The position numbers and the translations under genes were made by a program. From Branchiostoma floridae (lineage: Eukaryota > Chordata > Leptocardii > Amphioxiformes > Branchiostomatidae): a stretch of DNA of 64,000 nt. The stretch covers positions 32,424,044 to 32,488,043 of the forward strand of contig NC_049980.1 of the NCBI RefSeq assembly GCF_000003815.2, in the 5' to 3' direction. Under the pieces are notes generated by a model. It saw only the letters and a program-made list of their open reading frames with translations, did not search any database and was not told where the DNA came from. Shown in pieces: positions 1-64,000 of this stretch. The stretch's first letter is position 1. The number at the start of each line of letters is the position of its first letter.

Positions 1-451
1 TACGTTACAGCATAAACGATTTCTGCTTTCTGAAGGCTTGAAGGTCTGTGGAAATCCCCACGCCCGTTGCACGACAGGGTTGTTTGTTCCCAGCCGGGCA
101 TCTAGGCTGGTGGTCCCGCGATCTTTGGTAACTACTGTATAGTCCTTCCGGAAACCAGTCAGTCTGTAACATGTACCTGTGCGCGTGTCAGCGCTGAGAA
201 GGGTGGCACCTGTCTCATATCTACACTACTGTCGGTCGTGTTACTATCTACTAACTACTAACGGTTATATGTAGTAGCGGGAAAATCTATATTCTACAAT
301 TTCAATCTTATCATGATTATCAATAATTATAAAGCATCCTTAATCCTTATTACTAATCTAACTATAAGTCAACAGGCCAACAAGAACATGTATTACGTTC
401 ATTTTGTCGCAAACATTTGCAAACATTTTAGATTAAGATCTCAAATGCAAT

Positions 452-851
452 GTATACACCTTTCTCACGCGGTGGCCTTGATAGATGGAAGACGAGGTCA
501 ATGAGGCAAACAGACAAAACTTATTTTAAAAATCAGCTCCCATTTAGATTTCCTCCAAACCACACAAATTTTCACAATACACTGTATAATATCAAATAAT
601 GAATATTATAACTAGTGTTATATACCAAAATATGTAGCAATTTAAGGCAACATAGACTGATCCCAAAGTCCCGTAAGAGATGCAAAGTAAAAACATAATA
701 GTGCAAATATTTGACGGACCATTCTTATTGGTCACTTTCCTAATTGCCAGGCTTTCATTGCTTGAACTGCTAATTATGATGGACAGTCTGTTGTTTGACT
801 CATTGAACTCGTTTAGATCTATCATGGCCGCCGCGTGAGAAAGGTGTATAC
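452..851. mobile_element. MITE-like element with ~55-bp terminal inverted repeats
   Basis: The left end (GTATACACCTTTCTCACGCG onward) reappears as its reverse complement at the right end, with similarity running about 55 bp inward on each side (452-510 against 790-851). The interior is AT-rich and has no coding potential. Size (~400 bp) and structure fit a non-autonomous DNA transposon. No target duplication was established. Confidence 0.6.
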
Positions 852-864
852 CCGCACAAACACA

Positions 865-1151
865 CGCGCGCGCGCTCGGGCACACACACACACACAAACA
901 CAAACACATGGCACACACACATACACATACACACACACACACAAACACATACACACACACACACACTCACACACACATGCACACACACACACATGCACAC
1001 ACATACACACACAAACACATGCACACACACATACACACACACACATACACACAAACACACACACGCACACACACATGCACACACACATACGCACACATAC
1101 ACACACACACAAACACACACAAACACACACACAAACACACACACAAACACT
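865..1151. repeat. (CA)n microsatellite with interruptions
   Basis: Nearly 290 bp of CA/ACAC repeat with scattered ACAA, ATAC and GCAC variants, directly beside the right end of the MITE at 452-851. Long open frames here in several reading frames are a by-product of the dinucleotide repeat. Confidence 0.95.
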
Positions 1152-2974
1152 GTCACTTTTACTACTCGAGTGCACTTTTCGAATACAGGAATGAATGCCT
1201 TGTTGGTTGTCATGCCACATTTTGTGACTTGTCTTGCTACAACGTTTATGGTGTTTATTTTGAAAATTTGCCATCTTATTTATTTACCCATCTTTTTTTC
1301 GCCCTATCTCACTATTTTTACAATCTGTAGAGGATGTCACACATAAAATTTACTTGCTATGGCCTAACATGGCCTTCTGGCTTTACCACATTTGTATTGA
1401 CTCAACAAGTGACCATCACCTTTTCAAGACGTCAAACCAGAGCGAGACTATAAGGTACTTAGGTACTCATACCTGGAAGGACATCTACTCTTTTCGATAA
1501 GTGTGGTGGGTTCTTTATCCTGCTCGAGGTGTGGCATTGACATTGAGCACGTGACTTTCGGCTTTACGTCCGGTCCAAACGTCACTATGGCTTAGGTCAC
1601 ATTTCCAAACGGGGGCCCGGCCGGGATGTTTTAAGAAACGAAAAATTAAAACATAGTCCTAGAAATATACACATATCATGTCCATTAATCTTCTTTTGAC
1701 ATTTTGTAGATTTTTATGCCTTTTATATCATTATTTTCGCTCCCGAAAGCTGTCCAGTCGGGCCCCGGTTTGGGAATGTGCCCAACCGAAGCTATATCAC
1801 CTGAGTCTTAAGGGCACAACAATAGGGCCCGTCAGGGACAAAGAAACCCTTAGAAATTTAAGCCACCAGTCCTAGATGTGACACTCTGTCGCGATAAGGT
1901 TAGGCTGGAGACAGGGGTAGGCAGGCACCGAGCCTATCCAGGCCTGCCTTCTGCACGGGTCAGTGTTAAGCGCCGTCAGTTGTAGTTGGGACTGTGGAAA
2001 CCCTCTGGAGGTGATGTCGTCTGAGGTACATCCGACTGCGCCCTGAGAGTGCAGAGCTCCTATCGCCCACCTGACACGGCATGTTGTCTGCGCCGCTAGT
2101 CCACAGCGATACAGTAGCTCGCGCGGTGTTTTTATTTTACCACCACAGATAAGGCCGATCGCATTTCGGAGATGAGATAGCCTTCAGAGGCTGGGCGCAC
2201 TTCGTCTTCCTCAAGTTCCGGACGTGAAAGTTCAAGGACGTGAGTTTAGTTTAGATCTTGCGTGGGTTCCCGGACAAAGAACAGGGCAGCGCTATTCCAT
2301 AATTTTTACCACATAGCATACTAGCAAGGCTCAGGAGCCACTCCTGCGTTTTGGGTTACTCACTTACTGTACTGATTGTGTCGACAGATGTTTTACTTTT
2401 GATTTGAAAACTTGGAAGTGGAACTTTCTCTCGAGCCAAGTGGTGGATTATGGATGAAAAGGGGATAATTTGCTTTCGTGGCTGAAGTGGCAAAACGTAT
2501 CCGTGCAATGAACGTTCGTTGCGGAGGCACGAGAGAGTGAAGTTGCCTATTCCATATTTTCTCGTGTTCAGCTCTAAATCCCCAAAGCGACAAATTTTAA
2601 TCGTTGAAACCATCAGTTCTTCTGCAAAACTAGGGTGTACCTGGAAAACGTTTCTCGGAAAAAGATATTTCTAAAAAAAATCGGTGTGGGGGGGGGGGGG
2701 GGGGGGTCGGCAACAGAACACTAATCAAAGTCCTAAGTAGACACAAACAAGGGTTCCCTAAAACGGTATTAATAGTACATGAATAACCCTGTTGAAAACG
2801 AATCTTCTGGCACGTTTCTATCCTTTGACTTCTCCGGTGGAACGGGGACTCTGGTTTTCCTTCGGTGTTTGAAGGTGCGTTGTGGGGAAAACTTTCTTTA
2901 TGTATTTAGAGTCCCCAGGAAAGGGGCCATCTAACGGATCTTTCTTAACCTGGCCAATATTTCCAACACGGTGA
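1152..2974. other. Unassigned non-coding stretch before the gap
   Basis: No convincing exon was found. At about 1496-1537 there is a dispersed repeat fragment (GTGTGGTGGGTTCTTTA and following) also found at 60556-60597 and, inverted, at 45317-45375 and 24275-24305. A pure G tract lies at about 2687-2706, shortly before the gap, and may have contributed to the assembly break. Confidence 0.5.
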
Positions 2975-3074
2975 NNNNNNNNNNNNNNNNNNNNNNNNNN
3001 NNNNNNNNNNNNNNNNNNNNNNNNNNNNNNNNNNNNNNNNNNNNNNNNNNNNNNNNNNNNNNNNNNNNNNNNNN
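2975..3074. other. Assembly gap (100 N)
   Basis: Exactly 100 Ns, a conventional placeholder for a gap of unknown length. Distances across it should not be trusted. Confidence 0.99.
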
Positions 3075-3181
3075 GTGTGAGAGCATAGCAAGCTAATCAC
3101 TGTCAAATGAAAAATCGAAGTGGCGTACGAAGCACAAGTGCCGGTATAGAGTCTTAATACCCCCTTCTCAACTCACGAATT

Positions 3182-3329
3182 ATTTAGCTCGGCCGAGTTG
3201 TCAGCGAGCTCTAAATTACGAGGAGGTATGACCCTGATGCCGACAAAGAAACTCTGCCATTTCTTTGTAGGCATCAGGTTCATGCCTCCTCGTAATTTAG
3301 AGCTCGCTGGCAACTCGGCCGAGCTAAAT
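3182..3329. repeat. 148-bp near-perfect inverted repeat (foldback)
   Basis: Two arms of about 65 bp, beginning ATTTAGCTCGGCCGAGTTG, pair almost perfectly around a short loop near 3255. The whole unit could fold into one long hairpin. It is probably a small foldback or MITE; no coding sequence is present. Confidence 0.85.
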
Positions 3330-4189
3330 TCTTGATTTGTAAAGGTGGCTTTACCACATCATAGGAGGGGTCCTCGTAGGTCTAAGAGCAATATTGATTC
3401 ATTTTTAGGACAACAGTTGGCCAACCCTGCCCTCGGCGCCATTGCAGGCATATTGTTGCACACTTCCAGCCCGGTTTATACTTATGCACCATGTTGTATT
3501 CCATATGTACTGCACAGGCGGCCTTACTGCCTTTCAGCATAATATACCAGCTTCAAGGTATCATATACATTTATCGAAATATACATGTCAGAAAATGTTG
3601 ACTGTCAGTTATTGTTCTTGTGCTTGGCATGGGCATATGGTACTGAACTTTGTCAAGCAACTAGTTTGCTGTTCAGCTGAGATTTCCTAGCAGTACAGAG
3701 GTACATGTATATAACTTATATTGTATCAATATCTTAAGACAACTTTCCCTTAAGTTTGCAGAGAATACCTCTTAGTTTTCTGGCTTTGCTTGTGTATCTT
3801 CATTCCATCTCATGAGGGACTGGTGGGTAGCATCTCCAAGGTGAGTAGTCACACACACAGACTCAATATCTCAATACTTATGTGCTACTAGGCACTACGA
3901 TGGTCCGAACAAATGAACACACAGAAAAAAGGCATTGCCAACGCAGAATACTTCATAACATCGCCGTTTTGTCCTCTGCTTTTCAACGTCCAACCTTGGT
4001 AATAAAGGAAATACGCAGCAACAGTCAAGTGAGATTCTGATGGTTTCTTTATAGTAACATCATGTAACAAATAAATATGAATTTAAAAGAATCATGAATC
4101 ATGATTCAAGAATCATGAATATTAATGTCTATAAAACCTCATCACTGGAACTTGCAATTAGCAATGACACTACGTTTATCCAGTCCTAG

Positions 4190-7100
4190 TCAGCTTGAGT
4201 GACTCCCTCCACTGTAAGGCAGGTGTTTCAGTTTGATGTCGAGCTGGAGTGCAGCTGCCAATTCCTCCTGTAACAGACTGTGCATGGTGTTGTTGTCATG
4301 GCGATACACCCAACTGCCTCTATCAGGGGAGTAGTCGTACCGCTTGGGCCCACTAGGAAAGGAAAAATCAACAGTTCAGTTCAGTTCATCCTCATATGAG
4401 GTGCCATTAACGATGTCCGACCATGCATCTCTATCTTGCATGGCGGCTAGTAAGTTGTAGTCAACAAAATCAAAAATCAACAATGCCCCATAAAGACTTG
4501 GGTTTCAGCCTGGTAAAATAAGAATGGAAAAAAAAGAAGAGAGACAACAGCATCCAGGGATAGACCCAAATGTTACCACATGAAACAAATAATTAAGGAC
4601 ACCCCTACCTGGTAGGTGAAGACAGCCAGATCTGTCTGTTGGGTGTCTGTTTGTTGATGACGTACGTTCCCAGGTCTCCCCCCAGTCTGAGCGTCAGGAC
4701 ATCTGACTGTCCGAGAACAAGAATAGAGAACAAGAACATCAGGACACACTGACTTATTTCCTTCTGGATAACGTTGAATTGTAATTTCCAACAGAAGAAA
4801 TTGGACTTACCCAAATTTTTGACTGATCGACTCCAGTCTTTATCAAGGAATGAATAATCCACTGCTTCTGTTACATCACGTTCTGTAGATAGCACACGTG
4901 ACTCGGTAAGCAGTGGATCATAATTTACGGAGAGTCTATGGCGTCCTTGGTCCCTGTTTAGTCTATTCCTTGACAAAGACTGGCGTTTATAAGTAAAAAA
5001 TTTGGGTAATTCCAATTTCTTGTGTTGGGAAAATTACAGTTCAACTTTATCCAGACTTTTACCAACACAGATGAACTTTTAAGCTAATTTCTTTCCTTGG
5101 CTATTTTTAGGTGAGAATAAATGAACAATAGGTAATAAATGGACATCATAGAGGAAAACTTGAATATGACTGTGTTAACTCCATAATACTGAGGTATGAA
5201 CCCGAGTAGTCAGTCTATGTTTTTATTATGAATAATATTATCAACATTCTTTGTGCATTTGTGCACAACCAAGCGGTTTCCACCGATGTCCTGGCAATTA
5301 CGTGGGCTTTAAACAATTTTTAGCAGCTCGACCGATGTTAGTGGGTCCCTGGAAGCTGTGCTTAAGTTCAGCGAGAGCTTTTTCTGAGATTTTGGATGTG
5401 TCTGTTGCAAAATTAATATCATTATTTTCAGTGTGCCCGTCCACCCCACACATGCCCTACATATTTCCCACAAGTCCTAAATTAAAGTTGATCCAAATAC
5501 TGGATTTTTACCGGGTTAGTTGATTCTCACTTCGTCCATGTCTAAGAGATGCTACCATCGCATGGTGGATTTATAAATCTTTAGTGTTGGATTTGTGATT
5601 GGGCAGATTTTCAGCGAAAAATACGGTCAACGCTCAGGCGATTTTGGGATTTGGCGATCTCTAGGCATTCTAAAAATTTGACCGGCGTTCGCTTGAATTG
5701 TGACGCAGGCTTAAAGACACTGCTGACTTACGGAGAACTGTACATCGTAGTCAGGTGGGCAGCAGTCCTGGTCCCCCAGGTCCTCTAGATACTCTGCCAG
5801 GCCGTCCAGGGTGTCGTCTGCGATGCGGTGGTACTCATTCAGCGCTATCTGACTGTACAGAGTGACAAGTTGTCATCTTATACAGTGACATAATCAGTTA
5901 TGCATACATAAATTCACACAAATACACACACATATATACTCATCCATTTACTCTCGCTCTCTCTCTTGCACACACCTCTCACTCATTTACTTTCTCTTTC
6001 TTACACACTCTCACTCTCTCTTTCCACCAACACATACATACACCCGCTCTCACGCATGCACGCATGCACATCCGCACGCCCAAGAAGAAGAACAAAACTC
6101 ACCTGTTACTTTGTTGATCACTGCACATCCTCACGTTACATATGGTTCTAAATGTTGCACACTGCTGTAAAACTGGATAGTGCTTCACCGTCTGTAAAAG
6201 GAAACACTTTATTTCATCTCTACACATTGCCACACGACTAATAAAGATCATATATACAACACAATCGTGCTCGTAGGCTTATTGCACCAACATAGACATT
6301 GCAAGTGAATAATAACAAATGGCAGTGTGAATATACAAGACAGTCAATTAAGGTTAAACTTACTGAGTTACTCTCCAAGCAAAGGTTCCGCACCAGCTGT
6401 TTTTGACATGTATCTTTATTTGCTATCTTGGACCATTTCATTCATGGTCACAAGGCCGAACCTCTGCTTGGAGAGTTGGTCTAAGTCTAAGTCCCAGATC
6501 AGACATTTCCATTTGTTTACTTCACCCCAAAGGAGTTAAGTATTGTTTGGGGCTTGTCTGTGTGTACTGTTTGACTGTATATCAATGTCCAGGTAGTCCT
6601 TATGTAGAGGTGGTCACTTGTACAGGTTTGACTGTATATCAATGTCCAGGTAGTCCTTATGTAGAGGTGGTCACTTGTACAGGTTTGACTGTATATCAAT
6701 GGCCAGGTGGTCCTTATGTAGAGGTGGTCACTAGTGCAGGTTTGACTGTATATCAATGGCCAGGTGGTCGTTATGTAGAGGTGGTCACCAGTATAGGTTG
6801 GACTGTATATCAATGGCCAGGTGGTCCTTATGTAGAGGTGGTAACTAGTACAGGTTTGACTGTATATCAATGGCCAGGTGGTCTTTATGTAGAGGTGGTC
6901 ACTAGTGCAGGTATGACTGTATATCAATGGCCAGGTGGTCCTTATGTAGAGGTGGTCACTTGTACAGGTTTGACTGTATATCAATGGCCAGGTGGTCCTT
7001 ATGTAGAGATGGTCACTTGTACAGGTTTGACTGTATATCAATGGCCAGGTGGTCTTTATGTAGAGGTGGTCACTAGTGCAGGTATGACTGTATATCAATG

Positions 7101-7559
7101 GCCAGGTGGTCCTTATGTAGAGGTGGTCACTTGTACAGGTTTGACTGTATATCAATGGCCAGGTGGGCTTTATGTAGAGGTGGACACTAAGACAGGTTTG
7201 ACTGTATATCAATGGCCAGGTGGTCCTTATGTAGAGGTGGTCACTTGTACAGGTTTGACTGTATATCAATGGCCAGGTGGTCTTTATGTAGAGGTGGACA
7301 CTAAGACAGGTTTGACTGTATATCAACGACCAGGTGGTCCTTATGGTCCTTTCAGGTTCGGCTATAATTGTGCTGATTTTACCGTATAGTATGTATATAC
7401 GACATAATTATGGCGTGAAAAACTAGCTTCGTACAACATCGACACGCCCCCCTCCCCCCAAAACAGACGAACCGAACATAGCGTTTCCCTGTTTCCTACC
7501 AGTGGAAGTCTGTAAACGCGTCTGACTTGACAGCAGCGCCGCAGAACGTGGCGCATCAT
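4190..7559 (-). CDS. FXN: Frataxin, mitochondrial iron-sulfur cluster assembly protein
   Basis: Predicted exons in transcript order: 7500-7559, 6103-6191, 5732-5852, 4609-4706, 4190-4352. All junctions have GT/AG borders and compatible phases, giving 176 residues (human 210). The conserved core is clear: an acidic helix ([14 protein letters not shown], ~62-75), the sheet [18 protein letters not shown] (~96-113), IWLSSP with the conserved Trp (~116-121), and GPKRYDY...WVYRHD (~124-142), then a C-terminal helix. Exon 1 encodes an Arg-rich leader ([20 protein letters not shown]) suited to mitochondrial import. In the family, frataxin activates the NFS1-ISCU cysteine desulfurase complex in the matrix. 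The last three exons are near certain; exons 1 and 2 rest on splice sites, phase and leader character. Intron 1 contains a 57-bp minisatellite and a MITE, and a giant foldback element begins ~90 bp upstream of the start codon. Confidence 0.93.
5853..6102 (-). other. Frataxin intron 2
   Basis: Contains a CT/CA-rich low-complexity stretch at about 5925-6065. The open frame seen there on the plus strand is a product of this composition, not a gene. Confidence 0.6.
6369..6477. mobile_element. Short MITE, CTCCAAGCAGAGG family
   Basis: Inverted ends TACTCTCCAAGCA(A/G)AGGTTC about 110 bp apart, inside frataxin intron 1. The same termini bound the copies at 25553-25762 and 55698-55887, so this is one dispersed family. 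The last of those copies has a clear direct repeat (GGTACTCA) on both sides. Confidence 0.7.
6571..7347. repeat. 57-bp minisatellite in frataxin intron 1 (~13.6 units)
   Basis: About 13.6 tandem copies of a 57-bp unit (CAGGTTTGACTGTATATCAA, then GGCCAGGTGGTCCTTATGTA, then GAGGTGGTCACTTGTA). Because 57 is a multiple of three, one frame per strand stays open and yields a false protein with 19-residue repeats. The unit closely matches the right terminus of the DNA element at 38971-39522, including its GACTG-TA end, so the array appears to have grown from a transposon end. Confidence 0.95.
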
Positions 7560-7737
7560 CGTCCCAGGAACTCTTGACAAGGCGGACATGTTTCCTACAG
7601 AGACTATTATTCTATTTCCAAACATCACCGAAGAGTTCACGCCGGTTAGGGTTACGGGAGCATGTAATGTTCCCATTTATGTAAATAAGGTAAGTTTTTA
7701 CATATATTAAATATATTATAACGCATTACATGATGGA

Positions 7738-10465
7738 CAAGGGAGAAAGCGGGAGAACCAAGGAGAAAGCGGGAGAACCAAGTAGAAAGCGGCGGAACAT
7801 GGGAGAAAGCAGTAGAACCTGGGAGAAAGCGGGAGAACCTAGTAGAAAGCGGGAGAACCTGGGAGAAAGCGGTAGAACCTGGAAGAAAGCGGGAGAACCT
7901 GGTAGAAAGCGGTAGAACATGGTAGAAAGCGGCAGAACCTGGGAGAAAGCGGTAGAACCTGGGAGAAAGCGGGAGAACCTGGGAGAAAGCGGTAGAACCT
8001 GGGAGAAAGCAGGAGAACCTGGGAGAAGGCGGGAGAACCTGGGAGAAAGCGGTAGAACCTGGCAGAAAGAGGTAGAACCTGGGGGAAAGCGGTAGAACCT
8101 GGGAGAAAGCAGGAGAACCTGGGAGAAGGTGGGAGAACCTGGGAGAAAGCGGTAGAACCTGGGAGAAAGCGGGAGAACCTGGTAGAAGGCGGGAGAACCT
8201 GGGAGAAAGTGGTAGAACCTGGGAGAAAGCAGGAGAACCTGGTAAAAAGCGGTAGAACCTGGGAGAAAGCAGGAGAACCTGGTAAAAAGCGGCAGAACCT
8301 GGGAGAAAGCGGTAGAACCTGGTAGAAAGCGGGAGAACCTGAGAGAAAGCAAGAGAACCTGGGAGAACCTGGTAGAAAGTGGTAGAACCTGGTAGAAAGC
8401 AGGAGAACCTGGGAGAAAGCGGGAGAACCTGGGAGAAAGCGGGAGAACCTGGGAGAAAGCGGGAGAACCTGGGAGAAAGCGGGAGAACCTGGGAGAAACT
8501 AGTAGAACCTGGTAGAAAGCAGGAGAACCTGGGAGAAAGCGGTAGAACCTGGGAGAAAGCGGGAGAACCTGGGAGAAAGCGGGAGAACCTGGGAGAAAGC
8601 AGTTAAACCTGGTAGAAAGTGGGAGAACCTGAGAGAAAGTGGGAGAACCTGGCAGAAAGTGGGAGAACCTGGCAGAAAGAGGTAGAACCTGGGAGAAAGC
8701 GGTAGAACCTGGGAGAAAGCAGGAGAACCTGGGAGAAGGCGGGAGAACCTGGGAGAAAGCGGGAGAACCTGGGAGAAAGCGGGAGAACCTGGTAGAAGGC
8801 GGGAGAACCTGGGAGAAAGCGGGAGAACCTAGGAGAAAGCAGGAGAACCTGGGAGAAAATGGGAGAACCTGGGAGAAAGCGGTAGAACCTGGGAGAAAGC
8901 AGGAGAACCTGGGAAAAAGCGGTAGAACCTGGGAGAAAGCGGTAGAACCTGGGAGAAAGCGGGAGAACCTGGTAGATGGCGGGAGACCCTGGGAGAAAGT
9001 GGTAGTACCTGGGAGAAAGCAGGAGAACCTGGTAGAAAGCGGTAGATCCTGTGAGAAAGCAGGAGAACCTGGTAAAAAGCGTGCAGAACCTGGGAGAAAG
9101 CTGGTAGAATCCTGGTAGAAAGACGGGAGAACTTGAGAGAAAGCAAGAGAACCTGGGAGAACCTGGTAGAAAGTGGTAGAACCTGGTAGAAAGCAGGAGA
9201 ACCTGGGAGAAAGTCGGGAGAATCCTGGGAGAAACGCGGGAGAATCCTGGGAGAAAAGCGGGAGAATCCTGGGAGAAACTGGTAGAACCTGGTAGAAAGC
9301 GGGAGAACCTGGGAGAAAGCGGTAGAACCTGGGAGAAAGTGGGAGAACCTGGGAGAAAGCGGGAGAACCTGGGAGAAAGCAGTAGAACCTGGTAGAAAGT
9401 GGGAGAACCTGGGAGAAAGTGGGAGAACCTGGCAGAAAGTGGGAGAACCTGGCAGAAAGAGGTAGAACCTGGGAGAAAGCGGTAGAACCTGGGAGAAAGC
9501 AGGAGAACCTGGGAGAAGGCGGGAGAACCTGGGAGAAAGCGGGAGAACCTGGGAGAAAGCGGGAGAACCTGGTAGAAGGCGGGAGAACCTGGGAGAAAGC
9601 GGGAGAACCTGGTAGAAGGCGGGAGAACCTGGGAGAAAGCGGTAGAACCTAGGAGAAAGCAGGAGAACCTGGGAGAAAATGGGAGAACCTGGGAGAAAGC
9701 GGTAGAACCTGGGAGAAAGCGGGAGAACCTGGGAGAATGCGGTAGAACCTGGGAGAAAGCGGGAGAACCTGGTAGAAGGCGGGAGAACCTGGGAGAAAGC
9801 GGTAGAACCTGGGAGAAAACAGCAGAACCTGGGAGAAAGCGGTAGAATCTGGGAGAACGCAGAAGAACCTGGTAGAAAGCGGGAGAACCTGGAAGAAAGT
9901 GGTAGAACCTGGTAGAAGGTAGGAGAACCTGGTAGAAAGCGGGAGAACCTGGGAGAAAGCGGTAGAACCTGGGAGAAAGCTGGAGAACCTGGTAGAAAGC
10001 GGGAGAACCTGGGAGAACCTGGTAGAAAGCGGGAGAACCTGGGAGAAAGTGGTAGAACCTGGTAGAAGGTAGGAGAACCTGGTAGGACGCAGTAGAACCT
10101 GGGAGAAAGTGGGAGAACCTGGGAGAACGTGGGAGAACCTGGTAGAAACTGGGAGAACCTGGGAGAACCTGGTAGAAAGCGGGAGAACCTGGTAGGAAGC
10201 AGTAGAATCTGGGAGAAAGCAGGAGAACCTGGGAGAAAGTGGTAGAACCTGGTAGAAGGTAGGAGAACCTGGTAGAAAGTGGGAGAACCTGGTAGAAAGT
10301 GGGAGAACCTGGTAGAAAGCGGGAGAACCTGGTAGGAAGCAGTGGAATCTGGGAGAAAGCAGGAGAACCTGGTAGAAAGCGGGAGAACCTGGGAGAAAGC
10401 GGGAGAACCTGGGAGAAAGCGGGAGAACCTGGGAGAAAGCAGTAGAATCTGGGAGAAACTCAAAT
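7738..10465 (+). repeat. 20-bp minisatellite array, left arm (~136 units)
   Basis: Tandem units with consensus GGGAGAACCTGGGAGAAAGC and G/T, C/T and A/G variants. The unit is two related 10-bp halves (GGGAGAACCT and GGGAGAAAGC). The segment at 8641-8820 recurs identically 780 bp later at 9421-9600, showing higher-order duplication. Because 20-bp units cycle through all three frames and rarely contain stops, open frames of several hundred codons arise without being genes. Confidence 0.97.
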
Positions 10466-10659
10466 TTCCTTGGGAACGCAAAAATCAGTTACTGTACAAA
10501 ATTCCGTGTTTCATCCAGACGACAGCTCTGTGCATTAACTTGGGTTCTTCACGATTTTATTCAGCATGTTGATGAAAAAAAACATGGCTCACGTTTGCAT
10601 AATGAGACCATTTAAAATCCATCCGACTTTACAGCACATCCGAAGTTAACGTTACAGCA
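10466..10659. other. Spacer between left array and LINE remnant
   Basis: About 190 bp of unique-looking sequence with no recognisable feature. Confidence 0.4.
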
Positions 10660-12117
10660 GCCCATGTTAAAGTATCTAGTCTATTTTATGCAGACGACCT
10701 CGTCCTGTTATCAACATTAGACAACAAGCCAACATGGTCTACAAAAAGCAATCAACACCCTTGACCTTTACTGCGAAAAATGGAAATTATAACAAAAATA
10801 ATAGTATTTGATAAAAACGGACACATGTCCTCTAACTTCAAATTTCAATTGCGCAACCAAAACATAGATATAGTATCGTCGTACTGTTACTACCTAGGAG
10901 TAATGTTTACTACAGGTGTTGGGCTTAATGACAAGTCCCCATTAGAAAAAGTACACTTAAAATTCTGTAAATCGATACTGGGCGTAAGCAACCTCGCCAC
11001 AAGGGCGGAACTAGGCGGATAACCAGTGTGGATTGAAGTGTACAATAGAATGTATTCATATTACAAAAGATTAGTAAGAGAAATACCGAAAGATAGCTTG
11101 CAATACGAACTTGAAACTTGAAACTTTATTAGAATAACCATTAGCGGTGGACCCTAGGGTCCACCGCTAGTCTTCCTGGTATTCATTCACAGAGACAATA
11201 CATTATACAAACATGGTTGGCAACTAGACAAGTCACAAACACATCTAAATCAATAACATATTTACAATATACATAATTTAAAAATTGACAATCCTGTCGC
11301 ACAGTGCTTGTAACTACTGGTGGAAGTATTTGTGCAAACCATCCTTAAACACTCTCAGGGATTGTGTGGATTGCATGACAATTGGAAGGTTTAAATACGA
11401 AGCCTTCTTAGTACAACAAGACCTGCACCGATGTAAGATACCTAGTTGGTTTTGGAATATTAGTAGAATCCTTCAGGAGTCTGGCTTTGCCTACCTAAGT
11501 TCTGCTTCAAGAAGAACGAAACACATTATCTGCTCAATCTGAACTTAAGGAAAGTCTAAAAGACAACTTTCTTCAATATTTTTTCTCAGAATTGAAATCT
11601 TGCGGTAAGAGAATCAAGGAAACTAGCTAAAAACTTACAGAAGAATTAAGCATACATATGAGCGAGAAAAACCGCCGAGCCATGACTAAACTAAGAATTA
11701 GCGACCATTCGCTACAAATTGAAGTTGGTAGAGACAACCAGACTCCTCCAAACGGCAGAATATGTACATTTTGCAACGATAGATGTGTAGAGAATGAAGT
11801 ACATATACTTTTAGAATGCCCACTATACACCGAGATGCGCAAATCTCTCATAAATACACTACAACTAGATAATGAATATGTGTGTTTAAGCAAGGACGAA
11901 ATGTATAACTACATTATGTCGACTAATTAATACGACACACTTGAAAAGATCTGTAAATTTGTTTGCACAAGTTTCAAAAAGAGAGAAGAGACTCTGTAGA
12001 TTTTAGATGATATAAGATGTAACCTGTTTCACGTATACTCAAGTTATCCAACTCAATGCATTTAGCCCATGTTGGGCAGGAATATGCAATAAAGATCATT
12101 GTCATTGTTATTGTTAA
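10660..12117 (+). mobile_element. Degraded LINE (non-LTR retrotransposon) 3' part
   Basis: Near 10680 one frame reads LFYADDLVLLS, the reverse-transcriptase catalytic YADD motif. Further frames give YLGVMFT...VHLKFCKSILGVSNL (~10895-10995), and at 11760-11830 the C-terminal Cys/His segment CTFCNDRCVENEVHILLECP. These are standard in CR1/L2-like LINEs. Frame changes and stops show it is dead. It ends with a short hairpin, GCAATAAAG and an ATTGTT-rich tail at ~12060-12117. It lies between the two inverted 20-bp arrays. The clade is not certain. Confidence 0.8.
11108..11290 (-). mobile_element. Insertion within the LINE: reversed retroelement tail
   Basis: Read on the minus strand, a 26-bp perfect hairpin (AGCGGTGGACCC TA GGGTCC...) is followed by TCTAATAAAGTTTC, the same hairpin-then-AATAAA layout as the LINE tails elsewhere in this window. 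LINE-like coding resumes beyond it at ~11300, so it is a nested insertion. Confidence 0.55.
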
Positions 12118-12779
12118 TTACTATCGTGATACTCATACCCTAACATAAATCTATAACCTGCACGTTTTGTGGGTTTTCTCAAGAATGACTCTCCTGCACC
12201 TGCAGTAATTATATAATTTGATGCGTGGAATGATTAAGCAAAAATTTCGTGGGGTAAGAGTTTGAAAAAAATGTGCCCACTGTTGGCTTTGGGAATGTCA
12301 TAATAACTTCATGTAACTTTATGTATAGTATGTTGCTGGTGCTTGCTATAGCACTCGTAAACGTGCTGTGCACGCACTAGGCCTAGGTAGAGACTGTGTG
12401 CGAGTATCAAATTGAATTTAATGTCTGCATATGACCATTCTCCACATTGTGTTTTTGTTGTTTACTTTGCTGGCTGCCTTGGAAACTACAAACTACAAAG
12501 CATTTTCCAAGGTCATTTCACGCTATCATGCAACCTCAATTTAAATTAGTTTTGTTTTATGACATTCTCTTGTTTCGATTGAGGTTGGCTAGACTGATTA
12601 GACTAATTAGCATTGTGGCTTGAATTTTCCAACCAAATGTAACTGATCAGTCAGACTGCTTGAAAGCCAGATGACACTACTCAGCCTAAAATTCCAAATG
12701 GTCATTACTGTCCTGAATTCAACTAATGAATGAATTAAATGTGTAATGTACCATATTAAATGATTTTTAAAACAGGTCA
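12118..12779. other. Unassigned AT-rich stretch inside the foldback element
   Basis: About 660 bp between the LINE tail and the right 20-bp array. I see no coding sequence or clear repeat. Confidence 0.4.
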
Positions 12780-14300
12780 CAGTTCGTTCTCCCAGGTTCT
12801 CCTGCTTTCTCCCAGCTTCTGCCACTTTCTCATAGGTTCTCCTACCTTCTACCAGATTCTACCGCTTTCTCCTAGGTTCTACTGCTTTCTCCCAGGTTCT
12901 GCCGCTTTCTCCCAGGTTCACTTTTTTCTTCCAGGTTCTACCGATTTCTCCCAGGTTTTTCGCTTTCTCCCATGTTCTCCCGCTTTCTCCCAGGTTCTGC
13001 CGCTTTCTCCCAGGTTCTCCTGCTTTCTATCAGGTTCTACCGCTTTCTACTGGGTTCTACCGCTTTCTCCCAGGTTCTCCGTCTTTCTCCCAGGTTCTTC
13101 TGCTTTCTACCAGGTTCTACCGCTTTCTCCCAGGTTCTCCTGCTTTCTCCCAGGTTCTGCCGCTTTCTTCCAGGTTCTCCCAGGTTCTCCCGCTTTCTCC
13201 CAGGTTCTACCGCTTTCTACTGGGTTCTACCGCTTTCTCCCAGGTTCTCCCAGGTTCTGCCGCTTTCTCCCAGGTTCTCCCAGGTTCTCCGTCTTTCTCC
13301 CAGGTTCTCCTGCTTTCTACCAGGTTCTCCTGCTTTCTCCCAGGTTCTCTGTCTTTCTCCCAGGTTCTCCCGCTTTCTCCCAGGTTCTCCCGTTTTCACC
13401 CAGGTTCTCCCGCTTTCTACCAGGTTCTACCGCTTTCTCCCAGGTTCTCCTGCTTTCTCCCAGGTTCTCCCGCTTTCTACCAGGTTCTACCGCTTTCTAC
13501 TGGGTTCTCCCAGGTTCTCCCGCTTTCTCACAGGTTCTACTGCTTTCTACCAGGTTCTCCTGCTTTCTCCAAGGTTCTACTACTTTCTCACAGGTTCTGC
13601 CGCTTTCTCCCAGGTTCTCCCGCTTTCTCCCAGGTTCTACCGCTTTCTCCCAGCTTTTACTGCTTTCTCCCAGGTTCTCCCGCTTTCTCCCAGGTTTTCC
13701 CGCTTTCTCCCAGGTTCTGCCGCTTTCTTCCAGGTTCTCCCAGGTTCTCCCGCTTTCTCCCTGGTTCTCCTGCTTTCTCCCATGTTCTCCTGCTTTCTAC
13801 CAGGTTCTGACGGTTTCTCCCAGGTTCTCCCGCTTTCTCCCAGGTTCTTCTGCTTTCTACCAGGTTCTACTAGTTTCTCCCAGGTTCTCCCGCTTTCTCC
13901 CAGGTTTTACTGCTTTCTCCCAGGTTCTCCCGCTTTCTCCCAGGTTCTCCCGCTTTCTACCGGGTTCTCCCAGGTTCTCCCGCTTTCACCCAGGTTCTGC
14001 CGCTTTCTCCTAGGTTCTACCGCTTTCTACCGGGTTTTCCCAGGTTCTCCTGCTTTCTCCCAGGTTCTCCCGCTTTCACCCAGTTTCCACCGCTTTCTCC
14101 CAGGTTCTACCGCTTTCTACCGGGTTCTCCCAGGTTGTCCCGCTTTCTCCCAGGTTCTGCCGCTTTCTCCCAGGTTCTGCCGGTTTCTCCCAGGTTCTCC
14201 CGCTTTCTACCGGGTTCTACCGCTTTTTTCCAGGTTCTGCAAGGTTCTCCCGCTTTCTCCCAGGTTCTACTGCTTTCTCCCAGGTTCTCCTGTATTTTCC
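12780..14300 (-). repeat. 20-bp minisatellite array, right arm (~76 units), inverted
   Basis: This is the reverse complement of the unit in the left arm (AGGTTCTCCCGCTTTCTCCC on the plus strand), with extra 10-bp half-units inserted in several places. The two arrays could pair over more than a kilobase. The open frames here are again periodicity artefacts. Confidence 0.97.
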
Positions 14301-14398
14301 CGATTAACACTACCATTAAAATTATTTGAATAACCTTGCACAAATGTATCCTAATTTACATAAAAGGGAACATTACTTGCTCCCCTAACCCCGGTTGG

Positions 14399-15270
14399 TA
14401 CATAATCACCATATTCACACTTCCCATAATGCACCGTAAGGAACCTACCGTAAACCGGGCGTACAATGTCCGTCACTTTTACGACACCTTTTCTCAGCGC
14501 GCGAAGCCAGCTGAAATAGAGTCAGACTCCATAGCGTATGTTAAACACGGTGGTAGAAATTAGCGAGACAGACTGAATAATTTGCCAGGAGTTGTAGGGC
14601 ATAGAAGTTGATTTTGCAACCTATGTTGCACTAGCGATCACTAAAAAAAACTGTAATCCTTGGCCGGCTTAAGTCCTCAGTCTATTTGGTCAATTCCTAC
14701 TACTCAATGATTTAACAGTAAGTCTACGATTTCTTCTATTTTAACGGTCTGCACCATCTAAAACATTGAGTAGGTAGCAATGACGAGCGAGCTCGCCTGC
14801 ACCGAAAAAGAATTGAAAACTTAAATTCATCGCTGATTTATTTGGTGGTATTATGATTAGTGCCGGTACTAGTATGATAATGGATGTTACTGATTCCGTT
14901 CATTCATGCGTTCATTCATTCATTCATTCATTCATTCGTTCGTTCATTCATTCATTCATTCATTCATTTTTTCTTTCTTTCATTCATTCATTCCATCACC
15001 CGGTCAATCATCCGCGAGCATCATTATTCTGTTATTCAATAACATGATTGAAAACACGAAGCCAAACATTTCGGTTCAATGTTTATTGATTTCCTACCAT
15101 TGGTTTACATCTCCCATGCTCAGTAGTCCAGCTACAAGCAAGTCGTCTCCAGTCAGTCTGTCAACTGGTTTCACAACGATTTCAACTGTTCTCATTTTCA
15201 CGTCATCTTTCCTGCACTCTCGTCGCTAGGGGGCGCAGCTGACAGGTATGAATTTGCTACTCTCTGTTCG
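14399..15270. other. Unassigned spacer with (CATT)n microsatellite
   Basis: No gene is recognised. A tetranucleotide CATT/ATTC repeat occupies about 14903-14990 and creates an artificial open frame. Confidence 0.6.
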
Positions 15271-15274
15271 ATAG

Positions 15275-15515
15275 ATAAATTCAACTACATTCTGGGAGGC
15301 GATAACCCTCACTGTGCACAAGTAGGCAAATATATCCACGAATGTTTAAACCGTAGAACCAATAGTGTAAATGACTTGCTAGATCCAATATGTTGACTTA
15401 TTCATACCTATAGATATCCATATATGTCTGTTTAGTTGTACTGTAAGTAGTTGTTATACATGTAGACCTTACGAAAGTCGCTGTACTTATGTCGCGTTAA
15501 TAAATATTTCTATGA
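15275..15515 (+). mobile_element. LINE C-terminus and 3' tail
   Basis: One frame reads NPHCAQVGKYIHECLNRR and ends in a stop near 15397, resembling the C-terminal segment of the minus-strand LINE at 24563-24965 (NAKIGKYIKDCFP). The following 3' sequence, ending GTTAATAAATATTTC, is closely matched in reverse at 24390-24556 and partly at 20190-20245, so all three belong to one LINE family. Confidence 0.7.
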
Positions 15516-17277
15516 CACAAAACGCGTCATACAAGCCAGGTGCGCCCCCTGACGGCCAGCGGTGGAGATGCTGTTTTTACAATTTTCAATGGGGAGGGAC
15601 CAGTAAATGGAATCTCTATTAGAGGGGCACATGATGAAGCCATGGAAAACAGCCACTGCAAAAAACACAAGGCCATGTCATAACATATGTAAAAAGTCAC
15701 AAATTTTGGCCAGATTTTGAAAACAAATTCTCTGCAATCCTTATCGGAAAACTGGACCTTCCTGAGCACAATTTGCCCTAAAGATATTTTTAAGAAATCA
15801 GGATTATTTAAAGATGTCAAGATTATCAGTCCCTCCACATCTGTGACGGAAATCACCATTTACATCATCAGTCGTTAACAACACACACCTGAAGATTGTG
15901 ATATGTAATACATTTGTACTGATATTCTGAGTCTCATAAAAGATTTATTTCGAGTCATTTCAGATATTTGGTGGAAAGTAAAGAAAACAACTGGGCATTT
16001 GTTGTCTAAAACTGCCTGACATGTATCAATATTTGTAAAACATTAATTTGCGGCACTGCATACTAGTAGTCCTGTATGGCACAGGAGGAATGTTCTGGAG
16101 CATTTTTCATTGGAAGAAGGGGATAATCCATTGTTGGTAGGCGGTTATGATTGATGCATAATAATGATGATGATAGCAGTAGCTGAATTACTAGCCATTT
16201 TGATTTACCTTTTACCACGCGCCACTGCGGCCTTGGTTTGGAAGAGTGAATTTTGGCAAACATCTTGCGGGAGATTCATTCTTACATTTGAAGCAAGTAA
16301 ATGTACGTGACAAATATTTTTTCACCCTCACACACATTTTTGAAAGACAACTGAAGTGTTACATCGTTCATCTTCAATTTTTTTCCTGATGCGCAACTCA
16401 CAAATCTAATGTGTTTAACATCACAACCTGAACATTACGCTTAAACTCACAGTCACAAGATGACAATTTCTTCATAAATAAAAAACAACTACAAATCTCG
16501 GCAATTTTCCTGGGCGCAAGAATAAGATGCGCGGTACAATTCGCCACTAGCGAGAGAGAGAGAGAGAGTGTGTGTGTGTGTGTGTGTGACAGTGTGTATG
16601 ATAGAAAAGGAGCAAGTGTGTGTTTGTCTAGGAGAGAGAGAGAGAAACTACATGTATGTGTGTGTGTCTATGTGTACTTTTTGCATGTATTGCGCAGCGT
16701 TTTGTCAGCTAAAAGTGAGCGCACTGATGCCTTCCCTTAGTCCAGGTGGGGTACATAAACGTTTTGGCACATTTAGAAAGACATGGGGCCTCCGAGGATG
16801 AACTGAACTGGGGCCTCAGAATTTTAGGGGCACTCCTAGTAACTTTAATATGATTTGATGCAGGGGCACATTTCGGGCCTGGTCTGATTCAAGTGCTGGG
16901 AAAATGAAATCTGGGTGTTCAAGGATGTAGCAAACTGCATGTGACAGCTTACAGTTGTCTCAAACTGCATTTTTGTGGGTGGAAAACATTAAATGTAACT
17001 TTCTCTGGAACAGATTGCTTGCTTGCTCAATAGCGTACACTCCCTAGATACTCTGTCGGCGATGATTTGCCCCGATTTTTTTTACCGGCTTAGATACCCC
17101 CAACTACAGGATTTGCATTGTGAATGAGGTCTGTGTTGTCCTCATCATACTCTACCAAGACGTCGCCTTTAGATCTGGGATTGCGGGACTTGTGACCTGT
17201 GGATATGCCGTGTTTGGGCATGTCCTTGAGGGTTTGCGCTAGTGTGCAGCCTGGTACCTTTGTCTGCTGCCTGTTTG
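15516..17277. other. Unassigned intergenic sequence
   Basis: About 1.75 kb without a recognisable exon. A GA/TG dinucleotide run lies at ~16552-16590 and a GA run near 16630. This is the 3' flank of the LRR receptor gene. Confidence 0.5.
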
Positions 17278-19599
17278 CTAATGTATGTTACGGTTAGCAG
17301 AGGGGTTGTTATACAGGCAAGCTCTGGACATGCGGGCTCCCCGTGCTCGGACATATCTACCAACGGCGGCCATATCTCTAACCCTGTACCTGCCCGCTAC
17401 AGGCGCGCCGTACGATCTAATGTTTGTCTTCCTCTGCCGTGCGTGTATCTGTGGGATTGATCTGGTACGAGGCACCGTGCTGTAGGATGGATGTTTGCCG
17501 CCCAGCCGGGTTGATGGAGGAAGGGCCACCTCAGCTACAGCGGCGTAGAAAGGCACAGCGTCATCCCCGTCGCCTTGACCGGGCACCCGGAGAGTCAGGG
17601 GGTATGAGAGGCGCCGCGTGTTCTCGTTGTTGTAGTACTCGTCGGGAATTTCCCAGTAAGGATGTTCTACCCAAGGCCGTGTGTTGTAGTACTGTGTGTA
17701 GTACTCATCTGGGATCTCCGAGTAAGGAGATTGCACCCTTAGCCCTGCGTTGTAGTAGTTGTAGCAAGGGTTGTAGAAGTCGTCGGGAATTTCGCTGTAC
17801 TGATGCTCATGGCCTGCGGTGGTCTGTGAGGCCGAATCCGCCGCAGCGACCGAGACGGCAACGCCGCCTGTCCCGCCTAGCAACCAGCGATTCAGGGAGA
17901 CGACAGCCGGCGCAGGTGGGCTGCCCGGTCGGGAACAACGCTTCTTTCTAACGATACATGCCACTAACAGCGCTACATGCTCAACCCCTACTACAACTAC
18001 TACAGCAATCACTGTGATGGTCCATACAGAGCACGAGTGCCCCTCCTTTGCTGGCGGCACAGCGACGGTTTCATTTGTGGTAGGGATCGTCTGATTCAGG
18101 GGGACCATGGTTGTCATGGTGACGGGTGTTTCCGTGGCCATCTTGGTCCTCTTTTCTGCACAGACAGTTCCATCAGGAGTGCTGGACACGGGCGCGGTGA
18201 AGACATGTCGGTATGTCTCCCCCCGGACGGTGTCGACATGACACGTCACATTCAGCATTTCTTCATGACCAAAGGTGCTGACATTTCTGCTGTGGCCATC
18301 AGCAGACGACATGTTTTTATTGTCGTCATTAGCCAGGATACCTGACACAACTACAGCAATGATTCTGGGTTGGTGGGACTTGTCTACACCCATGGGAACA
18401 ATCTGCAGAGTAGTGTCTCCCCCCAAGACTACCTTTACGCCTCCGACAGCTTCCCAGGCGTGTGTGCACGAGTGGCTGATGTTTGAAACGTGTTTGTCTG
18501 ATTCTGTGTTGACTGACATGGCTACAAATGGTAGATCATACTTTATCTGGTTTGTTGTGGACAACTTCAATTTTAATGCTCTACATCGATTGACATGGTC
18601 CTGATTCAACTGACCTAGGTCTGAGGTGCTGTTATGGTGTATGTGGACGTGATATTGCTGTAGTTTAGGACCTTTGGTGATACAGAAAAGCATTTGGCTA
18701 ACCCTAACTGCAAAGATCTGGCCGGTATGGAATTTAGACTTGTAATCAAAACGCCAGTTCAACACCGATGGAGCAGAATCATCGAGAGCAAGCAATTTAT
18801 TCCCACTCACTGCCAGCTCTTCTAGTTTGTGTAGCCCGTCCAAAGTCTCCCATGACAGACACGTCAACGCATTGCGGCTCAAATCTAGCCTGCTAAGCCT
18901 TGTCAGTGGCTTGAATGCTTGGGGGTGAATGATTTTTATGGAATTTGCTCTCAGAGACAGTTGGCCTAATCGTTTCAGATTGTGAAACCAAGATGGGTTG
19001 ATACTTTGCAATGCGTTATTGTCGAGTAGCAATGTTGAGAGGGAAGTAAGGTTCTGAAAGCATTTTGGATCCATGATACTTATGTTATTGTGGGACAATG
19101 ACAGGGTATGCATCAACTCCGTAGATTTCAAATCGTCGAACCAGGCTCGCTTGACGTGAGTCAAGTTGTTGGAATTAAGCTGCAAGGAGCTCAAGTAAGG
19201 AAAGGCGGCCAAAGTGCCCTGCTCTAAATCTGTGATTCCACATTCCACCAAAGCGAGAGTATTGATATTTACTGAAGACCTCTGGGGAGGCAGTAGTTTC
19301 TGAATGGAGAGCACCCCAAAGTTGAACCCCCTAACCGCCACATCTTGTACATCGGGAAGGCACAGTGAAGTTGGCTGGGAGGAGTTCTGCACAAAACGCG
19401 CGGGTTGTTGCTGTAGCTGCGCGGTGCATAACATACAAGCACCTCGCACATATAAACCCAAACCGTGTGACCTGCGGAAAGGGACGCAATCTGTCCACTG
19501 ATTTGTGTTCTTGCACCCAGGAAAACATGCCGAGTCTAAATCTACACATCCAACTACGATGGCGAGAACAGTTACAAGCCTCGGGGCTACTTTGAACAT
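17278..19599 (-). CDS. Leucine-rich-repeat single-pass transmembrane receptor
   Basis: Single-exon ORF of 773 residues. The first true ATG is at 19597-19599 with A at -3; the frame's upstream extension begins at a non-ATG codon. It opens with a signal peptide (FKVAPRLVTVLAIVVGCVDL) and a Cys-containing N-terminal region. About five to six leucine-rich repeats follow at residues ~113-275 (LSLSHNNI, LLLDNNAL, LSLRANSI, LDLSRNAL). A long, N-glycosylation-rich ectodomain of unknown fold leads to a transmembrane helix at ~526-550 and a ~220-residue tail. The tail repeats Y(S/W)EIPD(D/E) three times (~601, 626, 648) and adds further YxxV motifs, which resemble SH2- or adaptor-binding sites. I infer a cell-surface recognition receptor with tyrosine signalling. 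Lancelets have very many LRR receptors, so no orthologue name is offered. Confidence 0.85.
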   Translation of the reverse strand: MFKVAPRLVTVLAIVVGCVDLDSACFPGCKNTNQWTDCVPFRRSHGLGLYVRGACMLCTAQLQQQPARFVQNSSQPTSLCLPDVQDVAVRGFNFGVLSIQKLLPPQRSSVNINTLALVECGITDLEQGTLAAFPYLSSLQLNSNNLTHVKRAWFDDLKSTELMHTLSLSHNNISIMDPKCFQNLTSLSTLLLDNNALQSINPSWFHNLKRLGQLSLRANSIKIIHPQAFKPLTRLSRLDLSRNALTCLSWETLDGLHKLEELAVSGNKLLALDDSAPSVLNWRFDYKSKFHTGQIFAVRVSQMLFCITKGPKLQQYHVHIHHNSTSDLGQLNQDHVNRCRALKLKLSTTNQIKYDLPFVAMSVNTESDKHVSNISHSCTHAWEAVGGVKVVLGGDTTLQIVPMGVDKSHQPRIIAVVVSGILANDDNKNMSSADGHSRNVSTFGHEEMLNVTCHVDTVRGETYRHVFTAPVSSTPDGTVCAEKRTKMATETPVTMTTMVPLNQTIPTTNETVAVPPAKEGHSCSVWTITVIAVVVVVGVEHVALLVACIVRKKRCSRPGSPPAPAVVSLNRWLLGGTGGVAVSVAAADSASQTTAGHEHQYSEIPDDFYNPCYNYYNAGLRVQSPYSEIPDEYYTQYYNTRPWVEHPYWEIPDEYYNNENTRRLSYPLTLRVPGQGDGDDAVPFYAAVAEVALPPSTRLGGKHPSYSTVPRTRSIPQIHARQRKTNIRSYGAPVAGRYRVRDMAAVGRYVRARGARMSRACLYNNPSANRNIH

Positions 19600-19639
19600 G
19601 ATAGATATAGTCAACAATCGCTACTTTAACATGCAAGTA

Positions 19640-21468
19640 ATGGCCTAATACAAAGCCTTTCTCTCTCGTTATAAGTTAACTGGCGTCTGCGAAGATCGCT
19701 CTGGTTTCATCCGCTTTCGGGACGGGCGAACAACCGGCCGACTGTCTCACCTGCAAAATGAGGGGAAATCGTAATTGTGACCTTTCTATTTTGTCAATTA
19801 GTGTGAGCAGGAGGGCATCGAACTCAAAAAGGGTTTCTGAAAAAAAGCAGAAATTGGCCAGATTGACATGATAGTGTACTACAGAAGTTCATTATTACTC
19901 AAAACTCTTCACGTTTCTTTCCGCTTGCTCAAAAGAGTATAACGTTAGTACGCTCCATTCTATCAATAGTATGATATGCAATTCCATTCCTTTACAGCAG
20001 GAGGTACTGTATCCCTCACTGTGTAGGATTAGAATAATACATCAAAGAATTAGTTAAACTAATGTTAGAATCAGTAGTGTAAAATAAACGCTAAACTCAA
20101 CGCGTTTATCTATCCGTATTACTTGTTACATGGCTTAATTCGTACGTTTTCATCGTCTTGTTCGTTTGTACGTAACGTACGTTAGGTGTGGTTGTAGAAG
20201 ACCTTACAAAAGTCGTGTACTTTTGTTGTGTCAATAAAGATCTGCCAGCCACCGTGGGTTACAAAAGGTAACTCTTGAATTCGATTAAATCCTCTGGGTC
20301 TCATTCAGTCAAGTATTTATGTATTCGGTCAATTTCTACTATTCATTTTTAAAGGAACATTAGAGTCTGATAGACACCAGTTAAGACACGGTTTGGCGCA
20401 ATGGAAACAACCAAGTAGCAACCGACCAAACAAGCAAACAAACAAAGAAACACCAGCTTGTGAGTCCTTATCGTCGATCGGAAATGTAACTGTATATCTA
20501 GTCATGTAACATCTTATCATAGCTGTCAGCATTCAGACGTACCGTCAATGGTACTCGTTACTAAATGATTTGTGATCAGAGAGAATGCATCCAAGACTAA
20601 CAAAACATTACTTGGTAGTACCATACCGTTAGGTGTTTTACAAACCATCATGAAATCGAATGTTTCACAAATCATAATTAGAAAGGAAATAAAAAAGTGA
20701 AGGTGATTTTAATAAATTGAAGAAAAACAGAATAAATGGATCATTATCTGGCCTTGTTGCTGTTATAATTTCTGTACGATGTTCAGTTAGTGATTTATGG
20801 AGCCGACCCTATAATGGCTCCGAGTAGAGTCGATTCCAAGTCAAAGCGAGGGTTTCTGTTTCTGTAACAATATGTTTAAATGTTTATTGCTTGAAGTTTA
20901 AATCATTTCGACTAAACAAATATTAAGTCACAATAGTTCTAATTTAGAAAAAATGAAAATGCAGACTCAAAGATACTTCGATTTAGTTAGATATTTTGGA
21001 ATTATTGTGAATTGAATGTACAAGAAAACTCTTTATTTTTAAATATATTTTCAATATCTTTATGTGTCTTTCTCTGTTGAAAATATCTGACAATATTAAG
21101 AACATTTTCGAAGTGGTAGATTTGGTTTTATTGCCCCATGAAAGTATGTACTAAACTAGCCCTGTTTTCTGCTTCAGTATGTTTTTTCTGCTTAAAACTA
21201 TCTAAAATATATATCACATTCTGTTTCCTGACTATTTTCTTCATTTTCTTCAAACTATCAAAGAAACATATAGAAAGCTGAAATGGGCGTTAAAATTGCG
21301 CAAAGTATGAAATATATTTTCAACAATTCAAGCATTTGTGGCAATAGATCTAACAGCAGTGGGATAACATGAAATGGGCTCTGACTGTGGTTGGGTGTTA
21401 TTTTTGCTGTGTGCGAAAGCTAGCGCAACTTAGCTGTCTGTGAACGTAAGACAATGAGTACGTCTTAC
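19640..21468. other. Intergenic AT-rich region
   Basis: Flank between the LRR receptor (its upstream side) and the candidate gene at 21469-22748. A LINE 3' tail fragment lies at ~20190-20245 (GACCTTACAAAAGTCG and TCAATAAAGATC). Otherwise nothing is recognisable. Confidence 0.45.
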
Positions 21469-21585
21469 CGTAGTCAGCGGGCCCGTCGAACCCCGGTCCG
21501 CGCCCACCGTAGTCAGCGGGCCCGTCGAACCCCGGTCCGCGCCCACCGTAGTCAGCGGGCCCGTCGAACCCCGGTCCGCGCCCGC
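21469..21585. repeat. Three perfect 39-bp tandem repeats
   Basis: The unit CGTAGTCAGCGGGCCCGTCG plus 19 further bases occurs three times with no visible difference, so it is recent. The length is a multiple of three, consistent with in-frame expansion within the candidate exon at 21469-21646. Confidence 0.95.
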
Positions 21586-22748
21586 GACCCTGACAGTCGT
21601 CGGGAGGTTTGGCCTGGGGGTGGCCAACTGGCTGGGCGTCGCCCCGCTGAAAGACAAAAGATATATCAATAATTAGCTCTTACATCTGCCATGCAAGAAA
21701 TTTAGATTATATTGTTTTGATTACGAAATTGGCATTGATCAGTATCGTTTGGTTTGCAGGCCGTTTAAAAACAAAATATAGTTTAGCATATTTTACATAT
21801 TATAAATATGATAAAGCTAGAAGCCGACATACAAGACTTGACTGTTCAATTGCTGCTCTTTCAAACACACGTTTAGAGCAGAATTAAACGGTTTCCCGAT
21901 AACTTATTGGTACAATCATTTGTTAAATGTTTAACACTGTCGAAAAGAAGGACATATCTACTACATTAATTGCCAATAACATTTCTATTCCACAAAGAGC
22001 TGCTACAAGTAATACGTCAACTAACGACGCTGTCACATTCGTCATAGGTTGTGGTACGATTCCGATGTCGTAGAATTTTTGAATTGACCCAAAAGAAGAC
22101 AAGGATCAATCAATCTCAGACAGTCTTTTCCGTCAAATTTAAGACATTTAAATTTTGCAAGACACAAGCACGACTATCCTAAGAATGAATGAATACAGAT
22201 TACGAACGCACGACGAACGCACGACGAACGCACGACGTTTGTGCCTCGGCCGTAAGCCGAAAAGTAAGGACGTGTGCGGCTTCCGGAGTGAGAAAGGTAG
22301 TTACCGGCGGAGGGGCCCGCTCGTCCCGTCCGGCCTTTCCCGGTGCGGCAGGGCGGCTGCAGCCCGGCAGGAACAGTCCGGAAAATGCCCGGCAGTCGCT
22401 GAAATGTGATGTAGGAACAAAAATTAGTTAACTCCATCGGACCGTGTTCAATCTATCCATGTCAAAAAAGGAGATTACAAGATGCGACACTGGTCCAGCC
22501 AGCATGGACATACTAGGCTAGGGTCCTGAGCAAAATCACAATTCTTCTATTCGTAGAGAAAGGTAAAGCACATAGCATTGTTCTTTCATAGCCAAGCCGA
22601 AAACCTTACGACGAACGTGCCCAGCTGTTCCAGAGGTGTCACAAGAGAAACTTACCGGTGGATCAGGCGGCGGCGGCTGTTTGTTCTCATGACTGCATCT
22701 TCACGTTCCTCGGGCCGTAAAAATGGAAGTTGTCGTCTCTGCACTTTC
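21469..22748 (-). CDS. Candidate multi-exon gene, Gly/Pro-rich repeat protein (partial)
   Basis: Three GC-rich segments on the minus strand look like consecutive internal exons: 22656-22748, 22305-22398 and 21469-21646. Each has an AG acceptor (for example TTTTGTCTTTCAG before 21646) and a GT donor (GTAAGT, GTAACT, GTAAGA), and one reading frame stays open across all three with matching phases. The last exon encodes three copies of a 13-residue unit, GRGPGFDGPADYG, from a perfect 39-bp DNA repeat. Neither a start nor a terminal exon was found, and I do not recognise the family. Sudden islands of high GC in AT-rich DNA, plus the splice sites, are the main support. A GC-rich non-coding repeat is the alternative. 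Confidence 0.4.
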
Positions 22749-24165
22749 CTGTTTCAGGTCTGTTCTTCAGAATATAAAGAACTCCTTTTTCAAACCTCAC
22801 GGTCCGTAGCCATGGCAACGCTACAGACGTCAGTCCTACTAGTACCGACTCATACAAAGTAGGTCATATTTCCTTGGTCCTACGGTGTGCTATTTCACAA
22901 ATGTGGTTGCGGAAAGTTGAAACATTCAAGTGAAATTCTTTGCTGCCTTCATTAGCGGTTAGACGGCTGTATCCACTTTTATGTGGAAATTTGTAACGGA
23001 AAGGAAAGAAAATACAGTTACAGTCTAGAACAAACCGCATTTTCGTTATCATCACCACGGTACAAGAGTAAAGGGAAAATGTTAATGTTTTCCGACAGTA
23101 CACTTTGCTGGAAGTCTAGCATTTATGATAGAAAGGGAGAAAAGTTTGAAATATCTGTGTGTGGGTATCTGTGTGCATTTGTGTTTGGGTGGGTGTGTGG
23201 TGGGGTCTCGTCAATTCTCTGTGGTGCTCTGAGACAGACTGACTGAGAGAGGGGGGAAGAGAGAGGGGGGAGAGAGAGGGAGAGAGAGAGAGAGGGAGAG
23301 AGAGAGGGGGAAGAGAGAGAGAAAGAGATTATTCTGTTAGGGAAAAAAGTGCACAAAGAGAGGAGACACACCCTCCTTATTCATCGTTGTTTTCTCTAAC
23401 TATGCAGCAGATCAATGCAAACCTTTTTCACCACCACTTCCTTCCTGTCAATTTTGGTGTTGTTATTTGTTCAGCTATTTCTCCCAATATTGGTTAGACC
23501 CAAGTGTATTTTTGTTGTTGTTCTAAATAATTCACATTGTTTGACGTACTATTAAAAATACCATCAACTGGAGTAAACACAATTACCATACGTACAATAA
23601 TATGCATGGCGTAAAGATTAAACAGCTTCATTTTGAGCAGGAATGTTTTTCGATTTCATATCCCCCATGTTAGTGCAGTGTCCCAACCTAATTGTCTGTA
23701 TTTCAGAGTCTGAAACGGTGGAGAAACAGGCCTAAGAACAGAAAACGTACATTTACTTTGAATCATACGTTTATAAAGGTTAGACATTCAGGTAAATAAA
23801 GGCATTAATTAAAGGCAACTCAACGTCTACAACTAGATAAAAATCGAAGATTTACTTTGTAACGCAGGAGCAAAAGTTGTGGATGCCACTTGGAACGTCC
23901 GGACGAAAATCTCCGATTTTATCAAATTGTTGCGATTGAATTACCGTTAAATATTGCATTGAAACTGTTATGCAGAAGCCTGGCGCCCATGCGTTTTGTC
24001 AAAGTGTCCTGTATTTTTTCTCTTAAATAGGGTATCCATTCGTTTAAAATAAAAGCGTGAATTTTGCATGGCGATGTGACAAGGTAGATGAAGGTCCAGA
24101 CTGAGGAAGCTTCAGACTCAAGCATGTTGACACACTAGAGGCGAGTAGAACAGTTTTTACCCCAA
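22749..24165. other. Intergenic sequence with GA microsatellite
   Basis: A (GA)n/(GGGA) tract occupies ~23246-23330. A dispersed fragment near 23775-23850 (GTTAGACATTCAGGTAAA) resembles one at ~31685-31750. No exon was recognised. Confidence 0.5.
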
Positions 24166-24169
24166 GATC

Positions 24170-24240
24170 GCTCCCGGGATTCGAACCCGCGACCTATCGC
24201 GCCGAACCCGGGAAGCCAAGCGCACAAACCCAAACGTGCA
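24170..24240 (-). repeat. tRNA-like SINE head
   Basis: On the minus strand GGGTTCGAATCCCGGGAGC is a good B box (RNA polymerase III internal promoter) with a GC-rich tRNA-like stem upstream. No complete cloverleaf was built, so a tRNA-derived SINE fragment is more likely than a functional tRNA gene. Confidence 0.45.
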
Positions 24241-24389
24241 AACCGTCAAATGTCCTTGAACCCCATTGTTATAACGTGAAAGAACCCAACACACTTTAAT
24301 ATCGAGAAGTGTAGGGGTTTGAACAATATAGAAAGTAAATTTTCACACCGTTTCTATAGATAGTATGCTCTATACTATAGCATATTAGC

Positions 24390-24556
24390 TCTTTATTGAC
24401 ACGACAAAAGTACAGTGACTTTCGTAAGGTCTATAAGTATAACAATTACAACTTACAGTACAACTAAACATGCATATATGGATTTCTACAGGTATGAATA
24501 AATCAACATATTGTGTCTAGCATGTCATTTACACTATACGGTATAAGCATTCGTGG
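24390..24556 (-). mobile_element. LINE 3' end fragment
   Basis: The reverse complement closely matches the LINE 3' region at 15350-15515, including ATATGTTGATTTATTCATAC and the terminal TCAATAAAGAGC. It abuts a second LINE fragment at 24563. Confidence 0.7.
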
Positions 24557-24562
24557 ATATAG

Positions 24563-24965
24563 AAGAACTTTATTTCACGACAGTTGTACATGGTACAATG
24601 TATGGCAACAACTATTACATAAAGTACAAAATAGAGGTATAAGATAAAGCTTAACATCATAGTTAACATAACAATAAGGATTAATATGCATAATTCATTC
24701 ATATAGTATCATAATGAAGTAGGCTAATCATTAGCTTCGTTTTTTTTTCTAATAGGAAAGCAGTCCTTGATATATTTGCCTATTTTTGCATTATGGGAGT
24801 TCTGACATCTAAATAAATGTCCAAATCTGTCTGTAGCATCGAGTCTTTTGAAATATGTTGTACTTGCTTCGAGAAACGTGAATAATTCATTGCGTAGACT
24901 AGCGTATCTAGAACATTCCATTATAAAATGAAATTCATCTTCAATATGATTTGCCTACTTGCACA
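24563..24965 (-). mobile_element. LINE C-terminal coding fragment and 3' tail
   Basis: The minus-strand frame gives IEDEFHFIMECSRYASLRNE and then NAKIGKYIKDCFP. This is the C-terminal segment typical of CR1/L2-like LINE polyproteins (compare VEDEFHFIMTCP at ~55270 and VENEVHILLECP at ~11800). The tail toward 24563 contains the AT-rich 3' UTR. It is 5'-truncated, as is usual for LINE copies. Confidence 0.75.
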
Positions 24966-25341
24966 CAGTAAGTTAAAAAGAACCCCCCTTGTGGGCGGAG
25001 CGACCCTATTTGCTCATCTTGTGTCATGTTCTAAGTATTAAAAAAGCACCATGGTTCGTCCAGGCTGTGTTTCAGCCGCGTTACCTTTATCTTTGGGCCA
25101 TGTTGATTTGATTATATGGATGACATCGTTGGGACCCCCAAATCTGATGCGAGCGTGCGGATAAACAGAAAAAAAGCTTGGCAAAAAAATGCGCTCATGA
25201 TGAAATTTAAGTGGCCAGGAAGCATGACCAAATGCCGCACTAACTTTTATAATCGTTCGGATCAAACAACAATAGGGAACACTTTGAAATCTCGGTATCA
25301 AACTCGTTGAACTAAAGCTTCAAATGGTGTATTGGGTAACC

Positions 25342-25526
25342 TAATCTCCAAGCAGATCCTACGGTAGCATACTGGTAGATTAGTGTCAAAAGCTGGCAGA
25401 GGAGTGAAGACGGCCTTTAGTGTGTTTCGCTACCCTGGTGCCCATCTGACTCCTCGGTTGGCTGACTATACTCTTTGGTCAGCTTTGATACTATCTTATG
25501 GCACCGTAGGATCTGCTTGGAGATTA
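25342..25526. mobile_element. MITE with 8-bp target duplication (TAATCTCCAAGCAGATCC family)
   Basis: Inverted ends TAATCTCCAAGCAGATCCTA bound ~185 bp and are flanked on both sides by GGGTAAC (25334-25340 and 25528-25534). Size and duplication length suggest a hAT-type non-autonomous element. A related copy lies at 53131-53350. Confidence 0.75.
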
Positions 25527-25552
25527 TGGGTAACCCCGAACCGAACCGTTTG

Positions 25553-25762
25553 TACTCTCCAAGCAGAAGTTAGACTCCGGCTGGTTTTTGACATCTTTGG
25601 GGATATTTTGGAGTGTTGTATCCATGGTATCTGGCTTTCTAGTCTAATCTATCTATATTGATAGGTTTTCTTTTTGTTCGCCAGCTGGACAGCCTGAAAA
25701 ATAGAAAGCCCGACAAAAAGGCATGAAAAAACAGCCGGATCCTAACCTCTGCTTTGAGAATA
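25553..25762. mobile_element. MITE, CTCCAAGCAGAGG family
   Basis: The left end TACTCTCCAAGCAGAAGTTA is matched in reverse near 25740-25762 (CCTAACCTCTGCTTTGAGA). It sits next to the unrelated MITE at 25342-25526. Confidence 0.7.
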
Positions 25763-26140
25763 TACTCATTGGCCAATGACGGGGAAGATCTCTTATCACG
25801 TGACGTCCAGCTGGTTTCCTCGAGGCAATATTACTGTAGGGCTATTCCATCTAACATTGGGGGTGATCGCTTAACTCATTTTTTCTTTTTGATACACATT
25901 ATAGGATAAAACATACGATATATATAATAAAACGTTACAAACAATTGTAAGTATATATCTTGTAATGCGTAATTATACAATAAATGCGTGTATTTTGTCA
26001 TAATCTTTCACTTTTAGACTTTACAGTCACTGGCTACCCCCGTCGTTGTTTTGGTCGGACCCTTAGTTTTATCTTGCCAAGGCCAGACCAAGGCTATAAA
26101 TTCAATCACGTCCTGCAACTTTCTAAAAAGACCCGCCGCC

Positions 26141-29100
26141 ATGTCGGACCTTCCAGAACCCGACACCAACCCGCAGATTAAATACACTCAGGTGACGATG
26201 TTTTATTAGGCTAGAAACCCGTCAGATTTCTTATGAACCATTTTCGTGCATTTTTAGTGTGGAGACGGCCGATGCACACTGCTGTTTGCAAACGGAGATT
26301 TGTGGAGTTGACACGCCCCCTTTTTCTTATGTAACGTTAATGTTTATGTTTATAGATCTTAGGGAGAGGCAAAAATATCACAGAAACCGGAAGACGCATG
26401 CTAGACACTAGCATTTTCCTACATGTCGTTTAGATAATAATTGTTATTCTGATTGGACAATATGTTCCTGTCAATAAGAACTTGGACATGATGTTCCTGG
26501 CATCAGGAAGAATTATTTTGGCACTATTGACAGGATGTTTATTAATAAACATGTTTTGCACTATTGACAGGATGTTCCTGTCAATACACATGTTTTGCAC
26601 TATTGACAGGATGTTCCTGTCAATAAACATGTTTTGCACTATTGACAGGATGTTCCTGTCAATAAACATGTTTGCACTATTGACAGGATGTCCCTGTCAA
26701 TAAACATGTTTTGCACTATTGACAGGATGTTCCTGTCAATAAAACTTTTTGCAGTATTAACAGGATCACCTGCTATTTTGTTTGCACTATTGACAGGATG
26801 TTCCTGTACTATTGACAGGATGTTCCTGTCAATAAAACTTTTTACACTATTGTCAGGATGCTCCCCTGTCAAAGCACTATTAAGTTAACAGAATGTAACG
26901 TTACCTCTCAATATTTTGGGCATTATTGACAAGATGTTCCTGTCATTAAGAAGTTTTTTTAACAATTGACAGGAAGTTCCTGTCAATGATAACAATTTTT
27001 GCATTGTTGACAGGACGTCCTATCTGAGGAACAGCCCTAGCCGAAACTAGGTACTCATTTTCACCTGAGTAAAGTGAGGAAAGCCGTGTAAAGTGCCTTT
27101 CCCAAGGGCACAATATCGGTGACACGGCAGGGTTCGTACTCGAGACCTCTAGGTCCCAAGTCAAACACGCTGCCGCTGCGCCCATCGATCTCACTCACTT
27201 TCTGTTGTTGTCTTTGCTGTAGATCTTCATCAAAATACGCACAACTCTCTGTCAATCTTAAATAAATATGGCCGATCTTCCATCAATACGCCCGAAGATC
27301 GTGGATAATGTGACGGGTATCACCACTGAGTTGGATTAATATCTACATATATAGATATGTATGATTGTTTCCATTGTTACAGTATATATGATCCTTACCA
27401 TGTGACCTGTACTTTAATAGCCCAGTGGGGCAAAAATGTGCAATAAAGGCCTTCATTCATTCATTCATTCATTCATTAATACCCTGGATGAATTTGACAG
27501 AAATAAATAAAAAAATAAATAAATGTGACTGTGTATTTTTGTTGTCATTAGATCTTCATCAACAACGAGTGGCATGACTCTGTAAGCGGGAAGACCTTCC
27601 CCACCTCCAACCCTGCCACGGAGGGGAAACTTGCAGATGTGCAGGAAGGGGACAAGGTACAAGTAGTCACCAAGTTTCTCACACCGCTCAAGATCAAAAT
27701 TGTGAAAGGAGGGTCCAACCTGGGCCATCCTATGTAATTGGATTTGGTACGCCCCTGCTCACTCGGCGGGCTCGCCTGGTTGTAAGCATCACCTGAACTG
27801 AATAGAGCGTGGACTGAGCACGGTTCTCTCTCCTTGACTTTCTTTTTTTAGCTTTTAGGGAAACACTTTAATATTAAATGTCTTTCCGTTTATTTTTTTT
27901 TCCCTGTTTCGATAGCTAAGGTAAATTGCAATGCGGCTTTTTTATTCAGCCATGCACACAGAGTCAATCTAACTTGTCTCCACAAGTGTCAACGGTTCCT
28001 TTTACGTTCTTAACATGCAGTGGTAATTGACTCCTAAAGCTCCCGAGTCATACACAGGGCCACCGGCTTTAGGTCACCATCCAAAATGAGGGTTTATGGA
28101 AAAGGTGGGATAGGCAAGACAGGGTGGGCTACCTTACAAGGCTCAGCCCCTTTCTTAGGCCGACCTTGGGATCAAACACAGATCCACAGAATTTGAACAC
28201 GGGGCTGTCCAATGCAAACATCAACATGTTCAGTGATAGTAGATCACAATTAAGTAATGCAGTTGAACTGCAATGCATTCCTCTCTCTCTCTGCAGGCAG
28301 ATGTGGACAAGGCTGTTGCCGCAGCCCGGGCGGCGTTCAAGCTCGGCTCCCCCTGGAGGACCATGGATGCATCGCAGCGCGGCAGGCTCATTTATAGACT
28401 GGCTGATTTGATCGAGCGAGACAGGGTGTACCTGGCTGTACGTAACACCTTTATCCCACTCAATCTCCTTGTTCTTTCCTTCTACTAGTAGTACTACCAG
28501 TAGGAGCTACATGTATTTCTTTCAACCATGGATTGTTAACTTCCATGGCCATGAATTATGGAACTGACCATTTTTAGTGAATTCTACTGTGACTGTCACA
28601 ATAGTTTCTTGAACAAAGTCTTCTTCGTTACACTCATTTAGTTCTTCAGTCAACATTTTGACGACCATCTGTCGCCCTCGTCAGTACAAAATGATAAACA
28701 AATACTATTGGTGCTATATGAACAGTGCTATTGCTAGTTCATATAGCACCTATAGTATTTGTTTTATTTTGTATATCTTTTGAAGGGAAGAGATGGGCAT
28801 GAAAACGTTTACTGAAGAGTTAAAGAAGATTGAGTGACAAAGAAGACTTTGTTCAATTGATCCACCAACCTGTTGAAACTATTTACAAATATTTTGCTGT
28901 TGCCAATGAATGTAATGTAGAGCGGAAGGATATGACAATCTTCATTGATTTAAAAAAGGGGGTGTTGTCACAGACAATAACTGCAAGTAAGACACTAAAC
29001 TATCATGTTAAATGTCCAGGGGCTGCTTTAGATTGATCCAGGACACTACATGCATGAGGTGCAAGCTTCTAACTGGAGTTCTGCTATATGATTAGCCTAC

Positions 29101-32100
29101 ATGTGTGCAGGTGACGATTTTGCAGCAAGAAGACAATCCCAAACGTGGCTAAGTTTGTATCCCCCCTCATCCCGTACCTAATTGCCAGTTTGTATTTGCC
29201 AGAGCCTGGAGGTGTTGGACAATGGAAAGCCGTTTGTAGACGCGTACGAGGGGGACTTGGGGGAAATCATTGCCGTGCTGCGATATTATGCAGGCTGGTC
29301 GGACAAGGTCTGTGGGAAAACCATCCCTGTAGGTGAGTGGTTATCTTGATATAACGATATCTTTATTGCAAACTCATGCCCGAAGGCTAATTGCAAAAAT
29401 AATTGTATGAAAGTACGATGATAATGATACAATAGCAAAGTGAACATTAAGTAAAATAGGAGTCATGAACTAGTGATACTTCTAATCTAAAATAAATGCT
29501 GTTGGGTTTGAGTTCTTTTCTGCATACAGTGGAGGATGAAATTTCCAACATTTTGGGAGACATATGCGTTGGGTGGTGCTAAGAGGAAGACAGTTTTTTG
29601 TAGTTCGGTACGATGTGCAAAGATATATGAATTGTGTTACTGTAAATTTTCAAATGTTTGCAGAGGCATTAAGTTCAATGTCCTCGTCAGACGACTTATA
29701 TGAGGGAAAACTGTTCAAGTCAAGATGTTATGCACACACTGAGTACTGGCATGTAGATTACTTTAACTTGCTCAAGCCTACATCACTGGATTTCAAATCG
29801 TATATCGTTAGATAGGAATACATGGAAAAGTACGAAGAAATACACCTGGTCCAGAAGTGTTAAAACACATGTGGGTGTCTTCTTCGGAATACTCCAAAAC
29901 CCACATTTTATAAATGTCATACATTGCAGCAGCTTCAAATCTATAGTATTATTTTATAAGATATTGTAGTAAGACTTACAACATGCAAAGACCTTGTGGC
30001 ATGAGGCAAAGACAACTGCCAAAGACCGAGGAAGGTGGAGGCATCTCACCAAGGCCCTGTGCTCAAGAAGGGGCAAAGAGGATTAAGTCAAATAAGTCAA
30101 GTAGCATCATTTGTTGCCAATTGACTCTGACCTCTCAAATTGTGTAGTACAGATGGCCCCATGTTTACCTACACCAGGCATGAGCCGGTGGGAGTGTGTG
30201 GACAGATCATTCCGGTAAGGTTCCTCTTAATTACCCATCTTTCTTGAACTAGTTGTAACAGATTAGAAATTTCATGATATTGAATTGGTATGTTTCTTTT
30301 GGCAGCGAGAGACTTGCACTATGTGCTATATCGTCTGCTCCCATATGCAATATTGTCTGCATGCCTATATGTATACACGTACTCAGTTGTTTTGTTATTG
30401 TTGTGTTGATATGTACGTCGTTAAGAGATTTTAACTAATTGTTACACGAAATCGTAAAAAAATAGGTTTTAAAAAACATCTCTAGACTTTAATTGCCAAT
30501 ACATACATACATAAGCATTCACAGACTAGTAGTTCTGATTCCATTGTGTTCTATCATTAGCATTATCAATATGTTAGACTTTCCTTGTAAAATTGGCGCA
30601 ATTCAGTCTGATTGACTGCCAAGTTGATTAGATGAAGTTTGATTTGATTTGATTGATTCCAGTGGAACTACCCGTTGCCCATGGTTGCCTGGAAGATCGG
30701 ACCTGCGCTGGCGTGCGGGAACACTGTCGTCCTCAAGCCGGCCGAGCAAACGCCTCTCACCGCGCTGTATGTGGCCGCTCTGACAGCCGAGGTACCTTGT
30801 TTCTTGTGAATGATAAATTTTGCTCTTTTAGCCTTCAACCAAGGATCTTAATGTACATCTACATGTACATCTTCAGTTCTTTATTTCATACATCTCATGT
30901 TGAGTTCATCTTTGGAAACTAAGGCAAAAAGGAGGGGCAAAAGTGACTGTTTAGAGAAAAGAAGAAAAGAGACAGGAAAAGACAAAAATAAACATTTCAA
31001 GAAAAAGAAAAGGATGACATGGAAGAAAAATGAAAAAGGGAAAAAAAAAATGTTCTTTTTATCAAGTTCAACAAGAGCCTGTTGTTGCTATCATTACAGA
31101 TGAAGAACACAGGTTGTCACTTATAATAGTGGCAACTCTTCTCCCTAAATCAGAAAATTAAGCTAGGCTAACTCAGGCTCAGTTTGCGAAATTTTTGTAG
31201 AATAACACAAAACAACTTAAAATTTTTCCTTGTGCCCCTTCAGGCTGGTTTCCCTCCGGGCGTGCTCAACGTTGTCCCCGGTTACGGCCCGACCGCTGGG
31301 GCAGCCATAGCAGAACACATGGATGTGGACAAGGTCGCCTTTACTGGGTCCACTGAGGTAGGAAGGATTTTCTTGATCATCCGAAAGTAATTTCATCGGG
31401 TTGGTAGAATATAGGGTGTACATGTAGGAGAATTCTTGTGCAGGATATGTTTGCAGAAACATTATCAAGAAATCTTGTGCAAAACCAGGATCCTGGTTTT
31501 GCACAAGATTTCTTGATAATGTTTCTGCCAACCTTGGCCATTCAACACACGTTACAACACTACAATAAACATATGTCCTTGTACGTTATATTGTCATTCA
31601 TCCAGCAGAAGTCCTATCAATCAGTTAGGTTGTTTCAGTGATTTAGAAACATTTCTTGTTAACTTGTGTCCTTATACTTTTATGAAAGTTAGACATCCAG
31701 GTAAACAACATTTAAAGACAATTCAATCTCTACACAACTGGAGAAGTTCAGGAGATATTTTTTATTTATTTTATTTTTTTATTATTTCTGTAATCTTTAT
31801 CCAGGGTGGTCCAAGCTCAGTGCTCTTGCACTGCTTTTCAGTGGAGCCCTGCGTGTTACATAAAAAGAAATTAAACATATTCATCACAAACATAGGCAAA
31901 CATAAATAGACAACAATAGTAATGAAACTGATGTAAACAATAATACTAATCATAACAAATGATGCTGCTAGTGATGATGATATCAATACAAATGATGAAT
32001 GAAAATAATGGTACGAAACTAAAGAAAACAATAATAATAATAACAAAATAAATACTATCAAGTTGTCAGTTTCATTGAGTGGTCAGAGGTCAGGCTAGCC

Positions 32101-35100
32101 AAGCCCTGCAGTTGGTTCTAAAGGTAGATTTTGACGTGCAAGTCTTTACAGATGGTGGAAGACTATTCCATGCAGAGATTGCTCCCATAGTTCAAGCTAT
32201 TCTTCAGCATCACTAAGAATGAACTTGCTGAACAAATGAAAACTAGTATTGAATTGTCTTTAAAGTTGTGTATTGTCATTAATATCCAGCATTGAAATAC
32301 TGTAAATGCATTTAAGTTCGCGGGGATTTAATTTTGCGGTAGCAGGAAAAAGAGTCACTTTTTGCAGTGGTTTTAAGTTTGCGGTAGCACCATGCACTGT
32401 AGTCTCTTACTGCCATGGAATGGCACCAAATGTTTGCATGGTTTTAAGTTCGCGGTGAAGCGGCCACCGCGAAAACTGGGAACATGAAACCACCGCGAAA
32501 GTTTCTGCATTTACAGTATTTCTTGTTGATGCCTTTGTTAAAAGGTTGGGAGGATTATCCAGCAGGCTGCGGGGAGAACCAACCTGAAGCGAGTTTCGCT
32601 GGAGCTGGGAGGGAAAAGCCCGCTTATCGTGTTCGCTGACTCCGATCGTAAGTACGGTGCCTGTGTGAAGTGCTGTACACATCACGTACATTTTGTAATA
32701 CACATGTACCTATTCTGGCTACCAGACTGCTTTCAGGGCCTACACAGGCGATCTCCCCGGCTCTAGGACCTGAACATGTACCTGAAACAACCAGAGGGGC
32801 GAGTAAGAACAGAAAGAAACAACATGCCCCCTACCCGGAATCGAACCGGGGTCGGCAGATCACAAATCACGAACGCTATCACCGTCGCCACAAAAGCACT
32901 AGTGCCCTTGGGCAAGGACGATAGGCAGTACTTAAACACCACTGTTACATACCCAAGGAAATTTTACCTTAGCCCTCTCCCAGAGCCAGACTGTTTCCAA
33001 GGACTACACAGGCCACCTCCTTGGCTCTTGGTTCATTTCCCCATGGAAAATTTGCCACAGCCCACTCATGAATAAGCTTCCCAATTCCTATCATCTTTAA
33101 GGGTCTATACAATGTATGTAACAAGAGGGCCAGTGGCAATGTTTCCTTACAAGTATGTTGGCCCTGGAGCCTTAAAGGCCTACACAGGCGTTCCTTGGCT
33201 CTTGCCATTTCCCCAAGGAAAATTTGCCACAGCCCACTCATGAATACGCTTCCCAATTCCTATCATCTTTAAGGGTCTATACAATGTATGTAACAAGAGG
33301 GCCAGCGGCAATGTTTCCTTACAAGTATGTTGGCCCTGGAGCCTTAAAGGCCTACACAGGCGTTCCTTGGCTCTTGCCATTTCCCCAAGGAAAATTTGCC
33401 ACAGCCCACTCATGAATTAGCTTCCCTGTTCCTATCATGTTTAAGGGTCTATACATGTATCTAACAAGAGGGCTGGTGGCAATGTTTCCTTAGAAGCATG
33501 TTGGCCCTGGAGCCAACGATCTGGCCTATGTAGGTCCTGGTAACAGTCTGGCATCTAGGCTAACATGTACCTGGTACTCTTAGCTTTGCACAAACAACGC
33601 AGTAGGTCTATTGTGTGGAAAAATATCCGCCCTTGAACCAGGGCAATTGTATTGGTCCTTCCGGCTTAAAAAAGCTAGCTGATTCTCAACCTTATGCCTC
33701 ATGGGGGTGCCAAAGAGATGGAAAAGGGCCCTCTTTAAACTAATTCAACCTCACCTCACCTCACCCAGTCCCATCCTCATCAGGAGGGTTGGGGACCATG
33801 CCTCTAGCACAAGTCTCCTCCATACATCCCTGTTCTTAGCCTTCTGTGTCCAGTCCCTGATGTCGTCTCCCCATCTCCTGCGTGGCCTCCCTCTGCTCCT
33901 AGTGCCATTGATCTTTCCTTGCAGGATGTGGGTTGATAAATTAATTCAACAAATATAGATAATAATCTGTACAGTTTGTCCCCAAATAGCCATCCTACAA
34001 CTCCCGAGATTTCACCAAAAATATCCCCTCAAGAAAGGCTTTTCAATATTTTAAACCTACTGCTGCAATGCAATGATTATCTAATTCATGTGTCCATTGA
34101 TTGTTGTTGCCTGTTGGGATGTCGAGTATTGTCAGCAATACCACATACCTGATCTTTCTTCCTGCCCACCCAGTTGACGTCGCCGTGGAGACAGCCCACA
34201 ACGCCCTGTTCGGCAACATGGGGCAGTGCTGCTGCGCCGGCTCGCGCACGTTCGTCCAGGAGGCCATCTACGACGAGTTCGTCAAGAAGAGCGTCGCGCG
34301 CGCCAACGGACGGACCGTCAGCCACGGGTTCGACCCAAAGGTGGAGCAGGGCCCTCAGGTGGGCAAGAAGAATGCAAAATAGTCGCTATAGGAGGGTCTG
34401 CATGGGGGGTTCCGACAACGATTTACGCTGAATTCAGAAGAGCCTCCTACGTATTACGCTAAATCAAGGAAGGCAATTACGTTAAATTTGGTCGCCTCGC
34501 TACGAATTACGTAGATAAGATGGTTTTCCCTACGAATTACGGGAAATAAAATAGGCTGCCTACGCCTTACGGAAAAGAGCATGCAGACCCTCCTATAGGT
34601 GACCTTCCCGGTGTGAGTGGATCAAACCATTCTGGCTAAATTGGGTAGGGAATTTCCCGAGCAGCCTCGTAACCCCTGCTTCACCTATTGAGTCAGTTAG
34701 TCAAACTTTCTGAAGCTCGATGTTTCTGACTTAGGGAGAAGAGATGCTGCCACAGTGATCATAGTTCAGTGCCTAGAAGTGGTCAATGGCCTTGCACTGG
34801 GCAAACTCGTTAAAATTTAAAAAAAAATTAAAAAAAGAAGGGGAAGGACTCAGGTCCTCTTGTTTTACATGAAGTTGTGCTATAGGTCACCTGAGGTCAC
34901 GGTGAACCGTCCTGTAGGATTTCAGATGCGGTATGCACCAGGGCAGTATGCACTGGAAAGGTTATAATATAAGTGCAAACTGCATTGTACTGAATGTGTC
35001 ATTTAGCCACTGAAGAAGCTGTATGTAGCAAAACCAGCTGATGCCGAGAACTAAACTGTTCTACAGGTGGACAAAGAGCAGTTTGACAAGATTCTGGCTC

Positions 35101-38100
35101 TCATCCAGAACGGGAAGGAGGAGGGGGCTCAGCTCGGGTGCGGAGGCGGTCGCCATGGTGACAAGGGGTACTTCGTCCAGCCCACCGTGTTCTACGATGT
35201 CCAGGACAACATGAGGATTGCCAAGGAAGAGGTTTGTTTGTTTGTTTGTTTGTTTGTTTGTTTGTTTGTTTGCCAGCCCACCGTGTTCTACGATGTCCAG
35301 GACAACATGAGGATCGCCAAGGAAGAGGTTTGTTTATTTGTTTTTTTGTTTGTTTGTTTGTTTGTTCGTAATTTCCAAGAAGATCCACAATTGATTGATT
35401 GGTTGATTGAATGATTGATTAAATCTAATAAACATGATTAAGTAAATGCAATGCTATGCATCTCAACAAAACCGTACCAAGTAAATTTGGGGTCAATATA
35501 CTTCTGTAGAAGGGAAGCTTTTAATTTCAAGACGTCCTCAATAACTCTAAAATTTGTTTCTTCACCATGTAGATCTTTGGACCAGTGCAGAGCATCATCA
35601 AGTTCAAGTCCATCGATGAGGCCATTGACCGTGCCAACAACACGACATACGGCCTGGCGGCCGGTGTGTTCACTAAGGACATCGACAAGGCCCTGACTAT
35701 CGCCAACAGTGTGCAGGCTGGGTCTGTCTGGTGAGGGCATGTCTTATGCATACATACTCCCATAGAGTTGTAGCATTAAGAACGATCTGCTTCTGGTACC
35801 TGGAACACAATAACGATACAAGTGTTCTGGGCCGAGTGATCATTTGCTGTATTCAATGGTGCCTAAGCATTTGCATAAATTTTATGAAATTAGTACGAAT
35901 TTCATAACATCACTATGCAAACTTGTACAAATTTTATTTGAAAGGCACAACTCTTATGTGACATGCCCAAACCTTATTCCTGCATTGCACATAATATTTA
36001 TTAAGTAATTGGTGAGTACATTTATGTAATACTTTATTTCTGTAACAAGAATCTGAATACAAAGTGCATAAGAGATAGTAGGCATCAAGATCATGTACAT
36101 GACTAGCTAGAGTGAAATTTTTCAAAATTTTTTCCTAGATCCTACTGCATATTAATTCATAGTCAGGATAAACCTGTTCTGCAACTAGATGTCTTTTGCA
36201 TATCAATTCACAGTTTTATTTATTTATTGGTTTGGCTGCACCGAACACACAGCCAGGGCTGCCCAACTAGCCTATGGCCCTGCTGACAAACACATAAACA
36301 ATACAAATTAAAAAAAAGAACATTTGTATGTACATGGTGTAGGATAACTTACATATCATCTAAAATGGAGTATATAACATCATATCATCGACAACAATAT
36401 TTGCAATGAGAGGTCAGGGTCTGTATATACATGTGTATGACTAATTTACCATGCGTAAGGGTTGCCTAGACATTCCCACAGTTAGGATATAAAAACTCTC
36501 CAACAAGATTTCTAAGGTGTCACTGATGAAAGACACCGGATGGCTGTCTGAAACGTCTGACCGTTTCCAAAACCATATCCAGTTGCTTAAGTAATTCCTT
36601 TTTGGGGTATAATATTACCTGGATGTCTAACCTACATCGACGAATCGCATAGTGGAACTCAATGCCACCAAGCACTGTAGGCCTTGTTATGTAGCTTTAA
36701 TTAAACAACACTAAGATCTAAGATGTGCAAAGGTTAGGTGTGACATATCATTCAGTGTAACATAACGAGCTGTGCCATATCTTCAGTTCCGTTTATTTGT
36801 TTACACCAATGTTACAGTACAATTTAAAACATAGTGAGTAAATAACCTCTCGCAGGCTGAATTGCATGTCAGCCTTTGTGTTAAAACAAATTGTTCTTTA
36901 TTCTTTATTTATCTGCACATAGCAACATGGCTTAAAAACAAATGTATACACATAATTGAAATACAAATGTATATACAGAATTGAAGAAATGTACATACAA
37001 AATTGCTCCATCAGTTAAGACATTAGAAATATTAAAAAGACATTCAAACATAACATTATATACAGCATATACAGAACCACACTTTGCAATCACATATACA
37101 TTGAAAAGCTGGGTGAGCTATAGTATACTTGAGCTTCTGTCACACGGTGTGCTTGTGAAGTTGGTTTGTCCTGTCCTACAGAATCTGCAGATACAGAAAT
37201 TGCAAGTTGTTACAAAGCTAGTATCTACATGTAGTAGATGTAGTTTTCTTCTTTTTTTCTTTTACTTGCACCAAATACTATAGGGTGAGTATGACAATGG
37301 GTAACATCAATTCTCATAATTCCACCAGGTGCCATATTATACGGTAGCGCCACATGCAGAAAATACAATTGAATTAAGGATGACATCTGTAGTGCCTTAC
37401 TTGTAAATGTAACATAGTCTGTATTTTTTCACACAGGGTGAATTGTTATGACCCGGGAACACTTCAAGCTCCTTTTGGAGGCTTCAAGATGTCGGGCCAC
37501 GGACGAGAGCTGTGAGTGTTTCTTTATTTGTTTATTACCTTCACCCAGAAGGGTTTTTGGGTGCCGTGTGTGTGTGTGTGTGTGTGTGTGAGTGTGTTTA
37601 TGTACGTGTGTCTGTGTGTGTATGAGTGACTAAGTGTGTGTTTTGATGAGTGTGTGTGTTTGTGTGCGTGCTTGTGTATGTGTGTGTGTACAGTCAAACC
37701 TGTCTATAGCGGGCACTCAAGGGACTGGTCAAAATTGGCCACTATAGAGAGGTGGCCACTATAGAGAATATGCTAATTAATTGACCACAAGCAATAAGTT
37801 ACACATGGTTTTAGTACCCACTGATCTTTATTCACATAATACAGTACTGTACATGTACTGCAATGATTTACACTATATGTATTAAGAAAACAAAAGCTAT
37901 AAAAAGTTTTAAATGTTCTACAGTTGATATTGTCTGAAGAGACCGGTATCGTCATATTTCTTTGATCTTTCGTCTTGTATCCTTTGATACTTCGCCGTCC
38001 GTGTGTTCCCTCCCGCGTTCACACGTCAGGTTCGCCCATTATGCTAATGTGGTACTCACAAGAAAAGTCTCGTCACTTTAGACTTATCTCTTAATAAATG

Positions 38101-39796
38101 TAAGAATAAAATCCACCATAGTCTGAAGTTCATATCATTTTGTCTTTGTAACAATTCATTTAGAAAGTTTTTGTGATAAAAATTAACCTAAGCGATAGTC
38201 TATTAGAACGTAACTTTAACGCAATTTACCTCTGTAATATTGGTGTCGTCTATTGACCTTATATGACCTCGCTTGTCGGCGGGTATGGGTAGCGCCAGTT
38301 TACGAAGTTTTGTTTTGAAAATAAATCAAAGAGGTTTTAAATCCGGCGTAGGGTGACGATACGGCAGCTGTATATGGCCGAACGCGTGCCGAAACATAGA
38401 TCAGCGGTCCGCGTGGCCGTAATCGGCAGTGTTTTTGTACCTGCGGGACCGGAAATCGTGTGGCCGTGGCCGCGTTGGACAGGTGGCCGCTAAGCCTATT
38501 TCTTAATCATTACGAATCCAAGGGACCGATAAAAAGTGGCCACTATGGGCAGGTGGCCGTTATGCAAAGGTGGCCGCTAATACAGGTTTGACTGTATGTG
38601 TGTGTGTGTCTGTGTGTTTATGTATGTGTGTCTGTGTATGAGTGACTCTGTTTGTGTGTGTTTGAGTGTGTGTGCTTGTGTGTGTGTGTGTGTGTGTGTG
38701 TGCTTGTGTGCTTGAGTGTGTGTCTGTGTGTGTGTGTGTGTTTGTGTGTGCGTGACTTTGTGTGTGTTGTGTGTGTGTCTGTGTGTTGTGTGTGTGTTGG
38801 TGTGTGTTTGTCTCTTTGAGTTAATACTATGTGCCTTATCATCATTTCATCATAACTTTTTTTTGTTCCCATCCAGGGGAGAGTATGCTCTACACGAGTA
38901 CACAGAGGTTAAGACTGTAAGTACAATGTATAAAGTTTATACTGGATGGGTGGAGAACCACATTCCAGTACAATCAAACCTGTCTATAGTGACCACTCAT
39001 GGGACTTGCAGAAAATAGTCTCAGTTAAACATTCTTATAGACAAGTACACTTGGCCATACTGACTTCATTACATGGAATTCTGGGGATTCCACAACTGAT
39101 GCAAGCATGCAAATAAAAATGTAATAATGCGAAAAAAAGTTTGGCCCCCCAAAAAACATTATCAAATCTATGTGTTCTAGAAGATTGAATGAATGACAAA
39201 CACACAGTATGGTATCCTGATAAATTTTCTTCTTCATTTTTGTTTTCACACTCTTCTTTGTCCTTGGAATTGATGCTGACATTAGTGGATGTTTTTTTAT
39301 ATATACATATACATTTGTATCTTATTTTGTCTATTGCATACATTTGTTCCTTGTGCGACTGCTTTGAACAATTAAAGCATGGCTGAAAACTTCCTTTTAT
39401 TTTTCTGGAAATGGCTGAATATTTGGTATCATTGAGAAAAACAATCTTAGGGACCACCAAAAAGTGATCACAATGGCCAGGTGGTCCTTATTTAGAGGTG
39501 GTCACTTGTGCAGGTTCAACTGTATTGATATTATACTTAGGTTACACATGTTGGATAGGCAAGGATATTAAAGTTACAAGGTAATGCTTCCAGGGGCGTA
39601 TGATTAGTGTGAATAATTTTCTTTCAATCTATTCTAGTATCTTGATCTTAATGGAAGATTCTTTTGCAATTCTTTCTTTGTGTTGTATTGCAGTCATTGT
39701 TTGAGTGACATCAATGTGAGTTTTATTGGTCACTAACGTCAATGAACTATTTTTCATGTTTTTCAGGTCACCATCAAGCTGCCCCAAAAGTGTTAG
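26141..39796 (+). CDS. Aldehyde dehydrogenase, ALDH1/ALDH2 group, complete
   Basis: Fourteen exons with GT/AG junctions and consistent phases: 26141-26191, 27552-27656, 28297-28437, 29203-29332, 30153-30214, 30663-30791, 31244-31357, 32545-32647, 34174-34358, 35067-35231, 35573-35730, 37437-37511, 38877-38916, 39767-39796. They encode 495 residues, the normal length of this cytosolic or retinal/acetaldehyde dehydrogenase family. Catalytic elements are present: Asn165 (WNYP), Glu264 (LELGG) and Cys298 (GQCCCAGS), plus the Rossmann FTGSTE (~239-244). The enzyme oxidises aldehydes with NAD+. It has no leader peptide, so it is probably cytosolic. Amphioxus is known to have several Aldh1a-like genes, some linked to retinoic acid synthesis. 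The active-site Cys triplet is ALDH2-like, while channel positions equivalent to human 124 and 459 are Glu120 and Gly455, unlike either subfamily. A tandem paralogue starts at 56150. The subfamily name is left open. Confidence 0.95.
26500..27020. repeat. Palindromic minisatellite in ALDH intron 1
   Basis: About ten units of roughly 40 bp, each built on the inverted pair ATTGACAGGA-TGT-TCCTGTCAAT followed by AAACATGTTTTGCACT. Copies near both ends are more diverged. Each unit could form a small hairpin. Open frames here are artefacts. Confidence 0.9.
27062..27200 (-). repeat. SINE-like tRNA-derived fragment
   Basis: Contains CTCGAGTACGAACCCTG-type B-box sequence on the minus strand and the phrase AGTGCCTTTCCCAAGGGCAC, which recurs reversed at ~45228-45250 (CTTGGGAAAGGCACTT). 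It is therefore part of a dispersed family in this genome. Confidence 0.45.
27390..27478 (+). mobile_element. LINE 3' tail with (CATT)n
   Basis: The tail TAGCCCAGTGGGGCAAAAAT then GTGCAATAAAGG and CATT repeats has the same architecture as the LINE end at 12037-12117. It lies in ALDH intron 1. Confidence 0.6.
28685..28773. repeat. Inverted repeat in ALDH intron 3
   Basis: Arms of ~37 bp (ATACTATTGGTGCTATATGA against its reverse complement) around a 13-base loop, with a few mismatches. A foldback remnant is likely. Confidence 0.8.
29350..29412 (-). mobile_element. LINE/SINE 3' tail fragment
   Basis: The minus strand reads TTAGCCTTCGGGCATGAGTT then TGCAATAAAGATATCG. It shares the hairpin and AATAAA layout with the tail at 44195-44258. 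Confidence 0.6.
29990..30107 (+). mobile_element. LINE 3'-terminal coding fragment in ALDH intron 4
   Basis: One frame reads [20 protein letters not shown] then LCSRRGKED and a stop. This resembles the C-terminal end of many invertebrate LINE reverse-transcriptase proteins (AKDRxxWR). A short GTCAAATAAGTCAA tail follows. Confidence 0.55.
31453..31528. repeat. Perfect 76-bp palindrome in ALDH intron 7
   Basis: 38 bp followed immediately by its exact reverse complement, centred on GGATCC at 31488-31493, with no loop. Perfect loopless palindromes of this size are unstable in vivo and are also typical of assembly or template-switch artefacts. Confidence 0.95.
32300..32516. mobile_element. MITE with TA target site (CTGTAAATGCA family)
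   Basis: Inverted ends CTGTAAATGCATTTAAGTTC and CTGTAAATGCAGAAACTTTC are flanked by TA on both sides. Inside, several TTAAGTT(C/T)GCGGT motifs repeat. It lies just upstream of ALDH exon 8. TA flanks suggest a Tc1/mariner-type target. Confidence 0.75.
32714..33563. mobile_element. Composite non-autonomous element with internal 172-bp tandem repeats
   Basis: The left end TGGCTACCAGACTGCTTTCA is matched in reverse at 33525-33563. Within it, about three units of 172 bp (33000-33530) repeat GCTCTTGCCATTTCCCCAAG through CCTACACAGGCG. A tRNA-like B box in reverse (CCGGAATCGAACCGGGG, ~32829-32848) marks a SINE-like insertion near the left end. All lies in ALDH intron 8. Confidence 0.7.
34389..34595. 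mobile_element. MITE with perfect 16-bp inverted ends and TA duplication
   Basis: TAGGAGGGTCTGCATG opens the element and its exact reverse complement closes it, with TA on each side (34387-34388, 34596-34597). The interior holds repeated TACG(A/T)ATTACG motifs. It lies 30 bp inside ALDH intron 9. Confidence 0.85.
35232..35375. repeat. Duplicated exon-10 tail plus (GTTT)n in ALDH intron 10
   Basis: The last 55 bp of exon 10 (35177-35231) reappear at 35273-35327 with one synonymous change, followed by a second GTTTG donor-like sequence. The two copies are joined by (GTTT)n and offset by 96 bp, a multiple of three. The inter-copy sequence is open in the ALDH frame. Confidence 0.95.
35731..37436. 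other. ALDH intron 11
   Basis: 1.7 kb intron. A SINE-like piece is at ~36225-36330 (GGTTTGGCTGCACCGAACAC), and a dispersed LINE-like fragment is at ~36530-36620 (CCGGATGGCTGTCTGAAACG). No coding sequence. Confidence 0.45.
37569..38815. repeat. (TG)n microsatellite split by a DNA element
   Basis: TG-rich tracts at 37569-37690 and 38595-38815 were evidently one microsatellite before the element at 37691-38594 inserted into it. The open frames here are repeat artefacts. Confidence 0.85.
37691..38594. mobile_element. ~900-bp DNA element, CAGTCAAACCTG termini, TA target
   Basis: Ends CAGTCAAACCTGTCTATAGC and its inverted partner (…AATACAGGTTTGACTG) are flanked by TA on both sides. Both ends continue with repeated GTGGCC(A/G)CTA motifs. 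No transposase ORF is visible, so it is non-autonomous. TA duplication suggests a Tc1/mariner-type mover. It lies in ALDH intron 12. Confidence 0.8.
38971..39522. mobile_element. 552-bp DNA element of the same CAATCAAACCTG family
   Basis: Starts TA-CAATCAAACCTGTCTATAG and ends GTGCAGGTTCAACTG-TA. Its right end (ACAATGGCCAGGTGGTCCTT and following) matches the 57-bp minisatellite unit in frataxin intron 1. It sits in ALDH intron 13. Confidence 0.8.
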
Positions 39797-41082
39797 GACG
39801 TCACCTAGTCTGAAGATACAAGAGTCTTCCAAAGCATTTCCCAGATGGCCTGCTGAGGTCACAGCAAGAAAATTTTATGGATGACATTATTTGCAGACTC
39901 CAAATTCAGTGTGAGAGAGCAAAGAAGAAACAAGATGCCTAAATTTTCAAAATAGCCTTTGTTTCTTTTTTTTTATGAATGTTGTAACAACAACTGTAGT
40001 AGCAAGACAATTTGGTATTACTACGAGCCAACAAGACTGTTATCTTGGGCCTGTATTCAAGAAGTGCACAAAGTGACACTAGTGTGGTGGACTAAGTATG
40101 AATTACCAAATTGGAAACTACACTCAATGCTACCACACCGGTGTCACTTCTACAACTACCTAACTAGTTGCACCTCTACAAAAGTCATGGTTATCTCACT
40201 AGTGTCAATTCTACTTACATTTTATTCCCATTTTGGAATTTTCTCTTCATGTTGACCATCTTCTGAGGAGAAAAATTTCTTGGTTTATTTTCAAAGTCAG
40301 AATTAATGTGTGTGCTGATGTCATCCATAAATTTACTTGCTGCGGCCTAATGTACCATGTAGACGAAAATGTGCCATGCTTTGACCAAGGTCGACAAGAA
40401 GGAAAGAGAGAGATGAGGTCTTTAAGTAATAATAAAGGGTGGGTGTTTTTTCTGAGGTCATTTCTTTTCTATGTATGGGAAAGTTGGAATAATTACGTAT
40501 GACTGTGCAACATAAATTTTGAGGTCCACGACCTCATAGCTTTAGTTATTTTCTCTAAGTCATCACTACATTGTACTTTATATGGGACGTCGCTGTTATG
40601 TCATAGGCAGTTATAAGTGGATTACCTTGCAAAAAAAACATGAAGTCTGCAAAATGTTTTATTTTATGGTACTGCATTAAAGAACAGGAGAAGGGCGTTT
40701 ATTTACAGAACAAACGCGTATGTGTGTGTATGTGTACGTAGATTAAATAATGCTATTGCACATAATCAAAAAATGTTGAATTTTGGTTTTATACAAGGTT
40801 TAATTTGGGCGACTCCGTCAAATATACGTGTAAGTGCAAACTATGTACAATAGTGTCACAACGCAACGCAACAGGGCAAAACTGCGTGTCCCTTCTTCAC
40901 CTATGCCTGTGAATTTTAAACTTGGAATAACTGTTATACGAGTACATAACACTACACGATAAACTAAATTACACAATTCCATACTGTAAAAAAAAGAATT
41001 TCGGAGCTCCAAATGTAAGTTAAATTACAGCAGTCTTCATGATGCAAAACTAATATTCGCCTTGAAGGCCAGTTTACCTTGC
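39797..41082. other. ALDH 3' flank and intergenic spacer
   Basis: Presumably holds the ALDH 3' UTR. Candidate polyadenylation hexamers are AATAAA near 40430 and ATTAAA near 40675. No other gene is seen before the GPCR stop at 41083. Confidence 0.5.
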
Positions 41083-42771
41083 TCACTCGATGTATTCGGT
41101 GCTTGGGGTTTCACCCACCTTCACTGAGCTTGGCGAGGCTACAAACAGCACATTTAGACGGTTTGAGTTCTGTGTGTTTCTGGTGGTCTCTCCCAATCTT
41201 CGACTGACTGCCCACTTTGCTGACTGGCCGGTCCGATTGTCCGCACTCGGTCCAGGACCGTCCCTTGCTGCCGCATCTCCAACAGTCTGATGACCGTTCA
41301 CCACTTGATTCGATGTCCAGCCCAACTTTTCACGCACCGCGTTGGCGAGTCGTCGCGCTCTGCGCTGCACGGCGTCCCGAATCTTCTCGATCCTGAGCGC
41401 GTAGATGATCGGGTTGATCACCGAATTGCAGAGCGCGATCGGCAACCCCCAGTACGGCCTTGCCTGGACCTCACAGTCCTCCCGTGCAAAGCACACCAGC
41501 TGCTCTACAGTCCCGACACAAATGGGCAGCCACAGAATGACGAACACCGCCGCGACGATGACGACTGTCACCTGTAAAATGCAGATGTGTCACAATATGG
41601 AACAGCATTCAGACAAATATAAAAAAAAATTCTTCTTTTCTTACGTAAAGTGCCCTGAAAACCCATCTCACAAACCACCCTAGCCCTTATAATAGTCTCA
41701 GCTATTATCTTATCTCAAATTATTTTCTATTGTTATTTGATTATTCTTTTGTATTATTATTATCATATCCTATGTGTTATTTTTTGTGTTAATTATTGAC
41801 TATTATATATATATATTGTTTAGTATAGAGGAGGGGGCATAGTATAAGCCGTTTACGATTTTCCCCTTCTGCACCTGTAGTGTTTTTATGTATTTTTTTC
41901 TGTATTATTTCATGTATTTTGTGCGAATATATAAATAAACAAACAAACAAACCTGCATCTTGAAGCTGTCTTGGAGTTGCCGGTACTGTCTAGCGGCGAT
42001 TCGCTGTTCCCTTCGCCTAGCGGCCGGCACGTTTTCCTGGGGATTCTCGGGCGGCCCGTCTCTGGAGAAGCGCCGCATGAGGGTGATGAAGATCCTGACG
42101 TTACCGAAGACCACGGTCACCACGGCCATTAGCAAGATGCTTTTAATCAGAATCACGTAAACCACTGGCATGTTGGCCATGCAGGTTTCTGTGTCCATAT
42201 CGATGCAGTTCCAGCCCATGACAGGAGATAAGCACACAACCGCACAGGCCGGCCACGCGATCCCTAAAGTCACCGCTACGTGTCGCCCGGACATGCGGGT
42301 CTGGTAGTATGTCGGATGGAGGATGGCCACATAGCGGTCCATGGACAGAAGGATCACGCCGACTGCCGATAGCACCAGCACTAAAAAGTATGCACAGATT
42401 AAGCCCAACATTGTCAATGGTCGAAGCAGTTCCAACTGGAAACTGGCACAGAAGAAGAGCGAGAAGACACCTGCCATGCAGTCCGCGGCGGCGAGGTTTG
42501 CCACGAACAGGTACACGGGTTTGGACAGGTCACGGTTCTTCAGCACCCCGGACAGGACCGCGCCGTTCAGGAGGAGAGCGATTGTCCCGACAGCGGCCGA
42601 GGCGATCCCGACCTTCCGATTCTCGTCGAGAAATGGGGTCGGGAGATGGGAGCACGCAGCTACCGCAAGGTCGTACTCCACCCTGTTTTCCAGATGCCCA
42701 CGCAAACACGGCCAGAAAGTGTCGTACACCGTGGAGTTTCCTCCGGTGAGATTCATGGTGCTGCCGTTCAT
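41083..42771 (-). CDS. Class A GPCR, lysophospholipid/cannabinoid-like receptor
   Basis: Two exons, 41953-42771 and 41083-41571, joined in phase 0 by GT/AG, encode 435 residues. Three N-glycosylation sites lie in the first 14 residues (NGST, NLTG, NSTV). TM2 reads VANLAAADCMAG, TM3 ends in MDRYVAI (the DRY motif, ~144-150), and ECL2 carries MGWNC with a second Cys eight residues on. ICL3 is long and basic, TM6 has LWLP, and TM7 has NSVINPIIYALR (NPxxY at ~326-330). ANLAAAD, MGWNC and NSxxNPIIYALR together are characteristic of the group containing LPA, S1P, cannabinoid, melanocortin and adenosine receptors, closest by eye to LPA/S1P. It is presumably a plasma-membrane lipid-mediator receptor. 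The exact ligand cannot be read from sequence. Confidence 0.9.
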
Positions 42772-42861
42772 CCTGCCTGCGATGCTCGGCGAAGAAAGGC
42801 AACAAACAAGTATGCTGCTTCTCGTCAGAAACGCTAGCTGATGGAGCTGAATTTTCTCCTT

Positions 42862-43270
42862 TTTGTGTAGATGCCAAAATGACTACTAGTGCCTATGATG
42901 ATCGCTGCACCTGACGACTGACTGTTTCAGCACAGAAAATTTAATTCTTGGCCACACTACGTCAGCGTTGCTACGGTTTCATCCACGGCGTTTGATGAGT
43001 GGCATCAAGTTTCTCTTCAAAGAAATACATGAAAGAGGTGTAGGAAAACAAGAAACGCCGATGGCATCCTTACGGGACACACTCTTTTCATCCACCCACG
43101 GTAGATGTGGGCAATGATTAAGCTTATTCAAATAGCCCACTTACAGTCCCGAGTTGAAAGCTCGAAATCACCGGTCCTGATTACTAGTATACAAAGGTTG
43201 ATCACGAAGACATTCGGACCTTCAATGATGCCATTAACGATAGAAATTGAATTAGAAAACCCGGAGGTCC
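42862..43270. repeat. GPCR upstream region, duplication copy 1
   Basis: The sequence from ATGCCAAAATGACTACTAG through GACATTCGGACCTTCAATGA is recognisable, diverged, at 44464-44900 in the same orientation and order. The copy includes the presumed promoter and 5' UTR side of the GPCR gene. Confidence 0.7.
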
Positions 43271-43684
43271 ACAATCTCCCTACTTTCCTCGCATAATGTT
43301 AACCGTTACGACGGAAGTAGTATACATGTTTCTCATTGATATATTCTCATACGTAGATGGGTCTTTATTTTATTTGGATGTGTCAAGTTGGCAGGAGTGG
43401 GTTGGTGGGAGCACGGCGGACAGGTAACCTGTCGTGGGTAGCCTGACACATCACTTTTTCTTTCTCCTCTTGTATGTTCTTTGAAATGTTGACCAAAAAT
43501 GAAAACAGTGAAAAACACATTGTCTGTCTTGTCTAGTTTTCCTTCTTTTTTTTTTAATTTTGTTGTAGCGCAATTAAAAACGGGACCAAAGTCGTCTAAA
43601 AACTCCTCTTGGTTCTGAGACGACAATGGTCCCCTCTGCGTAGGAGAATGAATTGATTATGCAAGTAAGGTGCTCGGTGGATAC
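43271..43684. other. Spacer between the duplicate copies
   Basis: Apart from the 8-bp target sequence at 43677-43684, nothing is recognisable. Confidence 0.4.
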
Positions 43685-44462
43685 TAGGGGTGAGTACTGG
43701 TACAGTGTACCGATACAAAACCGTTTTTTGTTGGGCCGGTCCAGAAAAAACTGGACCTGAAAAAAATCAGAGGACCGATTCGAAAACAGATTATAGCGGC
43801 GGGCGTTCACGTGTTTTGGGGCTTATAGGTGCAAGAAAAGAACAAGAGCGAAGTAGAGGAGAGTTGATAGTCATTTTTATCAAGCTTCTACGGTCAAACT
43901 TTGTCTAAAAGATGCCCACGCTGGCGGGTCGTTCGGTGTAATATAACCAGCTGCTGCCGCGCCGCGTGCCTGCGAAGCTGGTGTGTTACGCCGAACGGCG
44001 GTTATATCGGCTATATAGATACAGATACAGATAAAACAGAGGAAGTTAGTGCTGTTCAAGAAGATAGGCTTTTCGTCTCCCTCTGCTTCCAAAAAAGAAG
44101 TCAAACCCAACCTGTTTAGAAATAGCCAACACTAGTATTAGATTGGAATATTATTTATGGCTGTCCATTGTTACTATGTGTGTACCATGTACATGTACTT
44201 GCAATTAGCCCTCGGGCACGAACTTGCAAATAAACTTCCTTATTATGATAGTTCATTCCATTTAAAATCGCCAATGGACGTCAGATACTCCACCAAACAG
44301 AATCCCTAAATTTGTAGTGAAATGGACCATTCTTTTGAGTATCGCCCATTGATAAGTTTTGACAGATTATTACGTTCAGGTTCGGACTTGGACCTGATCC
44401 TCTGAACCTAAACCGGACCTGGACCATACAGGTTGAATTTTCTGTACCGGCACTCACCCCTA
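43685..44462. mobile_element. hAT-like non-autonomous element with 8-bp target duplication
   Basis: Ends TAGGGGTGAGTACTGGTACA and the inverse TGTACCGGCACTCACCCCTA. The flanks are GTGGATAC (43677-43684) and GTAGATAC (44463-44470), matching at 7 of 8. Short TAGGGGTG-type ends with 8-bp duplications fit the hAT superfamily. A retroelement piece at ~43905-44258, ending with a hairpin and GCAAATAAACTTCC, is inserted inside. Confidence 0.75.
44195..44258 (+). mobile_element. LINE/SINE 3' tail inside the hAT-like element
   Basis: CAATTAGCCCTCGGGCACGA then ACTTGCAAATAAACTTCC closely resembles the tail at 29350-29412 (inverted there). It marks the 3' end of a retroelement insertion starting near 43905. 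Confidence 0.6.
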
Positions 44463-44463
44463 G

Positions 44464-44900
44464 TAGATACCAAAATGACTACCTCTGATATCACCGCACC
44501 TACCGACGGGTACGTTGAGCACAGAAAATGTGCCTGGCGGCTGCCGTACGTCGGTGTAACTACAATTTAAAAAAACAATTTATCCAATTAGTGCAGCCAT
44601 GGCGACCATAGAACACGGATGTACTCGAATGTCAAAGCAACACGATACAGCTGCTGCACATCTTTCATGTCCCTCTCTACCTCTATAGGAAATTTATATG
44701 AAAGAAGCACATGAAAGCATCCCTAAAGGATACATGCCTTTCATAAATGTACGGTACATGTGGGCATTGATTGAGCTTATTATGCAAACTGCAACATCAA
44801 GGTGGAATCTCGAAATCAACAATTTGATTCATTAGTGTACAAAGACCCATCAAAAAGACATTCGGAGCATCAATGATCCAATTAACAGACGAAACGTTGC
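44464..44900. repeat. GPCR upstream region, duplication copy 2
   Basis: Diverged direct copy of 42862-43270 (for example TACCAAAATGACTACCTCTG and ATGTGGGCATTGATTGAGCT). No GPCR coding sequence accompanies this copy. Confidence 0.65.
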
Positions 44901-45870
44901 ATGCCTGTCCTTTTTTATCGGTACTTCCATGGATATTGCTCCAATCATGCAAACCAAACCAAACCAAATCATCTCACACTACTTGTCCCTGCACTGGAAG
45001 CCTTTAGCGCAACACTACTAAGGTTTTCTTCAAACTCACATCGCTACATATAGCGTTCAATTGCCGGTTTCAAAGTCCTTCTACAGCAAGAGTTTCTCTA
45101 AAACTACCGAACGACAACTTCGACAACTGTTTCCCTCTTGGCCTGTCTACAACTTATCAGCCTTCAAGACCAAATGTTCACCGCTATCTCCGTGTTCAAT
45201 TATTTCCAATTTTCCTTGTCTTGGGAAAGGCACTTTACACTCGGGTGGAAATAAGTGCCTAACTTTGGTTAGGGTCGTCCCTCGGATAGGACGTGAAATG
45301 TATGCCCCTTGTTTGGGGAGAGCCACACCTCGAGCATGTTAAAGAACTCACCACACTTTAATATCGAAAAAAAATAGTTGATCAAACCTCGGTCTGGTCT
45401 CCCCCACGTTGACACGCTATGTATACATTTACCATATTTTTTTGCAATTTAAATACGGCACATATTTGCTCATTTTGAATCTGCTTTGTACGATTTGCAG
45501 TATGTTTTAATTTTTTTTCTTCGGAAACAGCCGAAAATTGATGCGCGCGCGGATGTCATCCATATAATGAAATCAACGTGGCCTTTAATATAGAGCAATA
45601 TGAAACAAGTATTTCATCATGGAACCAATGATTTCATGGGGTACGACCACAGTGTGGGGTACGACTGAGGTTTCCGAACTCTTGTTTCATAACAAGTGAT
45701 TTGGTTTGGATTGAAAAAAAGAATGAGGTCACAAGAGATGTAGGAAGTCAAGTTCGGAACGAAATTCAACACAGTTGGAAAAGTTTTCCGAACTTTTGTC
45801 CCAGGGGACTCACGAAGTTGCGTCATCGGCCAGTCTCCACTGTCCCAACATGCATCGCGGTTTCCTTTCC
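44901..45870. other. Intergenic spacer upstream of BPNT2
   Basis: Holds dispersed repeat fragments (CTTGGGAAAGGCACTTTACA at ~45228, and the inverted GTGTGGTGAGTTCTTTAACA-type piece at ~45317-45375) and possibly a decayed LINE trace near 44970-45060. No exon was recognised. Confidence 0.45.
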
Positions 45871-45909
45871 AAGATGGCGGCCGTTCAGTAGTAGACGCCG
45901 AGTTTTCAG
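45871..45909 (+). promoter_or_regulatory. BPNT2 promoter/5' UTR exon with AAGATGGCGGCC
   Basis: AAGATGGCGGCC matches the YY1-type downstream promoter element common at housekeeping transcription starts. It is followed by TTTTCAG-GTGTGTAT, a possible donor at 45910. A matching acceptor (CTATTTACAG) ends at 46171, so the gene probably has a 5' UTR intron of ~260 bp. Confidence 0.5.
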
Positions 45910-46483
45910 GTGTGTATCTTCTAAAAATCGTCATTTCCTGGGTGTTAGACGTCCCTGTCGACTGATAACCATATTTACGGAAGCTATAGAATGCTGGTTT
46001 GTACTATGTGTTCCTAAGAACTTTTGCTTTTTCGTTATTTGGAAGTTAAAACTCGCACGTCCGTAAGAAGTTGTAAGGCCGAAAATCCATAATCTTCTCT
46101 GCATACCCTGTAGTTCCGGTTTCCAGGTGTTGCTTGGAGGATTAAACTCCATATCTGTGTCCTATTTACAGGTGTGGTCTGCTGTCATAGGTCTGCCGAA
46201 TCTGAGGCTTCCAATCCGACGTTAGTTTCATCTCTCGTGACGTAAACCGCGCGCACAATGCCCGGGGCCATGGCTCCGGTTGGACCGGTGTGTGGTGACG
46301 TGGAGCCCGCCGAGCGAACTCCGGCACCGACGCGCGTCAACTCTGCCGCTCTCTCGGAGTTTCTTCGCGATGATTTCCGTGGAAAAGCACTCTGAGGGAC
46401 CACAGGCATTCGTAGTCTACAAGCGAACGTGGAAGGAGGCATTCGGATCGTTTGTACGCAAAGCTTTCGAACCGTCGGGAGCC

Positions 46484-47557
46484 ATGGCACCAATGGGGGT
46501 GCGCCTGTCCCCCCTGGGGTATGCCCTGATATTCATACTCATCGGCAGTGTGGTTCTGTACCTGCAAGTGTGGATGCGGGGCTCGAGCGACAAGAAGAAC
46601 CCCAAACTGACTCTGGGGGAAGACGGGGACGTGCGCTCCATGAGTGTGGACATAAGCTTGAAGGAGCTGCTCGCAGTTAGTATTGACTTAGCCGAGAAGG
46701 GAGGGGACAAGGTGAGAGAGATCAGAGAGGCAAACAAGCTGGCAGAGAAGAGCAAGGGGGAGACGAGGGAGGGCGCGAACGACCCGATGACGGACGGGGA
46801 CCTCCAGTCCCACATCGCGATCGTGCACGGGTTCGAGAAGGTGTTCCCGCGCCTCAAGGTGGTGTCCGAGGAGCACGAGAAGAAAGGGGACGAGACACGC
46901 CAGGTCGCGACCCCGAAACTGACCCACCCCGAGGTGGACGAGGTCATCAAGGCCGACCAGAGGGTCCCCTATGAGGATGTGACGGTGTGGGTGGACCCTC
47001 TGGATGCCACGCAGGAGTACACGGAAGACCTGCGGCAGTACGTGACCACCATGGTGTGCGTGGCCATCAAGGGCAAGCCGACCATCGGCGTGATCCACAA
47101 GCCGTTCGAGCACAGGACAGCATGGGCCTGGGTGGGGCACGGTCACTCCAAGGGGCTCAACGTCCAGGAGAGAAAAGCCGGGGAGGGGCAGGCACAGAAG
47201 ATCATCGTGTCGCGGTCGCACGCAGGCTCGGTAGAGCAGGTAGCCAAGCAGATGTTGGGCGACAAGACGGAGGTCATACCCGCGGGCGGCGCCGGCTATA
47301 AGGTCCTCTCGCTTTTCGAGGGGATCGCCGACGCGTACATACACGTGACCTTGATAAAGAAGTGGGACATCTGCGCAGGGAACGCTCTACTGAACACGGT
47401 AAACGGACACATGACGACGCTGGGTGGGGAGGATATAAACTACTCCGCCGAGGGGAACCCCAAGAACGAGGGAGGGCTGCTAGCGACCCTCGTCGACCAC
47501 CAGAAGTTTCTCGAGAAGTTCGCGCCCGAAGCCAAGAAGCTAGCAGAAAAACACTAG
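46484..47557 (+). CDS. BPNT2: Golgi-resident PAP phosphatase (inositol monophosphatase family)
   Basis: Single-exon ORF of 357 residues (human about 359). The start is chosen because MAPMGVRLSPLG matches the vertebrate N-terminus and the context GCCATGG is a strong Kozak; the frame is open further upstream but without similarity. One membrane anchor lies at ~11-31, then a lumenal phosphatase domain. Metal and catalytic motifs are intact: GDLQSH (~105-110), SEEH (~128-131), WVDPLDATQEYTEDL (~169-183) and KKWDICAGNALL (~292-303). The family enzyme hydrolyses 3'-phosphoadenosine 5'-phosphate in the Golgi, removing the by-product of sulfotransferases that build sulfated glycosaminoglycans. The vertebrate gene has introns in its coding sequence and this copy has none, so intron loss or retrocopy replacement is possible. 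Confidence 0.95.
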   Translation: MAPMGVRLSPLGYALIFILIGSVVLYLQVWMRGSSDKKNPKLTLGEDGDVRSMSVDISLKELLAVSIDLAEKGGDKVREIREANKLAEKSKGETREGANDPMTDGDLQSHIAIVHGFEKVFPRLKVVSEEHEKKGDETRQVATPKLTHPEVDEVIKADQRVPYEDVTVWVDPLDATQEYTEDLRQYVTTMVCVAIKGKPTIGVIHKPFEHRTAWAWVGHGHSKGLNVQERKAGEGQAQKIIVSRSHAGSVEQVAKQMLGDKTEVIPAGGAGYKVLSLFEGIADAYIHVTLIKKWDICAGNALLNTVNGHMTTLGGEDINYSAEGNPKNEGGLLATLVDHQKFLEKFAPEAKKLAEKH

Positions 47558-47795
47558 AAGTTGGAAGGAATGACTCTGGTTTCTTGTACATGCTGCTGCT
47601 GTTTTGTCAATGAGAAAATGATAACATAGATTGACAACAGTAAAATCACCAATATCTGTACAGTTGTAGTTACAGGAATGATTACAAGAATTATGTTATG
47701 CAATCCTCATTTCATTCTAACTCTGTGACTGATGTTGCCTGTTTTCAGCAACTACATTCTTCCTATGAATCTTAATCCAAATGTTGAAGTTTAGT
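47558..47795 (+). other. BPNT2 3' flank
   Basis: Presumed 3' UTR, AT-rich. No clear polyadenylation signal was identified before the mobile elements begin at ~47796. Confidence 0.4.
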
Positions 47796-47861
47796 CAAAC
47801 TGACTCAAACCTGTACAAGTGACCACTTGGCTGATATGACCACTTTCTAGCAGTCCCTTAG
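47796..47861. repeat. Fragment of the CAGTCAAACCTG element family
   Basis: ACTCAAACCTGTACAAGTGA and following resembles the left end of the elements at 37691 and 38971. It is cut off by the MITE at 47862. A related, separately diverged piece lies at 52617-52711, beyond the LTR element. Confidence 0.5.
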
Positions 47862-48214
47862 GCCACACCGATTTAATTTCTTGGTTCACGGATTCGCTCG
47901 CTCCTATTTTTGGGAAAAATAAATAAAAATAAAAATTACTACTCAGCAAATTTTCACCATTATTAAAACCATTCACCAACTTTCTGGTGCAGCAAATTGG
48001 CCTTTATATTATAAGCTTCTTAAAGTGTGGGTACAGGTGCTGTTACTGTACAAAAATAGTGTTTTTGTACTTTTTTCAAGCTGAAAACTTTTTTTCTTTA
48101 TGTTTTAGATTAGCCGTTACCTTTACCCCAACCATTTTACAATTTTTATTTCGCCCTCTCGCTCCATATTTTTTATGAAAAAATCCGTGAACCAAGAAAT
48201 TAAATTGGTGTGGC
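47862..48214. mobile_element. MITE with ~35-bp inverted ends
   Basis: GCCACACCGATTTAATTTCT at the left is matched in reverse at the right end (48180-48214), with similarity continuing through CTTGGTTCACGGAT. The interior is AT-rich. The LTR element begins at the base after its right end. Confidence 0.75.
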
Positions 48215-48885
48215 TGTAACAGTGGCATATTTGGCCATGTTATGATAATATTGTTGATACTCTCTTTACTTCTATGTATGTTTAGTTACAGCCCATAGCA
48301 ACAGTGATGTTTGTCTTTGCGTTCGCACCTTGTATATTATGTATGCATGTAGCAGTCTTTGATCTTGTAGGTTGTTATCCTTGTGTTAATTCTGTCTGCC
48401 AGTTCTGTTCTGCAAGACAATAGGATTGTCTGGCCAACACAACCTTGTACTTGTTTGTTAAAAGTAACAGGACTATTTCATCCATATCAATAGAATAATG
48501 CCGACTAATTAGGATAGAATAAATAGAACAGCAAACTAGAGTTAGGGGTTCAGTCCATGTAAGAGAACAGTCCGTACAGAGGAGCACGTGCACTGTCGTA
48601 ACTGGAATACCCGCCGAGCCGCGTTGAAGCCTGATCCGTGCCTGTAACTGTGAGTATAGTATTGTATAGTATAGTAAAACACAACGCAATGTCCTACCTT
48701 ATGTAATATTGTCACAACGGCTCGTGTCATGGTTAGGGATTCCTTAGTGCATTGATTATTATTGCTGTTTCCTGATTGTATTGTTGTGCTCCAATAAATG
48801 TACTTCACTGGGACCAGAATCTAGTCGAACCGTCTTTGCCTTTCTTTAGTATTAGAGTAAAGTTACGGTAAAGTAAGTGGTTACA
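48215..48885 (+). repeat. 5' LTR of the retroelement
   Basis: 671 bp, opening TGTAAC and closing GTTACA, the short inverted termini usual for LTRs. Contains AATAAA-type signals (around 48519 and 48792). Confidence 0.85.
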
Positions 48886-48888
48886 AAT

Positions 48889-48900
48889 TGGTGCCGTGAC
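48889..48900 (+). other. Primer-binding site, probably tRNA-His type
   Basis: TGGTGCCGTGAC starts three bases after the 5' LTR and agrees with the complement of the 3' end of tRNA-His, the primer known from HERV-H-type elements. Confidence 0.65.
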
Positions 48901-49776
48901 CAGGATTCTGTACCTCCCAGTCGAGTAATATTTGTTGGAGTGGTAAAGTCTGTGGTAGTCTAGCTAGTAGCTATGCACATGTTTGTTCTGAGCACCACTG
49001 AAAGTATTGTAGTCATCCTGACTTGTTTGGATGTGTTTATGATGGAACATGGCTGTTTTTAGCCCTAATGATCGTTCTGCTGGTGCTGTTGTTGGAGATG
49101 TCCGAGATTTACTGGTTATGTTTGGTGTTCAGGTTTGCTTACATGGTTGAGATCAAATAAATTTTACTCTCGGAAATTCCCAGGGAGGTGGAATGATGTG
49201 TTGTTGGCCGTTGTTGTTGATAGACAAGTTGATGTGATTTGGTCTCCAGTTAGTTATCGTGTAAGGTAGGTTGTAAGTCCTGCATCAGGTTCAGACATAA
49301 TTTCTGAAGTGCCAAGGTGGATTGGTGTTCTTTCCTTCACGGTCGAAACTTACGTAGTCTAGAGCGTCTGTCTAACGCTTAGTCTTTGGTTTTGACACGA
49401 ATGTCCTTTAGTTGTACATGGTCAGTATTGTTGGTACGTTGTAAAGCTTTCGTGTTTGTCTGAATATGCAAAATCGTCATTAGTCCTTGCAGAGGCTGAG
49501 TTTTGCTGTTGTTTAGTTAACCTAAATCGGAATAAGTTGTTTTCTACCTTTTGATTGTTCTACCCAGTGTATGTATAAGGACCTGTTTGTTTGTATAAGC
49601 CTGTGCGCATGGTAATCGTGGAAGTTATTACAAGTCATGTCTCTCTGCAGTTGTACAAGTAGACTAGGTAATATGTTTTCCTGTGCAGTGTAGGTCTGTG
49701 AGTAATTGTTAGCAAGAACATTACACGGACGCCTTGGTTCTTGTCGTCGAGTCAGGCTTTGCGTAGAGTTTGTGCA

Positions 49777-51249
49777 ATGGAAACGGGAGGACGGGGTGTT
49801 TTGGGTGGCCATGCCTGCCTGGGTCAGGGCGGACGGTACGCGCCTGATGCCGGTGTAGGGGCACCGACACCGAGGTCTGTCCCAGGACTGTGCCAAATCT
49901 CGGGAGTTGATGAGAGGCAGTACAAGGGTCTGGTGGTTTTGTTGTGGCAAACAGTACTACAGATGGAGCGCGCACATAAAGAACATATTATCAAGCTGTG
50001 TCAACGGTTTAATGAGTCCATTGTCATTCTTCAGGAACGTTTTGTTAGAAGTTGTTCCTTTCGAGTTGGTGGTAGGACGGTCAGGTCCCCACAGACACAC
50101 CCGTGTGTTCTTTGCCACAAACTTGGACATTGGAAGGGAACTTGTTATCTAAATGTTGGCAATGTAAACAAGAGTAGACCCAGTCATTTTAGTCGTAGTA
50201 GACCGTCTCCAAAGACGCATCCTTGTTTTGTATGTCGCCGGTTTGGTCATTGGAAGGCACATTGTCCTTTACGGAAAAGGAATGGCAACAGGAGCAATGT
50301 TGTGGATGACCAGGTTAAATGTGCAGGCAATGTGAAAGAAATACACAAGTCAGTGTCTGGGGTGTCCGAAGTTGATACATGTAATGCTGAGTCCAAACCT
50401 GTTCATTGTGAAGACAAGGAAAAGGCTCGAGACAGTGTTCCTTCACGTAGGGATGGGCTCCATGTATTAACCCCGGGGACTCGAGTCAAACGGCAGACAG
50501 TCCGCCGGTCAGGGGGTCTTGTACCCCCATGTGTTGTTGTTCCAGGTGATGACAGTGCAACAGACAGCGACGACGACGAAGTTGACACTGTGGAGTATGC
50601 AGGGCAGCCGACCGATGCCAAGGCAGTGGGTGGTGGAGAGGACCCACAAGCTTTGGAGCAGGCTGGTGATGCGGTCCAGCCAGACGCGGTCGGTGGAGAC
50701 GATGTCGCCCAGCAGGTAGCCCCAGCCCAAGCGGAAGGTGATCCGGAAGACGAGGCAACAGTTGTCCCGGCTCAGTCAGAGAGCGAGGCACCCGTCCGGA
50801 CGGAAGACGGGACAGCAGGTGACCAGGTGAAGTCAGGGAGTGAGGAGCCCGATGGGGAGACAGTGCAGCCAGCTGAACACGCCAGTCCTGAAGACGCATC
50901 GGACAGCGATGATGACGAGGATGGCGCTCCAGCCCTACGACGGTCGACCCGCACCCGTCATCCCCCAGACCGTTATGGTTTCTATGTGAACACTGTGAAC
51001 TCTTGTCCTTCTCCAAACAACATGCCTGTACACCCGGCAAAGGCGCTGAGTATTGTAGACCAGTCTAGTAGTGTTAAGGCAACACAGAGGTCAGGCAACC
51101 TAGAGAAGTGTCCCGATATGGCAGAACAGGTGACTTTGCCATCTACTCAGGGTCAGCGGGGCATATGTCAGGAGAAAAAGGCATCAGACACGTCCGTGAG
51201 GTCACCACTGGGCAGCATTATTCGTTCCTTCAGGAACTTGTTTAAGTAA
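49777..51249 (+). CDS. Gag-like ORF of the LTR element (two CCHC zinc knuckles)
   Basis: About 490 residues from the first ATG. Two Cys-x2-Cys-x4-His-x4-Cys knuckles (CVLCHKLGHWKGTC and CFVCRRFGHWKAHC), set in a basic region, indicate nucleic-acid binding of the Gag nucleocapsid type. A long acidic Glu/Asp-rich stretch follows, then RRSTRTRHPPDRYG. A motif of that kind is common near the C-terminus of gypsy-type Pol proteins, so the ORF may be a composite. Part of a retroelement fossil, not a host gene. Confidence 0.7.
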   Translation: METGGRGVLGGHACLGQGGRYAPDAGVGAPTPRSVPGLCQISGVDERQYKGLVVLLWQTVLQMERAHKEHIIKLCQRFNESIVILQERFVRSCSFRVGGRTVRSPQTHPCVLCHKLGHWKGTCYLNVGNVNKSRPSHFSRSRPSPKTHPCFVCRRFGHWKAHCPLRKRNGNRSNVVDDQVKCAGNVKEIHKSVSGVSEVDTCNAESKPVHCEDKEKARDSVPSRRDGLHVLTPGTRVKRQTVRRSGGLVPPCVVVPGDDSATDSDDDEVDTVEYAGQPTDAKAVGGGEDPQALEQAGDAVQPDAVGGDDVAQQVAPAQAEGDPEDEATVVPAQSESEAPVRTEDGTAGDQVKSGSEEPDGETVQPAEHASPEDASDSDDDEDGAPALRRSTRTRHPPDRYGFYVNTVNSCPSPNNMPVHPAKALSIVDQSSSVKATQRSGNLEKCPDMAEQVTLPSTQGQRGICQEKKASDTSVRSPLGSIIRSFRNLFK

Positions 51250-52089
51250 GGAAATGGCGGTTTGGGGTCACGACATTATTGTCACGTCTGTCTTGTATGT
51301 CATGTGTACTTGGTTCATGAGAGAACCGATCAAACTGCAATGTATAGAGTGTGCGTTCGAGTATCTGTAAGCCCTTCCATAGAAAGCAATGACGTGTGTT
51401 CATTGTGCCGGCACGGTCAATCGGCCGTGTCGGGGCGGAGTAAGGCCGATCCTAGTAGCGACAAACTAACTAGGGAGAGGTAAATGGGCTCGAAGCGCGG
51501 TGACGTTAGACCCCCCTCTCCGAGAGGTCTCCGCTATAAAAGTTGGGCTGAGGCCGTGAAATACGGTACTCAACAGGCTGTCGCCACTCAGAGGTTACTA
51601 TACTTACTGTATCCGCCATTTCCCGGGGAGAAATAAGGTGATATATACTTATGGTGGGTTGCCATGGTGATCTGTTGACCCACACCTCATAACGTGCTCT
51701 GTGCTGGAAACTCCGGCGTGTGTCACGCTGCCCTCAGTTCTTCGTAGAGTCGCAATGCAACTGTGGTTCCTGTGTACACAAAATTTGCGTGCCATGGTGA
51801 CACTTCACTCCATGCCTGAGCCAGTTGTGTATTGTACCTTGTTTTCATTGTATGGTTTCCTTGAAGATAATGAGTCTATTGTCTCAGTGTGTCAAGATGA
51901 GGTGAAGAACAATCGAGTGTTGATTATGTCAATCAGGCGCGAATCTATGATCATATGTGCTATTGACTATGGAAAGAAAAGAAAAAATGACCATGTATTT
52001 TATGCTCTATTGTTGTTGAAAAAAATTGATCATGTATTTTATGCTCTGTTGTTGAAAATGTGACAAGGTGCAGGAGCACCTTTTCTTTC

Positions 52090-52105
52090 GAAGGAGGGGG
52101 GTAGA
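52090..52105 (+). other. Polypurine tract
   Basis: A purine-rich run (GAAGGAGGGGGGTAGA) directly precedes the downstream LTR, as expected for plus-strand priming in LTR elements. Confidence 0.75.
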
Positions 52106-52593
52106 TGTAACAGTGGCATATTTGGCCATGTTATGATAATATTGTTGATACTCTCTTTACTTCTATGTATGTTTAGTTACAGCCCATAGCAACAGTGATG
52201 TTTGTCTTTGCGTTCGCACCTTGTATATTATGTATGCATGTAGCAGTCTTTGATCTTGTAGGTTGTTATCCTTGTGTTAATTCTGTCTGCCAGTTCTGTT
52301 CTGCAAGACAATAGGATTGTCTGGCCAACACAACCTTGTACTTGTTTGTTAAAAGTAACAGGACTATTTCATCCATATCAATAGAATAATGCCGACTAAT
52401 TAGGATAGAATAAATAGAACAGCAAACTAGAGTTAGGGGTTCAGTCCATGTAAGAGAACAGTCCGTACAGAGGAGCACGTGCACTGTCGTAACTGGAATA
52501 CCCGCCGAGCCGCGTTGAAGCCTGATCCGTGCCTGTAACTGTGAGTATAGTATTGTATAGTATAGTAAAACACAACGCAATGTCCTACCTTAT
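52106..52593 (+). repeat. Downstream LTR of the retroelement (incomplete)
   Basis: 488 bp, aligned base for base with the start of the 5' LTR with no visible difference. Confidence 0.9.
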
Positions 52594-52616
52594 TTTTCCC
52601 ATTAACACAAGCATTA

Positions 52617-52711
52617 ACAATCCTGTCTATAGCAACCACCTGTGCACATATAGACCAGGCTTTATCGGTCCACTGAGGAGTGGTCTTTTTGGGCAGGTTT
52701 GACAAGTAAAA
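52617..52711. repeat. Short copy of the CAGTCAAACCTG element family
   Basis: Opens ATCCTGTCTATAGCAACCAC and closes GGGCAGGTTTGAC, a mini-version of the termini seen at 37691-38594 and 38971-39522. Confidence 0.5.
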
Positions 52712-53130
52712 CAATTTCTTTTATCACTTTTCTGTCCAGCAGAAAACAGAAATCAAGGAAGGTGTCAGCTATATATGTGCAGTTTTTCTTTACGTAAATC
52801 TACGTACATGGCTGCTATATGCTTGGAGATTAACCAGTAACATTATGCACATTTTCACTACTTTGGTGTAACATTTTTAGGTTTAAAGATAAGAAATGCT
52901 GCCTAGGTCTGGTTTGAACGGAATTGTTTTTCACTCTAAACTAGACTTTGAGCCCCAGATTTTTGTATCACCAACCATGACTGCTGTATGGGGTCAATGT
53001 GAGTGGACTTTGTGTTAAGTCAGTAGCCTCCATCCCACCTCATGGGGGATTGAAAATCTTGGTGTCCAAACCTACATGTATTAAAGCTGTCCAGACTTTG
53101 CATTTGCATAAACATTTGTAAAAGGACTGC

Positions 53131-53350
53131 AAACAGATCCTACTGTTGCATAAGATAGTATCAAAAGCTGGCAGAGCCTGGTATCCAGCCGTATTATAGC
53201 TCCCGGATTCTACTCAGGAGCTATAATATGGCTGGATAGCAGGCTAGACAGAGGAGTGTGTATTCTACCGGTGACTCCCTTTGGCCGGCTATACTTCTTT
53301 GCCAGCTTTGATACTATCTTACGGCACCGTAGGATCTGCTTGGAGATTAG
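53131..53350. mobile_element. MITE, TAATCTCCAAGCAGATCC family, with nested hairpin
   Basis: Ends CAGATCCTACTGTTGCATAA and the reverse of TAATCTCCAAGCAGATCCTA match the element at 25342-25526. A second hairpin (ATCCAGCCGTATTATAGCTC and its inverse) lies inside at ~53181-53245. Confidence 0.7.
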
Positions 53351-54684
53351 ACTGGGAAGAGACTGGGAAGTTATGATAGGATTGGATACTAGGAAATGAA
53401 AAAAATTGGGTGAATATCTTATCAGTGCTTGGTCTGTCTTCAGAGTACAGATTTGCCTGCCGTTGGTTGCATGTTGTAACTCTGTGGCTGGCTGACTCCT
53501 CTGGCCGATTTCTGCTACTTTTCCGGTCTCATAGAGACTTGAGAAATGCCAGAGCAAAGTCTGCAAAAGACAGACAGAAATTCAGCATGTATAAACAAAA
53601 TATGGTAGTGGTGGCAAGTTTTCATTTTGGTTACTGGTAGCTTTTTGATTCATTTTTGAGTACTCAGTTTGGTGTATAGCATAGGTGATATGAATACTGT
53701 GTGATGAGACATTATTCTTTTTTTATAAGGTGGGGGTCAGTATGTAAATGTATGACAATTTCCCTTCATCCTGCCAGGTGCAAAATTTGTATGTGTTATG
53801 TGGGTAGGTAGCAGGGAGAAAAGGTTAAAATGTGGCATATTCTCAGATTTATGTGATAAACAATAATACACAAATTCGTAGCCTTGTCCCAAGTTCCATT
53901 ACTGGGGACTGCTAGTAGATGAATTGTTGATTGATGTGTAAAAAAAAGATATCTGAACATTTTTTGCATAATAGATTAAAATTGAAAAAGTCAATTATTT
54001 CATACATAGCCTAAAAGTATTGTACATGTAACTAGTATATAGACTGTAAAAAGAGTGCATTAGAAATGGTGGATGATTGTCCATGACAACAAATTGCATT
54101 TTGTTTTTGTTTTGCATAAGAATCAAAAGGACTTGTGTTAGGTATGAAAATGAGATTATGGTGATGGTATATTTGTAGTCAATTCTACACTGAGATGACA
54201 CTAAGCTAGTGTGATGTTCATATATGCTTTAAATTCCAACAATTGTGAGTCAAAGATATGAAAAAAATGCAATGGAGAAGAAGAAAAAAATCTGCACATA
54301 CACGTATAATCTATGGTGTGAATTGTTTTATTATTTTGTCATTTCAAATATTGAACACAAAATCGGTGGCTTTGGGATAGAACTTTCATGGGATGTAGAA
54401 TAAAATCAGAATGCTTTCATGGCAACATGTACAAATGGTGTGTGTTTCTGCTTGTATTAACTGTACATTTCTGCTTTTGTTTTTCTATTCTCAATATGTT
54501 TTTGTTGTTACCTCTTCCCTTTCCTTGTGCACCAAAAACACTTCTTTTTTTGGTCTGTCAGTCTCTTGAGGCTTGGACTGTCCTTTTTCCTTAGTACTGT
54601 ACATGCAAGGAGGTTGGCACTACTGACGAGATTAATGTTCCTGATGAAATAGCACCTCCTCGCGACACACAAAATTAGTACAGA
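53351..54684. other. Unassigned intergenic sequence
   Basis: AT-rich, about 1.3 kb, with no exon, hairpin or repeat that I can name. Confidence 0.45.
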
Positions 54685-55340
54685 GTTTAACCATTATGAA
54701 TGAATTGATAAATGAATGAACTTCATTGCTGAACAATCGCACAAGGTGCAATGTATGGCAATCGATAACAACTTCTAAGTCCATAGACAATAGTACTACG
54801 AGGGTACATACAGAACAACAAAAAGAACAACCATGTATGAGTGATCAGGTCTTTCATTTGAAATAGAGTATACCGGGGTAAATACATTGACCTACGTAGG
54901 CCATCCTCCTACGCACGGTCCCAACGGCTGACTGACCATATAAGGGAAAGCTCATTAATATCCCAACGGCTGACTGCCCATATAAGGGTAAGCTCATTAA
55001 TATCTATAAGCAGGGCGGCGAGTTTTTGGCGACAATCATAATACCTGGGGGTAGGGCCTGGGATAGCAGGGCCCAATAGGCTGAGCAGTCAGCTAGCCGT
55101 TGGGACCGTGCGTAGGAGGATGACGTAGGCGGATGTATGAGTTAGTTTGATGGCAGTATATGGAAAATATCGCTCTGTGTACCAGAAAGAGAGATGTGTG
55201 TTTTGGTTATAATATTCTCAAACAATGCTCCCCTCTCTTTAAAGTGGGACAGGTCATGATAAAGTGGAATTCGTCTTCGACATTCTCATGACATGTGGGA
55301 CACAGTCTCTGATATGGCTGGTGTGTTACGGTGACGACCT
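54685..55340 (-). mobile_element. 5'-truncated LINE interrupted by a foldback
   Basis: The minus-strand frame near 55255-55330 gives RLCPTCHENVEDEFHFIMTC, the LINE C-terminal Cys/His segment. The 3' tail at 54685-54770 ends with GTTCATTCATTC-type repeats. The foldback at 54889-55133 is inserted between. Confidence 0.7.
54889..55133. mobile_element. Foldback/MITE with ~45-bp inverted ends
   Basis: CCTACGTAGGCCATCCTCCT and ACGCACGGTCCCAACGGCTG at the left recur reversed at the right (AGCCGTTGGGACCGTGCGTA, GGAGGATGACGTAGG). The left part also has an internal direct repeat (CCAACGGCTGACTG...CATATAAGGG twice). Confidence 0.8.
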
Positions 55341-55697
55341 GTATCAATTTCTAAACAATGCGAACTGATTCTCGAGTTCTACTCATACTCAGACAAACTT
55401 TTACATACTATTTGTATTTGACCAAGGTGATTTTATCCTCCTTGATTTGACATATCAAGGAGGTTTAAAAAAAATTGTTTTCATGTATTGAAATGCGGCC
55501 AAAAGCATATCCTGAAACAGAACAAAGGTTTAATAGCATCTTCTGATGTTCCCATGTTACTGACAAGCCACCGTCTTCTGCATCACTGTCTTCTTCGTAC
55601 CGTTCTCCGTAGTGACCGCTGGCTCAATACTTTCGCTTGTTACTAACAAGTGAAAGTATTGAGCAAGTGGCCACTACTCTGGAGGATGGTACTCAGT

Positions 55698-55887
55698 ACT
55701 CTCCAAGCAGAGGTTAGGTTCCGGCTGTTTTTTTTTGTTGTTGTTGTTTTAAATTTTTTTTAGTCGTTTTTATCGGGCTTTCTATTGTGTATTGTATCTT
55801 GTATAGTCAAAAGGCTGGCGGACTTCAAGAAACAATACGAATGAAAAAAAAAACGTAAAAAAAAGCCTAGCCTCTGCTTGGAGAGTA
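55698..55887. mobile_element. MITE, CTCCAAGCAGAGG family, with target duplication
   Basis: TACTCTCCAAGCAGAGGTTA and its inverse close a ~190-bp unit, flanked by GGTACTCA on both sides. Best-preserved of three copies (see 6369-6477 and 25553-25762). Confidence 0.8.
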
Positions 55888-56149
55888 GGTACTCACTTTC
55901 TTCTCACTTTCACCATCGTTGTCCATCCGATTTTGCATCTGTCCCGCCTTGTCCCCTTCCACCAATCAGGTAACGTGTTAGCGCCATGCGTGTCACGTGA
56001 TCTATCAGCTGATCCGCGGGAACTGGGTCAAAAGTTCACCCACGCTGAAACCACCAGCTGGTTTGTACTGGTCCGTTTTAATAGCTGAAGACTTGACCTC
56101 CTCATTTCTTCCCGTCACCCCCACTCCTGTAACGTTACTTCTCCCAGCC

Positions 56150-59100
56150 ATGTCTGAGATGCCGGATCCGATCAAGAACCCAGAGATACAGTTCACAAAG
56201 GTAGGGCTGACATTCGCACAGTATAAAACCATTTGCTAACGTTGCAGCTATCAGTGTATATTGCGTAGCCCCGCCCCCATGTCAAAAATCTTAGATGCAG
56301 TTTAATACAACTCTTGTACGAAGAAAGGATAATATAATTTCTTTCTCTATTGTGTTGCGACATTTTTCGTTAATCGTTACACTGCTTTCGTAACATTTAT
56401 GACATAACGTTAGAAGCCGTCACTGACAAACGCTGAATGCTTCAGTCACATCATTTGCATCAAATTGTAGACCCAGGATGTGGAAACTCTGTGTATGATA
56501 TCTGGACATTTTCGGTGAAATATTCCATAACGTTATGCTGTCAAATTGTAAACTTCCAGTCAGTGTACAGCTGAATGTACCAGTGGTAGGCTATGATGAA
56601 GTTAGTGCTGCTAAAGTTTTCCTTCTCCAAACAGGATCTAGAACTCAAGTAGAGGGAGTTACTTAATGATTCACCACATGTGTGAGCACTGACGGGGTCA
56701 ACTTAAGTTCAACTGTGACAGCCTGAAGCGTGGCCTGTTGCATTATGCAGTTGCACTTTTAGTAGTATTGCACACAATATATCAACTATATATATTGTAT
56801 ATCAACTATTGCAAGAACAGACCATAGTCACAAACCGTGTGTTGACATTGCTATAGTAAAGACTGATGTAAACTGAGTCCCAGTGAACAGACATGAGACA
56901 ACTGATGGCTGGGTGACCTACTTGTGGCCTCTGGCCTGACTCTGTTTGCACAAAGCTAGGGGTGAATGCCCTCACATTTCAGCTGCTCTCAAAGTCAAAA
57001 GCCCAGGCAAGGGAAAACCTGCAAAGTTCTACCCTGGTCACCAGAGAACAGCGCTCAGCGGCTTGAGTCTTTCCTGAGCCCCTATACCCTGGGAGCCAGC
57101 CAGGACCGGGTAGCTAGCAAGTTTTGTTCTGGGAGCCAAGGCAGTCAGCCCGCCAATCTCACATAAGCGCTTCAGGGAGTTTAAGCCTGAAGGAGTTATA
57201 GCTACCCTTGTCCCTGGATAATGGCAGGTGGACTCATCAGGCTTAAACTCCCCGGGGCGCTAATAGGAGATCGGGCGGGCCTGACTGTCTTGGGCCACCC
57301 AATAAACTGTCCTAGCTGCCCCATCCTGGCTGGCTTCCAGGGTAGAGCCCCTAGCAACATGCCCCATAAGTCGAATTTGCCAGCCCGGGTAGTTACTCCA
57401 CATAACACCTTTGGCCGGCTAGCGCTGTACTCTGATAACCAGGCTAGCAAAGTTCTTGAGTTTGTCAGTGGTTTGCATACTGCCGTCAGCATGGTGTAAA
57501 CTTGTTTACTTTTTGATTAGGCGGTCTGAAGTGCTGGTTCGCTTGGTATGATATTGAAATGTTTTTCCAAGCAACCTTCAGTACCATTGTACTAATTTAC
57601 CATTCTTGTGTATTTGTCCCTGCTTGTAGACTCCATTATCAGCAACGCTGCCTGAGAGTTTGTGTAATGTCATTGTCACATTTCCGAATAAATAAATGAA
57701 CTTGGCGGGGGCTTAATTTAAGGGTCGGACTGGTACAGTAATAATTCAACGGAAACGCATATTGGCATAATTGTTATGAATTTGCAGTGGGGAGGTCACC
57801 ACATAAACCAGGAAAATAAATAAAACCACTTCAAACATTCAGGCGAATAGTGTCAGATTTTACCTTCCTGATATCTGCTTCGAGATGGCCGTTAAATTCA
57901 TAACAGGTGGCTTATAGGCTAGTTTACTTCAAGCACAGATCACATTTAAGGATACATGAAGTTCTGGAAATTGTGGACTATTTTTTTTTTCTTTTTAACA
58001 AATTCAAGTTGAGTCCGGTGTCACCACCATTTAAAGACGAAGGTCAGAGCATACTTGTACATAAGGAATGTCAAGAGTCAAATAATACATATGAATGAAA
58101 ACTTTGGACTATTTTTAATGAATTTTAACAAATGTTTGTCTCATTTCAGCCATGTATATGACATTGTGTATTTCTTAGTTGCAAATGAAATATCATTCTA
58201 TGATACTAAGTGAAATGAAAAATAATTTATATTTGTTCTGCAGATTTTCATCAACAATGAATATGTTGATTCCGTGAGCGGGAAAACTTTTCCTGTCTAC
58301 AACCCTGCCACTGAGGAGAAGGTGGCTGACGTGCAGGAGGGAGACAAGGTAAGGCCAGTTCACCTTTATCCGTGGGGTAGTTTACTATGTTGGCTGGAAA
58401 TTTAGACAAATAGATGATGATGATGAGATGAGAGCTTTATTGTGGTTTTCGCAGTTTAAAACATAGGTTAGAATACATCTGCAGAATATGACTTTCCCAA
58501 CTTTTTTTTTTTTCAATTTTGTTGGCTGGCACAGATGACATTCAACAACTAGTAAATAGGATTGCCCACTGTCACATTAAACATGGTCAATGGGAAAAGT
58601 TGGGAGGTCGTGGTCATGCAGCTACATGTATGTGTGACAGGGGATTTACTCCCAGCCATGGTCAGCTATAATATTGTGACAGGTGCTTGAAGTGAATTAC
58701 TTATTGGATTTAGATGCAAAGTATTTCTGTCATTTGCACTCTACAGGCAGATGTGGACAAGGCTGTTGCCGCAGCCCGGGCGGCGTTCAAACTCGGCTCC
58801 CCCTGGCGGACCATGGATGCATCGCAGCGCGGCAGGCTTATGCAGAAGCTGGCAGATCTGATCGAGAGGGACAGGGTCTACCTGGCTGTATGTAACACAC
58901 CTTTGTCTCACTCGATCTCCTAAGATCTGTCCCTCCTACTAGTAAGTTGCTATCAGTAGGAGCTATTTCTATGGATTTGGAACTTGCACAAGCTGGCAGA
59001 TCTGATTGAGAGGCACAGGGTCTACCTGGCTGTATGTAACACACTTTTGTCTCACTCAATCTCCTAAGATTTGTCCCTCCTACTTGTAAGTTGCTACCAG

Positions 59101-62100
59101 TAAGAGCTATTTCTACAAACCATGAATTGTGAACTTGCACAAGCTGGCAGACCTGATCATGAGAGACCAGGTGTACCTGGCTGTAGGGAAACATTTTTCT
59201 ACTCAGAGATTAGGAAACTTATAACAGTGAGCAGATAAATAAAGCAGATTATTATTGAACTTTGCAGAGCACTTTGGACAGATTTGTAGCCCCTATTACA
59301 GCTTAAACTTACGTAGCTGATATTTTGTGAAAAAAATTCTCGCCTCTTCAAGCCTCGTTAAAAAATAAAAACATCTTGAGATTTATTTTTAAAAATCTTG
59401 AGATTTTGTGGTAAATCTTGAGATGTTTCGAGTCAATCTTGAGACTGTTCATGAGAATCTTGAGATCTTTTTATTAAATTTTTTCAGGTCCAGTTTTTCT
59501 AGACTGCTCCAATAAGAAAAAAACAGTTTTTTACCAGCGCTAGTTTATCGTACTGGTAACAGCACCCGTAGTTCAAACCATTCTCTCTCTTCACATTGCT
59601 TGGTACTCCATAGAGCCTGGAGGTGGTAGACAACGGGAAGCCGTTTGCGGATGCCTACGATGCCGACCTTGGGGAGGTCATCAATGTCATCAGGTACTAC
59701 GCTGGATGGTGCGACAAGATCTGCGGAAAAACTATCCCAGCAGGTAGGGAAAGCTTTACTTAATTTGAGCTTAGATATGTAAGGGTGTCCCACAGCAAAG
59801 TTCATTGGCAATCGAAAGGCAGTAAAATATAAACTATTTCTTGACCGAGTATAGTCTCCTAGTTGGGTCTTATATCATTATGGTGCAGGGTTCTAGCCAG
59901 CGTCCGTCCGGAATTTTGCAGCTGGAGACAGACAAAAGTTTTGCTGTGCCATGCAAAGAACCAAGCAGAGTCTACCAGCAAAATCTGCCCCTCTAAATAA
60001 AGAAAATAGCATTTCAGAGGGTCTAGATTTCAAAATTTTCCTGGGGGAGCATGCCCCGGACCCCTTTGGATCGTCATGTCGAACCGACAGGATTTCTATT
60101 CAAAATCGGAGGGAGATGGAAAAAAATTTCAGGTTGGCTAGAACAATGATACAAAATGTGCCATCAACAAGCCATCTTAAAAGAATAAGATAGATACATG
60201 TAGAAGATCTAACATTCTTCATTCATTATTTTGCAACAGATGGTCCTATGTTCTGCTACACCAGACACGAGCCAGTCGGCGTGTGTGGACAGATCATCCC
60301 TGTAAGTTCTCACCCTTGTCTATACCAGACTCTGAGCGTATCATCATCATTATTGTGTGGTCTGACTACTCTCTCTTTGCAGCCAGGGGCTGTATTGCTT
60401 AGAATAGGCGAGGCTAAATCGCAAGGGTCTGGAGTAGCTGCATCTTGGTACTAACTCAAGTGATCCCAATATGACATTGCCCCAGGTACGGCCATAGGAC
60501 TGTAGGTTATGAACCACTCACACCGGGAAAGACCCCGGCCACTGTTTTTGATAAGTGTGGTGGGTTCTTTAACTTGCTAGAGGTGTGGAAATCGTAACGC
60601 TCTGGCCGGCAAATTCCTCTGGCTACTGTGAAATCATCTATGAAGATTTTTGCAGGGTTCGACAAGTTTTCTAAAATTTGCTTTTCCTATCAGGCAAGCC
60701 AGTACATAAAAATTCTTCTTGCCCAAAACAATTTCTCACTTGCCTAAAATTTAAGTGTTATGTTTTTTCAAACATAATTGCACGAAGCCTTATCAAACAA
60801 GGGTATTTCAAAGGCATTTAGAGTTTTTTTTCCTCTTTGGTGGCAATGATTGGCATTGAACCATGAGGAACGAAAATTTTTCTTCTTGCTGTTTCCCCAA
60901 GTGGGCCTTCCCCCTACATGATTTCCTAAGATTGATTCTGAACATTTTTCCTGTTGCTGTTCCTTGCAGTGGAACTACCCCCTGTCGATGTTCACCTGGA
61001 AGATCGGCCCTGCCCTGGCGTGCGGGAACACCATCGTGATGAAGCCTGCCGAGCAGACGCCCCTGTCAGCGCTCTACATGGGAAAACTCTTCATGGAGGT
61101 ACAGTGTTCTCACCAGGATTTTATCACAGCATAGGGGCATCTTGGAATTGACCAGTGCAAAGTGGGTTGCCTTGCATTCGGTAGGTCGTGAGTTCGATCC
61201 CTGGCCGAGTCGTAACCAAAGACTTTAAAAATGCTGCTTTCTCAGCACTCAGCATTCGGGAAAGAGTATGGAAGTTGAACACACACCACTACCAGTGGAC
61301 TAGCCCCTTGCTGTAATGATTGCATTGTGTGGCCCGGCCCTTGGGAAACCACCAGTACTGAAAATCTACTGTTAAGTACTGGCCGACTACTGTTTAGTAC
61401 TGAAAAATCTACTGTCTATCTACTGAATAGTAACTATCTAGTACTGTCAATATCTACTAATTATTCACACTTTATGCAAATTTCCAGTACTGACGTAGTA
61501 GAAAAACAGTAAATACTCAGTGGAAAATCAGTAAATGATCAGTAGATACTTATTGGGGAAACAGTAGATGACTACTAAATATCTACTGACACACAGTAGA
61601 TGACTACTAAATATCTACTGACACACAGTAGATGACTACTAAATATCTACTGACACACAGTAGATGACTACTAAATATCTACTGACACATAGTAGATGAC
61701 TACTAAATATCTACTGACACACAGTAGATGACTACTAAATATCCACTGACAGACAGTAAATATCTACTGACACTGACTACGAAATATCTACTGACACACA
61801 GTAAATCCAAGAATTGTAAACAATATGACCCTCAAGCATTCATGGAGAACACAGAACATGTGCAAGTACTCAGCACAAAAGCAGAAAATGGACATTAGCA
61901 GTAATTACATCATTTAACTTAAGAAGTAATTTCTTATCAAGTGTTACATGTATGCACATTGATAAGATACTAAGTATAATGTTCAAATAATCCATGCTTG
62001 ATACAATATCAAATTGACTTTGGCTTAGAGAATGGGGGTAAACACTCAGTCAATCATTTTACTCTCTCTGATACATGCTGTTGCATTTACTATTCACATT

Positions 62101-63895
62101 TAACTTACCGTTTCGATCACTCAGTATGCTGTGCCTTGTTCAATGTATGAATTTGTCTAAATAACTGCAGTTACAGTATATGAACAACGAAGGTCATTCT
62201 GGGGGGAGGGGGGCAGAAGTGGACTCATAAATTGTTGCAGCCGGTAATTGGACAATGATACATGTAATTATAAATTTGTTGAAACAATCAATGTCTGATT
62301 CAATTAACACTGGCTGGGGAGGGGGTATAAACTTTGAACTGGTGAAACAGAACCTGGGCACCAACCAGGTGCAGAAGCTGCCTGTCACATCCAACAATTC
62401 TCACCAACCTGGAGACACTCTCTGCAACAACCTGCTCAAGGTCAGGCATGCATGGGGGAGGGGGGCAGAAGTGGACTCATTGTTACAGTATATGGACTTC
62501 AAGGTCATTCTGGGGGGAGGGGGCAGAAGTGGACTCATTGTTACTGTGTATGAACTTCAAGGTCACTCTGAGGGGAGGGGGGTGTGCAATTGTCATGAGC
62601 ATAAGTAGTCTCATTGTTACAGTATATGTTACATGTCATGTATCAATTTGTCCAAACAATCATTAATTAATGTCTGATTTCAATTGACACTGGCTGGGGA
62701 GGGGGGGGGGGGGGGATATTAAACTTTGAAGTAACTTTTTTGCTAAATTTTCCTACCTTTATGTTTTGCTATAATCTTCACAGCATCTCCTTTTCATTTT
62801 TACCATAATCTTCATTACCATTAACTTCAAAACTGTCTTGGAGTTTTTATAGATAAAGTTTACACACAGAGAGACAAGCAGACATCTTACCCTGGCTGGC
62901 TCCATCTCAAAAATGGAGCCAAAATGCAACTGACATTTGAAGTACAAATGGACCAATCACAGATTGACAATTTAAAGACTGTGATTGGTCAAAAGATATC
63001 AGTAGATGTCCAGTAGTGATCTGATTGGTCGATAACTCAGTAGATGGCCAGTAGTTGAACAGTAGATGTCAGTAGTGATCTGATTGGTCAAACTATTCAG
63101 TAGATGGCAAGTAGTAGAACAGTAGAATTTTAGTACTGTTCTGACAGTAAAAGAACAGTAGATATAGGCGTAGTACTTGTCAGTAGTGGTTCAGTAGGAC
63201 AGTAGAAGTCGATTTACTGAAAATCTACTAAAATTCTACTGTTAGTAGTCAATCAGTACTTAACAGTAGAGTTTCAGTACTGATGGTTTGCCAAGGGCTG
63301 CAGGGCCAGAGATGGGCTCCGCCCTATGCGCCATCAGGTGCGGGAAGGGTTTAACTTAACATAGGGGCATCTTAGTGCAGCATTAACCCACCTGGTTCCC
63401 AATGTAGGCGTGAGCAAGGGGTCTGGGGAAAATCCTCCTGAAAATTTTTTCCTCTTTAACACCCTGAAACACAATTTTCTACATTTTGAGGGCCAAATGT
63501 AGGGAAATATAGCCAACTTTAGTTACAAGACTACAGAAAACTCTCCTTTGGTGGTTAAAACACAGCACAGGGGCCCATATCACAGCATAGGGGATACAAA
63601 TCACAGCATAGGGGTCCCCTCTATACTGAAAAGTCTTGGCAAGCATTTCTAACTGGTAAAATTTCAGAGGATTCTGCCTTGAGTGCATTATCCTATCTGG
63701 TACAATGCAGCAGCAAAAAGGCCATCAATTGATTTCGGCTCGAATTTTGTTGTTGTAACATCCGAACATGTTTCTTGCCAGGCTGGTTTCCCCCCGGGTG
63801 TGGTCAACGTTGTCCCCGGTTACGGCCCGACCGCGGGAGCAGCCATCGCTGAACACATGGATGTGGACAAGGTCGCCTTCACTGGGTCCACTGAG
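56150..63895 (+). CDS. Aldehyde dehydrogenase, ALDH1/ALDH2 group, second copy (partial)
   Basis: Seven exons are visible before the window ends: 56150-56200, 58244-58348, 58747-58887, 59614-59743, 60240-60301, 60970-61098, 63782-63895. Sizes and phases are identical to exons 1-7 of the gene at 26141, so this is a tandem duplicate in the same orientation. The protein starts [17 protein letters not shown] and reaches FTGSTE. The cofactor-binding core and Asn of WNYP are present; the catalytic Glu and Cys exons lie beyond the window. Position equivalent to human ALDH2 124 is again Glu (DLGEVI). Exon 6 differs most in character ([16 protein letters not shown]). The GPCR, BPNT2 and the LTR element separate the two copies. 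Exon 3 and its donor are followed by extra partial copies. Confidence 0.94.
57021..57455. repeat. Large imperfect foldback in intron 1 of the second ALDH
   Basis: Left arm 57021-57185 and right arm 57235-57455 pair with moderate divergence (for example GGAGTTTAAGCCTGA against TCAGGCTTAAACTCC, and AGAACAGCGCTCAGCGG against its inverse near 57418). A foldback transposon relic is likely. Confidence 0.75.
58846..59190 (+). repeat. 2.3 tandem copies of the exon-3 tail and donor
   Basis: AAGCTGGCAGATCTGAT through TACCTGGCTGTATGTAACAC and the following ~90 bp of intron recur at 58990 and again, partially and more diverged, at 59141 (offsets 144 and 151 bp). The extra copies carry donor-like sequences but no obvious matching acceptor. 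Confidence 0.9.
60480..60600. repeat. Dispersed repeat fragment in intron 5
   Basis: GATAAGTGTGGTGGGTTCTT then TAACTTGCTAGAGGTGTGG, also seen at ~1491-1535 and inverted at ~45317-45375. Likely part of a SINE or LINE family. Confidence 0.55.
61165..61215 (+). repeat. tRNA-like SINE head
   Basis: GTGAGTTCGATCCCTGGCC is a good B box following a CGGTAGGTC stem-like stretch. No complete tRNA is apparent. Confidence 0.45.
61571..61795. repeat. 32-bp minisatellite (~6-7 units)
   Basis: The unit ACAGTAGATGACTACTAAAT ATCTACTGACAC repeats with few changes. Each unit contains the inverted pair CAGTAGAT/ATCTACTG. Confidence 0.9.
62190..62640. repeat. G-rich tandem repeat inside the 61331-63307 element
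   Basis: Three to four copies of GGGGGGAGGGGGGCAGAAGT followed by GGACTCATTGTTACAGTATA. Runs of G suggest quadruplex potential. The flanking phrase ACTGGCTGGGGAGGGGG occurs at ~62309 and ~62690. Confidence 0.7.
63308..63781 (+). other. Remainder of intron 6, second ALDH
   Basis: Holds several copies of CACAGCATAGGGG (63564-63614), also seen at 61125 before the transposon, so the insertion split a local repeat. The acceptor TTTCTTGCCAG precedes exon 7. Confidence 0.55.
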
Positions 63896-64000
63896 GTAAG
63901 GCTAGTTCACCTTTATCTGTGGTGTCACCTATATCCGTTGCTTTTAAGAACAGAGCATTTTGTTGAATATCAAATCAATGGACGGAGGTTTCAAATCGCA

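Follow-up and report, generated by a model that had tools for sequence, protein, structure and literature searches.

A probable foldback-type transposon with arms of 20-bp tandem repeats in the lancelet Branchiostoma floridae

Described elements with tandem repeats in their arms

Foldback elements are known from deuterostomes in the TU elements of sea urchins, whose outer arms contain short tandem repeats, whose middles are modular and which have 8-bp duplications; compared by description, the TU units are 15 bp and those of the element reported here are 20 bp. The duplication made by Galileo is 7 bp.

Tetris, a foldback element of Drosophila virilis with three complete copies flanked by 8-9 bp duplications, has an outer tip domain followed by inverted tandem repeats of variable number and a variable non-coding middle; no transposase was found and a short MITE relative, DAIBAM, shares its ends (PMC4079207, in which a sea urchin foldback element is also mentioned). 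These traits recur in the lancelet element, although by description Tetris differs in its units of about 220 bp and an outer domain of up to 866 bp (PMC4079207). Drosophila FB is similar in having inverted ends, opposed inner blocks of short tandem repeats, a variable number of blocks and a middle region; its ends are 467-479 bp, its repeats are 27-31 bp in blocks of five and its duplication is 9 bp (PMC7642927). The parallel to FB drawn in the original prediction therefore holds for the layout, but duplication length, end length and repeat length all differ, and FB itself was ruled out on the 8-bp duplication, 20-bp units and 42-bp tip of the lancelet element. Galileo, of the P superfamily, has a terminal segment of about 40 bp conserved between families and tandem repeats further in, which hold sites that bind the transposase THAP domain in binding tests; it differs in having terminal inverted repeats longer than 1 kb and known coding relatives (PMC3688188).

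Structure of the window copy

The window is the 64,000-nucleotide stretch of B. floridae DNA that was analysed. Positions 7650-14390 very probably constitute one copy of a foldback-type DNA transposon that belongs to a small, non-autonomous family, with the following features.

7642..7649, + strand: left target-site duplication CCGGTTAG; 7/8 match to 14391-14398
7650..7690, + strand: left tip, terminal inverted repeat, type 1, GGTTACGGGAGCATG...; 38/42 match to the right tip counted from 7649; tip core recurs at other loci
7691..7740, + strand: left AT-rich spacer from tip to array; no similarity to the right spacer detected
7741..10458, + strand: left arm, 135.4 copies of the 20-bp unit GGGAGAAAGCGGGAGAACCT, from repeat analysis
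10459..12786, no strand: loop; one piece is interpreted as a decayed non-LTR retrotransposon, and Pfam scans gave no transposase domain
12787..14290, - strand: right arm, 78.8 copies of the 20-bp unit GGGAGAAAGCGGGAGAACCT, inverted, from repeat analysis
14291..14349, - strand: spacer, with the edge of the right array (to about 14300); its outer part resembles the ends at loci L021 and L022
14350..14390, - strand: right tip GGTTAGGGGAGCAAG...; matches the left tip and recurs elsewhere
14391..14398, + strand: right target-site duplication CCGGTTGG; pairs with 7642-7649

The two facing, inverted arrays that had been predicted were borne out (135.4 and 78.8 units at 7741-10458 and 12787-14290), as was their construction from a 10-bp half; the label "giant" was an overstatement. 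Each unit consists of two halves, A (GGGAGAAAGC) and B (GGGAGAACCT), of which 130 A and 141 B were counted in the left arm and 72 A and 80 B in the right. The halves alternate almost strictly, with BB occurring eight times on the left and ten on the right and AA never on the left and once on the right (non-overlapping count). Derivation of the 20-bp unit from the tip was considered and rejected; the similarity is weak (79/500 and 25/500 shuffles as good). The left arm holds seven G-quadruplex-like stretches, compared with a mean of 1.97 and a maximum of 5 in 200 single-base shuffles; the right arm holds three, a raw count made without a shuffle comparison.

The inverted terminal sequence, predicted at about 41 bp, spans 42 bp (7649-7690 and 14350-14391; 38 identical), with the qualification that its outermost base (7649/14391) also belongs to the duplication. 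With up to 3 mismatches allowed, the window holds no third copy of the tip, and none was expected from shuffles. The 8-bp near-identical direct repeat predicted outside the tips was confirmed (CCGGTTAG and CCGGTTGG, 7/8), and the best duplication score over lengths 4-11 falls at 8. When two places in the window are drawn at random, an 8-mer with at most one mismatch turns up no more than 3 bases from the tips with a chance of 0.0038, and an equally good score at any length from 4 to 11 with a chance of 0.012. The repeat is good evidence, not overwhelming alone.

In the left array a stretch of about 540 nt is repeated at a spacing of about 780 nt, and about 190 bp near 9081-9270 carry 10 single-base insertions relative to a near-identical upstream stretch, so the assembled array length is not exactly trustworthy. 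These clustered insertions and the near-duplicate, together with assembly gaps in loci L021 and L026, would fit an assembly artefact in the form of a false inverted duplication. Such an artefact is extremely unlikely, since the arms are unequal in length, a similar architecture exists at L021, and the 25 longest ungapped arm pairs (the best 25 shown) are 70-78% complementary; any artefact may be confined to array length.

Copies elsewhere in the genome

A search of 513 Mb with the 31-base tip core (up to 3 mismatches) gave 13 matches, the window's two included, and none with the reversed pattern as control. The left-end and right-end queries gave 7 and 5 genome matches, respectively, each including itself. 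Five of the 13 tips adjoin 20-bp arrays (both window ends, both L021 ends and one end on contig C16) and eight lack a full array, that at L022 having only a stub; five do not start with GG (L025 twice, L027, L028 and L029). The exact tip pattern had no match in viral contigs, which is uninformative.

The window copy and a second example, L021, which lies 4.03 Mb away, each have a loop enclosed by long inverted arms that contain tandem repeats; both arms were seen in these two copies only. The L021 tips, at 1603 (+) and 7508 (-), each have an array of the window's 20-bp unit inside them in the same inward orientation, with an assembly gap inside one arm. At L026 a tip at 524 is followed by 129.8 units (665-3245), the remainder falling in an assembly gap, and L045 has one decayed arm, with a tip that matches at 26 of 27 positions and has one extra base inserted. 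L021 and L026, on different contigs, are 89.0% identical over 1011 nt of tip and array, starting one base outside both tips, which indicates that array and tip move together. Alignment of L021 with the window copy runs 17-18 nt past the tips, an extension that we take to be chance.

Searching with two array units (up to 3 mismatches) gave 251 matches (control, 0), of which 100 were listed. The window, L021 and L026 account for 99 of these, among them all 76 listed matches with at most one mismatch; the one outlier (C1:4167634) led to the fourth, decayed locus, L045, with a tip 430 bp before the first array stretch. At least four loci among the matches listed thus have an array of the window's unit inside a tip. 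The assembly search for these tips beside 20-bp arrays, fixed beforehand as the test of the original prediction, was positive at three further loci and supports a single insertion rather than two independent satellites. Two such minisatellites, or one inverted minisatellite, lying by chance between MITE-like tips would accord with the 8/13 tips that lack a full array, and the association of arrays with tips rests on 100 listed of 251 matches. This explanation is nevertheless disfavoured and very unlikely, because at all four array loci among the matches listed the tip is on the array's outer side and L021 and L026 resemble each other from the tip inward.

Other copies are shorter. L022 has a tip, a partly homologous spacer and about four degenerate half-units, the short stub that is expected if array length varies. 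L023 is a 90-bp miniature with inverted tips (far tip 23/32 to consensus), flanked by an independent 8-bp near-duplication, CAAAGTAA and TAAAGTAA. Its flanks agree at 7/8, as do those of the window copy, and the 8-mers flanking L021 (CATGTGAT and CCCGAGAT) agree at only 5/8, which counts against the preferred reading. A duplication search for the far ends of L022, L024, L025, L026, L027 and L028 gave none that was convincing. Allowing up to 13 mismatches in 37, no tip was found in an additional 9.9 kb past L024 and L027, in 2.1 kb past L025 or in 6 kb before L022.

The base preceding the tip is G at both window tips, the L021 left tip and L026, and T, T, A and T at the L021 right tip, L022, L023 and L024, respectively; because it varies among loci, the element was placed at 7650-14390. 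At two of the four positions where the window tips mismatch, all six aligned ends fall into the same two types, a pattern that looks like differentiation of the ends and not mere decay.

Origin of the arms and class of the element

The spacers of about 50 bp at the two window ends have no detectable similarity (144/1000 and 262/1000 shuffles as good), and continuity of the arms as a single inverted repeat is therefore not demonstrated. Unit order is only weakly collinear between arms, judged against shuffles that keep the repeat phase (1/60 and 16/500 as good), and no 60-base word is common to both. Just inside the arrays, neither test for inverted homology was clearly positive: over 300 nt, 180/300 shuffles were as good, and over 80 nt, where the match was 12 bases long, 44/1000 were. 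The dissimilar spacers, weak collinearity and lack of a common 60-base word would suit a transposon with 42-bp tips whose unrelated subterminal regions each had the same inward-facing binding motif, amplified separately, with the foldback geometry a by-product and no extended inverted repeat. We regard this as a serious possibility, somewhat short of an even one, and as a variant of the best explanation that does not exclude it. Against it, spacers are homologous between some ends (the window's right outer spacer resembles those of L021 and L022), and 15 half-unit types are common to both arms, five of them two or more edits from consensus.

For the preferred reading, a non-autonomous foldback transposon, a transposase encoded elsewhere would recognise the tips and mobilise the element in trans, excising it and making a staggered cut of 8 bp on insertion. 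Amplification of a subterminal motif would have given the arrays, whose units, by analogy with Galileo, may be extra transposase-binding sites one helical turn apart. Slippage or unequal exchange would make the arrays grow and shrink in each arm independently of the other, and the loop would be passively replaced by other repeats. Inside the tip lie about four degenerate half-units at L022 and arrays of as many as 135 units in other copies, and the L027 tip is followed by an unrelated 157-bp array. It is possible, but unlikely, that these transposon ends are repeated sources of tandem arrays close behind the tip, with transposition or repair itself generating minisatellites at a set position regardless of the sequence there.

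None of five loop pieces exceeded a curated Pfam cut-off (zf-RVT was sub-threshold, E 0.046). A piece of the loop has a YADD motif, which we take to mark a non-LTR reverse transcriptase, and is interpreted as coming from a decayed non-LTR retrotransposon. A six-frame Pfam scan of the loop gave no match and hence no transposase, but it is insensitive to decayed genes since it also missed the reverse-transcriptase piece there. Rfam gave no match in 7300-14800, no transposase was found in the 9.3 kb examined at L022, and the loops of the window copy and L021 had no blastn match at E 1e-4.

Merlin elements have tips starting 5'-GG, 8-9 bp duplications and, in several families, internal tandem repeats (PMC8101967); the GG start and a duplication of this length were found in the window element and in L023. 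Three Merlin-type transposase matches occur elsewhere in the genome, without a convincing match to the window tips (best 15-17 mismatches of 37). The Mutator (MULE) superfamily has an 8-11 bp duplication range, into which the window's 8 bp fits. Tm1, a Mutator/foldback family of root-knot nematodes, likewise has inverted ends that are composite and vary in length, members that are non-autonomous or MITE-like, and 8-10 bp duplications; it differs in that the duplications are mostly 9 bp and some copies encode a putative Mutator-like transposase (PMC3169594). Within the window loop the insensitive Pfam scan detected neither a DDE_Tnp_IS1595 (Merlin), a MULE (six frames) nor a THAP-type (Galileo/P) transposase.

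Among the papers listed by one open-access library, judged by title and the start of the abstract, none on such an element in Branchiostoma was found, and neither "foldback" nor "minisatellite" occurs in an amphioxus transposon paper (PMC5802833). The dispersed copies have common ends at different sites, as do foldback-type transposons, and the element in the window is real, apparently non-coding mobile DNA of this known structural type. It is likely a chordate example of the foldback architecture, and the same genome holds related copies that range from a 90-bp miniature and an end with a short array to copies bearing full arrays. With this series one can ask whether transposase binds the arm repeats, by what route arrays expand and whether minisatellites are seeded by foldback elements.

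Organization of the element and its surroundings

The window maps to C2:32424044-32488043 in a genome of 513,431,437 bases, and the element has the following parts.

Features of the element (window positions)
7650-14390, whole element
7650-7690, left tip
7691-7740, left spacer, between left tip and left array
7741-10458, left array
10459-12786, loop
12787-14290, right array, inverted
between 12787-14290 (right array) and 14350-14390 (right tip), right spacer
14350-14390, right tip

The two tips were identical at 38/42 positions, counting from 7649, and were bordered by CCGGTTAG and CCGGTTGG, an 8-bp near-identical direct repeat. An 8-mer match this close to the window tips, allowing one mismatch, had a chance of 0.0038, or 0.012 for any length of 4-11. 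The 20-bp array unit is a dimer whose two 10-bp halves are unlike in the last three bases only, and the arms have a purine content of about 76% on one strand. Among 888 inverted pairs, the 25 listed were 1188-1326 nt long with 70-78% complementarity, and the first of these was 1287 nt (78%). The loop contains a perfect 28-nt palindrome (11142-11169), presumably within a second, reverse-oriented retroelement fragment, judging by its tail motif.

Five of the eight window frames scanned matched families: leucine-rich repeat, 7TM receptor (two frames), aldehyde dehydrogenase and inositol monophosphatase. A 57-bp tandem repeat (13.6 copies, 6569-7345) stops about 300 bp short of the element's left end, and an aldehyde dehydrogenase coding piece lies in a 96-bp tandem duplication with GTTT repeats (35177-35366).

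Tips and arrays elsewhere in the genome

The tip core was detected at 13 places genome-wide when up to 3 mismatches were allowed, and the reversed-pattern control gave 0. Two tips each were found in the window and at loci L021 and L025, and one each at L026, L022, L023, L024, L027, L028 and L029. A full 20-bp array lay inside 5 of the 13 tips, bearing out the original prediction of other copies. L022 had about four degenerate half-units in place of a full array, and TRF detected no array of the 20-bp unit at tips other than these five, L022 and L027. At L027, a 157-bp tandem array (22 copies, 482-4193) begins about 200 bp beyond the tip, and no far end of that copy was found within the next 19 kb. 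L028 contains inverted 203-nt arms, 99% alike and holding a 42-bp tandem repeat (7595-8227), about 7 kb from a tip-like sequence.

L021 is a second inverted pair of 5.9 kb, with 43 and 17.8 units separated by an assembly gap in one arm and 102 units in the other; its loop had no blastn match to the window loop at E 1e-4. L026 has 129.8 units followed by a 5.4-kb gap, beyond which the sequence is non-array. The two-unit array pattern had 251 genome matches (control, 0), of which 100 were listed and the other 151 were not. Ninety-nine of the listed matches, including all 76 with at most one mismatch, fell in the window, L021 or L026. The sole outlier among those listed was a decayed one-armed copy on C1, with a tip at 581 (26/27 letters plus one inserted base, the remainder lost), arrays beginning at 1011 and no second tip in the 7 kb examined. 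Since this outlier bears a tip, all four array loci among the matches listed have one.

L021 and L026, on different contigs, were 89.0% identical over 1011 nt, beginning one base outside the tips. This similarity from the tip inward argues most strongly for the array being part of the mobile unit. L021 and the window were 82% identical over 2254 nt, and the overrun of 17-18 nt beyond the tips was taken as chance extension.

Two positions divided six aligned ends into window left, L021 right and L022 vs. window right, L021 left and L026; thus, the element's two ends look distinct by family. Together with about 30 nt of spacer, the window right tip was 88% identical to an L021 end across 73 nt; its identity to L022 was 82%. 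The spacer on the window left has either diverged or been exchanged for other sequence.

The 90-bp miniature L023 (521-610) has inverted tips similar to those of the element, the far tip matching the consensus at 23/32. Its flanks, CAAAGTAA and TAAAGTAA, form an 8-bp near-duplication (7/8) independent of that in the window. The flanking 8-mers of L021 agreed at 5/8 only; the old age of the copy or its rebuilding by recombination could explain this lack of an 8-bp duplication, but it still counts against the transposon reading.

History of the arrays

The left arm contained 58 half-unit types and the right arm 46. The 15 common to both, five of them at least two edits from the consensus, mean that both arms probably sample a single pool of unit variants. 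Collinearity of unit order between the two arms was weak at most, with 1/60 phase-keeping shuffles and, in a further set, 16/500 shuffles as good. One stretch of the left arm, about 540 nt long, recurs near-identically about 780 nt further on; either it was recently duplicated in place or the assembly is at fault. The latter was considered because ten single-base insertions, probably base-calling or assembly errors, cluster in the second copy (9081-9270, about 190 bp) relative to the near-identical upstream stretch.

Superfamily and mechanism

The GG tip start and 8-bp duplication suit either Merlin or Mutator, as these superfamilies are characterized in PMC8101967 and PMC6446971, respectively. 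According to the latter paper, no MULE transposase could be detected in the Florida lancelet. Merlin-type (DDE_Tnp_IS1595) transposase had three genome matches in open frames, including L042 (2548-3498, C6) and L043 (C245), and no tips matching the element's were found at the C6 and C245 places. No transposase was found in the window loop by a scan that also missed the retroelement piece there. Membership of the Drosophila FB family was rejected for this element.

The element would be mobilised in trans, and its arrays may grow by slippage or exchange. Array units are putative binding sites by analogy with Galileo, in which repeats in the long ends bind the transposase domain (PMC3688188). The analysis showed recurring tips, arrays lying within them, dissimilar loops and two independent 8-bp near-duplications. 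The original identification of a foldback-type insertion was right, and the element adds a new example to this type.
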